Part shown: piece after piece, positions 1 through 43,717 of the stretch
Layout: each line of letters begins with the position of its first letter
Numbering within the stretch: the stretch's first letter is position 1
From: Cytophagaceae bacterium
GTDB lineage: Bacteria > Bacteroidota > Bacteroidia > Cytophagales > Flexibacteraceae
Direction: 5' to 3'
Length of the DNA: 43,717 nucleotides
NCBI GenBank assembly: GCA_027487695.1
Contig: JAIYDB010000003.1
Coordinates: forward strand, 1-43,717
Notes under the pieces: generated by a model
The model's input: the letters and a program-made list of their open reading frames with translations, nothing else
Told to the model about the DNA's origin: nothing
Database searches by the model: none
Program-made: the position numbers and the translations under genes

Positions 1-41
1 ACGCCACGAGTTTGTCTATGCGAAAAAGGCAACTTTCTTTG

Positions 42-72
42 CTTCTTTCTTTTTTGCCAGAAAAGAAAGAAG
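42..72. repeat. Perfect 12-bp inverted repeat (hairpin)
   Basis: Arms cttctttctttt (42-53) and aaaagaaagaag (61-72) pair perfectly around a 7-nt loop. The arms are almost pure pyrimidine/purine. It lies in non-coding DNA at the window edge, about 230 bp beyond the stop of the minus-strand polymerase gene. I recall similar CTTTCTTTT/AAAAGAAAG hairpins as common intergenic elements in Bacteroidota, but cannot check that here. It could act as a transcription terminator for a gene to the left of the window. Confidence 0.55.
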
Positions 73-133
73 AGAAGTATTTAGTCAAGAATGTGAGTGA
101 TTTGCGGTATGGATTGCTAGGTGTGTTTTATTC

Positions 134-204
134 TTTCACCCCTACGGGGTTCTGTGTGTTGACAGATATTTATTTGGCTATAATACTTTCACCACTCCGT
201 GGTT
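134..204. repeat. Pair of covarying short palindromes in a gene-free stretch
   Basis: Two 18-bp elements share the frame TTTCACC......GGTT: tttcacccctacggggtt (134-151) and tttcaccactccgtggtt (187-204). The palindromic arms are ACCCC/GGGGT in the first and ACCAC/GTGGT in the second, so a C-to-A change in the left arm is matched by G-to-T in the right arm. They resemble palindromic interspersed elements I recall from Bacteroidota intergenic DNA. The whole stretch 1-301 holds no convincing gene: a 67-codon open frame there runs straight through these repeats and is not believed. Confidence 0.5.
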
Positions 205-301
205 TAAAAAAGTAATCCTCCTTATCCATTAATCATGTAAATCCTGATTAAAAAAAATCATAGCCTATCAAAAAGTAGTTTCATCACAGTTCAAGACATA
301 A

Positions 302-3280
302 TTACCCTGCCAGCCTCATGCGCACATCCTCAAAGCGTGGGTCAATTCTAAGGGGTAGGCGTTCCAGATACTGTACTTCTATACTGGGTACACCAAACTC
401 TTCTATCATTCTGCCTTCTATATAATACAGTCCTTCGCCCTTAAACTGGTATTTCTCCAGACTATCTGGAAAGTGGGTGGTATCGAAGAAATTGCCCTCA
501 CGGTCTATAAGGGTACCAAATACCATCGGTAGTCCTTTGCGGGTTCTGATGGTTTTATAGGTAACCAGCTGACCTACAATTTGCACTTGCTTGCCCACAA
601 ATTGCAGTTGCTCTTGCGCTACAATACTCGGCTTCTGATACTGCGGATGCAGTAAATCAAACATGCCTAAACTTACGGGGAAGCCTAATAAATTGAGCTC
701 ATCAAAGGCATCTTCTACAGGGCTATCGGCTGCGCCGGGCAGGGTAAATTGCTTATTGGGGGTGGCGAATAACTGTGGCAAACCCATTTGCTCCTTACGT
801 TGTGGGGCGTAAAGCAGTGGGGCTTGACGTAGCATATCTTTCTTGGTTTGGTCTGTAAAGCGCAAAGCACCTACCTGTATCAATATGGTAAGTTGTTCTA
901 AGGGAATTTTAAGTCGGTTTACGAAATCAAAAAGGGAGCGGTACTCCCCGTTTTGCAGCCTTTCCGCAGGGATAGTTTCCATCCAATGCTTTTCTAATCC
1001 TTTGATATGGATAAGCCCTAGGAATAAATCTATCCCGTATAATCGGGTAAGCAATTCACTATAATTAGCGTGTGGAGGATGAATAACCCCTCCACTCATT
1101 TTAGCCTCGTGCACATAGAGCCAAGTCTTATAAAAGCCCCCAAAATTATTGATTACCCCCACCATAAATTCCAGTGGAAAGTAGGCTTTCAAATACAAAC
1201 TCTGGTAGCTTTCCACTGCAAAGGAGGCGGAATGTGCCTTACAGAAACTATAGCCTCCAAAACTGCTGATTTGTCGCCATACTTCTTCGGTGGTGGTTTC
1301 TGGTCTGCCTAAGGCTTTGGCGCCATTAAAGAAGTTATCCTGAATTTCGGCAAAGGCTTTAGCGCTGCGGTACTTACCGCTCATCGCTCGGCGCAAAACA
1401 TCGGCATCGCCAAGGTCCATCCCTGCGTAATGATGGCATACTTTCAGTACATCTTCCTGATAAACCATTACCCCGTAAGTTTCGCCCAATTGCTCTTCCA
1501 TAACGGGGTGCAGGTATTGGAACGATTGCGGGGCGTGGTGGCGCAAGATAAACTCGCGCATCATACCACTGCTGGAAACTCCAGGACGTATGATAGAACT
1601 TGCCGCCACCAAGGTTAAGTAATCTTTGCAGTGCAACTTGCCCAAGAGCTGCCGCATTGCAGGACTTTCTACATAAAAACAGCCGATAGTGCGGCCGCCA
1701 CTTAGTAGGTGAGGTATCCATTCATCGTCTTTAAATTGCTGAATAGCGTGTATATCAATATCTTGCTTACGGTTTTCTTTGATTATACGCACGGCATCTT
1801 TAATATGCCCAATACCTCGTTGGCTTAAGATATCGAACTTATCTAGCCCTACATCTTCGGCGGTGTACATATCGAACTGGATAGTTTGAAAGCCCTTTGG
1901 AGGCAAGTGCATACTGCAAAAATTAGTGATAGGTTCTTCTGAAATAAGCACCCCGCCTGCGTGAATACTTAGCAGGTTGGGGAAATTCTGGAGTCGTTCA
2001 TAAACTGCAAATACCTCTGCTACAACCTTGTTAAAGTTCAACTTGTCCGCAGGGCTATCTATAATACGGTCAATTTCAGATTTTGGCAATCCGTGGGCTT
2101 TGCCAATTTCTCTGATAATGCTTCTATCTGAAAAGGTATTTACCGTACCTAATAAGGCGGTATGTTGCTGCCCATAGCGTTTGAAAATATAATCAAATAC
2201 ATCGTCGCGCTGGTCCCAACTGAAATCAATATCAAAATCGGGTGGTGTAGTACGCTTTGGGTTCAGAAATCGCTCGAAGTAAAGGTTCAATTCAATGGGA
2301 TTTACATCGGTAATTTTAAGGCAATACGCCACTAAGGAATTAGCCCCACTCCCCCGCCCTACATGGTAAAAACCCCTACTCATGCTATAGCGCACAATAT
2401 CCCAAGCAATAAGAAAATAGGCCACAAAGCCCATTTCACCAATAATTTTCAGCTCCTTTTCCAGACGTTGAGCCGCTATCTTATCGGTTGGGGCAAAGCG
2501 ATAGTTAAAGCCATCATAAGCCAATTTGGTAAGCAGTTGTAAATCATCGGCTGCGGAAGCAGAAAACAGCTTTTTGTTCTTAGTAGCCTTAAAATCGAAG
2601 TCAAAACTGCATTGGTATAACAGAGCATCGGTTTGCTTAGCTATCTCTGGAAACCGTTCACGAGCATAGTTAATTTGCTCGGTAGTTAGAAACACCTCCG
2701 TTTTAGCAGCCACATCGGCAGCTTGTAGTTTACTGAGCAAGGTGTTGCCTGCAACAGCCCTCAGATTGATATGTATATCATAATCGGACTCTGATACCAT
2801 AGTTAAGGTATGGCAAAACAGTAGCTTTTCAGGATGATGGCGCAACTTGCCAAACGCTAACTGATTCACTTTGAGCGGACTTATCCCAATGAACTCCCAA
2901 GGAAATAATAACTCAGGCTTTGTAATACGGGCAGCCGGATATACAAAATACACATTCGGCAGCTGCGGAGCGCGCAAAGGTAAAGGCGTTTGTTCTATGA
3001 GGTGTGTACTCAAGAAACTATTCAGATGCTGAAAGCCAACTCTATTTTGCGCAATACCTATATATAAGGTACGGTTTTGCGCATCCTGAAACTCTATACC
3101 TGCAATAAGCTTAAGTGGCTTGCCTACAGCAGCTTTTAGCACCTCCAAAAAGGCAGTGCTATTATTAATATCGGTAATCACAAGGGTGGTGATGCCACGC
3201 TTAGTGGCCTCATCTACCAAGATGATAGGTGAAATTGTGCCATAGCGAAGGCTATACCACGTTCTACAATTCAAGTACAT
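302..3280 (-). CDS. dnaE2: DNA polymerase III alpha subunit, DnaE2-like (error-prone type)
   Basis: A 992-residue C-family DNA polymerase. Order: N-terminal PHP-like domain (about 1-200), polymerase core, helix-hairpin-helix region (about 790-850) and a C-terminal OB-fold (about 890-975). The catalytic motif PPDFDIDF is present; D350 and D352 match the two active-site aspartates of E. coli DnaE. A third aspartate lies in KFDILSQRGIG. The length is near 1000, as in DnaE2/ImuC enzymes, and shorter than replicative DnaE1 (about 1160 or more). The PHP domain opens with CRTWYSLRYG and has LVITDINN where active PHP domains have histidines (LTDHGN), so metal binding and proofreading are probably lost. 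The likely role is translesion synthesis under DNA damage, which is family knowledge. No dinB or imuA partner is in the window. A twin palindromic operator directly precedes the ATG. It could instead be an unusually short replicative paralogue. Confidence 0.88.
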   Translation of the reverse strand: MYLNCRTWYSLRYGTISPIILVDEATKRGITTLVITDINNSTAFLEVLKAAVGKPLKLIAGIEFQDAQNRTLYIGIAQNRVGFQHLNSFLSTHLIEQTPLPLRAPQLPNVYFVYPAARITKPELLFPWEFIGISPLKVNQLAFGKLRHHPEKLLFCHTLTMVSESDYDIHINLRAVAGNTLLSKLQAADVAAKTEVFLTTEQINYARERFPEIAKQTDALLYQCSFDFDFKATKNKKLFSASAADDLQLLTKLAYDGFNYRFAPTDKIAAQRLEKELKIIGEMGFVAYFLIAWDIVRYSMSRGFYHVGRGSGANSLVAYCLKITDVNPIELNLYFERFLNPKRTTPPDFDIDFSWDQRDDVFDYIFKRYGQQHTALLGTVNTFSDRSIIREIGKAHGLPKSEIDRIIDSPADKLNFNKVVAEVFAVYERLQNFPNLLSIHAGGVLISEEPITNFCSMHLPPKGFQTIQFDMYTAEDVGLDKFDILSQRGIGHIKDAVRIIKENRKQDIDIHAIQQFKDDEWIPHLLSGGRTIGCFYVESPAMRQLLGKLHCKDYLTLVAASSIIRPGVSSSGMMREFILRHHAPQSFQYLHPVMEEQLGETYGVMVYQEDVLKVCHHYAGMDLGDADVLRRAMSGKYRSAKAFAEIQDNFFNGAKALGRPETTTEEVWRQISSFGGYSFCKAHSASFAVESYQSLYLKAYFPLEFMVGVINNFGGFYKTWLYVHEAKMSGGVIHPPHANYSELLTRLYGIDLFLGLIHIKGLEKHWMETIPAERLQNGEYRSLFDFVNRLKIPLEQLTILIQVGALRFTDQTKKDMLRQAPLLYAPQRKEQMGLPQLFATPNKQFTLPGAADSPVEDAFDELNLLGFPVSLGMFDLLHPQYQKPSIVAQEQLQFVGKQVQIVGQLVTYKTIRTRKGLPMVFGTLIDREGNFFDTTHFPDSLEKYQFKGEGLYYIEGRMIEEFGVPSIEVQYLERLPLRIDPRFEDVRMRLAG

Positions 3281-3286
3281 AGCCGA

Positions 3287-3331
3287 AAATGATTATTTTT
3301 TAATCATTTCAATGACTTAAATATAGTCATT
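3287..3331 (-). promoter_or_regulatory. Twin operator AATGAYT-N7-ARTCATT ahead of dnaE2
   Basis: Two perfect dyads lie side by side: aaatgatt-N7-aatcattt (3287-3309) and aatgact-N7-agtcatt (3311-3331), with centres 23 bp apart. Both fit AATGA(T/C)T-N7-A(A/G)TCATT. They sit 7 to 51 bp upstream of the polymerase ATG. On the minus strand the spacer of the distal dyad reads TATATTTA, close to the Bacteroidota -7 consensus TAnnTTTG, so a bound dimeric repressor would cover the promoter. The regulator is not identified. The region upstream of recN in this window does not show the motif. Confidence 0.65.
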
Positions 3332-3569
3332 TTGTTTCCAAATAAAAAGTTTTCAAGAATTTAATATTGCAGATTTAGATTTATAAAAAATTGATAGTAT
3401 TATTGCAATGTACTTCATATTTACTCTAATAAAGAACTGAGTTAATAGATAATAAACTTAAACAAAAAGCACAAAACCACTTTCAGTATAACATATTGTG
3501 CAAGGTTTATTAAACAAAGTAATGTTGCAATAACAGATTAATATTACCATTTACCCTCAATAACTAACA

Positions 3570-5339
3570 ATGCCCCTTGTTTTTTCTTTTCCCAAAATAA
3601 GTAGAATAGCATTTTTACTTTTAGTAATAGGTTCTTCATCGTGTATTAGTCCATTTTTAACAGATTTTGGGAGAGGTAAAGTTTTAGTAAGTGCGAACGA
3701 ACCTAATGTTCTGGTAAGCTCTGAAGCCACAAAAAGTCCTAAAACTATTTACAGAGAGCCAATAAAAGTTAAAGCCTCAACAACTAACTCTGGCGATTTA
3801 ATTACCGCTAGAAAAAATGGTTTCCAAACCGAGCAAATATCTATTATTCCATCTGTGAAGAAAAGGCATTACCGAATAGCCGATGTTGCTTTTTCTGCTG
3901 GACTTGGTTTAGCGTGTGTAGCAGCATACGCTGCAAATGGATCAAATGAGGTTGTTCAGCAAGTTAGCGCCACCTTTGGAAGTTTCTCAGCAATTTTTAC
4001 TTATTTGAATGCCTTTTTGCCTTCTCCAGGCTATTATGGAGCATATCAAGGATACTCAAAAGATGAGGCAGTTAAGTTTAGCCTTTATCCAGATTCTATT
4101 GCTAATCCTAATAAAGCACTAATCTTATTAAGTGAATTAACCACCGAAATTGAGCCCAATCAAGCAATTGGCAAGTATTCATACTTTAAGAAAACCAAAG
4201 GCGATGTAAAAACATCTGGAAAATTAAAAGATAATTTAGAAGATGTTGAAGAACCAATAGCTAAACTACTATCTGGTTTAAAGCTTAGCCCAGGAACCTC
4301 TGAAAAGGAACTAAAGGCACTTAAAAAAGAATCGATATTAGAAAGAAATTTAGAACCTAATTTACTATTGAAGGGTAAATTAACAAAGCTAGGTTGTGAT
4401 ATAAATTATATTGGCAATCTAGATAGTGTTTTCTGCACAAATAGCACTGTTGAGTGGACTTTAACCGATAGAAATGGAAGAGCTATTCTATCTAAAACCA
4501 CCAAAGGTTATGGTCAAAGAAATTCACTTGTTATTTATAGGTATAGCACAGAAGATAACAAAGAACTTCTAAAGAATAATAACTTTAAAAAGGTTGGCGA
4601 AAATTTTGTTAGTTCAGGTTTTACTTTGGCTCTTACAGATGCTGTAAGACGTTCGGCTAATGAGTTTTTGTTTGACCCAGAAGTAAAAAAGTTTATTACT
4701 AACTATGAAAAAAATACAAAAAACGGAAAGTACGAACTCTTTAATTCTGTACTTAAGTTACAAAAGCCAAAACCATTACAAGGAGAGAAACTATTGAATG
4801 AGGCAGCAAAATCTGTAGTAACTATAATTGTAGGTGAAACACATGGTTCTGGCACTGTAATTTCTTCTGATGGGTACATTTTAACTAATGCTCACGTTTG
4901 TGGTTCAGATACTGTACTTAAAGTGAAATTTAAGAACGGGAATGAAGCTCAGGCCAAACTCGTAAGGCTAAATGTTGAATATGATTTAGCATTACTTAAA
5001 CTGCCAAAAACAGATTGCAATGGCATTATTGCTGTTGAATCTAACGATGGCTTAGAAGCTGGAGAACCAATTTTTGTTATTGGAACACCAGCAGATTTAA
5101 GCTTAAGCCAAAGCATTTCTAAAGGGTTACTTTCAGGAATTAGGACAGCTAAAGGCAAAAAGTTTTTTCAAACAGATGCAGCTGTAAACAGCGGTAATAG
5201 CGGCGGGGCTATGTTAAACGATACCTATAACCTTATTGGTATACCAAGTATCAAAATTAAAGGTTATGGCCTAGAGGGCCTTGGTTTTGCAATTCCTTCT
5301 GAAGTAGCGTTTAAGGCATTACAGATAGGTTACCGCTAA
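3570..5339 (+). CDS. Lipoprotein with PEGA-like, CsgG-like and HtrA-like serine protease domains (paralogue 1)
   Basis: A 589-residue protein. A lipoprotein signal ends in GSSSC, with the lipidated cysteine at 25. Next come a PEGA-like beta domain (about 35-95), a hydrophobic hairpin (about 105-150), a conserved block with YQGYSKDEAV and LYPDSIANPNK, then a lipoprotein-like region ending in DAVRRSANEFLFDPEV (about 355-372). The C-terminal 175 residues are a trypsin-like S1C protease with an intact triad: H442 (TNAHV), D472 (EYDLALL) and S544 (GNSGGA). No PDZ domain follows, unlike DegP/HtrA. It is the first of three tandem paralogues, with a 45-bp gap to the next. Likely periplasmic and membrane-anchored; the substrate is unknown. 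The PEGA and CsgG-like comparisons are judged by eye. DNA here is visibly AT-richer than the flanking polymerase gene. Confidence 0.8.
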   Translation: MPLVFSFPKISRIAFLLLVIGSSSCISPFLTDFGRGKVLVSANEPNVLVSSEATKSPKTIYREPIKVKASTTNSGDLITARKNGFQTEQISIIPSVKKRHYRIADVAFSAGLGLACVAAYAANGSNEVVQQVSATFGSFSAIFTYLNAFLPSPGYYGAYQGYSKDEAVKFSLYPDSIANPNKALILLSELTTEIEPNQAIGKYSYFKKTKGDVKTSGKLKDNLEDVEEPIAKLLSGLKLSPGTSEKELKALKKESILERNLEPNLLLKGKLTKLGCDINYIGNLDSVFCTNSTVEWTLTDRNGRAILSKTTKGYGQRNSLVIYRYSTEDNKELLKNNNFKKVGENFVSSGFTLALTDAVRRSANEFLFDPEVKKFITNYEKNTKNGKYELFNSVLKLQKPKPLQGEKLLNEAAKSVVTIIVGETHGSGTVISSDGYILTNAHVCGSDTVLKVKFKNGNEAQAKLVRLNVEYDLALLKLPKTDCNGIIAVESNDGLEAGEPIFVIGTPADLSLSQSISKGLLSGIRTAKGKKFFQTDAAVNSGNSGGAMLNDTYNLIGIPSIKIKGYGLEGLGFAIPSEVAFKALQIGYR

Positions 5340-5384
5340 TAGCCTTATTTACTCATAAATTGTAAATTACCTTATTCCTATAAA

Positions 5385-7067
5385 ATGACAGTAAAAGCAA
5401 TGCCCAACTACTTTAAAAGAGTATTTTCTGTTGTATTATTGATAGCTATATCAACAATCAACCAATCCTGTGTAAGTAATTTTGTTTCCAATTTTGGCAA
5501 AACTAATTATGCAGTTACTACTAATGTTCCAAATGCCCAAATAAAAAGAACAAGAAATGCAGGTAGTACAAAAGATGTTAAGGTTCAAGGCAAAAAGGCC
5601 GTTTTCAAAGCATCTAATACTAACTATGTTCGCCTTAATTTTACCAAGCAAGGCTATCAGCCGGAAACTTATGTTGTTTTTCCTGATACAAAAAAGAAAC
5701 TTAATAGGTGGTTAGATTTTGGGGCGCTTGTTGGGTTGCCAATTTTGGGTACTGCCCTCACTAGTAATCCTGGACTTGAAACAGCTGGTATTTTATTAAT
5801 AACCTATGGTGGCGTTCACTTCTACAGTCTTTTCCAACCAACACCTGGTTTTACTGGTCAATATGCGGGCTATAAAAATCCTAATTTAAAAATGGAGCTT
5901 TTCCCTGATTCACTTGCCAACCCTAATAGATTAGATGTTGTTTGTGATGAATTCAAGATAGACTTAAAATCTGGTACTGTGTTAGGTAATTTTTATAGTT
6001 TTGGGCAAAAACTTGATACCTATACCGTTAAAGATAGTTCTAATACTTCTGCTTCAGATATTATTTATGATGTAAATAAGCACTTGTCAAAATTACACCT
6101 TTTGCGTTCTGCAGCAACAATTGAAAAAACTAAATCAATTTTTGATAAAGGTATAGATCCGCGTTATATTATTAGAGGTTCAGTAAAGACTATTAATATT
6201 GATGCTCATATTGCAACCAATTATGTATTTAAAACTACTGTAAAAGTAGAGTGGAAGGTATATGACAAATTAGAACGTTTACTTTTTACTAAAACATTTG
6301 AAGGTGTTGGTCAAAGAGGTAAAGGCGATGAAGAAGATTCTGACGGTGTTAGTGCTTCTGTTGATGATGCTGTAAGGCGTTCAGTAAATCAATTAGTTTT
6401 CAGCACTGAATTTGTAAAGTATGTTCAAAAATCAAAAGATTTTGAGAAAAAGAGTGTTTACGAAAACTACACTTCTGAAATGCAAATAGCTAAACCAAAG
6501 GCCATTTCTAATGTAAAGATGGTAGGCGAAGCTTCAAATTCTGTTGTTACTGTAATACGTAAAGAATCTCATGGTTCAGGTTCTATAATTTCTCAGGATG
6601 GCTATATTCTAACCAATGCTCACGTTTGCGGAAACGATACAGTATTCAAAGTACGTTTTAAAAATGGTAGCGAAGAAACAGCAACTTTAGTGAGAATGAA
6701 TATTGATGAAGACCTAGCGTTACTACGTTTCGATAATAAAAACAGAATAAATGGTTTGGTTCTAATGAAAGATAATAGTGGTGTAACTGTTTCTGATGAG
6801 GTTTATATCATTGGTACACCTGCAGATCTTTCATTAGGTCAATCTATTAGCCGAGGCCTTATTTCAGGTGAAAGAACTATTAAAAGTAAAAAGCTTTACC
6901 AAACAGATGCCGCTATTAACGGTGGTAACAGTGGTGGTGCTATGTTAGATGAAAAGGGACGTCTTATAGGTATTCCAAGTAGCAAAATTAAAGGCACTGG
7001 TTTGGAGGGTTTAGGATTTGCAATTCCTTCTTCGGTGGTGTTTGATGCACTTAAAATATCTTATTAA
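5385..7067 (+). CDS. Lipoprotein with HtrA-like serine protease domain (paralogue 2)
   Basis: A 560-residue paralogue of the preceding gene with the same domain order. The lipobox ends in NQSC (cysteine 29 from this start; a second ATG five codons in, MPNYFKR, is equally plausible). A PEGA-like segment is followed by two hydrophobic stretches (about 108-150), then YAGYKNPNLK, LFPDSLANPNR and DDAVRRSVNQLVFSTEF. The protease triad is intact: H413 (TNAHV), D443 (EDLALL) and S516 (GNSGGA). The protease domain is much more alike between the two copies than the N-terminal half, including a shared GTPADLSLGQSIS-type block. It lies 45 bp after paralogue 1, probably in the same transcript, and is closed by the terminator at 7092-7119. 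It lacks PDZ domains. Confidence 0.8.
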   Translation: MTVKAMPNYFKRVFSVVLLIAISTINQSCVSNFVSNFGKTNYAVTTNVPNAQIKRTRNAGSTKDVKVQGKKAVFKASNTNYVRLNFTKQGYQPETYVVFPDTKKKLNRWLDFGALVGLPILGTALTSNPGLETAGILLITYGGVHFYSLFQPTPGFTGQYAGYKNPNLKMELFPDSLANPNRLDVVCDEFKIDLKSGTVLGNFYSFGQKLDTYTVKDSSNTSASDIIYDVNKHLSKLHLLRSAATIEKTKSIFDKGIDPRYIIRGSVKTINIDAHIATNYVFKTTVKVEWKVYDKLERLLFTKTFEGVGQRGKGDEEDSDGVSASVDDAVRRSVNQLVFSTEFVKYVQKSKDFEKKSVYENYTSEMQIAKPKAISNVKMVGEASNSVVTVIRKESHGSGSIISQDGYILTNAHVCGNDTVFKVRFKNGSEETATLVRMNIDEDLALLRFDNKNRINGLVLMKDNSGVTVSDEVYIIGTPADLSLGQSISRGLISGERTIKSKKLYQTDAAINGGNSGGAMLDEKGRLIGIPSSKIKGTGLEGLGFAIPSSVVFDALKISY

Positions 7068-7091
7068 GAGCTCGGTCATTTTGAATTATAT

Positions 7092-7119
7092 AGCCTCTGT
7101 TGTTACAGAGGCTTTTTTT
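7092..7119 (+). terminator. Rho-independent terminator after the protease pair
   Basis: Perfect 9-bp stem agcctctgt/acagaggct with a TGTT loop, followed by six Ts. It lies 25 bp after the stop of paralogue 2 and separates the two protease genes from the third paralogue, which therefore needs its own promoter in 7120-7169. Confidence 0.9.
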
Positions 7120-7169
7120 AGATTGAAATTATTCTACTTTGGCTTTAAATCAGAACATGTAATTACCAA

Positions 7170-8213
7170 ATGTACCAAACTGTACCAAAGCACTCATTCT
7201 TATTAGGCTTAGTGCTTATGTTCTTAACTTCTTCATGTTTAAGCAATTTAGGTACTAAGTTTGGCAAGCATACTTTTATGGTTAGTTCAAATTTGCCCAA
7301 TTATGCTGTTAGGATAAATGGAGGTAGTCCTTATCCTTTCATTGAGAAAACTGGGCCAATTACTTTCATAGGCAGTGGCAGCCAACAGATATTCTGTTTT
7401 AAAAATGGTTTCCAAGAAGAACAAGTAACCATTATTCCCAACAGGCAAAACGGATTAAGATATTTTGATATTGGGGCAGGAATTATTTATATAGCTTCAA
7501 GCTTTTCTTTTTTAGGACCTGGGTCTACCCCTACTGAGGCAATAGTAGGAGGAGCTGGTTTATTGGTATATGGATTCTCTCATTTATTAAATGCCTCGGT
7601 ACCAGCTGGCACTTTTGGTGTTTATGCCAAATACAAGAACACTACCTTACCATTTGTATTATATCCAGATTCAGCAACAAACCCGAAAAAGATACTTGTT
7701 GGATGTAATAGTTTTATGCTCAATACCCAGAAGAGTAAAGTAATTGGTAGCTTAACTGAATTTGGTAAGTATAAGGGGGTAATCAGGTTTACCGATTCAT
7801 TACTTATTGATTCTATTAGAATGGTGGAAAATGTAAACCAACACTTAGTTAAACTTAAGCTCGCAAATAAGTGGACCAAATTTAAAAAGTTAAAAAATGC
7901 CGATGCTTCATTCGCCGATGAGCCGAATTTAATTCTAAATGCAAATGTTATAGAACTTACTCAAAATGGTTTACAAGCCTTTGACAAAACTGAACTTGTA
8001 TATGAGGCTTCTATTGGAATTGAATGGACAATTACTAACAAAGAAGGCAATGTGCTTCTAAAGAAAACAACCAAGGGAGTAGGTTCAAGAAAAGAGGAGA
8101 TGTACTCTAATTTTAATAGAGCACAAGAAATTACCGCCATGGACGATGCCGTTCGAAGAGCATTAAACGAGCTCTTATTCTCTGCCCAATTTATTGAAAC
8201 TATACATCAATAA
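7170..8213 (+). CDS. Protease-less paralogue of the two upstream lipoproteins
   Basis: A 347-residue predicted lipoprotein (LTSSC, cysteine 23). It aligns by eye with the N-terminal halves of the two preceding proteins: PEGA-like FMVSSNLPNYAVRING, hydrophobic hairpin (about 95-145), YAKYKNTTLP, LYPDSATNPKK, GIEWTITNKEGNVLLKKTTKGVG and DDAVRRALNELLFSAQF. It stops at the domain boundary where the linker to the protease begins in the other two, so it looks like a stand-alone version of the sensor or scaffold module rather than a random truncation. The ATG at 7170 sits in a short direct repeat (TGTACCAAA twice). Function unknown; it may pair with, titrate or regulate the protease forms (inference). 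Confidence 0.72.
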   Translation: MYQTVPKHSFLLGLVLMFLTSSCLSNLGTKFGKHTFMVSSNLPNYAVRINGGSPYPFIEKTGPITFIGSGSQQIFCFKNGFQEEQVTIIPNRQNGLRYFDIGAGIIYIASSFSFLGPGSTPTEAIVGGAGLLVYGFSHLLNASVPAGTFGVYAKYKNTTLPFVLYPDSATNPKKILVGCNSFMLNTQKSKVIGSLTEFGKYKGVIRFTDSLLIDSIRMVENVNQHLVKLKLANKWTKFKKLKNADASFADEPNLILNANVIELTQNGLQAFDKTELVYEASIGIEWTITNKEGNVLLKKTTKGVGSRKEEMYSNFNRAQEITAMDDAVRRALNELLFSAQFIETIHQ

Positions 8214-8274
8214 CCACGAGATACTAGAGTTAATACCATTTACATAACAAGCACTATTCTATGATAATTTACTT

Positions 8275-8301
8275 ATTATTACAATATTGCATTGTAATAA
8301 T
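8275..8301 (+). promoter_or_regulatory. 27-bp dyad just upstream of the DUF4236 gene
   Basis: Perfect 11-bp arms attattacaat (8275-8285) and attgtaataat (8291-8301) flank a 5-bp spacer, ATTGC. It ends 9 bp before the ATG at 8311. There is no T-run, so it is not a terminator of the gene before it. Either an operator or an RNA hairpin over the ribosome-binding region. Confidence 0.45.
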
Positions 8302-8310
8302 TAATTTAAT

Positions 8311-8667
8311 ATGGCTTTCAGGTTTCAAAAGCGAATAAACTTAGGTGGTGGAGCAGGAATAAACCTAAGTAAAAGTGGAGCTGGATTCAGTTACAGAACT
8401 AAGTTTGGCAGCTTTGGCTCAAGAGGTTATTCTATTAGAACTGGTATTCCTGGATTAACATACAGAGGGGGGTTAGGCAAAAACAATCCTATTGCTCAGA
8501 TAATTGGCCTTTTTGCACTAGTTTGGATACTACTTCAGTTGGCCTGGGCATTTGTTTGGTTTTCACTTTGGCCATTTAGGCTATCATGGTATTTATTGAT
8601 GTGCCTTATTGATGCCATTGTTTGGATTAGAAATAAGATTAATACTAAACCCACAGCTATGGAATAA
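8311..8667 (+). CDS. DUF4236 small membrane protein
   Basis: A 118-residue protein. The N-terminal 50 residues fit the DUF4236 pattern: FRFQKRINLGGGAGINLSKSG, then a glycine- and aromatic-rich stretch ending GIPGLTYRGG. One long or two short hydrophobic segments follow (about 60-105, NPIAQIIGLFALVWILLQLAW), then a basic tail. DUF4236 has no settled function. The gene stands alone between two strong palindromes (8275-8301 and 8671-8696). Its stop codon abuts the hairpin that terminates the opposite-strand operon. ATG chosen because the DUF4236 motif starts there. Confidence 0.8.
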   Translation: MAFRFQKRINLGGGAGINLSKSGAGFSYRTKFGSFGSRGYSIRTGIPGLTYRGGLGKNNPIAQIIGLFALVWILLQLAWAFVWFSLWPFRLSWYLLMCLIDAIVWIRNKINTKPTAME

Positions 8668-8696
8668 AAAAGCCACTTCCATTGCTGGAAGTGGCT
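8665..8696 (-). terminator. Terminator of the T9SS operon
   Basis: Perfect 10-bp stem agccacttcc/ggaagtggct with a 6-nt loop. Read on the minus strand it is followed by a run of Ts (the A-run at 8665-8671), so it ends the operon whose last gene stops at 8719. The stem may also slow plus-strand transcription leaving the DUF4236 gene. Confidence 0.88.
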
Positions 8697-8718
8697 GCAT
8701 TAGAGAGCGGATAGTTAA

Positions 8719-10878
8719 TTAAAAGTATAGTACTTTGAATTCTGTACGTCTGTTAAGCTGGTGTTTTGCTTCGTTACAATCGCTTTCGTTAGGGCAAGGA
8801 ATGGCTGGTCTTACTTTACCATATACCTTGTAAGTTAAACGTTCTGGCGATATGCCTTTCTTCACTAAGTATTCCATAACAACTTCTGCACGACGAACGG
8901 ATAGTTCATCATTATAGCGAGAGGTTCCTCTCATATCGGTATGGCTACTTACCTCAATCATCATGGTTGGGTTATCAGTCATAATCTTGCGCACCTTTTC
9001 AAGGATTAGCAAGGCCTCATCTCTGATGTACCACTTATCAAAATCGTAATAAATGTTTTCTAGGGCTAAGGTTCTATCGGCAAGCATATAGTTCATTGTA
9101 AAGTCAATGACCTTATTACACCCACCAAGCGTATTGGTTAAGCCTGCAAAATTGCTGTTTGCAAAATATCCTTCGCCTGATACATTTACTCTTACACTTG
9201 CCCCTGGGTCAACTACAAACATATAGCTACCATCTGGCTTAGTGAATGTGTTTTCAGTTACAAGGTTTATAGTATCGTTAAGTACTACTTTAGCACCTTC
9301 TACCGGGCTTCCTTTCTCATCGCGAACAATACCAGATATTGTACAAGAATTTCCTTCATATAGATACACATATAAAGTAGTATCTCTTGTTCTTCTAGAA
9401 TCTAGTAAGAACCTTGCTCTACCTGGTCTAAAGTTTGGCTTTATCGCAGTAACATCAATATGGTTAGTGCTTATAACTGTTAAATCAGTATGCCCAACAG
9501 AGTCTGTTAGTCTATCATCAACAGGATACACAGTACTGTTTACTCTAACCAATGCTTTTTCAATAGGCACATTTCTGGTGCCATTCATTACAATAAGATT
9601 TACTCTAGCGCTGCTTCCACGGAAATAGTAAATATCGTCTTGACCGCTTCCGCCATCTCTATTACTACTCAAGAAACCTTCATCGGCAGCCTTAAAGCTG
9701 ATGCTGAAATCGTCCTTGCTGCTATTATAAGGCCTGCCTGCATTTTCAATTTTATCTAACTTACCGTCTTTAAATCTAGCTTTGAATAAATCTAAACCAC
9801 CAAAACCAGCCAAGCCATTAGAACTGAAATACACTAAGGTATCGTTAATGAATGTTGGGAACATTTCATTGCCAAAGGTATTAACAGCTGGACCCATATT
9901 AATTGGTTGGCTCCACTTATCACCATCGCGCTTGCAGTACAAGATATCGGTACCGCCAAGGGTACCTACTCTGTCAGATACAAATAGTAAGTGCTTACCA
10001 TTAGGACTAATAGAAGGGTGACCAGTACTATACTTTTCTTCGTTAAACTCGAATTCACTTGTAATTTTAAAGCCATTCTTTGTTTTTTCGGCATAGAATA
10101 ACTTCAGTAACGCCATACGAGCGGTATATTTTCCAGCTTCATTTACTGGCGATGTATTACCTGTAATTAGAATTTTGCCTGAGCTATCTGGAAAGAAAGA
10201 GAACGGACCTAAGTGAAACCTGCTGGCCTTCTTAACTTTAATCAACTTGCTATCAACAATAAAATCCTTTTCTAGACCTTCTTCTCCTTTAAAAATACGG
10301 ATGAAAGGCTTGCCGTCACCATCAAAAACACTTCCTGTGCTTCTTCTGGAGCTACAATAGTAAAGGCTGCCTTTATACCACATTGGGCTAAAGTCGTTAT
10401 TCTTACTGTTGTTCGCTTCAGCATTTATGGCAACTGTTGCAGAATAATTAGGCAATTGCCTAGGGCTATCGCAACTCTTCATGAGCATTTTTATAGGACC
10501 TGAAAGTGCAAAACGCCTGTTGTATTCCTTCAATAACGATTTTGCTTTTCCGTAATTACCAGATGCCAAAAGAGCCATAGCGTAGTTACGCATGCTTAAG
10601 CTGTCGCCACCAAAATCTGGTAGCATTTTAGCATACCAAACACAAGCAGAATCAAACTGATTGTACCGTAAAAAGCTATCGCCAATTTTGCCTGCAATGG
10701 CTACGTTTTGTTCTCTGTTGTAAGCTCTACGTAGTTTTGGAATAGCTACATTCCAAGCTCCGTTTTCGTAAAGAAAATCGGCCCTACGCGATTTTAATAC
10801 CTGAGCTACTCCATTGTTGCTTACTAGGCAACTAAGCATAACAACAAGTAAGGATAATATTTTTGTATAGTTTTTCAT
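8719..10878 (-). CDS. PorE-like protein: TPR, PD40 propeller, carboxypeptidase-regulatory-like and OmpA domains
   Basis: A 719-residue protein with a signal peptide (to about 25, GVAQ). TPR-like helices (about 30-125) are followed by WD40-like PD40 beta-propeller repeats (about 145-430; HPSISPNGKHLLFVSDR and YFSSNGLAGFGGLDLFKA are typical), carboxypeptidase-regulatory-like strands (about 440-595; ISGIVRDEKGSPVEGAKV) and an OmpA peptidoglycan-binding domain at the end (SHTDMRGTSRYNDELSVRRA, NRRTEF). This four-domain order is that of PorE, a T9SS protein of Porphyromonas gingivalis (family knowledge). It follows porP/sprF by 36 bp and ends at the terminator 8665-8696. Likely role: tying the PorP-associated outer-membrane complex to peptidoglycan in the periplasm. 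Bacteroidota carry several such paralogues, so orthology to PorE itself is not proven. Confidence 0.82.
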   Translation of the reverse strand: MKNYTKILSLLVVMLSCLVSNNGVAQVLKSRRADFLYENGAWNVAIPKLRRAYNREQNVAIAGKIGDSFLRYNQFDSACVWYAKMLPDFGGDSLSMRNYAMALLASGNYGKAKSLLKEYNRRFALSGPIKMLMKSCDSPRQLPNYSATVAINAEANNSKNNDFSPMWYKGSLYYCSSRRSTGSVFDGDGKPFIRIFKGEEGLEKDFIVDSKLIKVKKASRFHLGPFSFFPDSSGKILITGNTSPVNEAGKYTARMALLKLFYAEKTKNGFKITSEFEFNEEKYSTGHPSISPNGKHLLFVSDRVGTLGGTDILYCKRDGDKWSQPINMGPAVNTFGNEMFPTFINDTLVYFSSNGLAGFGGLDLFKARFKDGKLDKIENAGRPYNSSKDDFSISFKAADEGFLSSNRDGGSGQDDIYYFRGSSARVNLIVMNGTRNVPIEKALVRVNSTVYPVDDRLTDSVGHTDLTVISTNHIDVTAIKPNFRPGRARFLLDSRRTRDTTLYVYLYEGNSCTISGIVRDEKGSPVEGAKVVLNDTINLVTENTFTKPDGSYMFVVDPGASVRVNVSGEGYFANSNFAGLTNTLGGCNKVIDFTMNYMLADRTLALENIYYDFDKWYIRDEALLILEKVRKIMTDNPTMMIEVSSHTDMRGTSRYNDELSVRRAEVVMEYLVKKGISPERLTYKVYGKVRPAIPCPNESDCNEAKHQLNRRTEFKVLYF

Positions 10879-10914
10879 ACCTCTAATGGGTTTCGAGTCC
10901 TAACCTTATGGCTA

Positions 10915-11829
10915 TTAAAAATAACGTGGACTTTGAGCCAATGAACGTTTAACGCCTAAATCGAACCCAATGTAAATTTCGTGAGAGCCTCTGTTATAAG
11001 GGTTTAATCCATTGATTGAATAATCATAAGAGTAGCCCATATACCAATTGGACTGTGGCCAAATTTGGAAGATAGCTGATAGTGTTTCCACGTTCCTTAG
11101 CGTAGTTCCAAATAAGAAAACATCGTCGTAGATAAAGGCAGCATTCAAGTCCATTTGTAATGGTGCATCTTTAACGTATTTTACTAAAGCACCTGGTCTA
11201 AACTTCAAGGTTTCAGAAATATCAAATATGTAAGCACCGCCTAAGAAAATATGCTGGTCTTGCTCTGTTCTAATAGCTGTTCCATCAGCATTAGTAGTTT
11301 TAAGATTTTCCTTTATCAAGTAAGGTGCAGAAAGACTTAATTTCAATCGTTCGCTGAAATAGTATAGACCTACACCAACATTCGGTTTCCAACTATTTAC
11401 CCTACCAGTAAATGATGGATCGCCAGGAATAAAGGTGGTTACTTTACTAAGGTCGGCATCGTAGTTTCTGAAACCGCCGTGCATACCAAATTGTAAGTTA
11501 CCTTCATTCAGTTCTAACCTATAGGCACCACTTATGAATAAGTGATTTGTAGTAAAAATACCTACTCTATCGTGCATAGCGTTTAAGCCAACACTAAAGT
11601 TCTTACTTACAGGGCTATGTCCTTGAAAGAAGTAAGTTTTAGGACCGCCTTCAATACCTACCCATTGGTTACGATAAAAAAGAACACCACTCATTGCATC
11701 TCTAGAGCCTGCATAAGCAGGATTGTAACCAAGACCACTGATAAAGAATTGTGAAAACTTAGGGTCTTGTTGTGCGTAACAACCAATGCCAGTTGAAAGC
11801 AACATAATTAGGAAAAGCAGCTTTTTCAT
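10915..11829 (-). CDS. T9SS membrane protein, PorP/SprF family
   Basis: A 304-residue outer-membrane beta-barrel with a signal peptide cut after CYAQ. It starts with the family hallmark QQDPKFSQFFISGLGYNPAYAGSRDAM-type segment (residues about 20-45) and contains HSPVSKNFSVGLNAMHDRVG and repeated amphipathic strands ending in a barrel-like terminus. SprF-type members are needed for secretion or attachment of cargo with type B sorting domains. The gene directly upstream encodes such cargo and its stop overlaps this ATG by 4 bp (ATGA), so translation is coupled. Strong family call. The precise paralogue is unclear because genomes of this phylum carry many PorP/SprF copies. Confidence 0.93.
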   Translation of the reverse strand: MKKLLFLIMLLSTGIGCYAQQDPKFSQFFISGLGYNPAYAGSRDAMSGVLFYRNQWVGIEGGPKTYFFQGHSPVSKNFSVGLNAMHDRVGIFTTNHLFISGAYRLELNEGNLQFGMHGGFRNYDADLSKVTTFIPGDPSFTGRVNSWKPNVGVGLYYFSERLKLSLSAPYLIKENLKTTNADGTAIRTEQDQHIFLGGAYIFDISETLKFRPGALVKYVKDAPLQMDLNAAFIYDDVFLFGTTLRNVETLSAIFQIWPQSNWYMGYSYDYSINGLNPYNRGSHEIYIGFDLGVKRSLAQSPRYF

Positions 11830-13856
11830 CGGCGTATGGTAATGTATTTAACTACAGATTCGTTGGTATCTTTTAATTTTACTACTATGAAGTAGGTTCC
11901 ATCTGGAACTGGACCGCCACCGGCAACAAGGCCTTCATTGGCATGACCATCCCAGTTGTTTTTGTATTCTTCATCTTTGTAAACGAGGCTTCCCCAGCGG
12001 TTATAAACCGAAAGTTCAATTTTCATTGCCTCAATATCGCCAATGCGAAAGGTGTTGTTAAACTCATCACCATTTGGAGAGAACCCATCTGGTATTCGGA
12101 TATCGCCAATTCTTAAAAATGGTACTATCCTAATAATGATCGTATCTAGAGCACAAAGCGGAGGGTTATTGAAATCGCATACATAGTAAAGTATGGTATC
12201 GCGTTCATTAGTTAAACCCGCCTTAGGTATATAGGTAAAATCGCCATTGTTTGCACCATTGGTAGCTCTTTGGGCAATTGTACCGTGCTTTGGGAATTTA
12301 ATAATAGTTATAGTCCTTGGGTCATAACCTTTAGGGAAAGTATTATTCCTATGCGGATAAATATCTAAGAACTTCGTAGTGTTGGCAATAACAAAGCTAT
12401 CTACTCTTGCTCTTGGAGGTACTATATTATCAGGATCGTCGCAATCTGTAATTCTTGCAGTAAAGGCATAATTTCTGGTATAACCACTCCACCAAGTATT
12501 TAGTGAACGTACATTACCAAATCCATAAGGTGAACCCACCATAGGGTCAACAATATCTGCTGGGGTAGCTAACCAAGTATGGCAATTACTATCGCAGCCA
12601 TCTAAATTGGTATTTCCGAACGGGATATTGCTATCGTCAAAATACATTTTGTTTGGCAAAGCACTCGGTCGTACCGATCTACTTTTGAAACCTATTGGAT
12701 TAAACTCTGCATCATAGATGGAGTAATTAGATAAACCCGCAATTACATCTAGCTGCACTTGTATTTGTGTACCTGCTCTTACTTTGTTACCCAAACCATC
12801 TAAACCGTTCCAGTTAACGCAGTTAGGTCCTGATAATAAGAATCGGTTAAATCGCACATCTCGGGTATTGGCTTGGTATCCAGGTTGCCCATTCAACTCT
12901 ATGTACATATCGCAGTAACAGAGCTTATCAGGTACTAGTGAAATACAATACCTACCAGCATCGCAACCAGCTAATCTTGGTTGTACATTTAACTTAGCAG
13001 GAATACCACTTGGAAATAAAAGCGGATCTGGATCATTTAAGAAAATCTTGTATTCTGGGTAGTAATACTTGTAATCTCTTGAACGTCTGTCAAATTCAAC
13101 ATCACCTGTATTAGTTAGTCCTGTTCTATTACAAGTTACTGAGAAACCGAACGGACGGCAGCCATTCATATCGAACAGCGTTACTATACTATCGCTTGAG
13201 TAAATATAAAACTTTGTATAAACAGGGTTATTGATGCTGTTAGCGTTCATATCCCAGTTTTTGGACCATAACCTACCATCCCTAGTTTGTCCATCACGCT
13301 CTACCGTAATATCAAAATGCCTAATAGCGAAGTTCCTGTTAAATACGTTAGCTGGAGGTGGCGTAGTTGGGTTATCTGGGTTAAACTCAATATAATAATC
13401 GCCTGACAATAATGGCTGATAAACAAAGCCATCGTAACCAGTGGCACCTGCTAAAGCACGAGGACCAGCAACAGCTTCTTCATAGTTTCTAATATAACCC
13501 CTGCCTCTTCTTGGGATTGGTTCTGGACCAATAACTACGTTTCCGTTAGGGTCTTTTATCCTGAAATAACCTTGCAAGAACGATGAAGAGTCTACGAAGT
13601 TATCAGAGAACACTTGCCCAAAGCCAAAGTGGATTTTTTCACGGCCAGGATCTGCAATAGAAATATATAATCGCTCATTTGGGTTTGCTAGGTAACTAGC
13701 GAACTTAGTTAGCGTAGGGTTCAATATTTCTAGGTTTACCTGCAAATCTGGTCGGGGTATCAATTGCTTGGTACCCTCAGCCACCACAGGCTGTACTACG
13801 TTTAATAGCACCACCAAAGCCAGCAGTTGTTTCAATAAATTAGTAGCTCTTTTCAT
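11826..13856 (-). CDS. Secreted surface protein with T9SS type B (CHU_C) sorting domain
   Basis: A 676-residue secreted protein with a signal peptide to about residue 26 (VVAEG). The C-terminal 85 residues are a gliding-motility-associated/type B sorting domain: PDGFSPNGDEFNNTFRI, VYNRWGSLVYK, NWDGHANEG, PDGTYFIVVKLKD. The body is rich in beta strands and cysteines (at least ten, often as C-x2-6-C pairs), consistent with disulphide-stabilised Ig-like modules. A cadherin-like stretch precedes the sorting domain (GTIAQRATNGANNGDFTYIP). Role: cell-surface or released protein, possibly adhesin-like, exported by the T9SS. It is encoded between a glycosyltransferase (21-bp gap) and PorP/SprF (4-bp overlap), which argues that the three act together. 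No enzyme motif was recognised. Confidence 0.85.
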   Translation of the reverse strand: MKRATNLLKQLLALVVLLNVVQPVVAEGTKQLIPRPDLQVNLEILNPTLTKFASYLANPNERLYISIADPGREKIHFGFGQVFSDNFVDSSSFLQGYFRIKDPNGNVVIGPEPIPRRGRGYIRNYEEAVAGPRALAGATGYDGFVYQPLLSGDYYIEFNPDNPTTPPPANVFNRNFAIRHFDITVERDGQTRDGRLWSKNWDMNANSINNPVYTKFYIYSSDSIVTLFDMNGCRPFGFSVTCNRTGLTNTGDVEFDRRSRDYKYYYPEYKIFLNDPDPLLFPSGIPAKLNVQPRLAGCDAGRYCISLVPDKLCYCDMYIELNGQPGYQANTRDVRFNRFLLSGPNCVNWNGLDGLGNKVRAGTQIQVQLDVIAGLSNYSIYDAEFNPIGFKSRSVRPSALPNKMYFDDSNIPFGNTNLDGCDSNCHTWLATPADIVDPMVGSPYGFGNVRSLNTWWSGYTRNYAFTARITDCDDPDNIVPPRARVDSFVIANTTKFLDIYPHRNNTFPKGYDPRTITIIKFPKHGTIAQRATNGANNGDFTYIPKAGLTNERDTILYYVCDFNNPPLCALDTIIIRIVPFLRIGDIRIPDGFSPNGDEFNNTFRIGDIEAMKIELSVYNRWGSLVYKDEEYKNNWDGHANEGLVAGGGPVPDGTYFIVVKLKDTNESVVKYITIRR

Positions 13857-13877
13857 ATAATTAATTTGAGGTGCGTT

Positions 13878-15059
13878 TTAGGCTCTCTTTGCTTTTTCCC
13901 ACAATACAGATTGCGAACCTTTGTAATAGCGCGCCATCCCTTGAAATACGGAAATGTTCTGCATAAGGAAGAAATAAGGTATAAATAGAAATTTCAATTT
14001 TAGCTTCTTTTCCTGAAGTATGCTGCCCAACAAAGCAGAACCATAAAACAGGAATTGACCTATGAGTAAAATGAAATAAGATTGATTTTGGGGTAATGCC
14101 ACTACCAATGTCAAGTTTATAGGAATTAGTAATGCCATTGCTACAGGTGTTACGCTCCAGCGCAGAACACGATGCGATATGTACTGGAAGCTTAACAAGC
14201 CGTATTTGAATACATTCAAAACGGGTGCCAATCTTATGATTGATTGTATGCCACCTGCACAAATTCTAACCTTGCGCTTCATTTCTTCTTTAACATCGGC
14301 TGTTGGCTTTTCAAATGCCATAGCTGCTGGCTCATATACTACCCTATAACCAGATTGCGCTATGCGCATACTAATCATAAAATCGTCCAAAAGGGTATCT
14401 TTTTCTACTGGGGTAAACAAGCTTCTACGGATTGAAAAAAGCTCCCCTGCAGCTCCTACAACAGTATTTAATTCACTATCCCACTTTTTAAGTGCGCTTT
14501 CGTATTTCCAATAAGCACCCTCGCCTGCCCCACTTGCGGTTTCGGCATCGCTTAATAAAATTCGCTTAGCACCTGCTACGCAGCCTACTTTTTCTGATGC
14601 TACAAAGTGCTTAACAATCTCTTGGATAGCTTCTTTATTAAGGAGAGTATTTGCATCAGTAAACACTACTATTTCTGAGTTTACATGTTGCATGCCTCTG
14701 TTCATTGCCATTATTTTACCTGCTCTTTTTCCCTGATGTAGAACTTCTATCCCATTTTGAGAAGCCAAGTACGACTCGCTGCCATCAGTTGAACCATCAG
14801 TTACAAAGAGTATCCGAAGTTGGTTAATTTGGTATGTAAGTTCCAGGCAGTTTTTTACTTTCTGTGGTAAAAAATCTAGTTCGTTGTATGAAGCTATTAA
14901 TAATGTAACAGTAGGCCATTCTTTTGGGTAGCTAACCTTTGGTCTAGGATTAAAAACACGCTTTAGCCTTACCATAAGGTACAAAACAAAGCCATAACCT
15001 ACATAAGAGTAAACTACCAAAGCAAGTAAAGACCAAAAAACAGCTTGAAGAATGAACAT
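13878..15059 (-). CDS. Membrane-bound GT2 glycosyltransferase
   Basis: A 393-residue GT-A fold enzyme of family 2. One N-terminal TM helix (about 3-28), catalytic domain (about 48-270), then three or four TM helices (about 285-375). Seen motifs: LLIASYNELDFL (nucleotide-sugar binding), TDGSTDG, the DxD-like VFTDANTL, GAAGELFSIRR and LLDDFMISMRI (candidate catalytic base region). The QxxRW motif of processive synthases is replaced by RKVRICAGG, without the tryptophan. First gene of a four-gene operon with T9SS cargo, PorP/SprF and PorE-like protein. It may modify the cargo or make a short surface glycan (inference). It diverges from the exopolysaccharide locus across a 512-bp spacer. Confidence 0.85.
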   Translation of the reverse strand: MFILQAVFWSLLALVVYSYVGYGFVLYLMVRLKRVFNPRPKVSYPKEWPTVTLLIASYNELDFLPQKVKNCLELTYQINQLRILFVTDGSTDGSESYLASQNGIEVLHQGKRAGKIMAMNRGMQHVNSEIVVFTDANTLLNKEAIQEIVKHFVASEKVGCVAGAKRILLSDAETASGAGEGAYWKYESALKKWDSELNTVVGAAGELFSIRRSLFTPVEKDTLLDDFMISMRIAQSGYRVVYEPAAMAFEKPTADVKEEMKRKVRICAGGIQSIIRLAPVLNVFKYGLLSFQYISHRVLRWSVTPVAMALLIPINLTLVVALPQNQSYFILLIGQFLFYGSALLGSILQEKKLKLKFLFIPYFFLMQNISVFQGMARYYKGSQSVLWEKAKRA

Positions 15060-15571
15060 CTTGGGTTTGTTTACGGAAGGTAAGTTTTGCTTATAAAGCC
15101 CAGTTTATTTAAAAATTTTACCCTCAATATTAAATTTTAGGGCTAATGTGTGATATGGTAGCTTTTTTATTCAAGGAAAAACTATGCCAAAAAACTGACC
15201 AGTTTTAGAAATCTTGGCGCAAACCAAAATTTAAATAATTTTTATTTAGAACTGCATTCTATCAAGAATCCAATTTCCAATTATGAAACTAAATTTCCCA
15301 AAATGAAATTTGTCTATATGTAAGTTTTATAAAGAAAAGCTATTTTTGAAGTCCTGTAACCTGCCTAGATGAAGATAAAAAATGGATATTTTTACTACTA
15401 GCGCTTATATATATCTTATATATAGGACCTTACAACTTTTAGTACTTACAAAAGTATTTACTATTTTCGTGCTGCAATAGTGTAATTAATACCACCGAAA
15501 GTTATAAATATAGCTTAGGTACAATAGTTGTTTGTAGTTGCATAAATTCTTAATGTTAACTTTTGCTTACT
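15060..15571. promoter_or_regulatory. Divergent regulatory spacer between T9SS operon and exopolysaccharide locus
   Basis: This 512-bp AT-rich stretch has no believable gene. Visible structure: a perfect Bacteroidota -7 box TATTTTTG at 15341-15348 (no well-placed -33 element); a tandem direct repeat of CTTATATATA(T) at 15404-15424; a dyad ACTTTT-N9-AAAAGT at 15435-15455; and TTTT-N21-TATTTTCG at 15437-15469, a possible promoter for the rightward operon. Reading leftward I found no strong promoter match. The spacer probably holds start signals for both operons. Confidence 0.5.
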
Positions 15572-15973
15572 ATGGATAAGAAAACTATACTGATTATTGA
15601 CGATGAAGATATGGTAAGAAGCTTCTTGGAGCATTACTTCAAAAAGCACTTTAATGTAGTTTCAAAACCAGATGGTGCAACCGCATTAGAATTCCTTTTA
15701 AATGAAAATGAGGTTCACGCAATTGTTGCTGATTTAAACATGCCCATAATGAATGGCTTAGATTTTATAAAGGCTGTTCGTAATCAGAAAAAACTGGCCA
15801 TGCTGCCAATCATTGTGCTATCAGGTAACGAAAAAAGTGTTTCTAAGATAACTGCTTTGAACCTAGGAGCCGATGATTATGTGGTTAAACCATTTAATCC
15901 CGAAGAAATTTTAGCTCGACTTAATTCAATTTTCAGGCGAATGACTGCTTTAGAATCGCTTTACTCAGAATAA
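15572..15973 (+). CDS. Stand-alone response regulator receiver protein
   Basis: A 133-residue CheY-like receiver without an output domain. Acidic pocket IDDEDM, phospho-acceptor aspartate in VADLNMP, signalling serine in VLSGNEKS, lysine in VVKPFNPEE. The ATG at 15572 (MDKKTIL) is preferred over a TTG three codons earlier because the fold begins at KKTILIIDDED. No histidine kinase is encoded nearby. It is the first gene of the exopolysaccharide locus, 18 bp before the initiating sugar transferase. It may control polymer synthesis by protein-protein contact, as single-domain receivers do (inference). Confidence 0.9.
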   Translation: MDKKTILIIDDEDMVRSFLEHYFKKHFNVVSKPDGATALEFLLNENEVHAIVADLNMPIMNGLDFIKAVRNQKKLAMLPIIVLSGNEKSVSKITALNLGADDYVVKPFNPEEILARLNSIFRRMTALESLYSE

Positions 15974-15991
15974 TTTTAAAATACCTTTTAT

Positions 15992-16897
15992 ATGGATCAA
16001 GTATCTGATCCAGAATCCATTACTTACTCTTCCTTTATGTCGTTTATACTAGATCTTAACAAAATACAGCAAGATAACTTGCAAGATATTGGTCCTCAAA
16101 CGGTTTCCGTTATTGAGCGTATACAACGGCAACAACTTCGCTTAGAAGCTGGTAATAACAACAAACCCATTAAGGTCCCATTTGGGAAACGATTGTTTGA
16201 TATTTTAGTATCTGGAACAGCGCTACTTATTTTAAGCCCTATCATACTTATTGTTGGAATACTTTTAAAAATTGAATCTAGAGCACCAATATTTTTCGTT
16301 TCAAAGAGAGTAGGACAAGGATACAAGGTTTTCGATTTAATAAAGTTCCGTTCTATGATACCTGATGCTGAGGCTAAATTGAAGGATTTGGCTAAGTTAA
16401 ACATATACGTATCTGAACAAGAGAAGTACGATCGTTGTGCTAATTGCCGCAAACAAGGCAAAGAATGCGATGGTATTAAGCTATTTGATGGCAGGAAGGA
16501 AATTTGCGAAACCTTATTCCTTGAGCAAAAGAAATCTGAAAATGCCTTTACCAAACTAAAGAACGACCCTAGGGTAACTCCACTTGGAAAGTTTTTGCGT
16601 AAAAGTAGTATTGATGAACTACCACAGCTAATTAATATTTTTAAAGGTGATATGAGTTTAGTAGGCAATAGACCATTGCCTTTGTATGAAGCTGAAAAGC
16701 TAACTACCGATACCTACAGCAAACGCTTTATGGCTCCTGCTGGTTTAACAGGACTTTGGCAAGTAACTAAGGGTAAAACCCCGCTTACTGAACGCCAACG
16801 TATGGAACTAGATAATAAGTATGCCGATAACTATGGCTTAAAAATGGACCTTGAAATAATTTTTAAGACCATTCCAGCTATGTTAAGTAACGATTAA
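15992..16897 (+). CDS. Initiating sugar transferase (undecaprenyl-phosphate sugar-1-P transferase)
   Basis: A 301-residue bacterial sugar transferase (WcaJ/ExoY type). It has an N-terminal extension (1-65) and one TM or re-entrant helix (about 70-95, FDILVSGTALLILSPIILIVGILLK). The catalytic domain shows KRVGQGYKVFDLIKFRSM, then DPRVTPLGKFLRKSSIDELPQ, GDMSLVGNRPLP and APAGLTGLWQV. It would load the first sugar phosphate onto undecaprenyl phosphate at the inner membrane. Odd: between the KFRSM and DPRVT motifs lies an insertion of about 50 residues with a cysteine cluster C-x2-C-x6-C and a further cysteine (DRCANCRKQGKEC), a likely metal-binding knuckle. Second gene of the locus, 43 bp before the GT2-GT4 fusion. 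Confidence 0.92.
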   Translation: MDQVSDPESITYSSFMSFILDLNKIQQDNLQDIGPQTVSVIERIQRQQLRLEAGNNNKPIKVPFGKRLFDILVSGTALLILSPIILIVGILLKIESRAPIFFVSKRVGQGYKVFDLIKFRSMIPDAEAKLKDLAKLNIYVSEQEKYDRCANCRKQGKECDGIKLFDGRKEICETLFLEQKKSENAFTKLKNDPRVTPLGKFLRKSSIDELPQLINIFKGDMSLVGNRPLPLYEAEKLTTDTYSKRFMAPAGLTGLWQVTKGKTPLTERQRMELDNKYADNYGLKMDLEIIFKTIPAMLSND

Positions 16898-16940
16898 CTA
16901 TTAGTGCATAACCTATTTTCAGCCAAACAACAGCCTTTCT

Positions 16941-19328
16941 GTGAGTTTATTATTTCAAATACCAGTAAGTCTTTTACAAATTTTACCAGGTATATTTCTT
17001 GTTTTCCCAGCCCTTTTGCAGCTTATAGCACGCATTAAAGGTTATGCGAAGAGTACTCCAGATTTTAATCCTACAACCAATTTCGGGCTAATTATTACTG
17101 CTTATGGCGATGCTGAAATAAGCATACCCCTAATTGATTCTTTATTAAAGCAACGCTATCAAAACTTTGTTATTTACTTGGTGGCAGATAGTTGTGATAC
17201 ATCTAATATCAACTTTTCAGACGACCGACTAGTAATTCTTGAACCTGCTCAAAAACTTGGAGGTAAAGTAAAATCTATCCTTTATGCAATGGATAAATAT
17301 GTAACTAAACATGCCTACACCATTGTTTTTGACCCAGATAACTTGGCACATCCAGATTATCTAGGCCATATGAATAACTATTTTAATAAGGGTTTTGTAG
17401 CTGTCCAAGGTCAACGAACTGCCAAAAACTTAGATACCATCTATGCCTGCTTAGATGCAATGGGCGAAGCCTATAATAACTGTACTTCCAGAAGAGTTCC
17501 TTTTACCATTGGTAGTTCAGCAACAATTGCAGGTAGCGGAATGGGAGTTGAAACTATAAGGTATAAGGCTATCCTAGAAAAAGCCCTTACCGATAGTAAC
17601 AATACTGTAATTGTTGCTGAAGATAAAATTTTGCAGAGTGCCTTGGTTTTAGACGGTTTCCAAATAGCCTATAATACAGAAGCACTTGTTTACGATGAAA
17701 AAGTAAGTACCGATGGGCAGGTACAAAGGCAACGCGCTCGCTGGATAAACAGTTACTTCAAATACTTTGTCCTTAACAAAACGCTCATAAAGCGTTCGCT
17801 TAAAACTTTTAATCTTAACCAAATAATTTACAGTATCATAGTTGTTTACCCACCCATGTTTATCATGGTGGGTTTCGCGCTTTTAGGAGGATTCTTACAG
17901 TTGATACTTGATTATACGCTTGCTTGGCCTGTTTTCTTGTGCTTGGTTATATTCACTTTAAACTTCTTGTATTCCCTTAAGGTAATGAACGCGCCTAGAC
18001 CTATTTGGCTTTCATTATGGGGGATTCCGTTATTTGTAAAGAAACAAATAGCAGCTACACTTAATATCAAACAAAGTAATAAAGACTTCCTCACTACAAC
18101 CCACGATAGGTTTTTTACTATTGATGAAGTTTTGTATGCTGAAAAAATGGGATGGACTATCCCAGTAAAAAAGGCTTCAGCACCAGTAAAAATCCTACAA
18201 GTAATTCGTCAGGGTTCGTTTGGGGGCGGTGAAACATACTTAAATACACTTATTCACCAATTAGATTCCTCAGAACATGAATCAATTGTTGTGGCGTTTA
18301 CTGATGGTGAAATGATTAAGCGACTTAATAGTAGTGGCTATAAAACATACGTAATTGCCTATAAAGGATTCTTTCATCTGGGTTTAGTAAAAAGAATTTA
18401 CCAAATTCTGAAGGCTGAAGAAATTGAACTAGTACACGCTCATGGGACCAAAGCTTGCCTAAATGCCTTATGTGCTGCTCTAATTGCTGGCGTAAAAGTA
18501 GTTTATACCGTTCATGGCTGGAGTTTTCATGATGGGCAAAGCAGTTTATACTTTAAAGCCAGAAAGTTTGTTGAACGTTGGTTAGTTAAAAACGTAGATA
18601 AAACCATTGTTGTAAGTAATAGCAACTTGAACGATGCTAAAGGTTTTGATGGAGATTTTACTGTAATACAAAATGGTATAGATACTATTAGGTTTAACCC
18701 AAACAACGTGATAGGTGTAAATAGAGGTCATTACCAGCTAGATAACTCCGATTTTATAATTGCAAGTATTGCCAGACTTACCCACCAAAAGGGCCCACTA
18801 GTACTAATTCAGGCATTTTCAGATGTTGTTAAAGTAATTCCAAATGCCAAACTTCTTTTTGTAGGCGGTGGTGAATTGGAAGAAGCTGCAAAAGCAGAAG
18901 TGGTTAACCTAAAACTTGAAGGCAAAGTTCGCTTTGCCGACTTCTCTGGTTCAGTTGCTGAAATTTATAAAACAATTGATTTGTTCGTTTTGCCTTCACT
19001 TTGGGAAGGCTTCTCATTGAGTTTATTAGAAGCTTTAGCTATGGAATGTCCTGTAATTTGCTCAGATTACCCAAGCAATACAGAAATAGTAAAGCATAAA
19101 GAAACTGGTTTAGTATTCCCCGTATCAGATGCAAAGGCACTTGCCAATGTAATTATATGGGCTCATAATAATCCTGAAAGTGTGGCTCAGTATGTAAAAA
19201 CCGCTGCTGAAATTGTAAGAAACAACTATGATTTTAGCCGTGTGCTACATGATAATCAACTGGTTTACAGAGAAATGACACGCTTTGTTCAACCAGCCTC
19301 AAAGGAAGTAACACCTGTTCACGTTTAA
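16941..19328 (+). CDS. Two-domain glycosyltransferase: GT2 fused to GT4
   Basis: A 795-residue protein starting at GTG (no ATG better placed). Residues about 1-395 are a membrane GT2: TM helix at the N-terminus, LVADSCDT, DxD in VFDPDNLA, SATIAGSGMG, AEDKILQ, QRARW (the QxxRW motif) and two or three TM helices (about 300-375). Residues about 412-785 are a GT-B fold GT4 enzyme: QGSFGGGETYLN, VHAHGTKACLN, VVYTVHGWS, IARLTHQKGP, the E-x7-E motif EGFSLSLLEALAME and GLVFPVSD. One protein thus likely adds two sugars in succession at the inner membrane. The reading frame is continuous, with no sign of a frameshift artefact. Its stop is immediately followed by the ATG of wzx (TAAATG). Confidence 0.88.
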   Translation: MSLLFQIPVSLLQILPGIFLVFPALLQLIARIKGYAKSTPDFNPTTNFGLIITAYGDAEISIPLIDSLLKQRYQNFVIYLVADSCDTSNINFSDDRLVILEPAQKLGGKVKSILYAMDKYVTKHAYTIVFDPDNLAHPDYLGHMNNYFNKGFVAVQGQRTAKNLDTIYACLDAMGEAYNNCTSRRVPFTIGSSATIAGSGMGVETIRYKAILEKALTDSNNTVIVAEDKILQSALVLDGFQIAYNTEALVYDEKVSTDGQVQRQRARWINSYFKYFVLNKTLIKRSLKTFNLNQIIYSIIVVYPPMFIMVGFALLGGFLQLILDYTLAWPVFLCLVIFTLNFLYSLKVMNAPRPIWLSLWGIPLFVKKQIAATLNIKQSNKDFLTTTHDRFFTIDEVLYAEKMGWTIPVKKASAPVKILQVIRQGSFGGGETYLNTLIHQLDSSEHESIVVAFTDGEMIKRLNSSGYKTYVIAYKGFFHLGLVKRIYQILKAEEIELVHAHGTKACLNALCAALIAGVKVVYTVHGWSFHDGQSSLYFKARKFVERWLVKNVDKTIVVSNSNLNDAKGFDGDFTVIQNGIDTIRFNPNNVIGVNRGHYQLDNSDFIIASIARLTHQKGPLVLIQAFSDVVKVIPNAKLLFVGGGELEEAAKAEVVNLKLEGKVRFADFSGSVAEIYKTIDLFVLPSLWEGFSLSLLEALAMECPVICSDYPSNTEIVKHKETGLVFPVSDAKALANVIIWAHNNPESVAQYVKTAAEIVRNNYDFSRVLHDNQLVYREMTRFVQPASKEVTPVHV

Positions 19329-20666
19329 ATGGCATCAGATAAAGGATATTGGATAAGCTCCGGAACCTATACCTTCCTTACGAGGATAGCAACTGTGCTA
19401 TTTGGTTTCGGGACTTTCTTTTTCCTTGTTCGCCTGCTAACAGAGGCCGATTTTGGTGCTTTTAGTTTGTTTTTAACTACCACTTCGCTTATTGAAGTAG
19501 CTAGGAACGGCCTTATCCAAAACGCTCAAATTAAGTTTACCGCGACTGCTACACCAGAAGAATATCCTAAAATTCTAAAGGCATCACTTATTCTAAATAT
19601 CTTTCTATCAGTACTTTCTATTGTTATTCTATACCTGATTGCGCCTTATTTAGCTAAGATTTGGGATAGCCCTGAAATGGAACAAATGCTTAAAATTTAC
19701 TGCATTACTATAGTAGTGCTAATTCCATTTACCCAGTTTAATTTTTTACAGCAGGCAAATCTTGATTTTAAAGGTGTATTTTATACAACCATGCTCAGGC
19801 AGGGACTTTTCTTTGGGGTTATCATTACTTACCACCTCATATTCAGACCATTTAACTTAGTTGAATTGGCTTGGTGGCAAGTGTTTTCTTCAGGTATTGC
19901 GAGTTTGTTATCGTTTTACTTTGTCCGCAATTACTGGGTAAGTTCAAAAGGCATTCCTTGGGAATGGGTAAAAAAGCTTTTCAACTTCGGGAAGTATGTA
20001 TTTGGTACCAACCTAAGTGCAATGATTTTCCAGAGTATAGATCAGTTTATGATAGGTAAATACTTAGGTCCTGCGCCAGCGGGTTTATTTAATGTATCTA
20101 TGCGGGTTACCAACTTGGTAGATGTGCCCATAAGTACAGTTGTATCGGTGGTATTCCCACAAAGCAGCAAGTTCCAAGGCGAAAACCAAAAGCAAAACAT
20201 GAAAGATATGTTTGAAAAAAGCACAGGCTTTATGCTTGCGCTAATTCTGCCAGCTTGTTTTGTTACCCTACTATTTCCTGAACTCATCATAACCATAGTT
20301 GCTGGTAAAAACTATGCGGTTGAAGGTGCTAATGTACTCAGAGTAACAATCTTATCAATTATGGTTCAGCCATTTTTAAGGCAATTTGGCACCATGTTAG
20401 ATAGCAGCGGAAAGCCTGAAGTTAACTTCTATGCCTTATTAGGTATGGCAATAGTAAACGTGGTGCTAAACGTTGTATTCATACAGCAATTTGGTATTAT
20501 GGGAGCTGCATTCGGTACACTTACTAGTATGGCTATTTTCGCTGTATTGGCCAGATTTATTCTAAAGTCCAATTTCGATATTAGCTTTATTACCTCTATC
20601 AAATACATTTTCGTTTTCTACGGAAAAGCATTCATCTATATTAAGAACCTAGGAACATCAAAGTAA
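19329..20666 (+). CDS. Wzx-type polysaccharide flippase
   Basis: A 445-residue polytopic protein of the MOP superfamily, with about 12 hydrophobic segments. Diagnostic N-terminus: SGTYTFLTRIATVLFGFGTFFFLVRLLTEADFGAFSLF. The mid-protein has FGKYVFGTNLSAMIFQSIDQFMIGKYLGPAPAGLFNV, typical of RfbX/Wzx. It would flip the undecaprenyl-linked repeat unit across the inner membrane. It starts directly after the previous stop and ends 2 bp before the next ATG, so it is tightly embedded in the operon. Confidence 0.9.
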   Translation: MASDKGYWISSGTYTFLTRIATVLFGFGTFFFLVRLLTEADFGAFSLFLTTTSLIEVARNGLIQNAQIKFTATATPEEYPKILKASLILNIFLSVLSIVILYLIAPYLAKIWDSPEMEQMLKIYCITIVVLIPFTQFNFLQQANLDFKGVFYTTMLRQGLFFGVIITYHLIFRPFNLVELAWWQVFSSGIASLLSFYFVRNYWVSSKGIPWEWVKKLFNFGKYVFGTNLSAMIFQSIDQFMIGKYLGPAPAGLFNVSMRVTNLVDVPISTVVSVVFPQSSKFQGENQKQNMKDMFEKSTGFMLALILPACFVTLLFPELIITIVAGKNYAVEGANVLRVTILSIMVQPFLRQFGTMLDSSGKPEVNFYALLGMAIVNVVLNVVFIQQFGIMGAAFGTLTSMAIFAVLARFILKSNFDISFITSIKYIFVFYGKAFIYIKNLGTSK

Positions 20667-20668
20667 CA

Positions 20669-21901
20669 ATGGAAAAGCTACCTCAAAACATCCCCTTTGT
20701 ATTTATGGGGCTTCAAAGTTGGTTTTTAGAGATAGGTTCTAATGCTAGAAATATGGCTGTGGAGTTAAGTAAAACTCATCCAGTGCTATTTATAAATCCA
20801 GCTCTTGATAGGATTACCTTGCTTAGAAAGCCACAAACTGCCTCGTTCCAAAAGCATTACGAAATTTTAAAGAATAAGGAGTCTTTAATTCAACAGGTGG
20901 CACCTAACCTTTGGGTGTATTCACCTGATGTAATTATGGAATCTATCAATTGGCTGAAGGTAGAATCGTTGCACGATTATTTAAATAAAAAGAACAATGA
21001 CTTATACGCAAAAGCCATTACCGATGCTACTGCAAAACTAGGTTGGGATAAGTATGTGCTTTTTAATGATAATGAAATAATAAGGGCCTTGCACCTAAAA
21101 GAAATGCTTAACCCTTTGGTAAGTATTTACTATATACGTGATTACCTAGCTAAAGTTGCCTATTGGATGCGCCATGGTACTCGGTTGGAGCCAACCACTA
21201 TTGCTAACTATGATTTAGTAGTTACTAATAGCCCATTGTTAGCAGATTATGCTCTTCCTTATAATAAAAACACTTACTCTATAGGCCAAGGTTGTGATGT
21301 TGTGCGCTTTTTAGAAGGTCGGAATGCTGAAAAGCCTGAACCTATGAAAGCAATTGACGTTAAAGTGATTGGTTATATAGGCGCTCTTGTACATTTCAGG
21401 CTTAATATCCCTTTGTTAGAGAAAATAGCAGCTTCATTTCCACAATACAAGCTCGTGCTTGTTGGTCCTGAAGACGATGAGTTTAAGGCATCGGCATTAC
21501 ATCAAATGCCGAACGTGGTGTTTATTCCAAACCAGCCAGAGTCTATTTTGCCTGCTTACATCAACTCATTTGATGTTTGTATTAACCCTCAGCTTTCTAA
21601 CGAGGTAACCGATGCTAACTATCCAAGAAAAATAGATGAATACTTAGCTATAGGCAAACCTGTAGTAGCTACTTATACCCGCACGATGGAAGGTATTTTT
21701 GGCGATTATGCATACTTAGCAAAATCAGATGCCGATTATATAGCACTCATTGCCAAGGCATTGAACGAAAACTCCCCTTCCCTTTCAGAGAAAAGAAGCG
21801 AATTTGCATCCCATCATACTTGGGAAGAAAATGTAAGTCAGTTACTTAAGCATACTCAGCATACATTACAAGCAAAACAAGGTTATGTTGCAACGCATTA
21901 A
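20669..21901 (+). CDS. GT4-like glycosyltransferase
   Basis: A 410-residue cytosolic GT-B fold enzyme. N-terminal half: FMGLQSWFLEIGSNARNMAVELSKTHPVLFINP (acceptor side). C-terminal half: YDLVVTNSPLLADYA, IGQGCDVVRF, VKVIGYIGALVHFRLNIPLLEKIA, DVCINPQLSN, YPRKIDEYLAIGKPVVATYTR. It resembles TuaH-like and biofilm-locus transferases. The usual E-x7-E appears as K-x-D-E-Y (IDEYLAIGKPVV). The sugar is not predictable. Its last 17 bp overlap the next gene. Confidence 0.82.
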   Translation: MEKLPQNIPFVFMGLQSWFLEIGSNARNMAVELSKTHPVLFINPALDRITLLRKPQTASFQKHYEILKNKESLIQQVAPNLWVYSPDVIMESINWLKVESLHDYLNKKNNDLYAKAITDATAKLGWDKYVLFNDNEIIRALHLKEMLNPLVSIYYIRDYLAKVAYWMRHGTRLEPTTIANYDLVVTNSPLLADYALPYNKNTYSIGQGCDVVRFLEGRNAEKPEPMKAIDVKVIGYIGALVHFRLNIPLLEKIAASFPQYKLVLVGPEDDEFKASALHQMPNVVFIPNQPESILPAYINSFDVCINPQLSNEVTDANYPRKIDEYLAIGKPVVATYTRTMEGIFGDYAYLAKSDADYIALIAKALNENSPSLSEKRSEFASHHTWEENVSQLLKHTQHTLQAKQGYVATH

Positions 21902-22511
21902 GGCTTACGCTGAAATCAACCAATCCTTTAAGGAATTTCTGATTTGGTGTATATCCCCGCCAAGGCAAGCAAAACCTAGATGGTGGGTACGGATTTTCTT
22001 AACCCCATTTATTCATAAGTTTGGAAAAGGAACCGTAATTAGACATAGTGTAAGGATGGATATCCTCCCTTGGCATAGTTTCAAAATGGGAAAATTCTCA
22101 ATCATTGAAAGTTATTCCACCATTAATAATGGTGTTGGAAACGTTGAAATTGGCTCAAATACGCTGATTGGCATTTCAAACACTTTAATAGGTCCGATTT
22201 TTGTTGGAAGTAACGTGATTACCGCCCAAAATGTTGTAATGAGTGGTCTAAACCACAACTATACCAATATCCAGGTGCCTATTATGCACCAAGAAGTTAG
22301 TACCAAATCTATCCATGTATCAGACGGTTGCTGGATAGGCGCAAATGCAGTAATTACTGCAGGCGTTACAATTGGTAAAAATAGTGTAGTTGCAGCAGGT
22401 TCGGTTGTAACCAAATCAGTACCAGATTATTGCGTGGTAGGTGGTAACCCAGCGCGTGTATTAAAACAATACAATACAATTACCAAACAATGGGAAAGGC
22501 CAAACAGCTAA
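21885..22511 (+). CDS. Left-handed beta-helix O-acetyltransferase (WcaF/NodL-like)
   Basis: A 208-residue protein. From about residue 85 it shows hexapeptide repeats (VEIGSNTLIGISNTLIGP, IHVSDGCWIGANAVITAGVTIGKNSVVAAGSVV), ending in PDYCVVGGNPARVL, the classic end of this acyltransferase class. The catalytic histidine is likely in SGLNHNY. A basic, aromatic N-terminal extension (PRWWVRIFLTPFIHKFGKG) may bind the membrane. It would O-acetylate the sugar repeat unit. The ATG lies inside the 3' end of the preceding glycosyltransferase gene, implying coupled translation. Confidence 0.9.
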   Translation: MLQRIKAYAEINQSFKEFLIWCISPPRQAKPRWWVRIFLTPFIHKFGKGTVIRHSVRMDILPWHSFKMGKFSIIESYSTINNGVGNVEIGSNTLIGISNTLIGPIFVGSNVITAQNVVMSGLNHNYTNIQVPIMHQEVSTKSIHVSDGCWIGANAVITAGVTIGKNSVVAAGSVVTKSVPDYCVVGGNPARVLKQYNTITKQWERPNS

Positions 22512-22524
22512 ACCCACCAATTTT

Positions 22525-22638
22525 ATGAAACAAGAGAAAGAAAAACTATCGGCCAAAGATGAAGTAATCCAATGGATGACTATAGCTTTCGTATTTGTGG
22601 TTTGTCTTGGTCTATTTCTTAAAATACTATTCTTTTAA
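22525..22638 (+). CDS. 37-residue single-pass membrane protein in the exopolysaccharide operon
   Basis: A short open frame fills the otherwise unexplained gap between the acetyltransferase stop (22511) and the next GT2 start (22644). It encodes 37 residues: a charged N-terminus (MKQEKEKLSAKDEVIQW) and one hydrophobic helix to the end (TIAFVFVVCLGLFLKILFF). By the positive-inside rule the lysine-rich N-terminus would be cytoplasmic. Gap spacing of 13 and 5 bp matches tight operon packing. No homologue is recognised. Possibly a small scaffold or regulator of the synthase enzymes; conservation is needed to be sure it is translated. Confidence 0.6.
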   Translation: MKQEKEKLSAKDEVIQWMTIAFVFVVCLGLFLKILFF

Positions 22639-22643
22639 TATTA

Positions 22644-23588
22644 ATGAGCCATTTTAAGCCCGATGTATCGGTAGTTATTGTTAGTTGGAATACCAAAGAC
22701 TTGCTCAGAAGCTGTTTAAAAACAGTATTTGAGCAAACTAAAGAAGTATTGCTTGAAGTATTCGTGGTTGATAACAACAGCCCCGATAACAGCGCTGGTA
22801 TGGTTGCTGAAGAATTTCCTCAAGTTAAACTAATTGCTAATCCTGATAATAAAGGCTTTGCCGCTGCCAATAACCAAGCTTTAGAGGTTTGTACAGGCAA
22901 ATATATTTTACTCTTAAATCCTGATACTGAAATTGTTGATGGAGCTATTGATAAACTAGCTGCTTACTATAAAGCCCACGAAGCTAAAAAGCTTGGAGTA
23001 TTAGTATGTAAGCTACTGAACGACGATGGCTCGCTTCAGAAATCGGTTAATAAGTTCTATAATTTCTGGCGTAGCTTCCTAGATAATAGGTTTATGTATA
23101 ATGTACTTTCACAATTTAGTGCAAGTACTCGTATGCTAACCTCGCATTGGGAACATGATGAGTCTAGAGCCATTGATTGGGCTTATGGCGCAGTAATGTT
23201 TTACAGCCGTGAAGTGCATGATAAGGTAGGCGTTCTTGATGCTCGCTTCTTTATTTATGCTGAAGAGATGGATTACTTTATGCGAGTGAGTAAAGCAGGC
23301 TTCACGAACTGGTTTATTCCCGATGTGAGAATAATCCATTATGGGAAAAGTAGTTCCAGACAAAGACGCGGAGCCATGTTTATCCAGAATTATAAGAGCT
23401 TTTATTTGTTTCTAAAAAAGCATTACAGCTTCTTAGATTTAATCGCATACCGCCTCAGAGCACAGATTTACCTGTTTTTATGGTATTTCAAGTTCAGTTT
23501 AGGTAGTTCAGAAGAAGATAAACTACAGAAAGAAGTCTATTGGCAAACTATTCGCTGGCACTTCAGTAAAGATAGTTTTTCAAACTAA
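22644..23588 (+). CDS. GT2 glycosyltransferase (rhamnosyltransferase-like)
   Basis: A 314-residue soluble GT2: VSVVIVSWNTKDLL, VVDNNSPDNS, NKGFAAANNQAL, DxD in LLNPDTEIVDG, DWAYGAVMFYSREV, FIYAEEMDYFMRVSKAG. This set is typical of WbbL/RfbF-like rhamnosyltransferases, but the donor sugar cannot be read from sequence. It ends in an amphipathic C-terminal segment (YLFLWYFKFSLGS) that could touch the membrane. It starts 5 bp after the small membrane protein. Confidence 0.88.
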   Translation: MSHFKPDVSVVIVSWNTKDLLRSCLKTVFEQTKEVLLEVFVVDNNSPDNSAGMVAEEFPQVKLIANPDNKGFAAANNQALEVCTGKYILLLNPDTEIVDGAIDKLAAYYKAHEAKKLGVLVCKLLNDDGSLQKSVNKFYNFWRSFLDNRFMYNVLSQFSASTRMLTSHWEHDESRAIDWAYGAVMFYSREVHDKVGVLDARFFIYAEEMDYFMRVSKAGFTNWFIPDVRIIHYGKSSSRQRRGAMFIQNYKSFYLFLKKHYSFLDLIAYRLRAQIYLFLWYFKFSLGSSEEDKLQKEVYWQTIRWHFSKDSFSN

Positions 23589-23614
23589 TAATTAACCTGT
23601 AACTAGGAAATCAA

Positions 23615-25126
23615 ATGAAAGGATTTAACCTGCCTGTTATTCAAGATACAGATCGAGCCAAGAACCTATTGGCATCGTTCCGTAACTTCTTGGATGAAAA
23701 AGGTTTATTGGACTTTACCACATTTGCCTTAGCCTTGGCTATGAGTGCTGCTGCCGTTTACCCAATGTATGGTGAACTTGGCTACAAAGCTGGCCTATTG
23801 GTAATTATTGGAATTTTAGCTTTCCCAATCATTTTTATATGCCTATTCAATTTACAAATGGGCGTTGTAATTGTTTTGGGGTTATCCTTTGTATTGCTGG
23901 GCATTAAACGTTTCCTTGGCGATGTACCTATTGGTACTGCAATGGACGGACTGATAAGTGTAATGCTTGCTGGTTTGTTTATTAAGCTAGTATTAGAACG
24001 TAAGATAGTGTTTGGGTCTAACCCTGTATCAATAATGCTTTTGTTATGGTTCTTTTATAACTTTTTACAGGTTTTAAACCCTTATGCTGAAAGCAGAGAA
24101 GCTTGGATGTACACCGTAAGAGGTATTGGTTTCTTTATTGTACTATACTTCATTATAACTAAAGCCATTACAAGCGTTAAAGTAGTTAAAATGCTGGTTT
24201 GGAGCTGGTTAATTATGGCAATTATTGCTGCACTATATGGTTTAAAGCAAGAATACTTCGGCTTTTTTCAAGCTGAAACAATTTGGATAAACGCGGATCA
24301 GGAACGTTTTAACTTACTTTTCATCCACGGACGCTTCCGTAAGTTTAGCTTCTTCTCAGACCCAATGGTGTTTGGCTTTGTATGCGCCTATACAGGAATG
24401 ATGTGCTTGGCTTTAATGATTGGCAAATTTAAACCACTTACTAAGATTATTTTAGGAGGTTTTTTCATCATCTTTATGATGGCTATGTTCGCCAGCGGTA
24501 CTCGTTCTGCATTCGTAATGATACCTGCTGGAATTGCATTCTTTGCCCTGATTACATTTAAAAGATGGATTGTGATATCGGCAATTGCTGGATTTATACT
24601 ATTGGTAATAGTGGTACTAATGCCTACTGTAAACAATGCTCACTTTAGAGTAAAAACAGCCTTCCAACCACAAACTGACGATAGTTACCAAGTAAGAGCT
24701 AAAAACCAGAAGCGTATCCAACCATTTATACAGCAGCACCCTATGGGTGGTGGCCTAGGTAGCGTTGGAGTTTGGGGTAAAAAGTTTACACCGCATAGTA
24801 TGCTTGCCAACTTCCCACCAGACTCTGGCTATATGCGTGTAGCTGTAGAAGCAGGTTGGATTGGATTAGGCTTATACCTTTCTATGCTATTTGTAGCAAT
24901 GAAAACAGGTATTCAAAACTACTTCCGAATGAAAGACCCTGAGTTACGCTCCTACATGCTAGCAACGCTCATTACTTTCTTTATTTTGATTTTAGCAAAT
25001 TTCCCACAAGAAGCAATCATACAGCTGCCAACCAATGTAATTTTCTTCATTGTTATGGCGCTATTAACCAAACTTAAAACTTTAGAAGAAGAGAGGATAC
25101 TAGAAACGAATGTGGCACGGCAATAA
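23615..25126 (+). CDS. O-antigen ligase/polymerase family protein (likely Wzy)
   Basis: A 503-residue protein with about 11 hydrophobic segments from residue 38 on. A large periplasmic loop (about 340-420) contains RAKNQKRIQPFIQQHPMGGGLGSVG and HSMLANFPPDSGYMRVAVEAGWIGLG, the signature of the Wzy_C/O-antigen ligase family. FASGTRSAFVMIPAG precedes it. In this setting, with Wzx and a Wzc-like protein, it is most likely the repeat-unit polymerase rather than a lipid A ligase. The last 17 bp overlap the next gene. Confidence 0.88.
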   Translation: MKGFNLPVIQDTDRAKNLLASFRNFLDEKGLLDFTTFALALAMSAAAVYPMYGELGYKAGLLVIIGILAFPIIFICLFNLQMGVVIVLGLSFVLLGIKRFLGDVPIGTAMDGLISVMLAGLFIKLVLERKIVFGSNPVSIMLLLWFFYNFLQVLNPYAESREAWMYTVRGIGFFIVLYFIITKAITSVKVVKMLVWSWLIMAIIAALYGLKQEYFGFFQAETIWINADQERFNLLFIHGRFRKFSFFSDPMVFGFVCAYTGMMCLALMIGKFKPLTKIILGGFFIIFMMAMFASGTRSAFVMIPAGIAFFALITFKRWIVISAIAGFILLVIVVLMPTVNNAHFRVKTAFQPQTDDSYQVRAKNQKRIQPFIQQHPMGGGLGSVGVWGKKFTPHSMLANFPPDSGYMRVAVEAGWIGLGLYLSMLFVAMKTGIQNYFRMKDPELRSYMLATLITFFILILANFPQEAIIQLPTNVIFFIVMALLTKLKTLEEERILETNVARQ

Positions 25127-25961
25127 TTTGCCAAGTTGGATTAACCCAATTATTCCTTTCGGAAAGCAGCTCAAAGCTCTATCAGAACAGGAATTGGAAC
25201 AACTTTGCCTTCGGTTAGCTAAGTTTAAACACCCTAACCCATTGGTTTCTATTGTAATACCTGTTTTTAATGAAGAACAAAATATAATAGCCACTTTAGA
25301 TAGCCTAAGCCATACCATAAGCGATAAAGCTATTGAAATTGTGCTAGTAGATAATAACAGTACCGATAGCACCACACATACAATAACTTCTTTGGGGTTA
25401 TCTTATGTAAGCCAGACTATTCAAAGCGTGAGTTATTCACGCCAGAAAGGTTTGGAGGTTGCTAAAGGAAGCATCATTATCAATTGCGATGCCGATACAC
25501 TATATCCGCCTTCTTATATAGATATCTTAACCAATCAATTGGAAAGGGATAACGATATAAGCTGCGTATATACAAAGTATTCGTTTTTACCTTCTGAGTT
25601 CCGAACTCGACTAGATTACATTCTTTATGAAAAAATATCTGGTATGTTGTTCAGAATTAGAAGACTAAGAAAAGAGTACTTAAATGTAATGGGTTTTTGC
25701 TTTGCCTTCCGCAAGGCCGATGCTTTAACAATAGGAGGTTTTAACACCTCTCGCCCATTATGGAGCGATGGCTGGATGGCTATGAAGCTTCTTAAACTGG
25801 GAAAAATTAAACTAATAACCAACGAGAAGGCTCGCGTTTTCACAAGTGATAGGCGGCTTCAAGTACACGGTTCGCTCTGGAAAGCCTTTTTTTTCCGAGT
25901 GAAAAAAGAAAAAAGCCGCATTAAGGAATACTTTATGCTTTCAACACTTAAACCTAATTAG
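25110..25961 (+). CDS. GT2 glycosyltransferase
   Basis: A 283-residue GT2 with VSIVIPVFNEEQNIIATL, VDNNSTDST, YSRQKGLEVAKGSIIINCDADTLYPPSYI (DxD) and MGFCFAFRKADALTIGGFN. A basic C-terminus (SLWKAFFFRVKKEKSRIK) suggests peripheral membrane binding. The ATG at 25110 lies within the end of the polymerase gene (17-bp overlap). Donor and acceptor unknown. Last transferase of the locus, followed 16 bp later by the export genes. Confidence 0.87.
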   Translation: MWHGNNLPSWINPIIPFGKQLKALSEQELEQLCLRLAKFKHPNPLVSIVIPVFNEEQNIIATLDSLSHTISDKAIEIVLVDNNSTDSTTHTITSLGLSYVSQTIQSVSYSRQKGLEVAKGSIIINCDADTLYPPSYIDILTNQLERDNDISCVYTKYSFLPSEFRTRLDYILYEKISGMLFRIRRLRKEYLNVMGFCFAFRKADALTIGGFNTSRPLWSDGWMAMKLLKLGKIKLITNEKARVFTSDRRLQVHGSLWKAFFFRVKKEKSRIKEYFMLSTLKPN

Positions 25962-25977
25962 AAACAAATACAAAAAT

Positions 25978-26727
25978 ATGAATATGCGCTACTTACTCAT
26001 CTTTACCCTACTTTTTGCCTTAATAGGCAAGCAGGAGGTGCTTGCACAGAAAGTGAATTGGGATCATATTATTTTACCTCCCGATAGCTTAACAGATAAT
26101 GTTGAAGAAAAGCTTGTTCAGATTGCCTGGGCAAATTTTCCCCAAAACCAATCTAAATATGCCGATATAGCTATTTCAAAATCGAAATTGCAATATGCCA
26201 AATTCTCGTTTCTGGAAAACTTTGGAGCGGGTGTGCAAATCAATTCACAAGCAGGCCAACCTGCAACAAATAGTATTGGTGGTCCAGGAGGCACTATTCA
26301 GCAAGTTACCACAACAACTTCTTTACCAAGATTTGGGTTTGGCATACAATTTGGTATAGGTCAAGTATTAACAACACCTTTTAAAGTTAAAACTGCAAAA
26401 GAGGAATTAAGAAAAGCTGAACACGAGCTTAACCTTCAAAAAATGTTAGTAAGGAAAGAAGTGATTACTCGTTACAACACTTATAAAGCAGCCTACGAAG
26501 TATTAAGACATTACGCAGGTATTATTGAGGAAGTGAAAACATCTCATAGCGTTGCAGTTAAAAACTTTGAAAACGGTACCATTGCTTTAGATGTGTATCA
26601 ACAAAGTTTAGGATTGCTAAACCAAAATGAGGAGCGATTAATAGCCGCTAAGTACAATTTAAAGATTACCAAAGCTAACTTAGAAGAGTTACTTGGAGCC
26701 AAACTAGAAGAAATTATACAACAATAA
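25978..26727 (+). CDS. Half-length TolC-family outer-membrane protein
   Basis: A 249-residue protein with a signal peptide (cut after VLAQ, about residue 24). The mature part matches one of the two TolC repeats only: helix (KYADIAISKSKLQYAKF), strand (GAGVQINSQ), Gly/Pro/Thr-rich extracellular loop, strand (FGFGIQFGIGQ), then a long coiled-coil helix pair (about 130-245) with VAVKNFENGTIALDVYQQSLGLLNQNE and a terminal LEELLGAKL. Ordinary TolC-family proteins are 420-480 residues with two such repeats and work as trimers. This one would need six copies for a similar channel (inference). It sits directly before the Wzc-like gene (6-bp gap), and no Wza-type exporter is in the locus, so it may be the outer-membrane exit. 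The frame is intact at both ends, not a broken gene. Confidence 0.75.
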   Translation: MNMRYLLIFTLLFALIGKQEVLAQKVNWDHIILPPDSLTDNVEEKLVQIAWANFPQNQSKYADIAISKSKLQYAKFSFLENFGAGVQINSQAGQPATNSIGGPGGTIQQVTTTTSLPRFGFGIQFGIGQVLTTPFKVKTAKEELRKAEHELNLQKMLVRKEVITRYNTYKAAYEVLRHYAGIIEEVKTSHSVAVKNFENGTIALDVYQQSLGLLNQNEERLIAAKYNLKITKANLEELLGAKLEEIIQQ

Positions 26728-26733
26728 GGTACA

Positions 26734-28974
26734 ATGGAGCTAATTGAAATTTTAAAAACCCTCGCAGCCCGTAAATGGCTTTTGATAATCATCCCGATCA
26801 TCACTGGTTCACTTACTTATTTTGCGGTGCGCTCTACGCCCAGAACTTATAAGAGTAGGGCACAAATAGCTACAGGTATTACTGAAGCTGCAAGCTTATC
26901 TTTATCAAGTGATAAGGAATTTTTACAGCCTTTTATAATTGATAATCGCTTCAATAACCTTACTGAAATTGCTAAAAGCAAATTGGTATTTGATAAAGTT
27001 GGTGCTGAGCTCTTGTTACATGATTTAACCGATAAAAAGCCTTACAGAACCCCTAAAAAGGAAGCTTTAGATAAAGTTAAGTATGATAGAAAAGCTATCA
27101 TAAACCTTCTCCAAACTAAGCTTGCCACTGCTGAACCTATTAATGGTACTCCAGAGCAGGAACGTTCTCTTCAAAAAGTATTAGAGGTTTATGGTTACGA
27201 TATTATTTCATTGTTAAACAAAATGATGATTGCTCGTATCCCTGATACTGACTTCATTAAGTTTGAAATTGAAACAGAAAACCCTGCTTTAACTGCAGCT
27301 GTAGTAAATACTTCAACTATTAAGTTGATTGATTACAGCCAGTACATGAAATCAAGAAGGTCTAACAACTCTGTTGGATATTTTGAAAAACTAACAATCA
27401 GTAAGAAAAAGGACCTTGACGATAAAGTTGCTGAATTAAAGCGCTTTAAGCAAGATAACCAAGTTATGAACTACGACGAGGAAACTCGTACTTTAATTGA
27501 GCAAATCAAAAGTTTAGAAGAGCGTCTGCAAGCCGAGCGTGAGAAAATCCCTGCTATGCAAGCTGCTTTAAATAACATAGATAACAAGTTTTCTCCTAAC
27601 GAACGTAAGTACTTTGAAGACCAAGCTGGTGTATTTAACCGCCGCCTCATTGCTTCAAACGCAAGATTAACAACGCTTAGCCAACGCTACTACACCACTG
27701 GTTTCGATAACGAGCGTTTAAGAGATTCAATCTTCGATCTACGTAAATCTTTAGATTATGAAGTTCGTCGTAGTGCAGATGGTTTCTTGTTAAACCCTAA
27801 CGCTACCAAACAAGAACTAGTGGTTCGTAAAATGAATACCGAATTAGACCTTCAAATGGCAAAGTCTAACGTAGGTAGCATTCAGCGTGAAGTAGGCAGA
27901 TTAAAGTCGTTAACTGGACGTTATGCACCAATTGAAGCTGCATTAAGTTCATTAGAGCGTGATATTAGCTTAGCAAAAGATGCCTATATGATGGCTATGA
28001 ATAAGTTTAGCGTTGCTCAATCTGAGCAGTTAAATAACATTAGTAATTTGCGTGTTGTTGAAGTAGGTCAAACTCCTGAATATCCTGAAAGTCAGAAACT
28101 GGCTATCTTACTTGCCTTAACTATTATAGTAACTTTACTAGTGGTAGTGGTAATCATATTCATGTTAGAATACTTCGACCAAAGAGTAAAGTCAGCTTCT
28201 CGCTTCCGCAGAATCGCAGGTTTACCAGTAATTAGTTCGGTAAACTTATTACCAAATGGTAACTTAGATTTACGCAAGGCATTTAATCAAACTGAAAACC
28301 CTGACGATGTAACGCTATACAAAGCTTACTTACGTCACATCAGAAACATTTTTGTTGAAGATGGTAGCCAGGCTTTCTTATTCACAGGTTTCAATGGCGA
28401 TGAAGGTAAAACAACCCTTATCACTTCACTAGCAGTATCATTAGCCTTATTGAACAAGCGTGTTCTTGTGATTGATGCTAACTTTAAAAACAATGGTTTA
28501 ACAAGTGCATTCTTCGCTAAGCAAGTTTTGGTGAAAGATGAACCACTAACTTCAGAGTCTGTAAGCCCTACTGATTTACCTCAAATTGATGTAGTAGGTA
28601 CTAAAATTCAGGCTATGAGCCCAGCAGAAATTTTAAGTACTAATGGTTTTGAGCACTTTATGGCAGAAGCCAAGAAAAACTACCACTATATCTTAATTGA
28701 ATCTGCCTCATTAGAGCGCAACTTCGATGCTGAGGAATTATTACCTTATGCTGATAGAGTAATTGCAGTATTCGCAGCTAGCGAACCTTTACGCGAAGAT
28801 GACAAAGCTCGCTTACGTTTCTTCTCAGAACTAGGTCATAAGTTTATGGGTGCTATTCTTAACCAGGTTAAGAAAGAATACCTAGAAGATATTGTGAGCC
28901 AACAAAGCAAGAAAACTTTCAAATGGTTTGGCAGAAGCTCAAATGCACAAGGTGCAGCTAGCATTGCCCTGTAA
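26734..28974 (+). CDS. Wzc-like polysaccharide co-polymerase with degenerate tyrosine-kinase domain
   Basis: A 746-residue protein. N-terminal Wzz domain with a first TM helix (about 15-33) and PRTYKSRAQIATGIT; long periplasmic coiled coils (about 215-430); second TM (about 452-475); cytoplasmic P-loop ATPase (about 540-725). Walker A is present as GFNGDEGKTT (K559). Walker A', normally DxDxR, reads DANFKNN; Walker B, normally DxPP, reads ILIESASLE; and the C-terminus lacks the tyrosine cluster (only one Tyr in the last 45 residues). Known Wzc proteins need these elements for autophosphorylation, so this is probably a non-kinase or altered-nucleotide version that still sets chain length and export. 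It follows the TolC-like gene. Confidence 0.88.
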   Translation: MELIEILKTLAARKWLLIIIPIITGSLTYFAVRSTPRTYKSRAQIATGITEAASLSLSSDKEFLQPFIIDNRFNNLTEIAKSKLVFDKVGAELLLHDLTDKKPYRTPKKEALDKVKYDRKAIINLLQTKLATAEPINGTPEQERSLQKVLEVYGYDIISLLNKMMIARIPDTDFIKFEIETENPALTAAVVNTSTIKLIDYSQYMKSRRSNNSVGYFEKLTISKKKDLDDKVAELKRFKQDNQVMNYDEETRTLIEQIKSLEERLQAEREKIPAMQAALNNIDNKFSPNERKYFEDQAGVFNRRLIASNARLTTLSQRYYTTGFDNERLRDSIFDLRKSLDYEVRRSADGFLLNPNATKQELVVRKMNTELDLQMAKSNVGSIQREVGRLKSLTGRYAPIEAALSSLERDISLAKDAYMMAMNKFSVAQSEQLNNISNLRVVEVGQTPEYPESQKLAILLALTIIVTLLVVVVIIFMLEYFDQRVKSASRFRRIAGLPVISSVNLLPNGNLDLRKAFNQTENPDDVTLYKAYLRHIRNIFVEDGSQAFLFTGFNGDEGKTTLITSLAVSLALLNKRVLVIDANFKNNGLTSAFFAKQVLVKDEPLTSESVSPTDLPQIDVVGTKIQAMSPAEILSTNGFEHFMAEAKKNYHYILIESASLERNFDAEELLPYADRVIAVFAASEPLREDDKARLRFFSELGHKFMGAILNQVKKEYLEDIVSQQSKKTFKWFGRSSNAQGAASIAL

Positions 28975-28979
28975 ATCAA

Positions 28980-29816
28980 GTGAATAGAAAAGAGTTCTTA
29001 CAAAGAGCAAGTAGTTTGGGAATAGCCAGTTTAGCTGGCTATTCCCTTTTTGTTGAAAACAACCTTATAGAAATTACGAACCATAAACTGGTTCAGCCTC
29101 ACTACCCTACCCGCTTGCGGATTGCTCAGATTTCCGACTTGCATATGGGTGGTATGGCAACGAATTACCAAAAGGTAGCGGAACTATTACACCAAATTAA
29201 TCCAGACTATATCCTTATTACAGGCGACACTTTCGATAGCAGAAACGATGTAAAGGCGTTTAATGAATTTATGCGTCATTACCCTAAGCACATACCCACT
29301 TTTGCTTGTATTGGAAATTGGGACATTCAGTCAGATTTGGGTGTTGATAGGGTTATGGGAATACTATCCCAAAACGGAATTACCGTCCTAAGAAACAAAC
29401 ATCAGCATATCTCTTTAGCTGAAAAATACTCGATGAATTTAATAGGGGTAGATGATTCAAGGGAAGGGAACCCAAGATTGATGAAGGCGATTAAAGGAAT
29501 GCCAACAGCTACCATCAATATAATTATGCATCACTGCCCTGTGGAATTTAGAAGGGTAAAGTTTCTGCGTAAAAGGTTTCCGAACAAAGTTCCCTATCCT
29601 GATTTATGTTTAGCCGGCCATACCCATGGCGGACAAATAAATTTTTTCGGATATAGACCAATACTACCCGTAGGTTCCGGAGGGTATGCAGCAGGCTGGT
29701 ACCACGAAGGCAGATGCAACCTTTATGTGAACAGAGGAATTGGCACCACCAAATTCCCCTTTCGCTTCATGAACCGACCTGAAATAGCTGTGTTTGAGTT
29801 TACTAATAAGGGCTAG
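28980..29816 (+). CDS. Calcineurin-like metallophosphoesterase (YkuE-like)
   Basis: A 278-residue enzyme starting at GTG, 5 bp after the Wzc-like stop. Metal-binding motifs in order: AQISDLHMG, ITGDTFD, IGNWDIQ, IIMHHCPVEF, LAGHTHGGQINFFG. The N-terminus NRKEFLQRASSLGIASLAGYSLF looks like a degenerate Tat-type signal (single arginine) or membrane anchor. YkuE-like relatives act on phospholipid or UDP-lipid substrates, but the substrate here is unknown. As the last gene of the exopolysaccharide operon it may act on lipid-linked intermediates or products (inference). Its stop shares the palindrome CTAG with the stop of the convergent gene. Confidence 0.85.
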   Translation: MNRKEFLQRASSLGIASLAGYSLFVENNLIEITNHKLVQPHYPTRLRIAQISDLHMGGMATNYQKVAELLHQINPDYILITGDTFDSRNDVKAFNEFMRHYPKHIPTFACIGNWDIQSDLGVDRVMGILSQNGITVLRNKHQHISLAEKYSMNLIGVDDSREGNPRLMKAIKGMPTATINIIMHHCPVEFRRVKFLRKRFPNKVPYPDLCLAGHTHGGQINFFGYRPILPVGSGGYAAGWYHEGRCNLYVNRGIGTTKFPFRFMNRPEIAVFEFTNKG

Positions 29817-30754
29817 AATATTCGATACCCTAAAGAAAACCCCATCCAAATATTAGCCTTATAGGGTTTAGGAATGGGTGATGTTTCAATAATTTTTTCT
29901 GCTGCAAATAGCAGCCCATAACTAAACTGCTTGTTTTCAAGACTGAATATCAATGGTATAGAGTACGATGGATAGTACCCTGGTTCATAAGTAACCGACT
30001 GAGTAGGATTAGTCCGAACTACAATGGTTTGGGGCGAAACTTTAACCCGAGAAACAAGAATACCCGTATTCAAGCCAAATCTGAACGACGATTTTGGTAT
30101 TTGGTAGCTGGCACCAATAGTATAACCTATACTGATTGTCGGATCTACATATTCTTTTTCGCCTAATCTTATTTTAAAGGGAACTGCGACTACTCCACTT
30201 GTAAAAGTAACTTGCCTATAATCTTGAAATATCTTTTCAAAGTCGCCTTTGTGAACTACGGCAATACGAATAATTAAAGCCTCGTTTTGGACATCACTAT
30301 TTTTAATACCCACAAACGCATAGTTATATGAAGCTGCCAAATCATAAACTCGTCCCTTATTAATTTCGGCAATTCTTGCTTTAAAAGAATTAGCGAGGCT
30401 AGGTTCCTTTGAATATAAAGCTATGGCTTTTTTTAAAATTCCATTAGTATAGTTTAAATTTTCTGAAAGTAGCACTGTTACAGAATCACTAGAATTAAAT
30501 ATGCCAAATTCAGTGTTGGTTAAGCGGTCATCAAAATAGCAAAGCATATAAATACTATCGTTAGTTACCGCTGCAACTTTAGCGAGATAGTCTTTACTTA
30601 GATACTTCAAATACTTGCTTTGCACCATATTGGTATCTACCTCCTTTACGTATGTATTAATTTGAACACGGTAGGTCTTTTCCAAATCTTGGGCTTGTAC
30701 ACTATTATGCCATAGCAAGACTAAAATTAAAAGGATAGAGCAGTATAATTTCAT
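29813..30754 (-). CDS. Secreted protein of unknown function, likely outer-membrane beta-barrel C-terminus
   Basis: Not recognised as a named family. 313 residues with a clear signal peptide (SVQAQ, about residue 22). The first half is mixed helix/strand (YLKYLSKDYLAKVAAV, FKARIAEINKGRVYDLAASYNYAF). From about 205 on, alternating hydrophobic strands separated by turns (SIGYTIGASYQ, SFRFGLNTGILVSRV, SYSIPLIFSLENKQFSYGLLFAAEKI) end in GFSLGYRIF, a terminal aromatic typical of outer-membrane barrels. It is convergent with the metallophosphoesterase and overlaps it by 4 bp at the stop codons. Confidence 0.6.
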   Translation of the reverse strand: MKLYCSILLILVLLWHNSVQAQDLEKTYRVQINTYVKEVDTNMVQSKYLKYLSKDYLAKVAAVTNDSIYMLCYFDDRLTNTEFGIFNSSDSVTVLLSENLNYTNGILKKAIALYSKEPSLANSFKARIAEINKGRVYDLAASYNYAFVGIKNSDVQNEALIIRIAVVHKGDFEKIFQDYRQVTFTSGVVAVPFKIRLGEKEYVDPTISIGYTIGASYQIPKSSFRFGLNTGILVSRVKVSPQTIVVRTNPTQSVTYEPGYYPSYSIPLIFSLENKQFSYGLLFAAEKIIETSPIPKPYKANIWMGFSLGYRIF

Positions 30755-30847
30755 AGTGATAAAAGTAAATCAGAAATAAAACTCGCTTTAAAAATACACC
30801 AAGTATTGATAAAAAACATAAGCAATTATTAAAAGGTAACAAAAAGC

Positions 30848-30880
30848 AAAAAACCGCTCAATTTTCATTGAACGGTTTTT
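30848..30880 (-). terminator. Terminator of tRNA-Leu
   Basis: Read on the minus strand: a 13-bp stem (one G-U pair) AAAACCGTTCAAT/ATTGAGCGGTTTT closed by a GAAA tetraloop and followed by Ts. It begins 13 bp after the tRNA 3' end. A strong intrinsic terminator. Confidence 0.85.
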
Positions 30881-30892
30881 GTAATTACCACT

Positions 30893-30979
30893 TGGTACCC
30901 AGAGCCGGGGTCGAACCGGCACGAACTTGCATTCATTGGTGTTTGAGACCAACGCGTCTACCAATTCCGCCATCTGGGC
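30893..30979 (-). tRNA. tRNA-Leu (anticodon CAA)
   Basis: 87 nt including an encoded CCA. Acceptor stem GCCCAGA/TCTGGGT (first pair G-U, as in some E. coli tRNA-Leu), D-arm with AATTGGTAGA, anticodon stem TTGGT/ACCAA around the loop CTCAAAC (anticodon CAA, reads UUG), a long variable arm as expected for leucine, T-arm GCCGGTTCGACCCCGGC. It has its own promoter (30993-31024) and terminator (30848-30880). Confidence 0.97.
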
Positions 30980-30992
30980 TTATTTGGGAGTG

Positions 30993-31024
30993 CAAACATA
31001 CGGTTTTGTTTCGTTAAAGCAAAA
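30993..31024 (-). promoter_or_regulatory. Promoter of tRNA-Leu
   Basis: On the minus strand: TTTTG, 19 bp, then TATGTTTG, an exact match to the Bacteroidota -7 box TAnnTTTG with a well-placed -33 TTG. The predicted start, about 7 nt downstream, falls a few bases before the tRNA 5' end at 30979. Confidence 0.82.
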
Positions 31025-31039
31025 CCCTCGAGCATATTT

Positions 31040-32572
31040 TTACAGCTTTATGGTAAAGTTTCCTTTCTCATATCGCTTGTAAAATACCCTATCACCTACT
31101 TTTAAGTATAAGGCAATGGGCGCACTTGTGGTACCTTTAACCACTACTTCATCAGAAACATCTTTCCGAGCCTTAGCCTTAATTGTGACATTTGCATTGC
31201 CTACCAATAGGTTTTCTATCCCGTGGGCATCGGTTCTATTCAGGTTCCAAGTTAGTTGTTGCTTATTTCCTTCTACTTCAAAACCTAAGTAATTTTCGAT
31301 GAGAAAGTTAATGGCGACTAGGTTACTTCCTAAGGTATTTTTATCCGAACTTCCCTTTACAGGTTCACTTGTGTAGGCGTTATACTTACTAAATAACTTC
31401 TTGGTTTTCTTAAAGCTATTAAGCTGGTTATCAAGTATTTTACTGGCGAAGTTATTGGTCAAGGTAGTTTTGCCGATGGCTTTTAATCCTTGAATCACCA
31501 TAAAGTTTAGCTCACCATAACTTGCTATTTCTTTATCTGAATTTGGTTCTTTAACCGTGGCTGGAAAAAGAGTTGGCGTATTCCAAGTGGACTGATTTTC
31601 CAGATTTCTAAGCATCATTGTCTTTTGCTTTTCACTAGGAATTTCAGCAAGTAGTGTCCAATATCCATTGATTGTAGCTACTGTTTCTGATTTACGTTTA
31701 GCGTTCAAATCGGCAAATACATTGCGCTTTGGGTCATAAAATTGCGTGCCTATAATTTGCCTTAATTGGTTTATTCTTTCCTTATAAGATTCTTGAAAAG
31801 CTGCATTATTAGAAAGCCCAATCATATTGTAGGCATACTTATAGTTAATCACCATTTGTGAGGCGATATCTATTTGGCTTACTGTACTTCTTGGTATCTC
31901 AGTTATCCCCGCTGAAGCTGGAGTATTCCAGAAGTAACTGTTATTTGCTTCATTTGGTAAAGCCTTATTCAATTCAAGCCATTCAATTTGAAAGCTGAGT
32001 GGGTCTGTAACTCGTTTGGCACGAATGCTATCTCCCGTATGCTTAAACCATTCCCATTCTGCCCAAGCCAATAAAGGTGGATCTGAACTTGCCTTGCGTT
32101 GGTCTTTAGAAATATAACTTCCAAATTTTGGATCAATTTGTCTACCAATAAAGCCATCCATCTGCTGCAATTCAAAGAAGTTATCCATTGCCTGACCCGC
32201 ATTAAAGGCATTAACACCATACTTCCAAAAGTGCATACTCATTTCCGTATGCCACATACTTAAGTTTGCACTATCTACGGGTTTTATATAGGCGTATTTG
32301 AGTTTACTACCTGCTTTGGGTATTTCAATTTCATTGAAGGCATTTTCCCAAGCCTTGTAATACATTTCTAACAGAGCCTTATCGGCAACTATCGGCTTTG
32401 GCAGCTTCTTCTTAAGGGACTTAAAATTTAAACTACTTGGATTGCTATAACTTACTTTCGGATAGATACCTAACGGTGGTAAATCTTCAGAAGTTGATTC
32501 AGGTTCTTGTCCTAAAGCATTATTGATCAAAAAGAACGCAAAGAGTATCAGGAGTAGTTTTTGGAATTTCAT
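31040..32572 (-). CDS. Secreted six-hairpin glycosidase-like protein (trehalase/MGH1-like fold)
   Basis: A 510-residue protein with a signal peptide (NALGQ, about residue 21). It has the pattern of alpha/alpha-toroid glycosidases of the GH37/GH63/mannosylglycerate hydrolase-like group: MHFWKYGVNAFNAGQAMDNFF, QQMDGFIGRQI, SDPPLLAWAEWEWFKHTGD, ATINGYWTLLAEIPSE, and a C-terminal beta domain (about 425-510). Related enzymes usually show a WD acid in the first motif; here it reads FWK, so the catalytic acid is either elsewhere or lost. Probable periplasmic or outer-membrane glycan or disaccharide processing. It lies 31 bp after upp on the same strand. Confidence 0.65.
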   Translation of the reverse strand: MKFQKLLLILFAFFLINNALGQEPESTSEDLPPLGIYPKVSYSNPSSLNFKSLKKKLPKPIVADKALLEMYYKAWENAFNEIEIPKAGSKLKYAYIKPVDSANLSMWHTEMSMHFWKYGVNAFNAGQAMDNFFELQQMDGFIGRQIDPKFGSYISKDQRKASSDPPLLAWAEWEWFKHTGDSIRAKRVTDPLSFQIEWLELNKALPNEANNSYFWNTPASAGITEIPRSTVSQIDIASQMVINYKYAYNMIGLSNNAAFQESYKERINQLRQIIGTQFYDPKRNVFADLNAKRKSETVATINGYWTLLAEIPSEKQKTMMLRNLENQSTWNTPTLFPATVKEPNSDKEIASYGELNFMVIQGLKAIGKTTLTNNFASKILDNQLNSFKKTKKLFSKYNAYTSEPVKGSSDKNTLGSNLVAINFLIENYLGFEVEGNKQQLTWNLNRTDAHGIENLLVGNANVTIKAKARKDVSDEVVVKGTTSAPIALYLKVGDRVFYKRYEKGNFTIKL

Positions 32573-32603
32573 TTTCTATTTATTGAACTTCATTAATTAA
32601 TAC

Positions 32604-33254
32604 TTACAACTTAGGACCAAAGCAAAGGTCGCCCGCATCGCCAAGACCTGGTACAATATAAGAATGGGTATTCAAGTGGCTATCTTGCGCTGCTAACCAA
32701 AGGGTAATATGTGGTATTTCTTGTTCTAAATGGGCAATTCCTTCTGGTGCCCCAACTACAGATACAATATGAATTGCTTTAGGTTTTCCGTGCTTTTCTA
32801 ACTGCTTTACAGTCTTCACCAAGCTTTGCCCTGTGGCAAGCATAGGGTCGGCCAAGATTACAATTCTTCCTTCCAACGATGGACAAGCCAGATAATCTAA
32901 CGCTACCTCAAAGCTATCATCGTTATTTGGGTGGTTTCTAAATGCCCCAATAAAACCTATATCTGCTGAATCAAATGCCTTGCGTAAACCTTCTAATAAA
33001 GGAGCACCTGCCCGCATAATGCCAATGATTACAGGTTGTTCCTCTAATTCAGCTGATTTGCAAACGGCCAATGGGGTTTCAACCTCTATTTCTTTCCAAG
33101 TCAAATGTTTACTTAACTCATAACCCATCAAAAAACCAATTTGCTGCAAGTTTTCATTGAACAACCTACGGTTGGTTTGTTTAGAAAAATCGCGTAACTC
33201 GTTCAGGTATTGGGTAATCAGGCTATTTTGGGAAGAGAATAAATGCTTGGTCAT
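32604..33254 (-). CDS. upp: Uracil phosphoribosyltransferase
   Basis: A 216-residue type I PRTase that makes UMP from uracil and PRPP in pyrimidine salvage. Seen: MRAGAPLLEGLRKAF, the PRPP-binding loop ILADPMLATGQSL, and the uracil-binding end PGLGDAGDLCFG. Length and motif order match the family (about 208-217). Divergent from recN across 100 bp. A GATATTTG on the minus strand near 33300 resembles a -7 box but lacks a good -33 partner. Confidence 0.95.
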   Translation of the reverse strand: MTKHLFSSQNSLITQYLNELRDFSKQTNRRLFNENLQQIGFLMGYELSKHLTWKEIEVETPLAVCKSAELEEQPVIIGIMRAGAPLLEGLRKAFDSADIGFIGAFRNHPNNDDSFEVALDYLACPSLEGRIVILADPMLATGQSLVKTVKQLEKHGKPKAIHIVSVVGAPEGIAHLEQEIPHITLWLAAQDSHLNTHSYIVPGLGDAGDLCFGPKL

Positions 33255-33354
33255 ATAGATAATTAGTAGAGAGAATGAAAATAATTAAGATTTGGCAAAT
33301 ATCGGCAGAAGAAAACATTGGTTTCAATGCAACTAATATCGGAAATTTGCGGCT

Positions 33355-35007
33355 ATGTTAAAACACCTGCTCATTCGTAATTACGCTCTTATAGAACAGT
33401 TGGAACTTTCCCCCAATATCGCCTTAAATATCATAACTGGCGAAACTGGAGCAGGAAAATCAATTATGCTTGGTGCTATTGGGCTATTACTAGGTCAGCG
33501 AGCAGATGGTAAAGTGGTTGCTGGCAATACAGATAAATGTATTGTAGAGGCTACTTTTGACATAACTGGCTATAATTTGGAGCCTTTTTTTGCTGAGCAA
33601 GATTTAGATTTTGCAGAAGAAACCATTGTTCGTAGAGAGATTAGTGCGGCTGGCAAAAGTCGGATTTTTATAAATGATATACCTACTACCTTAGAAATAG
33701 CCAAGGCTTTAGGTGGCTTCCTAATCGATATTCACTCCCAACACGATACTATGCAATTGGGAACAGGTAATTACCAACTCCAGTTATTAGATACCTATGC
33801 AGGTAATTTTGCAGAGAAAGCCACTTATCTAACTGCCTATCAGCAATATAAGGAGGCGGAAAATAAACTAAACGAACTTAAGACCATTGCCAAGCGCGAT
33901 AGGAAAGAATTAGACTTTAACCTATTTCAACTGGCTGAATTACAGCAGGCTGCACTAAAGGATAACGAGCAAGAAACGCTGGAACAGGAACTTAGTCTGC
34001 TTGAAAATGGAGAAGAAATAAAATCCAAGCTATCTGAATTGGTGCTTTTGTTTGATGAAGGTGAGTTCCCAATTATCCTTCAATTAAAAACAGGTACGCA
34101 ATTATTACAGAAGCTAGCCAACTTTCAGCCGCTGTTTCAAGAATTAGCTCAAAGAGCTGAAAGCAGTCTTATAGAGCTCAGGGATATTTATGACGAACTG
34201 AGTAATGCTGCCGAAAAAACAGATGTTGATGCCAATCAACTTATTACCGTTCAAGAACGATTAAGTCTTATTTATAATCTGCAAAAGAAGCACGGACTTG
34301 GTACAATCAATGAATTGCTAGCCCTGCAAGCCGATTTAGAGCAAAAAGTGGGTAGCCTTCAAAACTTAGATGAGGCTATTGAAATAGCTCAAAAACAAGT
34401 TTTAAAGACTGAAAAGGAATTAGCTAAACAAGCTGCAAAGCTATCAGCCACTCGAGTTGAAGCGGCTTCAAATTTCACAAAAGCTATATTGCCCCTATTC
34501 ACTGAAGTTGGTATGCCAAATGCCTCTATCAATTTTGAGGTAACTGAAGCTAAGGCAACTGCAAACGGCGCTAATACTGTTCAAATACTGTTTTCTGCTA
34601 ACAAAGGGGTTACCTTAAAAGACCTAAAGCAAGTTGCAAGCGGTGGCGAGTTTAGCCGTTTAATGTTGTGCATAAAGTATTTAATGGCAAGTAAAACCCA
34701 ATTGCCAACCATCATTTTCGATGAAATTGATACAGGTATTAGTGGTGAGGTAGCCAGAAAAGTAAGCAAGCTTATTTCCCAAATGAGCAACCACCACCAG
34801 GTAATTGCCATTACTCACTTGCCGCAATTGGCAAGCAGAATGGGCAACCATTACTTTGTGTTTAAAGATAATAGCGGCGTAAAAACCATCAGTAAAATAA
34901 GACTACTGGAAAAGCAAGAACGTATAGATGAACTTGCCCAAATGATTAGTGGAACTCCAATATCCCCTACAGCCATAGCTGCAGCAGAAGAAATGTTAGA
35001 AAGTTAA
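33355..35007 (+). CDS. recN: DNA repair protein RecN
   Basis: A 550-residue SMC-like ATPase for double-strand break repair. Walker A ITGETGAGKSIML near residue 30, SRIFINDIPTT, the Q-loop region IDIHSQHDTMQL, two coiled-coil arms (about 155-240 and 260-370), ABC signature VASGGEFSRLML, Walker B PTIIFDEIDTGISG, and H-switch AITHLPQLASR. Length agrees with E. coli RecN (553). The upstream spacer contains a small CATTG-N4-CAATG dyad near the start but not the operator seen before dnaE2, so the two repair genes are not obviously co-regulated. Confidence 0.96.
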   Translation: MLKHLLIRNYALIEQLELSPNIALNIITGETGAGKSIMLGAIGLLLGQRADGKVVAGNTDKCIVEATFDITGYNLEPFFAEQDLDFAEETIVRREISAAGKSRIFINDIPTTLEIAKALGGFLIDIHSQHDTMQLGTGNYQLQLLDTYAGNFAEKATYLTAYQQYKEAENKLNELKTIAKRDRKELDFNLFQLAELQQAALKDNEQETLEQELSLLENGEEIKSKLSELVLLFDEGEFPIILQLKTGTQLLQKLANFQPLFQELAQRAESSLIELRDIYDELSNAAEKTDVDANQLITVQERLSLIYNLQKKHGLGTINELLALQADLEQKVGSLQNLDEAIEIAQKQVLKTEKELAKQAAKLSATRVEAASNFTKAILPLFTEVGMPNASINFEVTEAKATANGANTVQILFSANKGVTLKDLKQVASGGEFSRLMLCIKYLMASKTQLPTIIFDEIDTGISGEVARKVSKLISQMSNHHQVIAITHLPQLASRMGNHYFVFKDNSGVKTISKIRLLEKQERIDELAQMISGTPISPTAIAAAEEMLES

Positions 35008-35067
35008 GGTTTTTCAACATTTCAATTCCTGTATCGTTCCTATATTTACACAGTAAAAACTCTATCG

Positions 35068-36144
35068 TTGCAAAATTATTATCAAATTCTTGGTGTAAGC
35101 GTTTCTGCCACAGAGGCAGAAATAAAAGCAGCTTTTAAAAAACTAGCTAAAGTTTATCACCCAGATAGAAACCCTGGTTCTAAGTTTCACGAAGAGCATT
35201 ACAAAACCATTACCGAGGCATACGAAAATCTGGTAGATAGCGAAAAGCGAACTATCTATGATTTAAAATATGTATTCGGATTAATGGACGAAAGCAGGCC
35301 TACTGGTCCACGTCCAGCCCCTTCTACTGCTCCCCCACCCCACGTTTATCGTGGTGCCCAAGCAGGCAGACCACAATACCGACAACGAGAAACCCAAGCT
35401 GAACCAGCTGCCGATATTAAGGGTGAAGGATTTTCTAGCTTTCAGAAGGTAGGTAATGTTGTGCTAGTGGTGGCTGCACTCATAATGTTAGGTTTGTGGT
35501 TGTATTCCCTTAGAAGCAGATACAGTGCAGAGCAAGCCTTATTAAAGGGTAATTTAGAACTAGCACTTTCATATGACAGTACCAACTTTAAGGTATTATA
35601 TGACCTTGCCAGAAGAAAAATAAATCAAAATAAGCCCGATGAAGCCTTAACTTATTTGAATAAGGCCATTTATCATAGTCCTAACCCTATGCCGGGGCTA
35701 CATTATGCTAGAGGCAATTTATTTCTAGCCAAAGAAAAACATAAAGAAGCCTTCAACGATTTCATCATCGTAAGTCAAATAGAACCAAAAGCCGATAGAA
35801 TTTGGCAAATACTTGGCGATATAGCCTTATTGCATTTAAAAGATTACGATAAGGCTGATGAATACTTTTCTAAGGGAATAGAAATAGATCCTTATTCTTA
35901 TGAATGTTATTTAGGAAAAGGAGTAGCTGCCTATAATTCTGGTAAATATGAAGCTGGAATTGAGTCATTCAATCAGGCAGCAAATATCAGTATGAACCAC
36001 CCAGAAATTTATTACTTTCGTGCTTACTGCAAGGCAGAAACAAAAGATACCGAAGGTGCTTGTGCCGATTTCCGATTAGCATTGGATTTAGGCTATATGA
36101 AGGCACAAGAAGGTATTGATTCTCTTTGTACACCCACCTACTAA
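35068..36144 (+). CDS. Membrane-anchored J-domain protein with TPR repeats
   Basis: A 358-residue protein starting at TTG (YYQILGV follows at once, so the J-domain fixes the start). J-domain 1-67 with the HPD motif (VYHPDRNPG); a Pro-rich linker (about 77-105); one TM helix (about 128-146, VGNVVLVVAALIMLGLWLYSL); then four or five TPR repeats to the end (LKGNLELALSYDSTNFKVLYDLA, AYYNSGKYEAGIESFNQA-type). The J-domain should stimulate DnaK in the cytoplasm while the TPR part lies across the membrane in the periplasm. That makes it a link between sides, or else the TPR is a platform for client docking. 60 bp after recN. Confidence 0.85.
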   Translation: MQNYYQILGVSVSATEAEIKAAFKKLAKVYHPDRNPGSKFHEEHYKTITEAYENLVDSEKRTIYDLKYVFGLMDESRPTGPRPAPSTAPPPHVYRGAQAGRPQYRQRETQAEPAADIKGEGFSSFQKVGNVVLVVAALIMLGLWLYSLRSRYSAEQALLKGNLELALSYDSTNFKVLYDLARRKINQNKPDEALTYLNKAIYHSPNPMPGLHYARGNLFLAKEKHKEAFNDFIIVSQIEPKADRIWQILGDIALLHLKDYDKADEYFSKGIEIDPYSYECYLGKGVAAYNSGKYEAGIESFNQAANISMNHPEIYYFRAYCKAETKDTEGACADFRLALDLGYMKAQEGIDSLCTPTY

Positions 36145-36153
36145 TACACACCG

Positions 36154-36777
36154 ATGACCCATTCTTCTCTTGACCCACGTTTTCAACGTCTTGAATTAAA
36201 CTACGATGAGAGTAAACCTCATCAATCTGCCAACCAAGACCAGTTTATCACTTTTGAAGCTTTTCAGTTAGTTAAAGCCAATAAACCTTTTGAGCACGTT
36301 GGTATAGTTCACGCTCCAGATAGAGATATTGCCTTCCTTTTTGCAAAAGAACAATACTCCAGAAGAGGCAATGAATGTTTGGCAATGGCCATTGTAAGTT
36401 CATCTGATATTACCTTAAGCCATACTACCGAAGGAAAAGTAAACGTAATGGATAGCTTACCAGAAGCTACCATTTCAGATACTGATGTAGCGGAAACTTG
36501 GGCAGTTTTCGGTTTAAAGAAAAGAGGTAAGCACCATATTATGCTGGGTGAAGTTACCGCCCTTTCAGCTTCAGATGCATTTTTAAAGGCAAAGGAATTG
36601 TATTATTCAACTCCTATGGTAAACTTATGGGCTTGTAAAAAATCGGCCTTATTATTTACCGATCAAGATGATCAAGATATGTGGAATACCTTGAATGATA
36701 AAAAATACAGGGATGCCATCGCCTATAAAAGTGCAGATAAAATAAACGCTTACTTAGCATCGCAGAAAAACCAATAG
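36154..36777 (+). CDS. Protein with two tandem PaaB-like modules
   Basis: 207 residues. Two copies of the PaaB pattern are visible: residues about 33-85 (FEAFQLVKANKPFEHVGIVHAPDRDIAFLFAKEQYSRR..) and about 114-166 (WAVFGLKKRGKHHIMLGEVTALSASDAFLKAKELYYST..). PaaB is a small (about 95 aa) structural subunit of the phenylacetyl-CoA epoxidase PaaABCE. No PaaA, C, D or E gene is nearby, so this duplicated form likely has another partner. It starts 9 bp after the DnaJ-TPR stop. Its stop codon lies inside a hairpin shared with the convergent dioxygenase gene. Confidence 0.72.
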   Translation: MTHSSLDPRFQRLELNYDESKPHQSANQDQFITFEAFQLVKANKPFEHVGIVHAPDRDIAFLFAKEQYSRRGNECLAMAIVSSSDITLSHTTEGKVNVMDSLPEATISDTDVAETWAVFGLKKRGKHHIMLGEVTALSASDAFLKAKELYYSTPMVNLWACKKSALLFTDQDDQDMWNTLNDKKYRDAIAYKSADKINAYLASQKNQ

Positions 36778-36790
36778 GCTTTTCTGCGAT
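36759..36790. terminator. Bidirectional hairpin between convergent genes
   Basis: Perfect 11-bp arms atcgcagaaaa (36759-36769) and ttttctgcgat (36780-36790) with a 10-nt loop. It overlaps the last codons and stop of the PaaB-like gene and lies 17 bp past the stop of the convergent dioxygenase gene. The T-tract is inside the stem rather than after it, so it may serve both strands. Confidence 0.6.
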
Positions 36791-36806
36791 ATTAAGTGTT
36801 TCGGTT

Positions 36807-37790
36807 TTAGGCTTTATTGGTTTGTTTTAGCATTTCTACTATCCAATCCTTACCCCATTCTTGCATCTCATCGGCATTCCAAAGTTCTGGATAGAATGAA
36901 CGCTTTTGGAATTTCGGAGGCAGGTATTGTTGCCAGTTCGTACCACCAGTAGCAGCAATTACCTCTGGCTCTTTATGCAAATACTGCACTGCTGAACGTA
37001 AGTGCATTAAACGCCAACTAACGTTCATGTGGGTATCAAACTCCTTTAACGCTTGCTTTAAGCTTTCAGTAGTTTTACCCTTTCCTGCTAATTCTTGCCA
37101 ACGCTTCCTAAGGTTTCTTGTTGCGTACTTTTCGCCCATTTCAATAAGCGTATTTGCATACTTCTTTTCGAATTGTAAAAGCGTATAGGTTTTACGTCCT
37201 GTTGCAAGTTCAGTAGCTCCTTGTAACCAATACAAGTGTTTAAACTTATCGGCTATGGTTTCAGCGTCTGCCTGTTTTTCGCTTGGTAAAAGCAGCAAAT
37301 CAAAATCAGTAGCTGCAATTTCAATCATTCTGAATTGAGCCGATTGAAAGCCACTTGCTGGTAACAATGCCATCCTAAACTTTAGGAATTGGTCTTGTTC
37401 CATACCGTGATACATTACGCTAAAGCTATCAATAAGGTGCCTAACATAGTTATTTGCTCTGCGAACACGCATTTCAAATTCCTCAGCACCCAAATCTGAC
37501 TTATCGGCAATTTGTCCTAGTTCAAGCAAAACCAGCTTAAAGTACAATTCAGATATTTGGTGATAAATGATGAATATATTTTCATCAGGAAAATCGGTCC
37601 TTGGGGTTTGCAGGGTAAGCAAAGTATCCAAATGCACGTAATTCCAATAGGAAAGGAAATTAGCGTGGTATAAACCTTCTAAATAGCCAACGAGGTCTTG
37701 ACCAGTGGCAGCGTACTTATCGCCTAATTGGGCTATAAGTTCTTGAATTTTAGCTTCAGTATCGGCAGGACTTGTTGAATTTGGTCTCAT
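36807..37790 (-). CDS. Tryptophan 2,3-dioxygenase family protein
   Basis: 327 residues from the ATG at 37790. A TTG 14 codons upstream would overlap the previous gene, and ATG is preferred. Family motifs: FIIYHQISELYFKLVLLEL (substrate pocket histidine), PASGFQSAQFRMIEI, heme-ligand histidine in WRLMHLRSAVQYL, and TGGTNW near the end, followed by FYPELW. These match the heme enzyme that opens the indole ring of tryptophan to N-formylkynurenine (kynA). It follows the PaaN-like gene by 7 bp, and no kynureninase or formamidase is adjacent. The match is weaker than to canonical KynA (DLRDYLxPASGFQS reads KFRMALLPASGFQS), so the substrate could differ. Confidence 0.78.
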   Translation of the reverse strand: MRPNSTSPADTEAKIQELIAQLGDKYAATGQDLVGYLEGLYHANFLSYWNYVHLDTLLTLQTPRTDFPDENIFIIYHQISELYFKLVLLELGQIADKSDLGAEEFEMRVRRANNYVRHLIDSFSVMYHGMEQDQFLKFRMALLPASGFQSAQFRMIEIAATDFDLLLLPSEKQADAETIADKFKHLYWLQGATELATGRKTYTLLQFEKKYANTLIEMGEKYATRNLRKRWQELAGKGKTTESLKQALKEFDTHMNVSWRLMHLRSAVQYLHKEPEVIAATGGTNWQQYLPPKFQKRSFYPELWNADEMQEWGKDWIVEMLKQTNKA

Positions 37791-37797
37791 CAATAGC

Positions 37798-39465
37798 TTA
37801 TGATTTTGGGGCAGCTGGTTCTCTGAAACCAACCCAAGTAAAACGCTTAATTACATATTCCGGATTGGTAAAGCTTGCATTACCAGCAGGATTGCCACCT
37901 GTTACGTGGAAATCGGAGAAAGTGGCATTCTGGTTTACATAAATACCGCCAGTTAAGTTAAACGATACAGGAGTGTAGGCTTCTGCCATTTCATCCGTAA
38001 TCATTTCTTTAACATCTGCAGAAGTGGTATAAGCACCACAGCTAATTGCACCGTGGGTTAATGCCATTTCCTTAGCAAGAGCTACGCTGTGGGTGGTATC
38101 ATTAGTTTCTATTACGAAAGCAATTGGGCCAAATAATTCTTGGCTAAACAAGCTTTCTTTATCGGCACTTACTTTCATAATTACTGGAGCCGCCAATCTT
38201 GCATTTGCAAACATAGGATTAGCTAACTCTCTGGTTGGCAATACGATTTCTGCACCTAGGTCTGCCGCCTTTTGAACTCTTGCTGCGGTAGCAGGATTTT
38301 GAATTGCACCTATAATATGCGGACCAGCCTTCGGGTTATCAATTAAAGCAGTAACCGCATTTGCTAAACGTGTAGCAAAATCTGAAGTACTCACTATACC
38401 ATCCTTGGTTTGGATACCCTCTTTCTTTATGAAGAAGTTTTGAGGAGCAGTACACATCTGACCGCTATATAAACTCAATGAAAATGCTAGGTTGTTAAGC
38501 ACTGCATCAAGATCATCTACACTATCAATAATGATAGAGTTAACTCCTGCCTTTTCAGTAAAGGTAGTTTTGCCAGCAAGGCTTTCTACGTAATTTCCGA
38601 AAGTGGTACCACCAGTGTAATCAACTAGTTTAACAGCTGGGTTTTCAATCAATTCTTTAGTGATTGGCTTGGCGGCAACATCAGTACCTAACTGACATAT
38701 ATCTGCTGAAAAACCATTAGCTAATAATGCCTTTTGAATACACTCAACCACAATAGCAATTGGTAATACCGCCATAGGGTGAGGCTTAACAATGGTAGGG
38801 TTACCTGTAATTAAGCTTGCATATAGACCAGGAACTGTGTTCCAAGTAGGGAAAGTAGAGCAGCCAATAACCACTGCAACGCCCTTAGGAACTGCACGCC
38901 AAGATTTATTAAGCGTAATGCTGTATTTGCCCATTGGCTTTTCCCATTCTGTGGTAGCTGGGAAACGATTTAGTTCTTCATAGCCCATAGCCACTGCTTC
39001 TAAAGCTCTATCAGCTGCGTGCGGACCACTTGCCTGAAAGCTCATCATATAAGCCTGACCAGTGGTGTGCATAGTGGCATAAGCTATTTGGAAGAAATTA
39101 TCTTTAAATAATTCTAATGAATGTAGAAGCACATTAGCTCGCTCATCGGCAGTTGCTTTGCCCCAAGAACGCTTCACTGCACTAGCCTTTTCAACCAATT
39201 CAGCAGGGGTAAATAAAGGATAATTGATACCTAAACTTTCTCCAGTATATGGAGAAACCTCGTCGCCTCCATGCTGGGTTGAAGATTGAGCTAATCCGGT
39301 AAAAGGCTTACTTAGTGCTGCTTCAAAAGCTGCTTTACCATCGGCATCAGCAGTTTCGCCATAAATGGCAGGTGCAGGATGCTCAGGATAGGCTGCGTAA
39401 AATTTTCTTGAATATATGGCTGCGATGGCCTTATTTAAAAAGTCTTTTCTTTGTTCGCTTAACAT
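37798..39465 (-). CDS. paaN: PaaN-like aldehyde dehydrogenase
   Basis: A 555-residue NAD(P)-dependent aldehyde dehydrogenase fold. The N-terminal extension (1-90), with SPYTGESLGINYP, marks the PaaN subgroup. Seen: VVIGCSTFPTWNTVPGLYASLITGNPTIVKPHP (cofactor binding), VDYTGGTTFGNYV, catalytic cysteine in SGQMCTAPQN, and FSQELFGPIAFVIE. There is no C-terminal MaoC-like hydratase domain, so it is not the full PaaZ. PaaN-type enzymes oxidise semialdehydes in phenylacetate catabolism (family knowledge). Here it is paired with a tryptophan dioxygenase-like gene, which hints at aromatic amino acid breakdown. Confidence 0.85.
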   Translation of the reverse strand: MLSEQRKDFLNKAIAAIYSRKFYAAYPEHPAPAIYGETADADGKAAFEAALSKPFTGLAQSSTQHGGDEVSPYTGESLGINYPLFTPAELVEKASAVKRSWGKATADERANVLLHSLELFKDNFFQIAYATMHTTGQAYMMSFQASGPHAADRALEAVAMGYEELNRFPATTEWEKPMGKYSITLNKSWRAVPKGVAVVIGCSTFPTWNTVPGLYASLITGNPTIVKPHPMAVLPIAIVVECIQKALLANGFSADICQLGTDVAAKPITKELIENPAVKLVDYTGGTTFGNYVESLAGKTTFTEKAGVNSIIIDSVDDLDAVLNNLAFSLSLYSGQMCTAPQNFFIKKEGIQTKDGIVSTSDFATRLANAVTALIDNPKAGPHIIGAIQNPATAARVQKAADLGAEIVLPTRELANPMFANARLAAPVIMKVSADKESLFSQELFGPIAFVIETNDTTHSVALAKEMALTHGAISCGAYTTSADVKEMITDEMAEAYTPVSFNLTGGIYVNQNATFSDFHVTGGNPAGNASFTNPEYVIKRFTWVGFREPAAPKS

Positions 39466-39576
39466 TTTTTAAAGCTATAAGGTGTATTTGAGGTTTCAGA
39501 TTCTTAGGCTGAAAGTTAAGTAATAATAGGCTTTTAACCTTAATCAAACTTGGTTTTGATGCAATTTTAATAAACC

Positions 39577-40824
39577 TTAGCTTGGTAAAATATGACCATA
39601 ATCAGCCAATGCACTTACAGTGGCTTCTGTTTTTAAGCAGGCTTCTTCCCATTCTTCTAAAGGATCAGAATCCCAGGTGATTGCCCCTCCAGCGTACCAG
39701 CAAAGTTCTTTGCTTTTGCTATCATAAAATAGTGAGCGGATAACCACGTTCCAATCAGCCTCTTGGTTTGGCAAGCAATAGCCTATAGTTCCGCTAAATG
39801 GTCCTCTTTTAAAGTTTTCTAACTCATCAATCAGTTGCATTGCCCTTATTTTGGGTGCCCCAGTCATGCTTCCCATAGGAAATGTAACTGAAAGAATCTC
39901 TTTAAAACTGGTTTCAGGTTTTATTTCAGAGGTTATGGTGCTTATCATCTGATGCACCGTTTTAAAGGAATAAATTCCGAAAAGTTCAGGCACTTTAATG
40001 GTACCTAGTTTACTGCAACGTGCTAAATCGTTACGAACCAAATCCACGATCATTACGTTTTCAGCACGTTCTTTTATGCTGGTAAACAAGTTGTTAGCAG
40101 CTAGCTTATCTGCTTCAGCATCGTTCAAATTTCGTTTGGCAGTTCCTTTTATGGGTTGAGAAATAAGCCTATTTTCCGATCTCTTTATAAATCGCTCAGG
40201 CGAATGAGATGATATAAATAAATGCTCAAACTTTACAAAGGCTGCAAAGGGCATTGGATTGCGCTTGCTTTGAAAATGCCAAAAATCTAGCGGACTTTCA
40301 AAATCTGCTGCCTTGGTTCTAAAACCAATACAGTAGTTAAGTTCATATACTTCGCCTTGCCTAATAAACTCCCTAATTGCTTTTACCTTTTCTTCATATT
40401 CGCTTTTGGTAGTGAGCGATTGAGGAGCCTGAAATGTAGGTCTTTTTAGCTTATTTTCTGAAGCTATTAAAGTGGGTAACTTGCCAATTAAAACTGTGAT
40501 TTTCCCATCCTGATAGCTTACCAAAAACTCGGGTTCAAATACCATACATTCCGGAAAGGCAATCAACTGTGAATTTGAAGACTTAAGGTCTTCCAAATGG
40601 TTCTTTAAATCATAACCAAGGTAACCAAAAAGGTAATTCGGTTCACTTTGTACCTGCTCCCATTTGGTAATTGCCTTATTTGATGCAGCTATAAACCATT
40701 GAAACTGTCCGTAAGGATAGCTTTCCGTTTGTCCTTCAGTTATGGTAACATAAGGATATGACTCCACAACGGTATGTTGTAGCGTTCTCCACTGTTCCAA
40801 AGTAAAGGACATTTCAAAAGGCAT
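39577..40824 (-). CDS. pabB: Aminodeoxychorismate synthase component I (PabB-like)
   Basis: 415 residues from the ATG at 40824 (an ATG four codons in is also possible; the upstream TTG is rejected). Chorismate-binding fold: EVYELNYCIGFRT, SHSPERFI, PIKGTAKR with the PabB-type lysine (TrpE has PIAGT), VMIVDLVRNDLARC, FPMGSMTGAPKIRAM, FSGTIGYCLP, WYAGGAITWDSDP, WEEACLKTEA. It makes 4-amino-4-deoxychorismate for folate, with an amidotransferase PabA encoded elsewhere. Shorter at the N-terminus than E. coli PabB. It lies just after the terminator of the upstream zinc-ribbon gene. Confidence 0.9.
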   Translation of the reverse strand: MPFEMSFTLEQWRTLQHTVVESYPYVTITEGQTESYPYGQFQWFIAASNKAITKWEQVQSEPNYLFGYLGYDLKNHLEDLKSSNSQLIAFPECMVFEPEFLVSYQDGKITVLIGKLPTLIASENKLKRPTFQAPQSLTTKSEYEEKVKAIREFIRQGEVYELNYCIGFRTKAADFESPLDFWHFQSKRNPMPFAAFVKFEHLFISSHSPERFIKRSENRLISQPIKGTAKRNLNDAEADKLAANNLFTSIKERAENVMIVDLVRNDLARCSKLGTIKVPELFGIYSFKTVHQMISTITSEIKPETSFKEILSVTFPMGSMTGAPKIRAMQLIDELENFKRGPFSGTIGYCLPNQEADWNVVIRSLFYDSKSKELCWYAGGAITWDSDPLEEWEEACLKTEATVSALADYGHILPS

Positions 40825-40831
40825 ATTGAAC

Positions 40832-40855
40832 AAAAAAAGAGGCTTGCGCCTCTTT
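40832..40855 (-). terminator. Terminator between zinc-ribbon gene and pabB
   Basis: On the minus strand: AAAGAGGC, loop GCAA, GCCTCTTT, then four more Ts. It lies 20 bp after the zinc-ribbon stop and ends only 8 bp before the pabB ATG at 40824. Confidence 0.85.
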
Positions 40856-40875
40856 AAATATGTTGTTTGGCAAAC

Positions 40876-41712
40876 TTATTCTGTTGCAGAAGCAGCAGCG
40901 GCAGCAGCCATAGCGGCAACAGCAGCAGCAGAAGCAGCAGCGGCGGCAGCGGCAGCACCACGACCACGTACTGGAGCCTCAACTTCAGCAAGTTGTTCTA
41001 CGTCGGCTAGGATACGACCGCAATGTTCGCAAACTATAATTTTCTTTTTCTCTCTGATATCGGCTTGTCTTTGAGGAGGTACCACGTTAAAGCAACCACC
41101 ACAAGCACCTCTTCGTACATTAACAACAGCTAAACCGTTGCTAGCGTTGTTACGCAATCTGTTGTATGAAAACAGTAAACGCTCATCAATGTGACCAGCA
41201 GCTTCTTCACGCTTTACCTTTAAGGTATCTTCATCGGTTTGGCTTTCTTTAATAAGCACTTCCAATTCAGCTTTCTTACTAGTAAGGTCTTTCGAACGCT
41301 CGCTTATGATGTTACGAACCGCTTCAATTTCCTTTTCGCGGGCTTCAATTTTTACGTTGCTTTCCTTGATTTTCTTTTCATAAAGCTGAATATCAAGTTC
41401 AAGGGTTTCAATTTCCTTTTCTATTGCCTCGTATTCACGGTTGTTCTTTACGTTTTGCAATTGCTCTTTGTAACGAGCAATTAACTTATCAGAATCCTTG
41501 ATTTTGGTTTTAGTGGCACTATTTTCATCCTTAATGCCAGAAATTTCGCTTTGGAATTTGCTTACTCTAGTATCGTAGCCTGCAAGTTCATCTTCTAAAT
41601 CTTGCACCTCCATAGGTAAATCGCCACGAACTTTGGTTATCTCATCAACTTGTGAATCAATAGATTGAAGGTTAACCAACAACTCTAATTTTTGTGCTAC
41701 GCTTATTTCCAT
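40876..41712 (-). CDS. Coiled-coil protein with C4 zinc ribbon and poly-alanine tail
   Basis: 278 residues. A long coiled coil (about 5-180) is followed by a zf-RING_7/C4-type zinc ribbon (about 200-240): GACGGCFNVVPPQ and CEHCGRIL supply the four cysteines. Homologues are found next to nif3-like genes in many bacteria and are suggested to bind nucleic acid or assist translation; the role is not settled. Its ATG overlaps the Nif3-like stop by 1 bp (TAATG). Odd: after VRGRG the last 26 residues are almost all alanine (about 20 Ala, interrupted by S, V, M, T), coded by a GCN-repeat stretch at 40879-40960 (plus strand reads gca/gcg/gct-type triplets). Confidence 0.85.
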   Translation of the reverse strand: MEISVAQKLELLVNLQSIDSQVDEITKVRGDLPMEVQDLEDELAGYDTRVSKFQSEISGIKDENSATKTKIKDSDKLIARYKEQLQNVKNNREYEAIEKEIETLELDIQLYEKKIKESNVKIEAREKEIEAVRNIISERSKDLTSKKAELEVLIKESQTDEDTLKVKREEAAGHIDERLLFSYNRLRNNASNGLAVVNVRRGACGGCFNVVPPQRQADIREKKKIIVCEHCGRILADVEQLAEVEAPVRGRGAAAAAAAASAAAVAAMAAAAAASATE

Positions 41713-42815
41713 TAACGGTACTTTACGGGATTTGTATTTACTTCCGATAAAAGCACCGCAATATTAGCAAATTTTTGGGATAAATGCTCTTGAATTAAAA
41801 GAGGAGTAAACTGTTCGCTTTCAAAATGACCAATATCTACCAAAATTATCTTGCTATCAGCATCAAAAAACTCGTGGTATTTTATATCCGCAGTGATGTA
41901 AACATCAGCTTTGGCAGCTATGGCAGACTTGGTTAAAAACGAGCCGCTTCCACCACATAAAGCAATTCTTTTTACTGATGACTTATTGAGTAAATCAGTA
42001 TGTTTTATAAAAGGCACATTGAAGGCTTCCTTAATCTTTTCCATTAGGTCATCAATAGCAATAGGATTCGGTAACTCCCCTACCATACCAGCTCCGGCAT
42101 CTTGCCAAGTATTATCTAAAGACGTAACTTCATAGGCTACTTCTTCATAAACATGGGCCTTTTTAGCAGCTGCAACTACCTTATTTTCTAGGAATGCAGG
42201 AAAAACTACTGATAGGGCATATTCTTCACCTACCTCTAATTTTCCTATTGAGCCTGTTTCAGGATTAGCCCCCAGTATAGGCTTGTAACTCCCCTGCCCT
42301 AAAACCTTAAAACTACAATGTGAATAGTTGCCTATACTCCCAGCACCAGCTTCGAAAATTGCTGCTTGTACTTGTGTTAAAGCTCGCTCAGGGACGTGCA
42401 CTACTAGTTTTTTAAGTAATCCTTTTTTCGGCTGCAGGATTTGAAGCGTATCTTTTTGTAAACCAAGTCGTTCAGCAAACTTGGCGTTAACTCCTGCTTT
42501 GATATGATCTAAATTGGTATGGATCGCATAAATAGCGATATCGTTCTTGATGGCTAATAGAAGGGTTCGTTCTACGTAATTTTTACCCGTTAGGCTTTTT
42601 ATTCCTTTAAATAGGATAGGATGATGGGCTACAATTAAGTTACAATTACGCTTAATAGCCTCGTTTACAGTAGCTTCAATACAATCTAAAGAAAGTAAAA
42701 TACCCGAAATTTCAGCAGCTGGGTTGCCTACTAAAAGCCCGACATTGTCGTAATCTTCAGCCAATGCAGGGGGTGCAAAATGTTCTAACTGGGTTATAAT
42801 TTCAGCAATTCTCAT
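41712..42815 (-). CDS. Nif3-like dinuclear metal centre protein (YqfO type)
   Basis: 367 residues, the length of YqfO-type proteins with an inserted CutA-like domain. N-terminal metal site: VGLLVG, VAHHPILFKGIKSL, IYAIHTNLDHI. Inserted domain about 125-230 (VVHVPERALTQVQAAIFEAGAGSIGNYSHCSF). C-terminal metal site: ALCGGSGSFL, ADVYITADIKYHEFFD, DIGHFESEQ. It is a conserved hexameric protein; GTP cyclohydrolase-like activity has been suggested for relatives, but the role is unsettled. First gene of the leftward operon; divergent from the DUF4290 gene across 84 bp. Confidence 0.93.
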   Translation of the reverse strand: MRIAEIITQLEHFAPPALAEDYDNVGLLVGNPAAEISGILLSLDCIEATVNEAIKRNCNLIVAHHPILFKGIKSLTGKNYVERTLLLAIKNDIAIYAIHTNLDHIKAGVNAKFAERLGLQKDTLQILQPKKGLLKKLVVHVPERALTQVQAAIFEAGAGSIGNYSHCSFKVLGQGSYKPILGANPETGSIGKLEVGEEYALSVVFPAFLENKVVAAAKKAHVYEEVAYEVTSLDNTWQDAGAGMVGELPNPIAIDDLMEKIKEAFNVPFIKHTDLLNKSSVKRIALCGGSGSFLTKSAIAAKADVYITADIKYHEFFDADSKIILVDIGHFESEQFTPLLIQEHLSQKFANIAVLLSEVNTNPVKYR

Positions 42816-42899
42816 AAAAGGAGGGTTACATTAGTAGATTTTTGGCAATTTTACACTTTCAAGTTAATAACCTACCAAAGGTTTACATTACATTTTCGG

Positions 42900-43607
42900 A
42901 TGAACGAACGCAAGTTTACTTATTATAACGACTTAGAGGATATTGTTCTGAAAGAATACGGCCGTTATGTACAGGGTTATGTACAGCATATTGCCGCTTT
43001 AGAAGATAGAGATAAGCGTAATCAAATGATTCAGGCCCTTATGGGTTATATCAAAAAAATAAACCCTGCGCTTTCAATTGATACCGAAGAAGACCAACAA
43101 AAACTTTGGGACCACTTACACGCTATCAGTAACTATGAATTGGATATTGATGGTAAGTTCCCGAAGCCTTCGCCTGAAACTAAGAACACCAAGCCTGAGC
43201 GCATCCCTTATCCAACTTACAAGCTAAGGAATAAGCACTACGGTAAAAACTTAGAGCTTTTGGTAGAAAAAGCAACTGAAATAACCGACCCTGAGGAACG
43301 TGAAACAGCTGTTATTTCATTGGGTAAGTTGGTCAAAAACTTTTACAATGCCAGTAATAAAGATAATGTAGAAGATGCCTATATCGTAAACTTACTCGAA
43401 GGAATGAGTAAAGGCGAATTAAGCATTGATGCTGAAAAAGTTAGCGCTGGTAATTTATTTGAAATCACGAAAGACCCTAATAAAATGGGGCATCGGGAAC
43501 GCCAACCAGTAGATAGAATCCCTACTGAAAGAGAGCGTGAAGGCAAAGACCGCGACCGAAGAGATTTCAAACCTGGAAAACGTCAACACTTTAAGAAACG
43601 AAAATAA
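42900..43607 (+). CDS. DUF4290 protein
   Basis: 235 residues, cytosolic. The conserved Bacteroidota DUF4290 region (about 5-185) is helical (YYNDLEDIVLKEYGRYVQGYVQHIA, LWDHLHAISNYELDIDGKFPKP, YGKNLELLVEKATEI). The last 40 residues are highly charged (EREREGKDRDRRDFKPGKRQHFKKRK), suggesting RNA or nucleotide-polymer binding. It precedes murA by 6 bp, an arrangement I recall from many genomes of this phylum, so it may be linked to envelope synthesis. TTACATTTTC just before the ATG resembles a -7 box, which would leave almost no leader. Confidence 0.9.
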   Translation: MNERKFTYYNDLEDIVLKEYGRYVQGYVQHIAALEDRDKRNQMIQALMGYIKKINPALSIDTEEDQQKLWDHLHAISNYELDIDGKFPKPSPETKNTKPERIPYPTYKLRNKHYGKNLELLVEKATEITDPEERETAVISLGKLVKNFYNASNKDNVEDAYIVNLLEGMSKGELSIDAEKVSAGNLFEITKDPNKMGHRERQPVDRIPTEREREGKDRDRRDFKPGKRQHFKKRK

Positions 43608-43613
43608 TAATCA

Positions 43614-43717
43614 ATGTCGTCCTTTCTAATTGAAGGTGGGCGTTCGCTGCAAGGCGAACTGCAACCTCAGGGTGCTAAAAACGAAGCGCTTCAAATTCTT
43701 TGTGCCGTTTTATTAAC
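43614..43717 (+). CDS. murA: UDP-N-acetylglucosamine 1-carboxyvinyltransferase MurA (5' end only)
   Basis: The first 34 codons are in the window. They read SSFLIEGGRSLQGELQPQGAKNEALQIL, with the GAKN motif whose lysine binds phosphoenolpyruvate in MurA (K22 in E. coli). It catalyses the first committed step of peptidoglycan synthesis. Cut by the window end, not broken. Confidence 0.88.
   Translation, partial: MSSFLIEGGRSLQGELQPQGAKNEALQILCAVLL

What the first reader, a model, noticed from the sequence alone, without database searches (positions are those of the whole stretch)
3287..3331. Twin AATGAYT-N7-ARTCATT operator ahead of a DnaE2-type polymerase
Two perfect dyads of the same design are placed 23 bp apart, directly before the start codon. 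The spacer of one coincides with a -7-like TATATTTA on the coding strand. That is the layout of a repressor-controlled mutagenesis gene in a phylum where classical LexA boxes are mostly not described. It could define the recognition site of a Bacteroidota SOS-like repressor.
Basis: partly seen in the sequence, partly recalled or inferred. Interest (0 to 1): 0.68.

Follow-up and report, generated by a model that had tools for sequence, protein, structure and literature searches.

The report
Paired DNA-damage repressor sites before dnaE2
Two matched palindromes in front of an error-prone DNA polymerase gene look like paired docking sites for a DNA-damage repressor; similar sites, with a weaker partner at the same 23-base spacing, sit before other DNA-repair genes of the same bacterium, so they probably mark a small emergency-mutation regulon with its own recognition code.

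Summary
The two dyads are real (3288-3308, 3311-3331; centres 23 bp apart, 18 and 41 nt before the dnaE2 ATG). Their 21-mer occurs nowhere else in the 2.89-Mb genome. The core TGAYT-N7-ARTCA with an A/T-only spacer occurs exactly three times: twice here, once before dinB. One-mismatch copies precede recA and the repair gene rSAM_link_UDG. At dinB, recA and rSAM_link_UDG a weaker partner lies exactly 23 bp away, the single best of 56 offsets each time (0 of 13 control sites).

The likely repressor is an HTH_3+S24 protein (contig C30, L017), a relative of the published Bacteroidetes "non-canonical LexA" with Ala-Gly and Ser-Lys intact. dnaE2 promoters of the same order carry the published CTAA-N5-TTAG box or a CCAA form (16 of 48; 0.5 in shuffles). 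TG-N13-CA pairs at 23 bp recur in genomes holding the L017 clade.

Verdict: a lineage-specific SOS operator pair of a known repressor family, probably bound cooperatively as by lambda CI, and shared by the genes of a proposed DnaE2-PolY-RecA mutasome. Binding, cleavage and induction are untested. Against: recA of G007/G008 lacks the site, and L017's own promoter has only weak sites.

The parts
302..3280 (-). dnaE2-type gene (992 aa) controlled by the operator pair
   Evidence: ORF; PHP, DNA_pol3_alpha, finger and HHH domains; a longer DnaE is encoded at G000:C43
3288..3308 (.). proximal operator AATGATTATTTTTTAATCATT (core 3290-3306), centre at -18
3311..3331 (.). distal operator, AATGACTATATTTAAGTCATT on the coding strand (core 3313-3329), centre at -41
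3318..3325 (-). TATATTTA, -7-like element inside the distal operator
   Evidence: read from the sequence; the promoter assignment is inference from the Bacteroidota -7 consensus TAnnTTTG (recalled)

Best explanation
The pair is the operator of a LexA-like repressor, most likely the HTH_3+S24 protein on contig C30 (L017). A repressor dimer sits on each 17-bp dyad TGAYT-N7-ARTCA. Two dimers 23 bp apart, roughly on one face of the helix, probably help each other bind through their S24 domains, as lambda CI does on its 17-bp operators. The distal dyad covers the -7-like element and the proximal one the likely start region, so dnaE2 is shut off. DNA damage makes RecA filaments, the repressor cleaves itself at Ala-Gly, and dnaE2, dinB, recA and the rSAM/UDG repair gene are released together. 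Shown here: the sites, their rarity, their presence before these genes, the 23-bp partner, the repressor's domains and catalytic residues. Inferred: which protein binds, cooperativity, cleavage, induction.
For: Exact core with A/T-only spacer occurs 3 times in the genome, all before dnaE2 (2) or dinB (1). One-mismatch copies before recA (centre -41) and before TIGR03916 rSAM_link_UDG (E 1.6e-196). The partner at 23 bp is the single best of 56 offsets at dinB, recA and rSAM (3 of 3) and at none of 13 control sites. Orthologous dnaE2 promoters of the order carry the published LexA box or a CCAA form: 16 of 48, shuffles 0.52, maximum 4. L017 has HTH_3, S24, Ala-Gly, Ser and Lys and is 54.5% identical to its G007 counterpart. 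TG-N13-CA pairs at 23 bp: 13 of 103 promoters, shuffles 0.31; 5 of the 6 scanned genomes with the L017 clade show one, the sixth (G007) a degenerate pair, and 0 of the 10 others do. In G043, G057 (L017 clade) and G001, G003, G005 the S24 gene is divergent from dinB.
Against: No strong site before L017 itself: its best 23-bp pair scores 15 of 20, and a pair at 42 bp scores 16. recA of G007 and G008 has no site. Two other own places match the twin pattern at 3 mismatches near genes with no evident repair role, and one lies inside an ORF. The twin-pattern count (7 against 2 for the reversed control) is weak by itself: g2 genomes with other boxes also exceed that control, 21 against 1 in G001-G005 together. 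The rSAM site was noticed by inspecting 15 places, not predicted beforehand. No binding or induction data exist.
Confidence: 0.77

Rival explanations
1. The reader of the sites is the other S24 protein of the genome (L016 on C102), not L017.
For: L016 has an S24 domain. G000 and G007, the genomes with TGAYT-like sites, are the two of the 16 scanned that hold this type; the g2 genomes scanned (G001, G003, G005) with CYAA boxes do not.
Against: L016 and its G007 relative lack Ala-Gly at the cleavage place (AAA, TAT in the alignment). No site in the L016 promoter (best 23-bp pair 14 of 20). The f19 genomes scanned that share the 23-bp pair architecture have no L016-type protein.
Confidence: 0.11
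2. A regulator outside the S24 family binds the dyads, and the link with DNA damage comes only from the genes it controls.
For: L017 autoregulation is weak, and the published boxes are not at the dnaE2, dinB or recA promoters of this genome (no exact CYAA-N5-TTRG).
Against: The targets are the published SOS set, relatives use S24-repressor boxes at the same promoters, and architecture follows the L017 clade.
Confidence: 0.07
3. A/T-rich chance palindromes, or hairpins in the 5' leader, without a DNA-binding protein.
For: The region is 23% G+C and 7-N7-7 dyads are common in the window, 10 against 3.9 expected. The exact 21-mer occurs in 101 of 390 genomes of the order, mostly as singletons in the listed places.
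Against: Two dyads of one class in one promoter, the same core before dinB and recA, and the fixed 23-bp partner. At rSAM the sites lie at -78 and -55, upstream of TATCTTTG, a -7-like element (that assignment is inference), so probably not in the transcript.
Confidence: 0.04

Closest known systems
Bacteroidetes non-canonical LexA and its CTAA-N5-TTAG box (PMC8565304)
   Same: HTH_3+S24 repressor with Ala-Gly and Ser-Lys; targets dinB, recA, dnaE2 and the UDG/radical-SAM system; boxes doubled in some promoters; diverged boxes already known (TTAC-N5-GTAA, bound in Elizabethkingia anophelis).
   Different: Half-site and spacer differ (TGAYT-N7-ARTCA); strict 23-bp pairs; weak sites before the repressor's own gene. 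No word beginning with cooperativ occurs in that paper's main text; its supplementary motif tables could not be read.
Lambda CI operators (OR/OL)
   Same: 17-bp operators (PMC10742460, passage); neighbours 23-24 bp apart centre to centre (recalled); HTH plus S24-type C-terminal domain, nearest fold hit a lambda-186 hybrid repressor.
   Different: Chromosomal DNA-repair regulon, not a prophage switch; other half-site letters; cooperativity not tested.
DnaE2B-PolY-RecA module of Bacteroidetes (PMC12926913)
   Same: A DnaE2-type gene, a single IMS-domain gene whose product has a RecA-N-terminus-like stretch, and RecA; so no separate ImuB.
   Different: That paper infers complexes, not regulation (LexA: 0 occurrences in its main text). 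Here the three genes lie on three contigs and share the operator.
Canonical LexA (winged helix, PF01726) and ImuA-ImuB-DnaE2 cassette
   Same: Logic of SOS control of an error-prone DnaE2.
   Different: Neither S24 protein of this genome matches the LexA winged-helix family; no second Y-family gene for ImuB.

Membership tests
Bacteroidetes non-canonical LexA (protein L017) | N-terminal HTH_3 (PF01381) and C-terminal S24 (PF00717) | tested here: met
   HTH_3 E 2.3e-11, S24 E 2.2e-5, both over the cut-off
Bacteroidetes non-canonical LexA (protein L017) | Ala-Gly cleavage pair and Ser-Lys dyad | tested here: met
   KAKAGY, SGDSM and VFK in the alignment; S152 and K191 invariant in 18 rows
Bacteroidetes non-canonical LexA (protein L017) | Regulates its own gene | tested here: inconclusive
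   Best 23-bp pair 15 of 20, not the best spacing; G007 counterpart has a pair of 16 of 20, tied with spacing 19
Bacteroidetes non-canonical LexA (protein L017) | CTAA-N5-TTAG or GGA-N5-TCC box | tested here: not met
   No exact CYAA-N5-TTRG in 200 nt before own dnaE2, dinB or recA; the GGA box was not scanned. The family is known to have diverged boxes, so this limits the box, not the protein
Bacteroidetes non-canonical LexA (protein L017) | Specific binding, RecA-stimulated cleavage, damage induction | not testable with these tools
   needs experiments
Canonical LexA | Winged-helix LexA_DNA_bind (PF01726) N-terminus | tested here: not met
   Not found in either S24 protein; only two S24 matches in the genome, 96% complete
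Lambda-OR-like cooperative operator pair | 17-bp operators at fixed 23-24 bp spacing | tested here: met
Lambda-OR-like cooperative operator pair | Cooperative binding of two dimers | not testable with these tools
   needs binding assays with altered spacing
ImuA-ImuB-DnaE2 cassette | ImuB (a second Y-family gene) next to dnaE2 | tested here: not met
   One IMS match in the genome, on another contig, and it is DinB-like; ImuA was not searched
DnaE2B-PolY-RecA module | Y-family polymerase with a RecA-NT motif in an ImuB-less genome | tested here: inconclusive
   DinB residues 355-375 resemble own RecA N-terminus by a pattern of mine; the published profile was not used
DnaE2 polymerases | Second, non-replicative DnaE of the DnaE2 group | tested here: inconclusive
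   A longer DnaE exists at C43; the error-prone model PRK05672 is matched below its cut-off (446.9 against 939 bits) and general DnaE models score as well or better; no C-family tree was built

The most novel reading that the evidence does not exclude
A subclade of Bacteroidota S24 repressors reads lambda-like paired operators: two 17-bp TGNNN-N7-NNNCA dyads exactly 23 bp apart, bound by two cooperating dimers. The pair rule is kept while half-site letters drift (TGAYT/ARTCA here, TGTTA/TAACA in another family). In this lineage it co-regulates all three proposed subunits of the DnaE2B-PolY-RecA mutasome from separate loci. A phage-type switch architecture would thus have been carried into a chromosomal SOS system.
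Probability: 0.5. Interest if true: 0.7.

Novelty: new variant of a known kind. Interest (0 to 1): 0.58.

Why it matters
It gives a predicted SOS box, with a named candidate repressor, for a lineage without the published ones, and shows how the box drifts between relatives while the pair geometry stays. It links a polymerase module so far inferred from gene association and modelling (DnaE2B-PolY-RecA) to one common switch. The 23-bp rule can be tested with one purified protein and a few DNA fragments, and it offers a way to find SOS regulons where searches for single boxes drown in chance matches.

Tried and rejected
The literal 21-mer as a regulon marker: rejected, because outside dnaE2 only degenerate copies exist in this genome and exact copies occur in 101 of 390 genomes of the order (the listing of places was cut). 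The core alone, TGAYT-N7-ARTCA: 20 against 17 for the control. Of the 20, 9 lie inside ORFs, 5 belong to an interspersed repeat, 3 are other intergenic places, 2 are dnaE2 and 1 is dinB. The place upstream of a DUF6591 gene (L004/L099) was judged chance: no partner. Control of the divergent HtrA-like gene at 3570: unlikely, about 240 nt or more away. L016 as the repressor: less likely (see rivals). One scan of genome contigs with the dnaE2 protein gave one locus (L070, Saprospiraceae MAG, 48% identity), with no exact site before its dnaE2. A paper search with Saprospir/LexA/SOS/operator showed only general LexA papers among the 8 of 229 listed.

Rows left out before counts: of the 49 genomes with a dnaE2 match, G008, G051 and G192, and one fragment of G134, had no usable upstream DNA. 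The 48 promoters are 46 genomes plus a second G134 copy and L070. Many of these dnaE2 genes follow another gene closely and may have no promoter of their own. In one search one of three control patterns also exceeded its shuffles (3 against 0.54, maximum 3). The tree leaves out the two UmuD-like rows G176_L106 and G142_L107. Control sites are 13 of the 17 non-SOS core places; the four left out are further repeat copies. The background (171,901 bases of own loci) has overlapping loci and contains the dinB and recA sites, so its tail values are rough. Of the 13 pairs, those of G179 and G109 are poor dyads and probably chance, and the two S24-gene pairs are imperfect. The exonuclease-ligase pair of G007/G008 was found with the pair pattern and is not counted as independent; G007 and G008 are one genus.

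Full report
WHAT IS THERE. The minus-strand ORF 302-3280 (992 aa) is a DnaE with PHP, NTPase, finger and HHH domains. A longer DnaE is encoded at G000:C43, so this is a second, DnaE2-type enzyme; the error-prone NCBIfam model is matched, but below its cut-off. Directly upstream lie 3288-3308 AATGATTATTTTTTAATCATT and 3311-3331 AATGACTTAAATATAGTCATT, centred at -18 and -41, 23 bp apart. The expected number of perfect 7-N7-7 dyads in this intergenic region is 0.10. The exact 21-mer occurs only here in the 2.89-Mb genome.

THE SAME CORE BEFORE OTHER DAMAGE GENES. The core TGAYT-N7-ARTCA occurs 20 times in the genome against 17 for the reversed control, so by itself it is noise. With an A/T-only spacer it occurs exactly three times: twice at dnaE2 and once before dinB, centred at -23. 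dinB is divergent from an SRAP gene (PF02586). Among the 15 places with at most one mismatch (control 12) are recA, TGATT-ATTTTTA-CGTCA centred at -41, and a place before a 417-aa protein that matches TIGR03916 rSAM_link_UDG at E 1.6e-196. dinB and recA were tested because they are known SOS genes; the rSAM gene was noticed on inspecting the list. PMC8565304 names dinB, recA, the dnaE2 cassette and the COG1573-COG4277 UDG system as SOS targets in Bacteroidetes (passages); that TIGR03916 corresponds to COG4277 is recalled.

THE 23-BP PARTNER. Taking the spacing from dnaE2 alone, I asked where the best partner of the strong site lies at dinB, recA and rSAM among 56 offsets (17-44 bp on either side). 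In 3 of 3 the single best is at 23 bp, with 7, 7 and 8 of 10 letters. Of 13 other core sites of the genome, 0 had 23 as the single best; one, a repeat copy, tied. By hand, (2/56) cubed is about 5e-5. Within 250 nt upstream, the best pair over spacings 17-44 is at 23 in each of the four promoters. For L017's own promoter it is not: 15 of 20 at 23 bp, 16 at 42 bp. A search with the twin pattern (up to 3 mismatches) gave 7 own places against 2 for the reversed control: dnaE2 (0 mismatches), a repeat copy (2), rSAM, dinB, one inside an ORF, and two others. That excess is weak evidence by itself, since G001-G005, whose boxes differ, also show 21 places against 1.

RELATIVES. G007 (same family, other genus) has dinB just upstream of dnaE2 on the same strand. 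G007 and G008 both have a pair TGATT-N7-GATCT / TGACG-N7-AATCA at 23 bp before dinB. A pair also precedes a ligase-associated DNA damage response exonuclease (TIGR04122, E 9.8e-137 in G008) followed by a DNA ligase, in both. Their recA has no site. Across the order, 16 of 48 dnaE2 promoters carry CYAA-N5-TTRG (the CTAA box or its CCAA form) within 120 nt, against 0.52 in shuffles (maximum 4). GTTA-N7-TAAC is in 2 of 48 (0.18 in shuffles) and GAYT-N7-ARTC in 1 of 48, this one. G131 has GTTA-N7-TAAC twice before dnaE2 and once before its S24 gene. In G001 and G005 two or three boxes (up to one mismatch each) stand 21-24 bp apart before dnaE2 and between dinB and the divergent S24 gene; in G003 and G004 the two dnaE2 boxes are 44 bp apart. 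TG-N13-CA pairs at exactly 23 bp occur in 13 of 103 dnaE2, dinB, recA and S24-gene promoters; shuffles give 0.31 (maximum 3), and each other spacing from 17 to 35 gives 0-3. The 13 are this dnaE2, the dnaE2 of all five g37 genomes in the set and of G108, two dinB, two S24 genes, and two likely chance hits. Other f19 genera in the set carry CTAA boxes (g72) or none of these motifs (g24, g91).

THE REPRESSOR. The genome holds two S24 proteins. L017 (C30) has HTH_3 and S24, Ala-Gly and the Ser-Lys dyad. It groups with the G007 protein (100/98), then with paralogs of G043, G057, G108 and G163 (98/97). Of the 16 genomes scanned for S24, these six hold this clade. Five of the six show the TG-N13-CA 23-bp pair and G007 a degenerate one; none of the other ten does. 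The genomes are related, so these are not independent cases. In G043 and G057 the clade's gene is divergent from dinB, and so are the S24 genes of G001, G003 and G005 (coordinates). The AlphaFold model (mean pLDDT 76, pTM 0.52, weak linker) finds a lambda-186 hybrid repressor and LexA as the nearest solved structures, at low whole-chain TM-scores (0.26-0.38), and ImmR, SinR and P22 c2 for the HTH alone. L016, the other S24 protein, lacks Ala-Gly and has no good site in its promoter. Neither matches the canonical LexA winged helix.

HOW IT PROBABLY WORKS. A dimer on each 17-bp dyad, two dimers side by side, occludes the -7 region: TATATTTA lies within the distal dyad, and recA (TATTTTTA) and the weak dinB partner (TAATTTTA) read alike there, a resemblance seen by eye in the sequences. 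RecA-stimulated self-cleavage would release dnaE2, dinB and recA together. PMC12926913 (section 20 and passages) proposes a DnaE2B-PolY-RecA complex in Bacteroidetes without ImuA and ImuB. Here only one Y-family gene was found, its C-terminal part resembles the RecA N-terminus, and the three genes carry the operator although they lie on three contigs. That the complex forms is that paper's inference; that it is co-regulated here is mine.

COMPARISON AND NOVELTY. By protein family and targets it belongs with the published non-canonical LexA systems (PMC8565304: abstract, sections 13 and 16, passages), but its box is not theirs and control of its own gene is weak. That paper already shows a diverged box bound in Elizabethkingia. 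The pair resembles lambda operators in layout (17 bp long: PMC10742460, passage; 23-24 bp spacing recalled). The paper's main text has no word beginning with cooperativ; its supplements could not be read. A search for later work on LexA in Bacteroidota listed nine papers (listing only); none of the other titles is about a new box in this phylum. I therefore call it a new variant of a known kind.

Noticed in passing
L111, L120, L122, L123 (S24 proteins of G057, G043, G108, G163): The four paralogs nearest to L017 and its G007 counterpart have Ala-Ser instead of Ala-Gly at the cleavage place (KAKASY), although in G043 and G057 they sit divergent from dinB. Whether they can cleave is open.
   Followed up: partly
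L167 (G001) and L171 (G005), dinB/S24-gene intergenic region: Three CYAA-N5-TTRG boxes (one of them with one mismatch in G001) at 21 and 24 bp spacing between divergent S24 and dinB genes, a layout like the three operators of lambda OR.
   Followed up: partly
L230 (G007), L238 (G008): An exact TGAYT-W7-ARTCA site with a partner 23 bp away (tied best in G007) in a gene-poor stretch about 300 bp before a TetR-like gene; conserved in both genomes, target unclear.
   Followed up: partly
L115 and the dnaE2 promoter of G131: GTTA-N7-TAAC twice before dnaE2 and once before the S24 gene: another candidate diverged LexA box.
   Followed up: partly
L091, L102, L103, L129, L130: An interspersed repeat (AAATCCTGATTCAGACAAAATCA with a CCACTCCGTGGTTTAAA part) that mimics the operator core; a related stretch seems to lie downstream of dnaE2 near window 180-260.
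   Followed up: partly
window 3570-8213: Three related ORFs in a row; the first two end in HtrA/trypsin-like domains, the third lacks that domain.
   Followed up: no
window 8719-13856: An OmpA/PD40 protein, a PorP/SprF protein and a CHU_C (type IX secretion signal) protein in a row on the minus strand.
   Followed up: no
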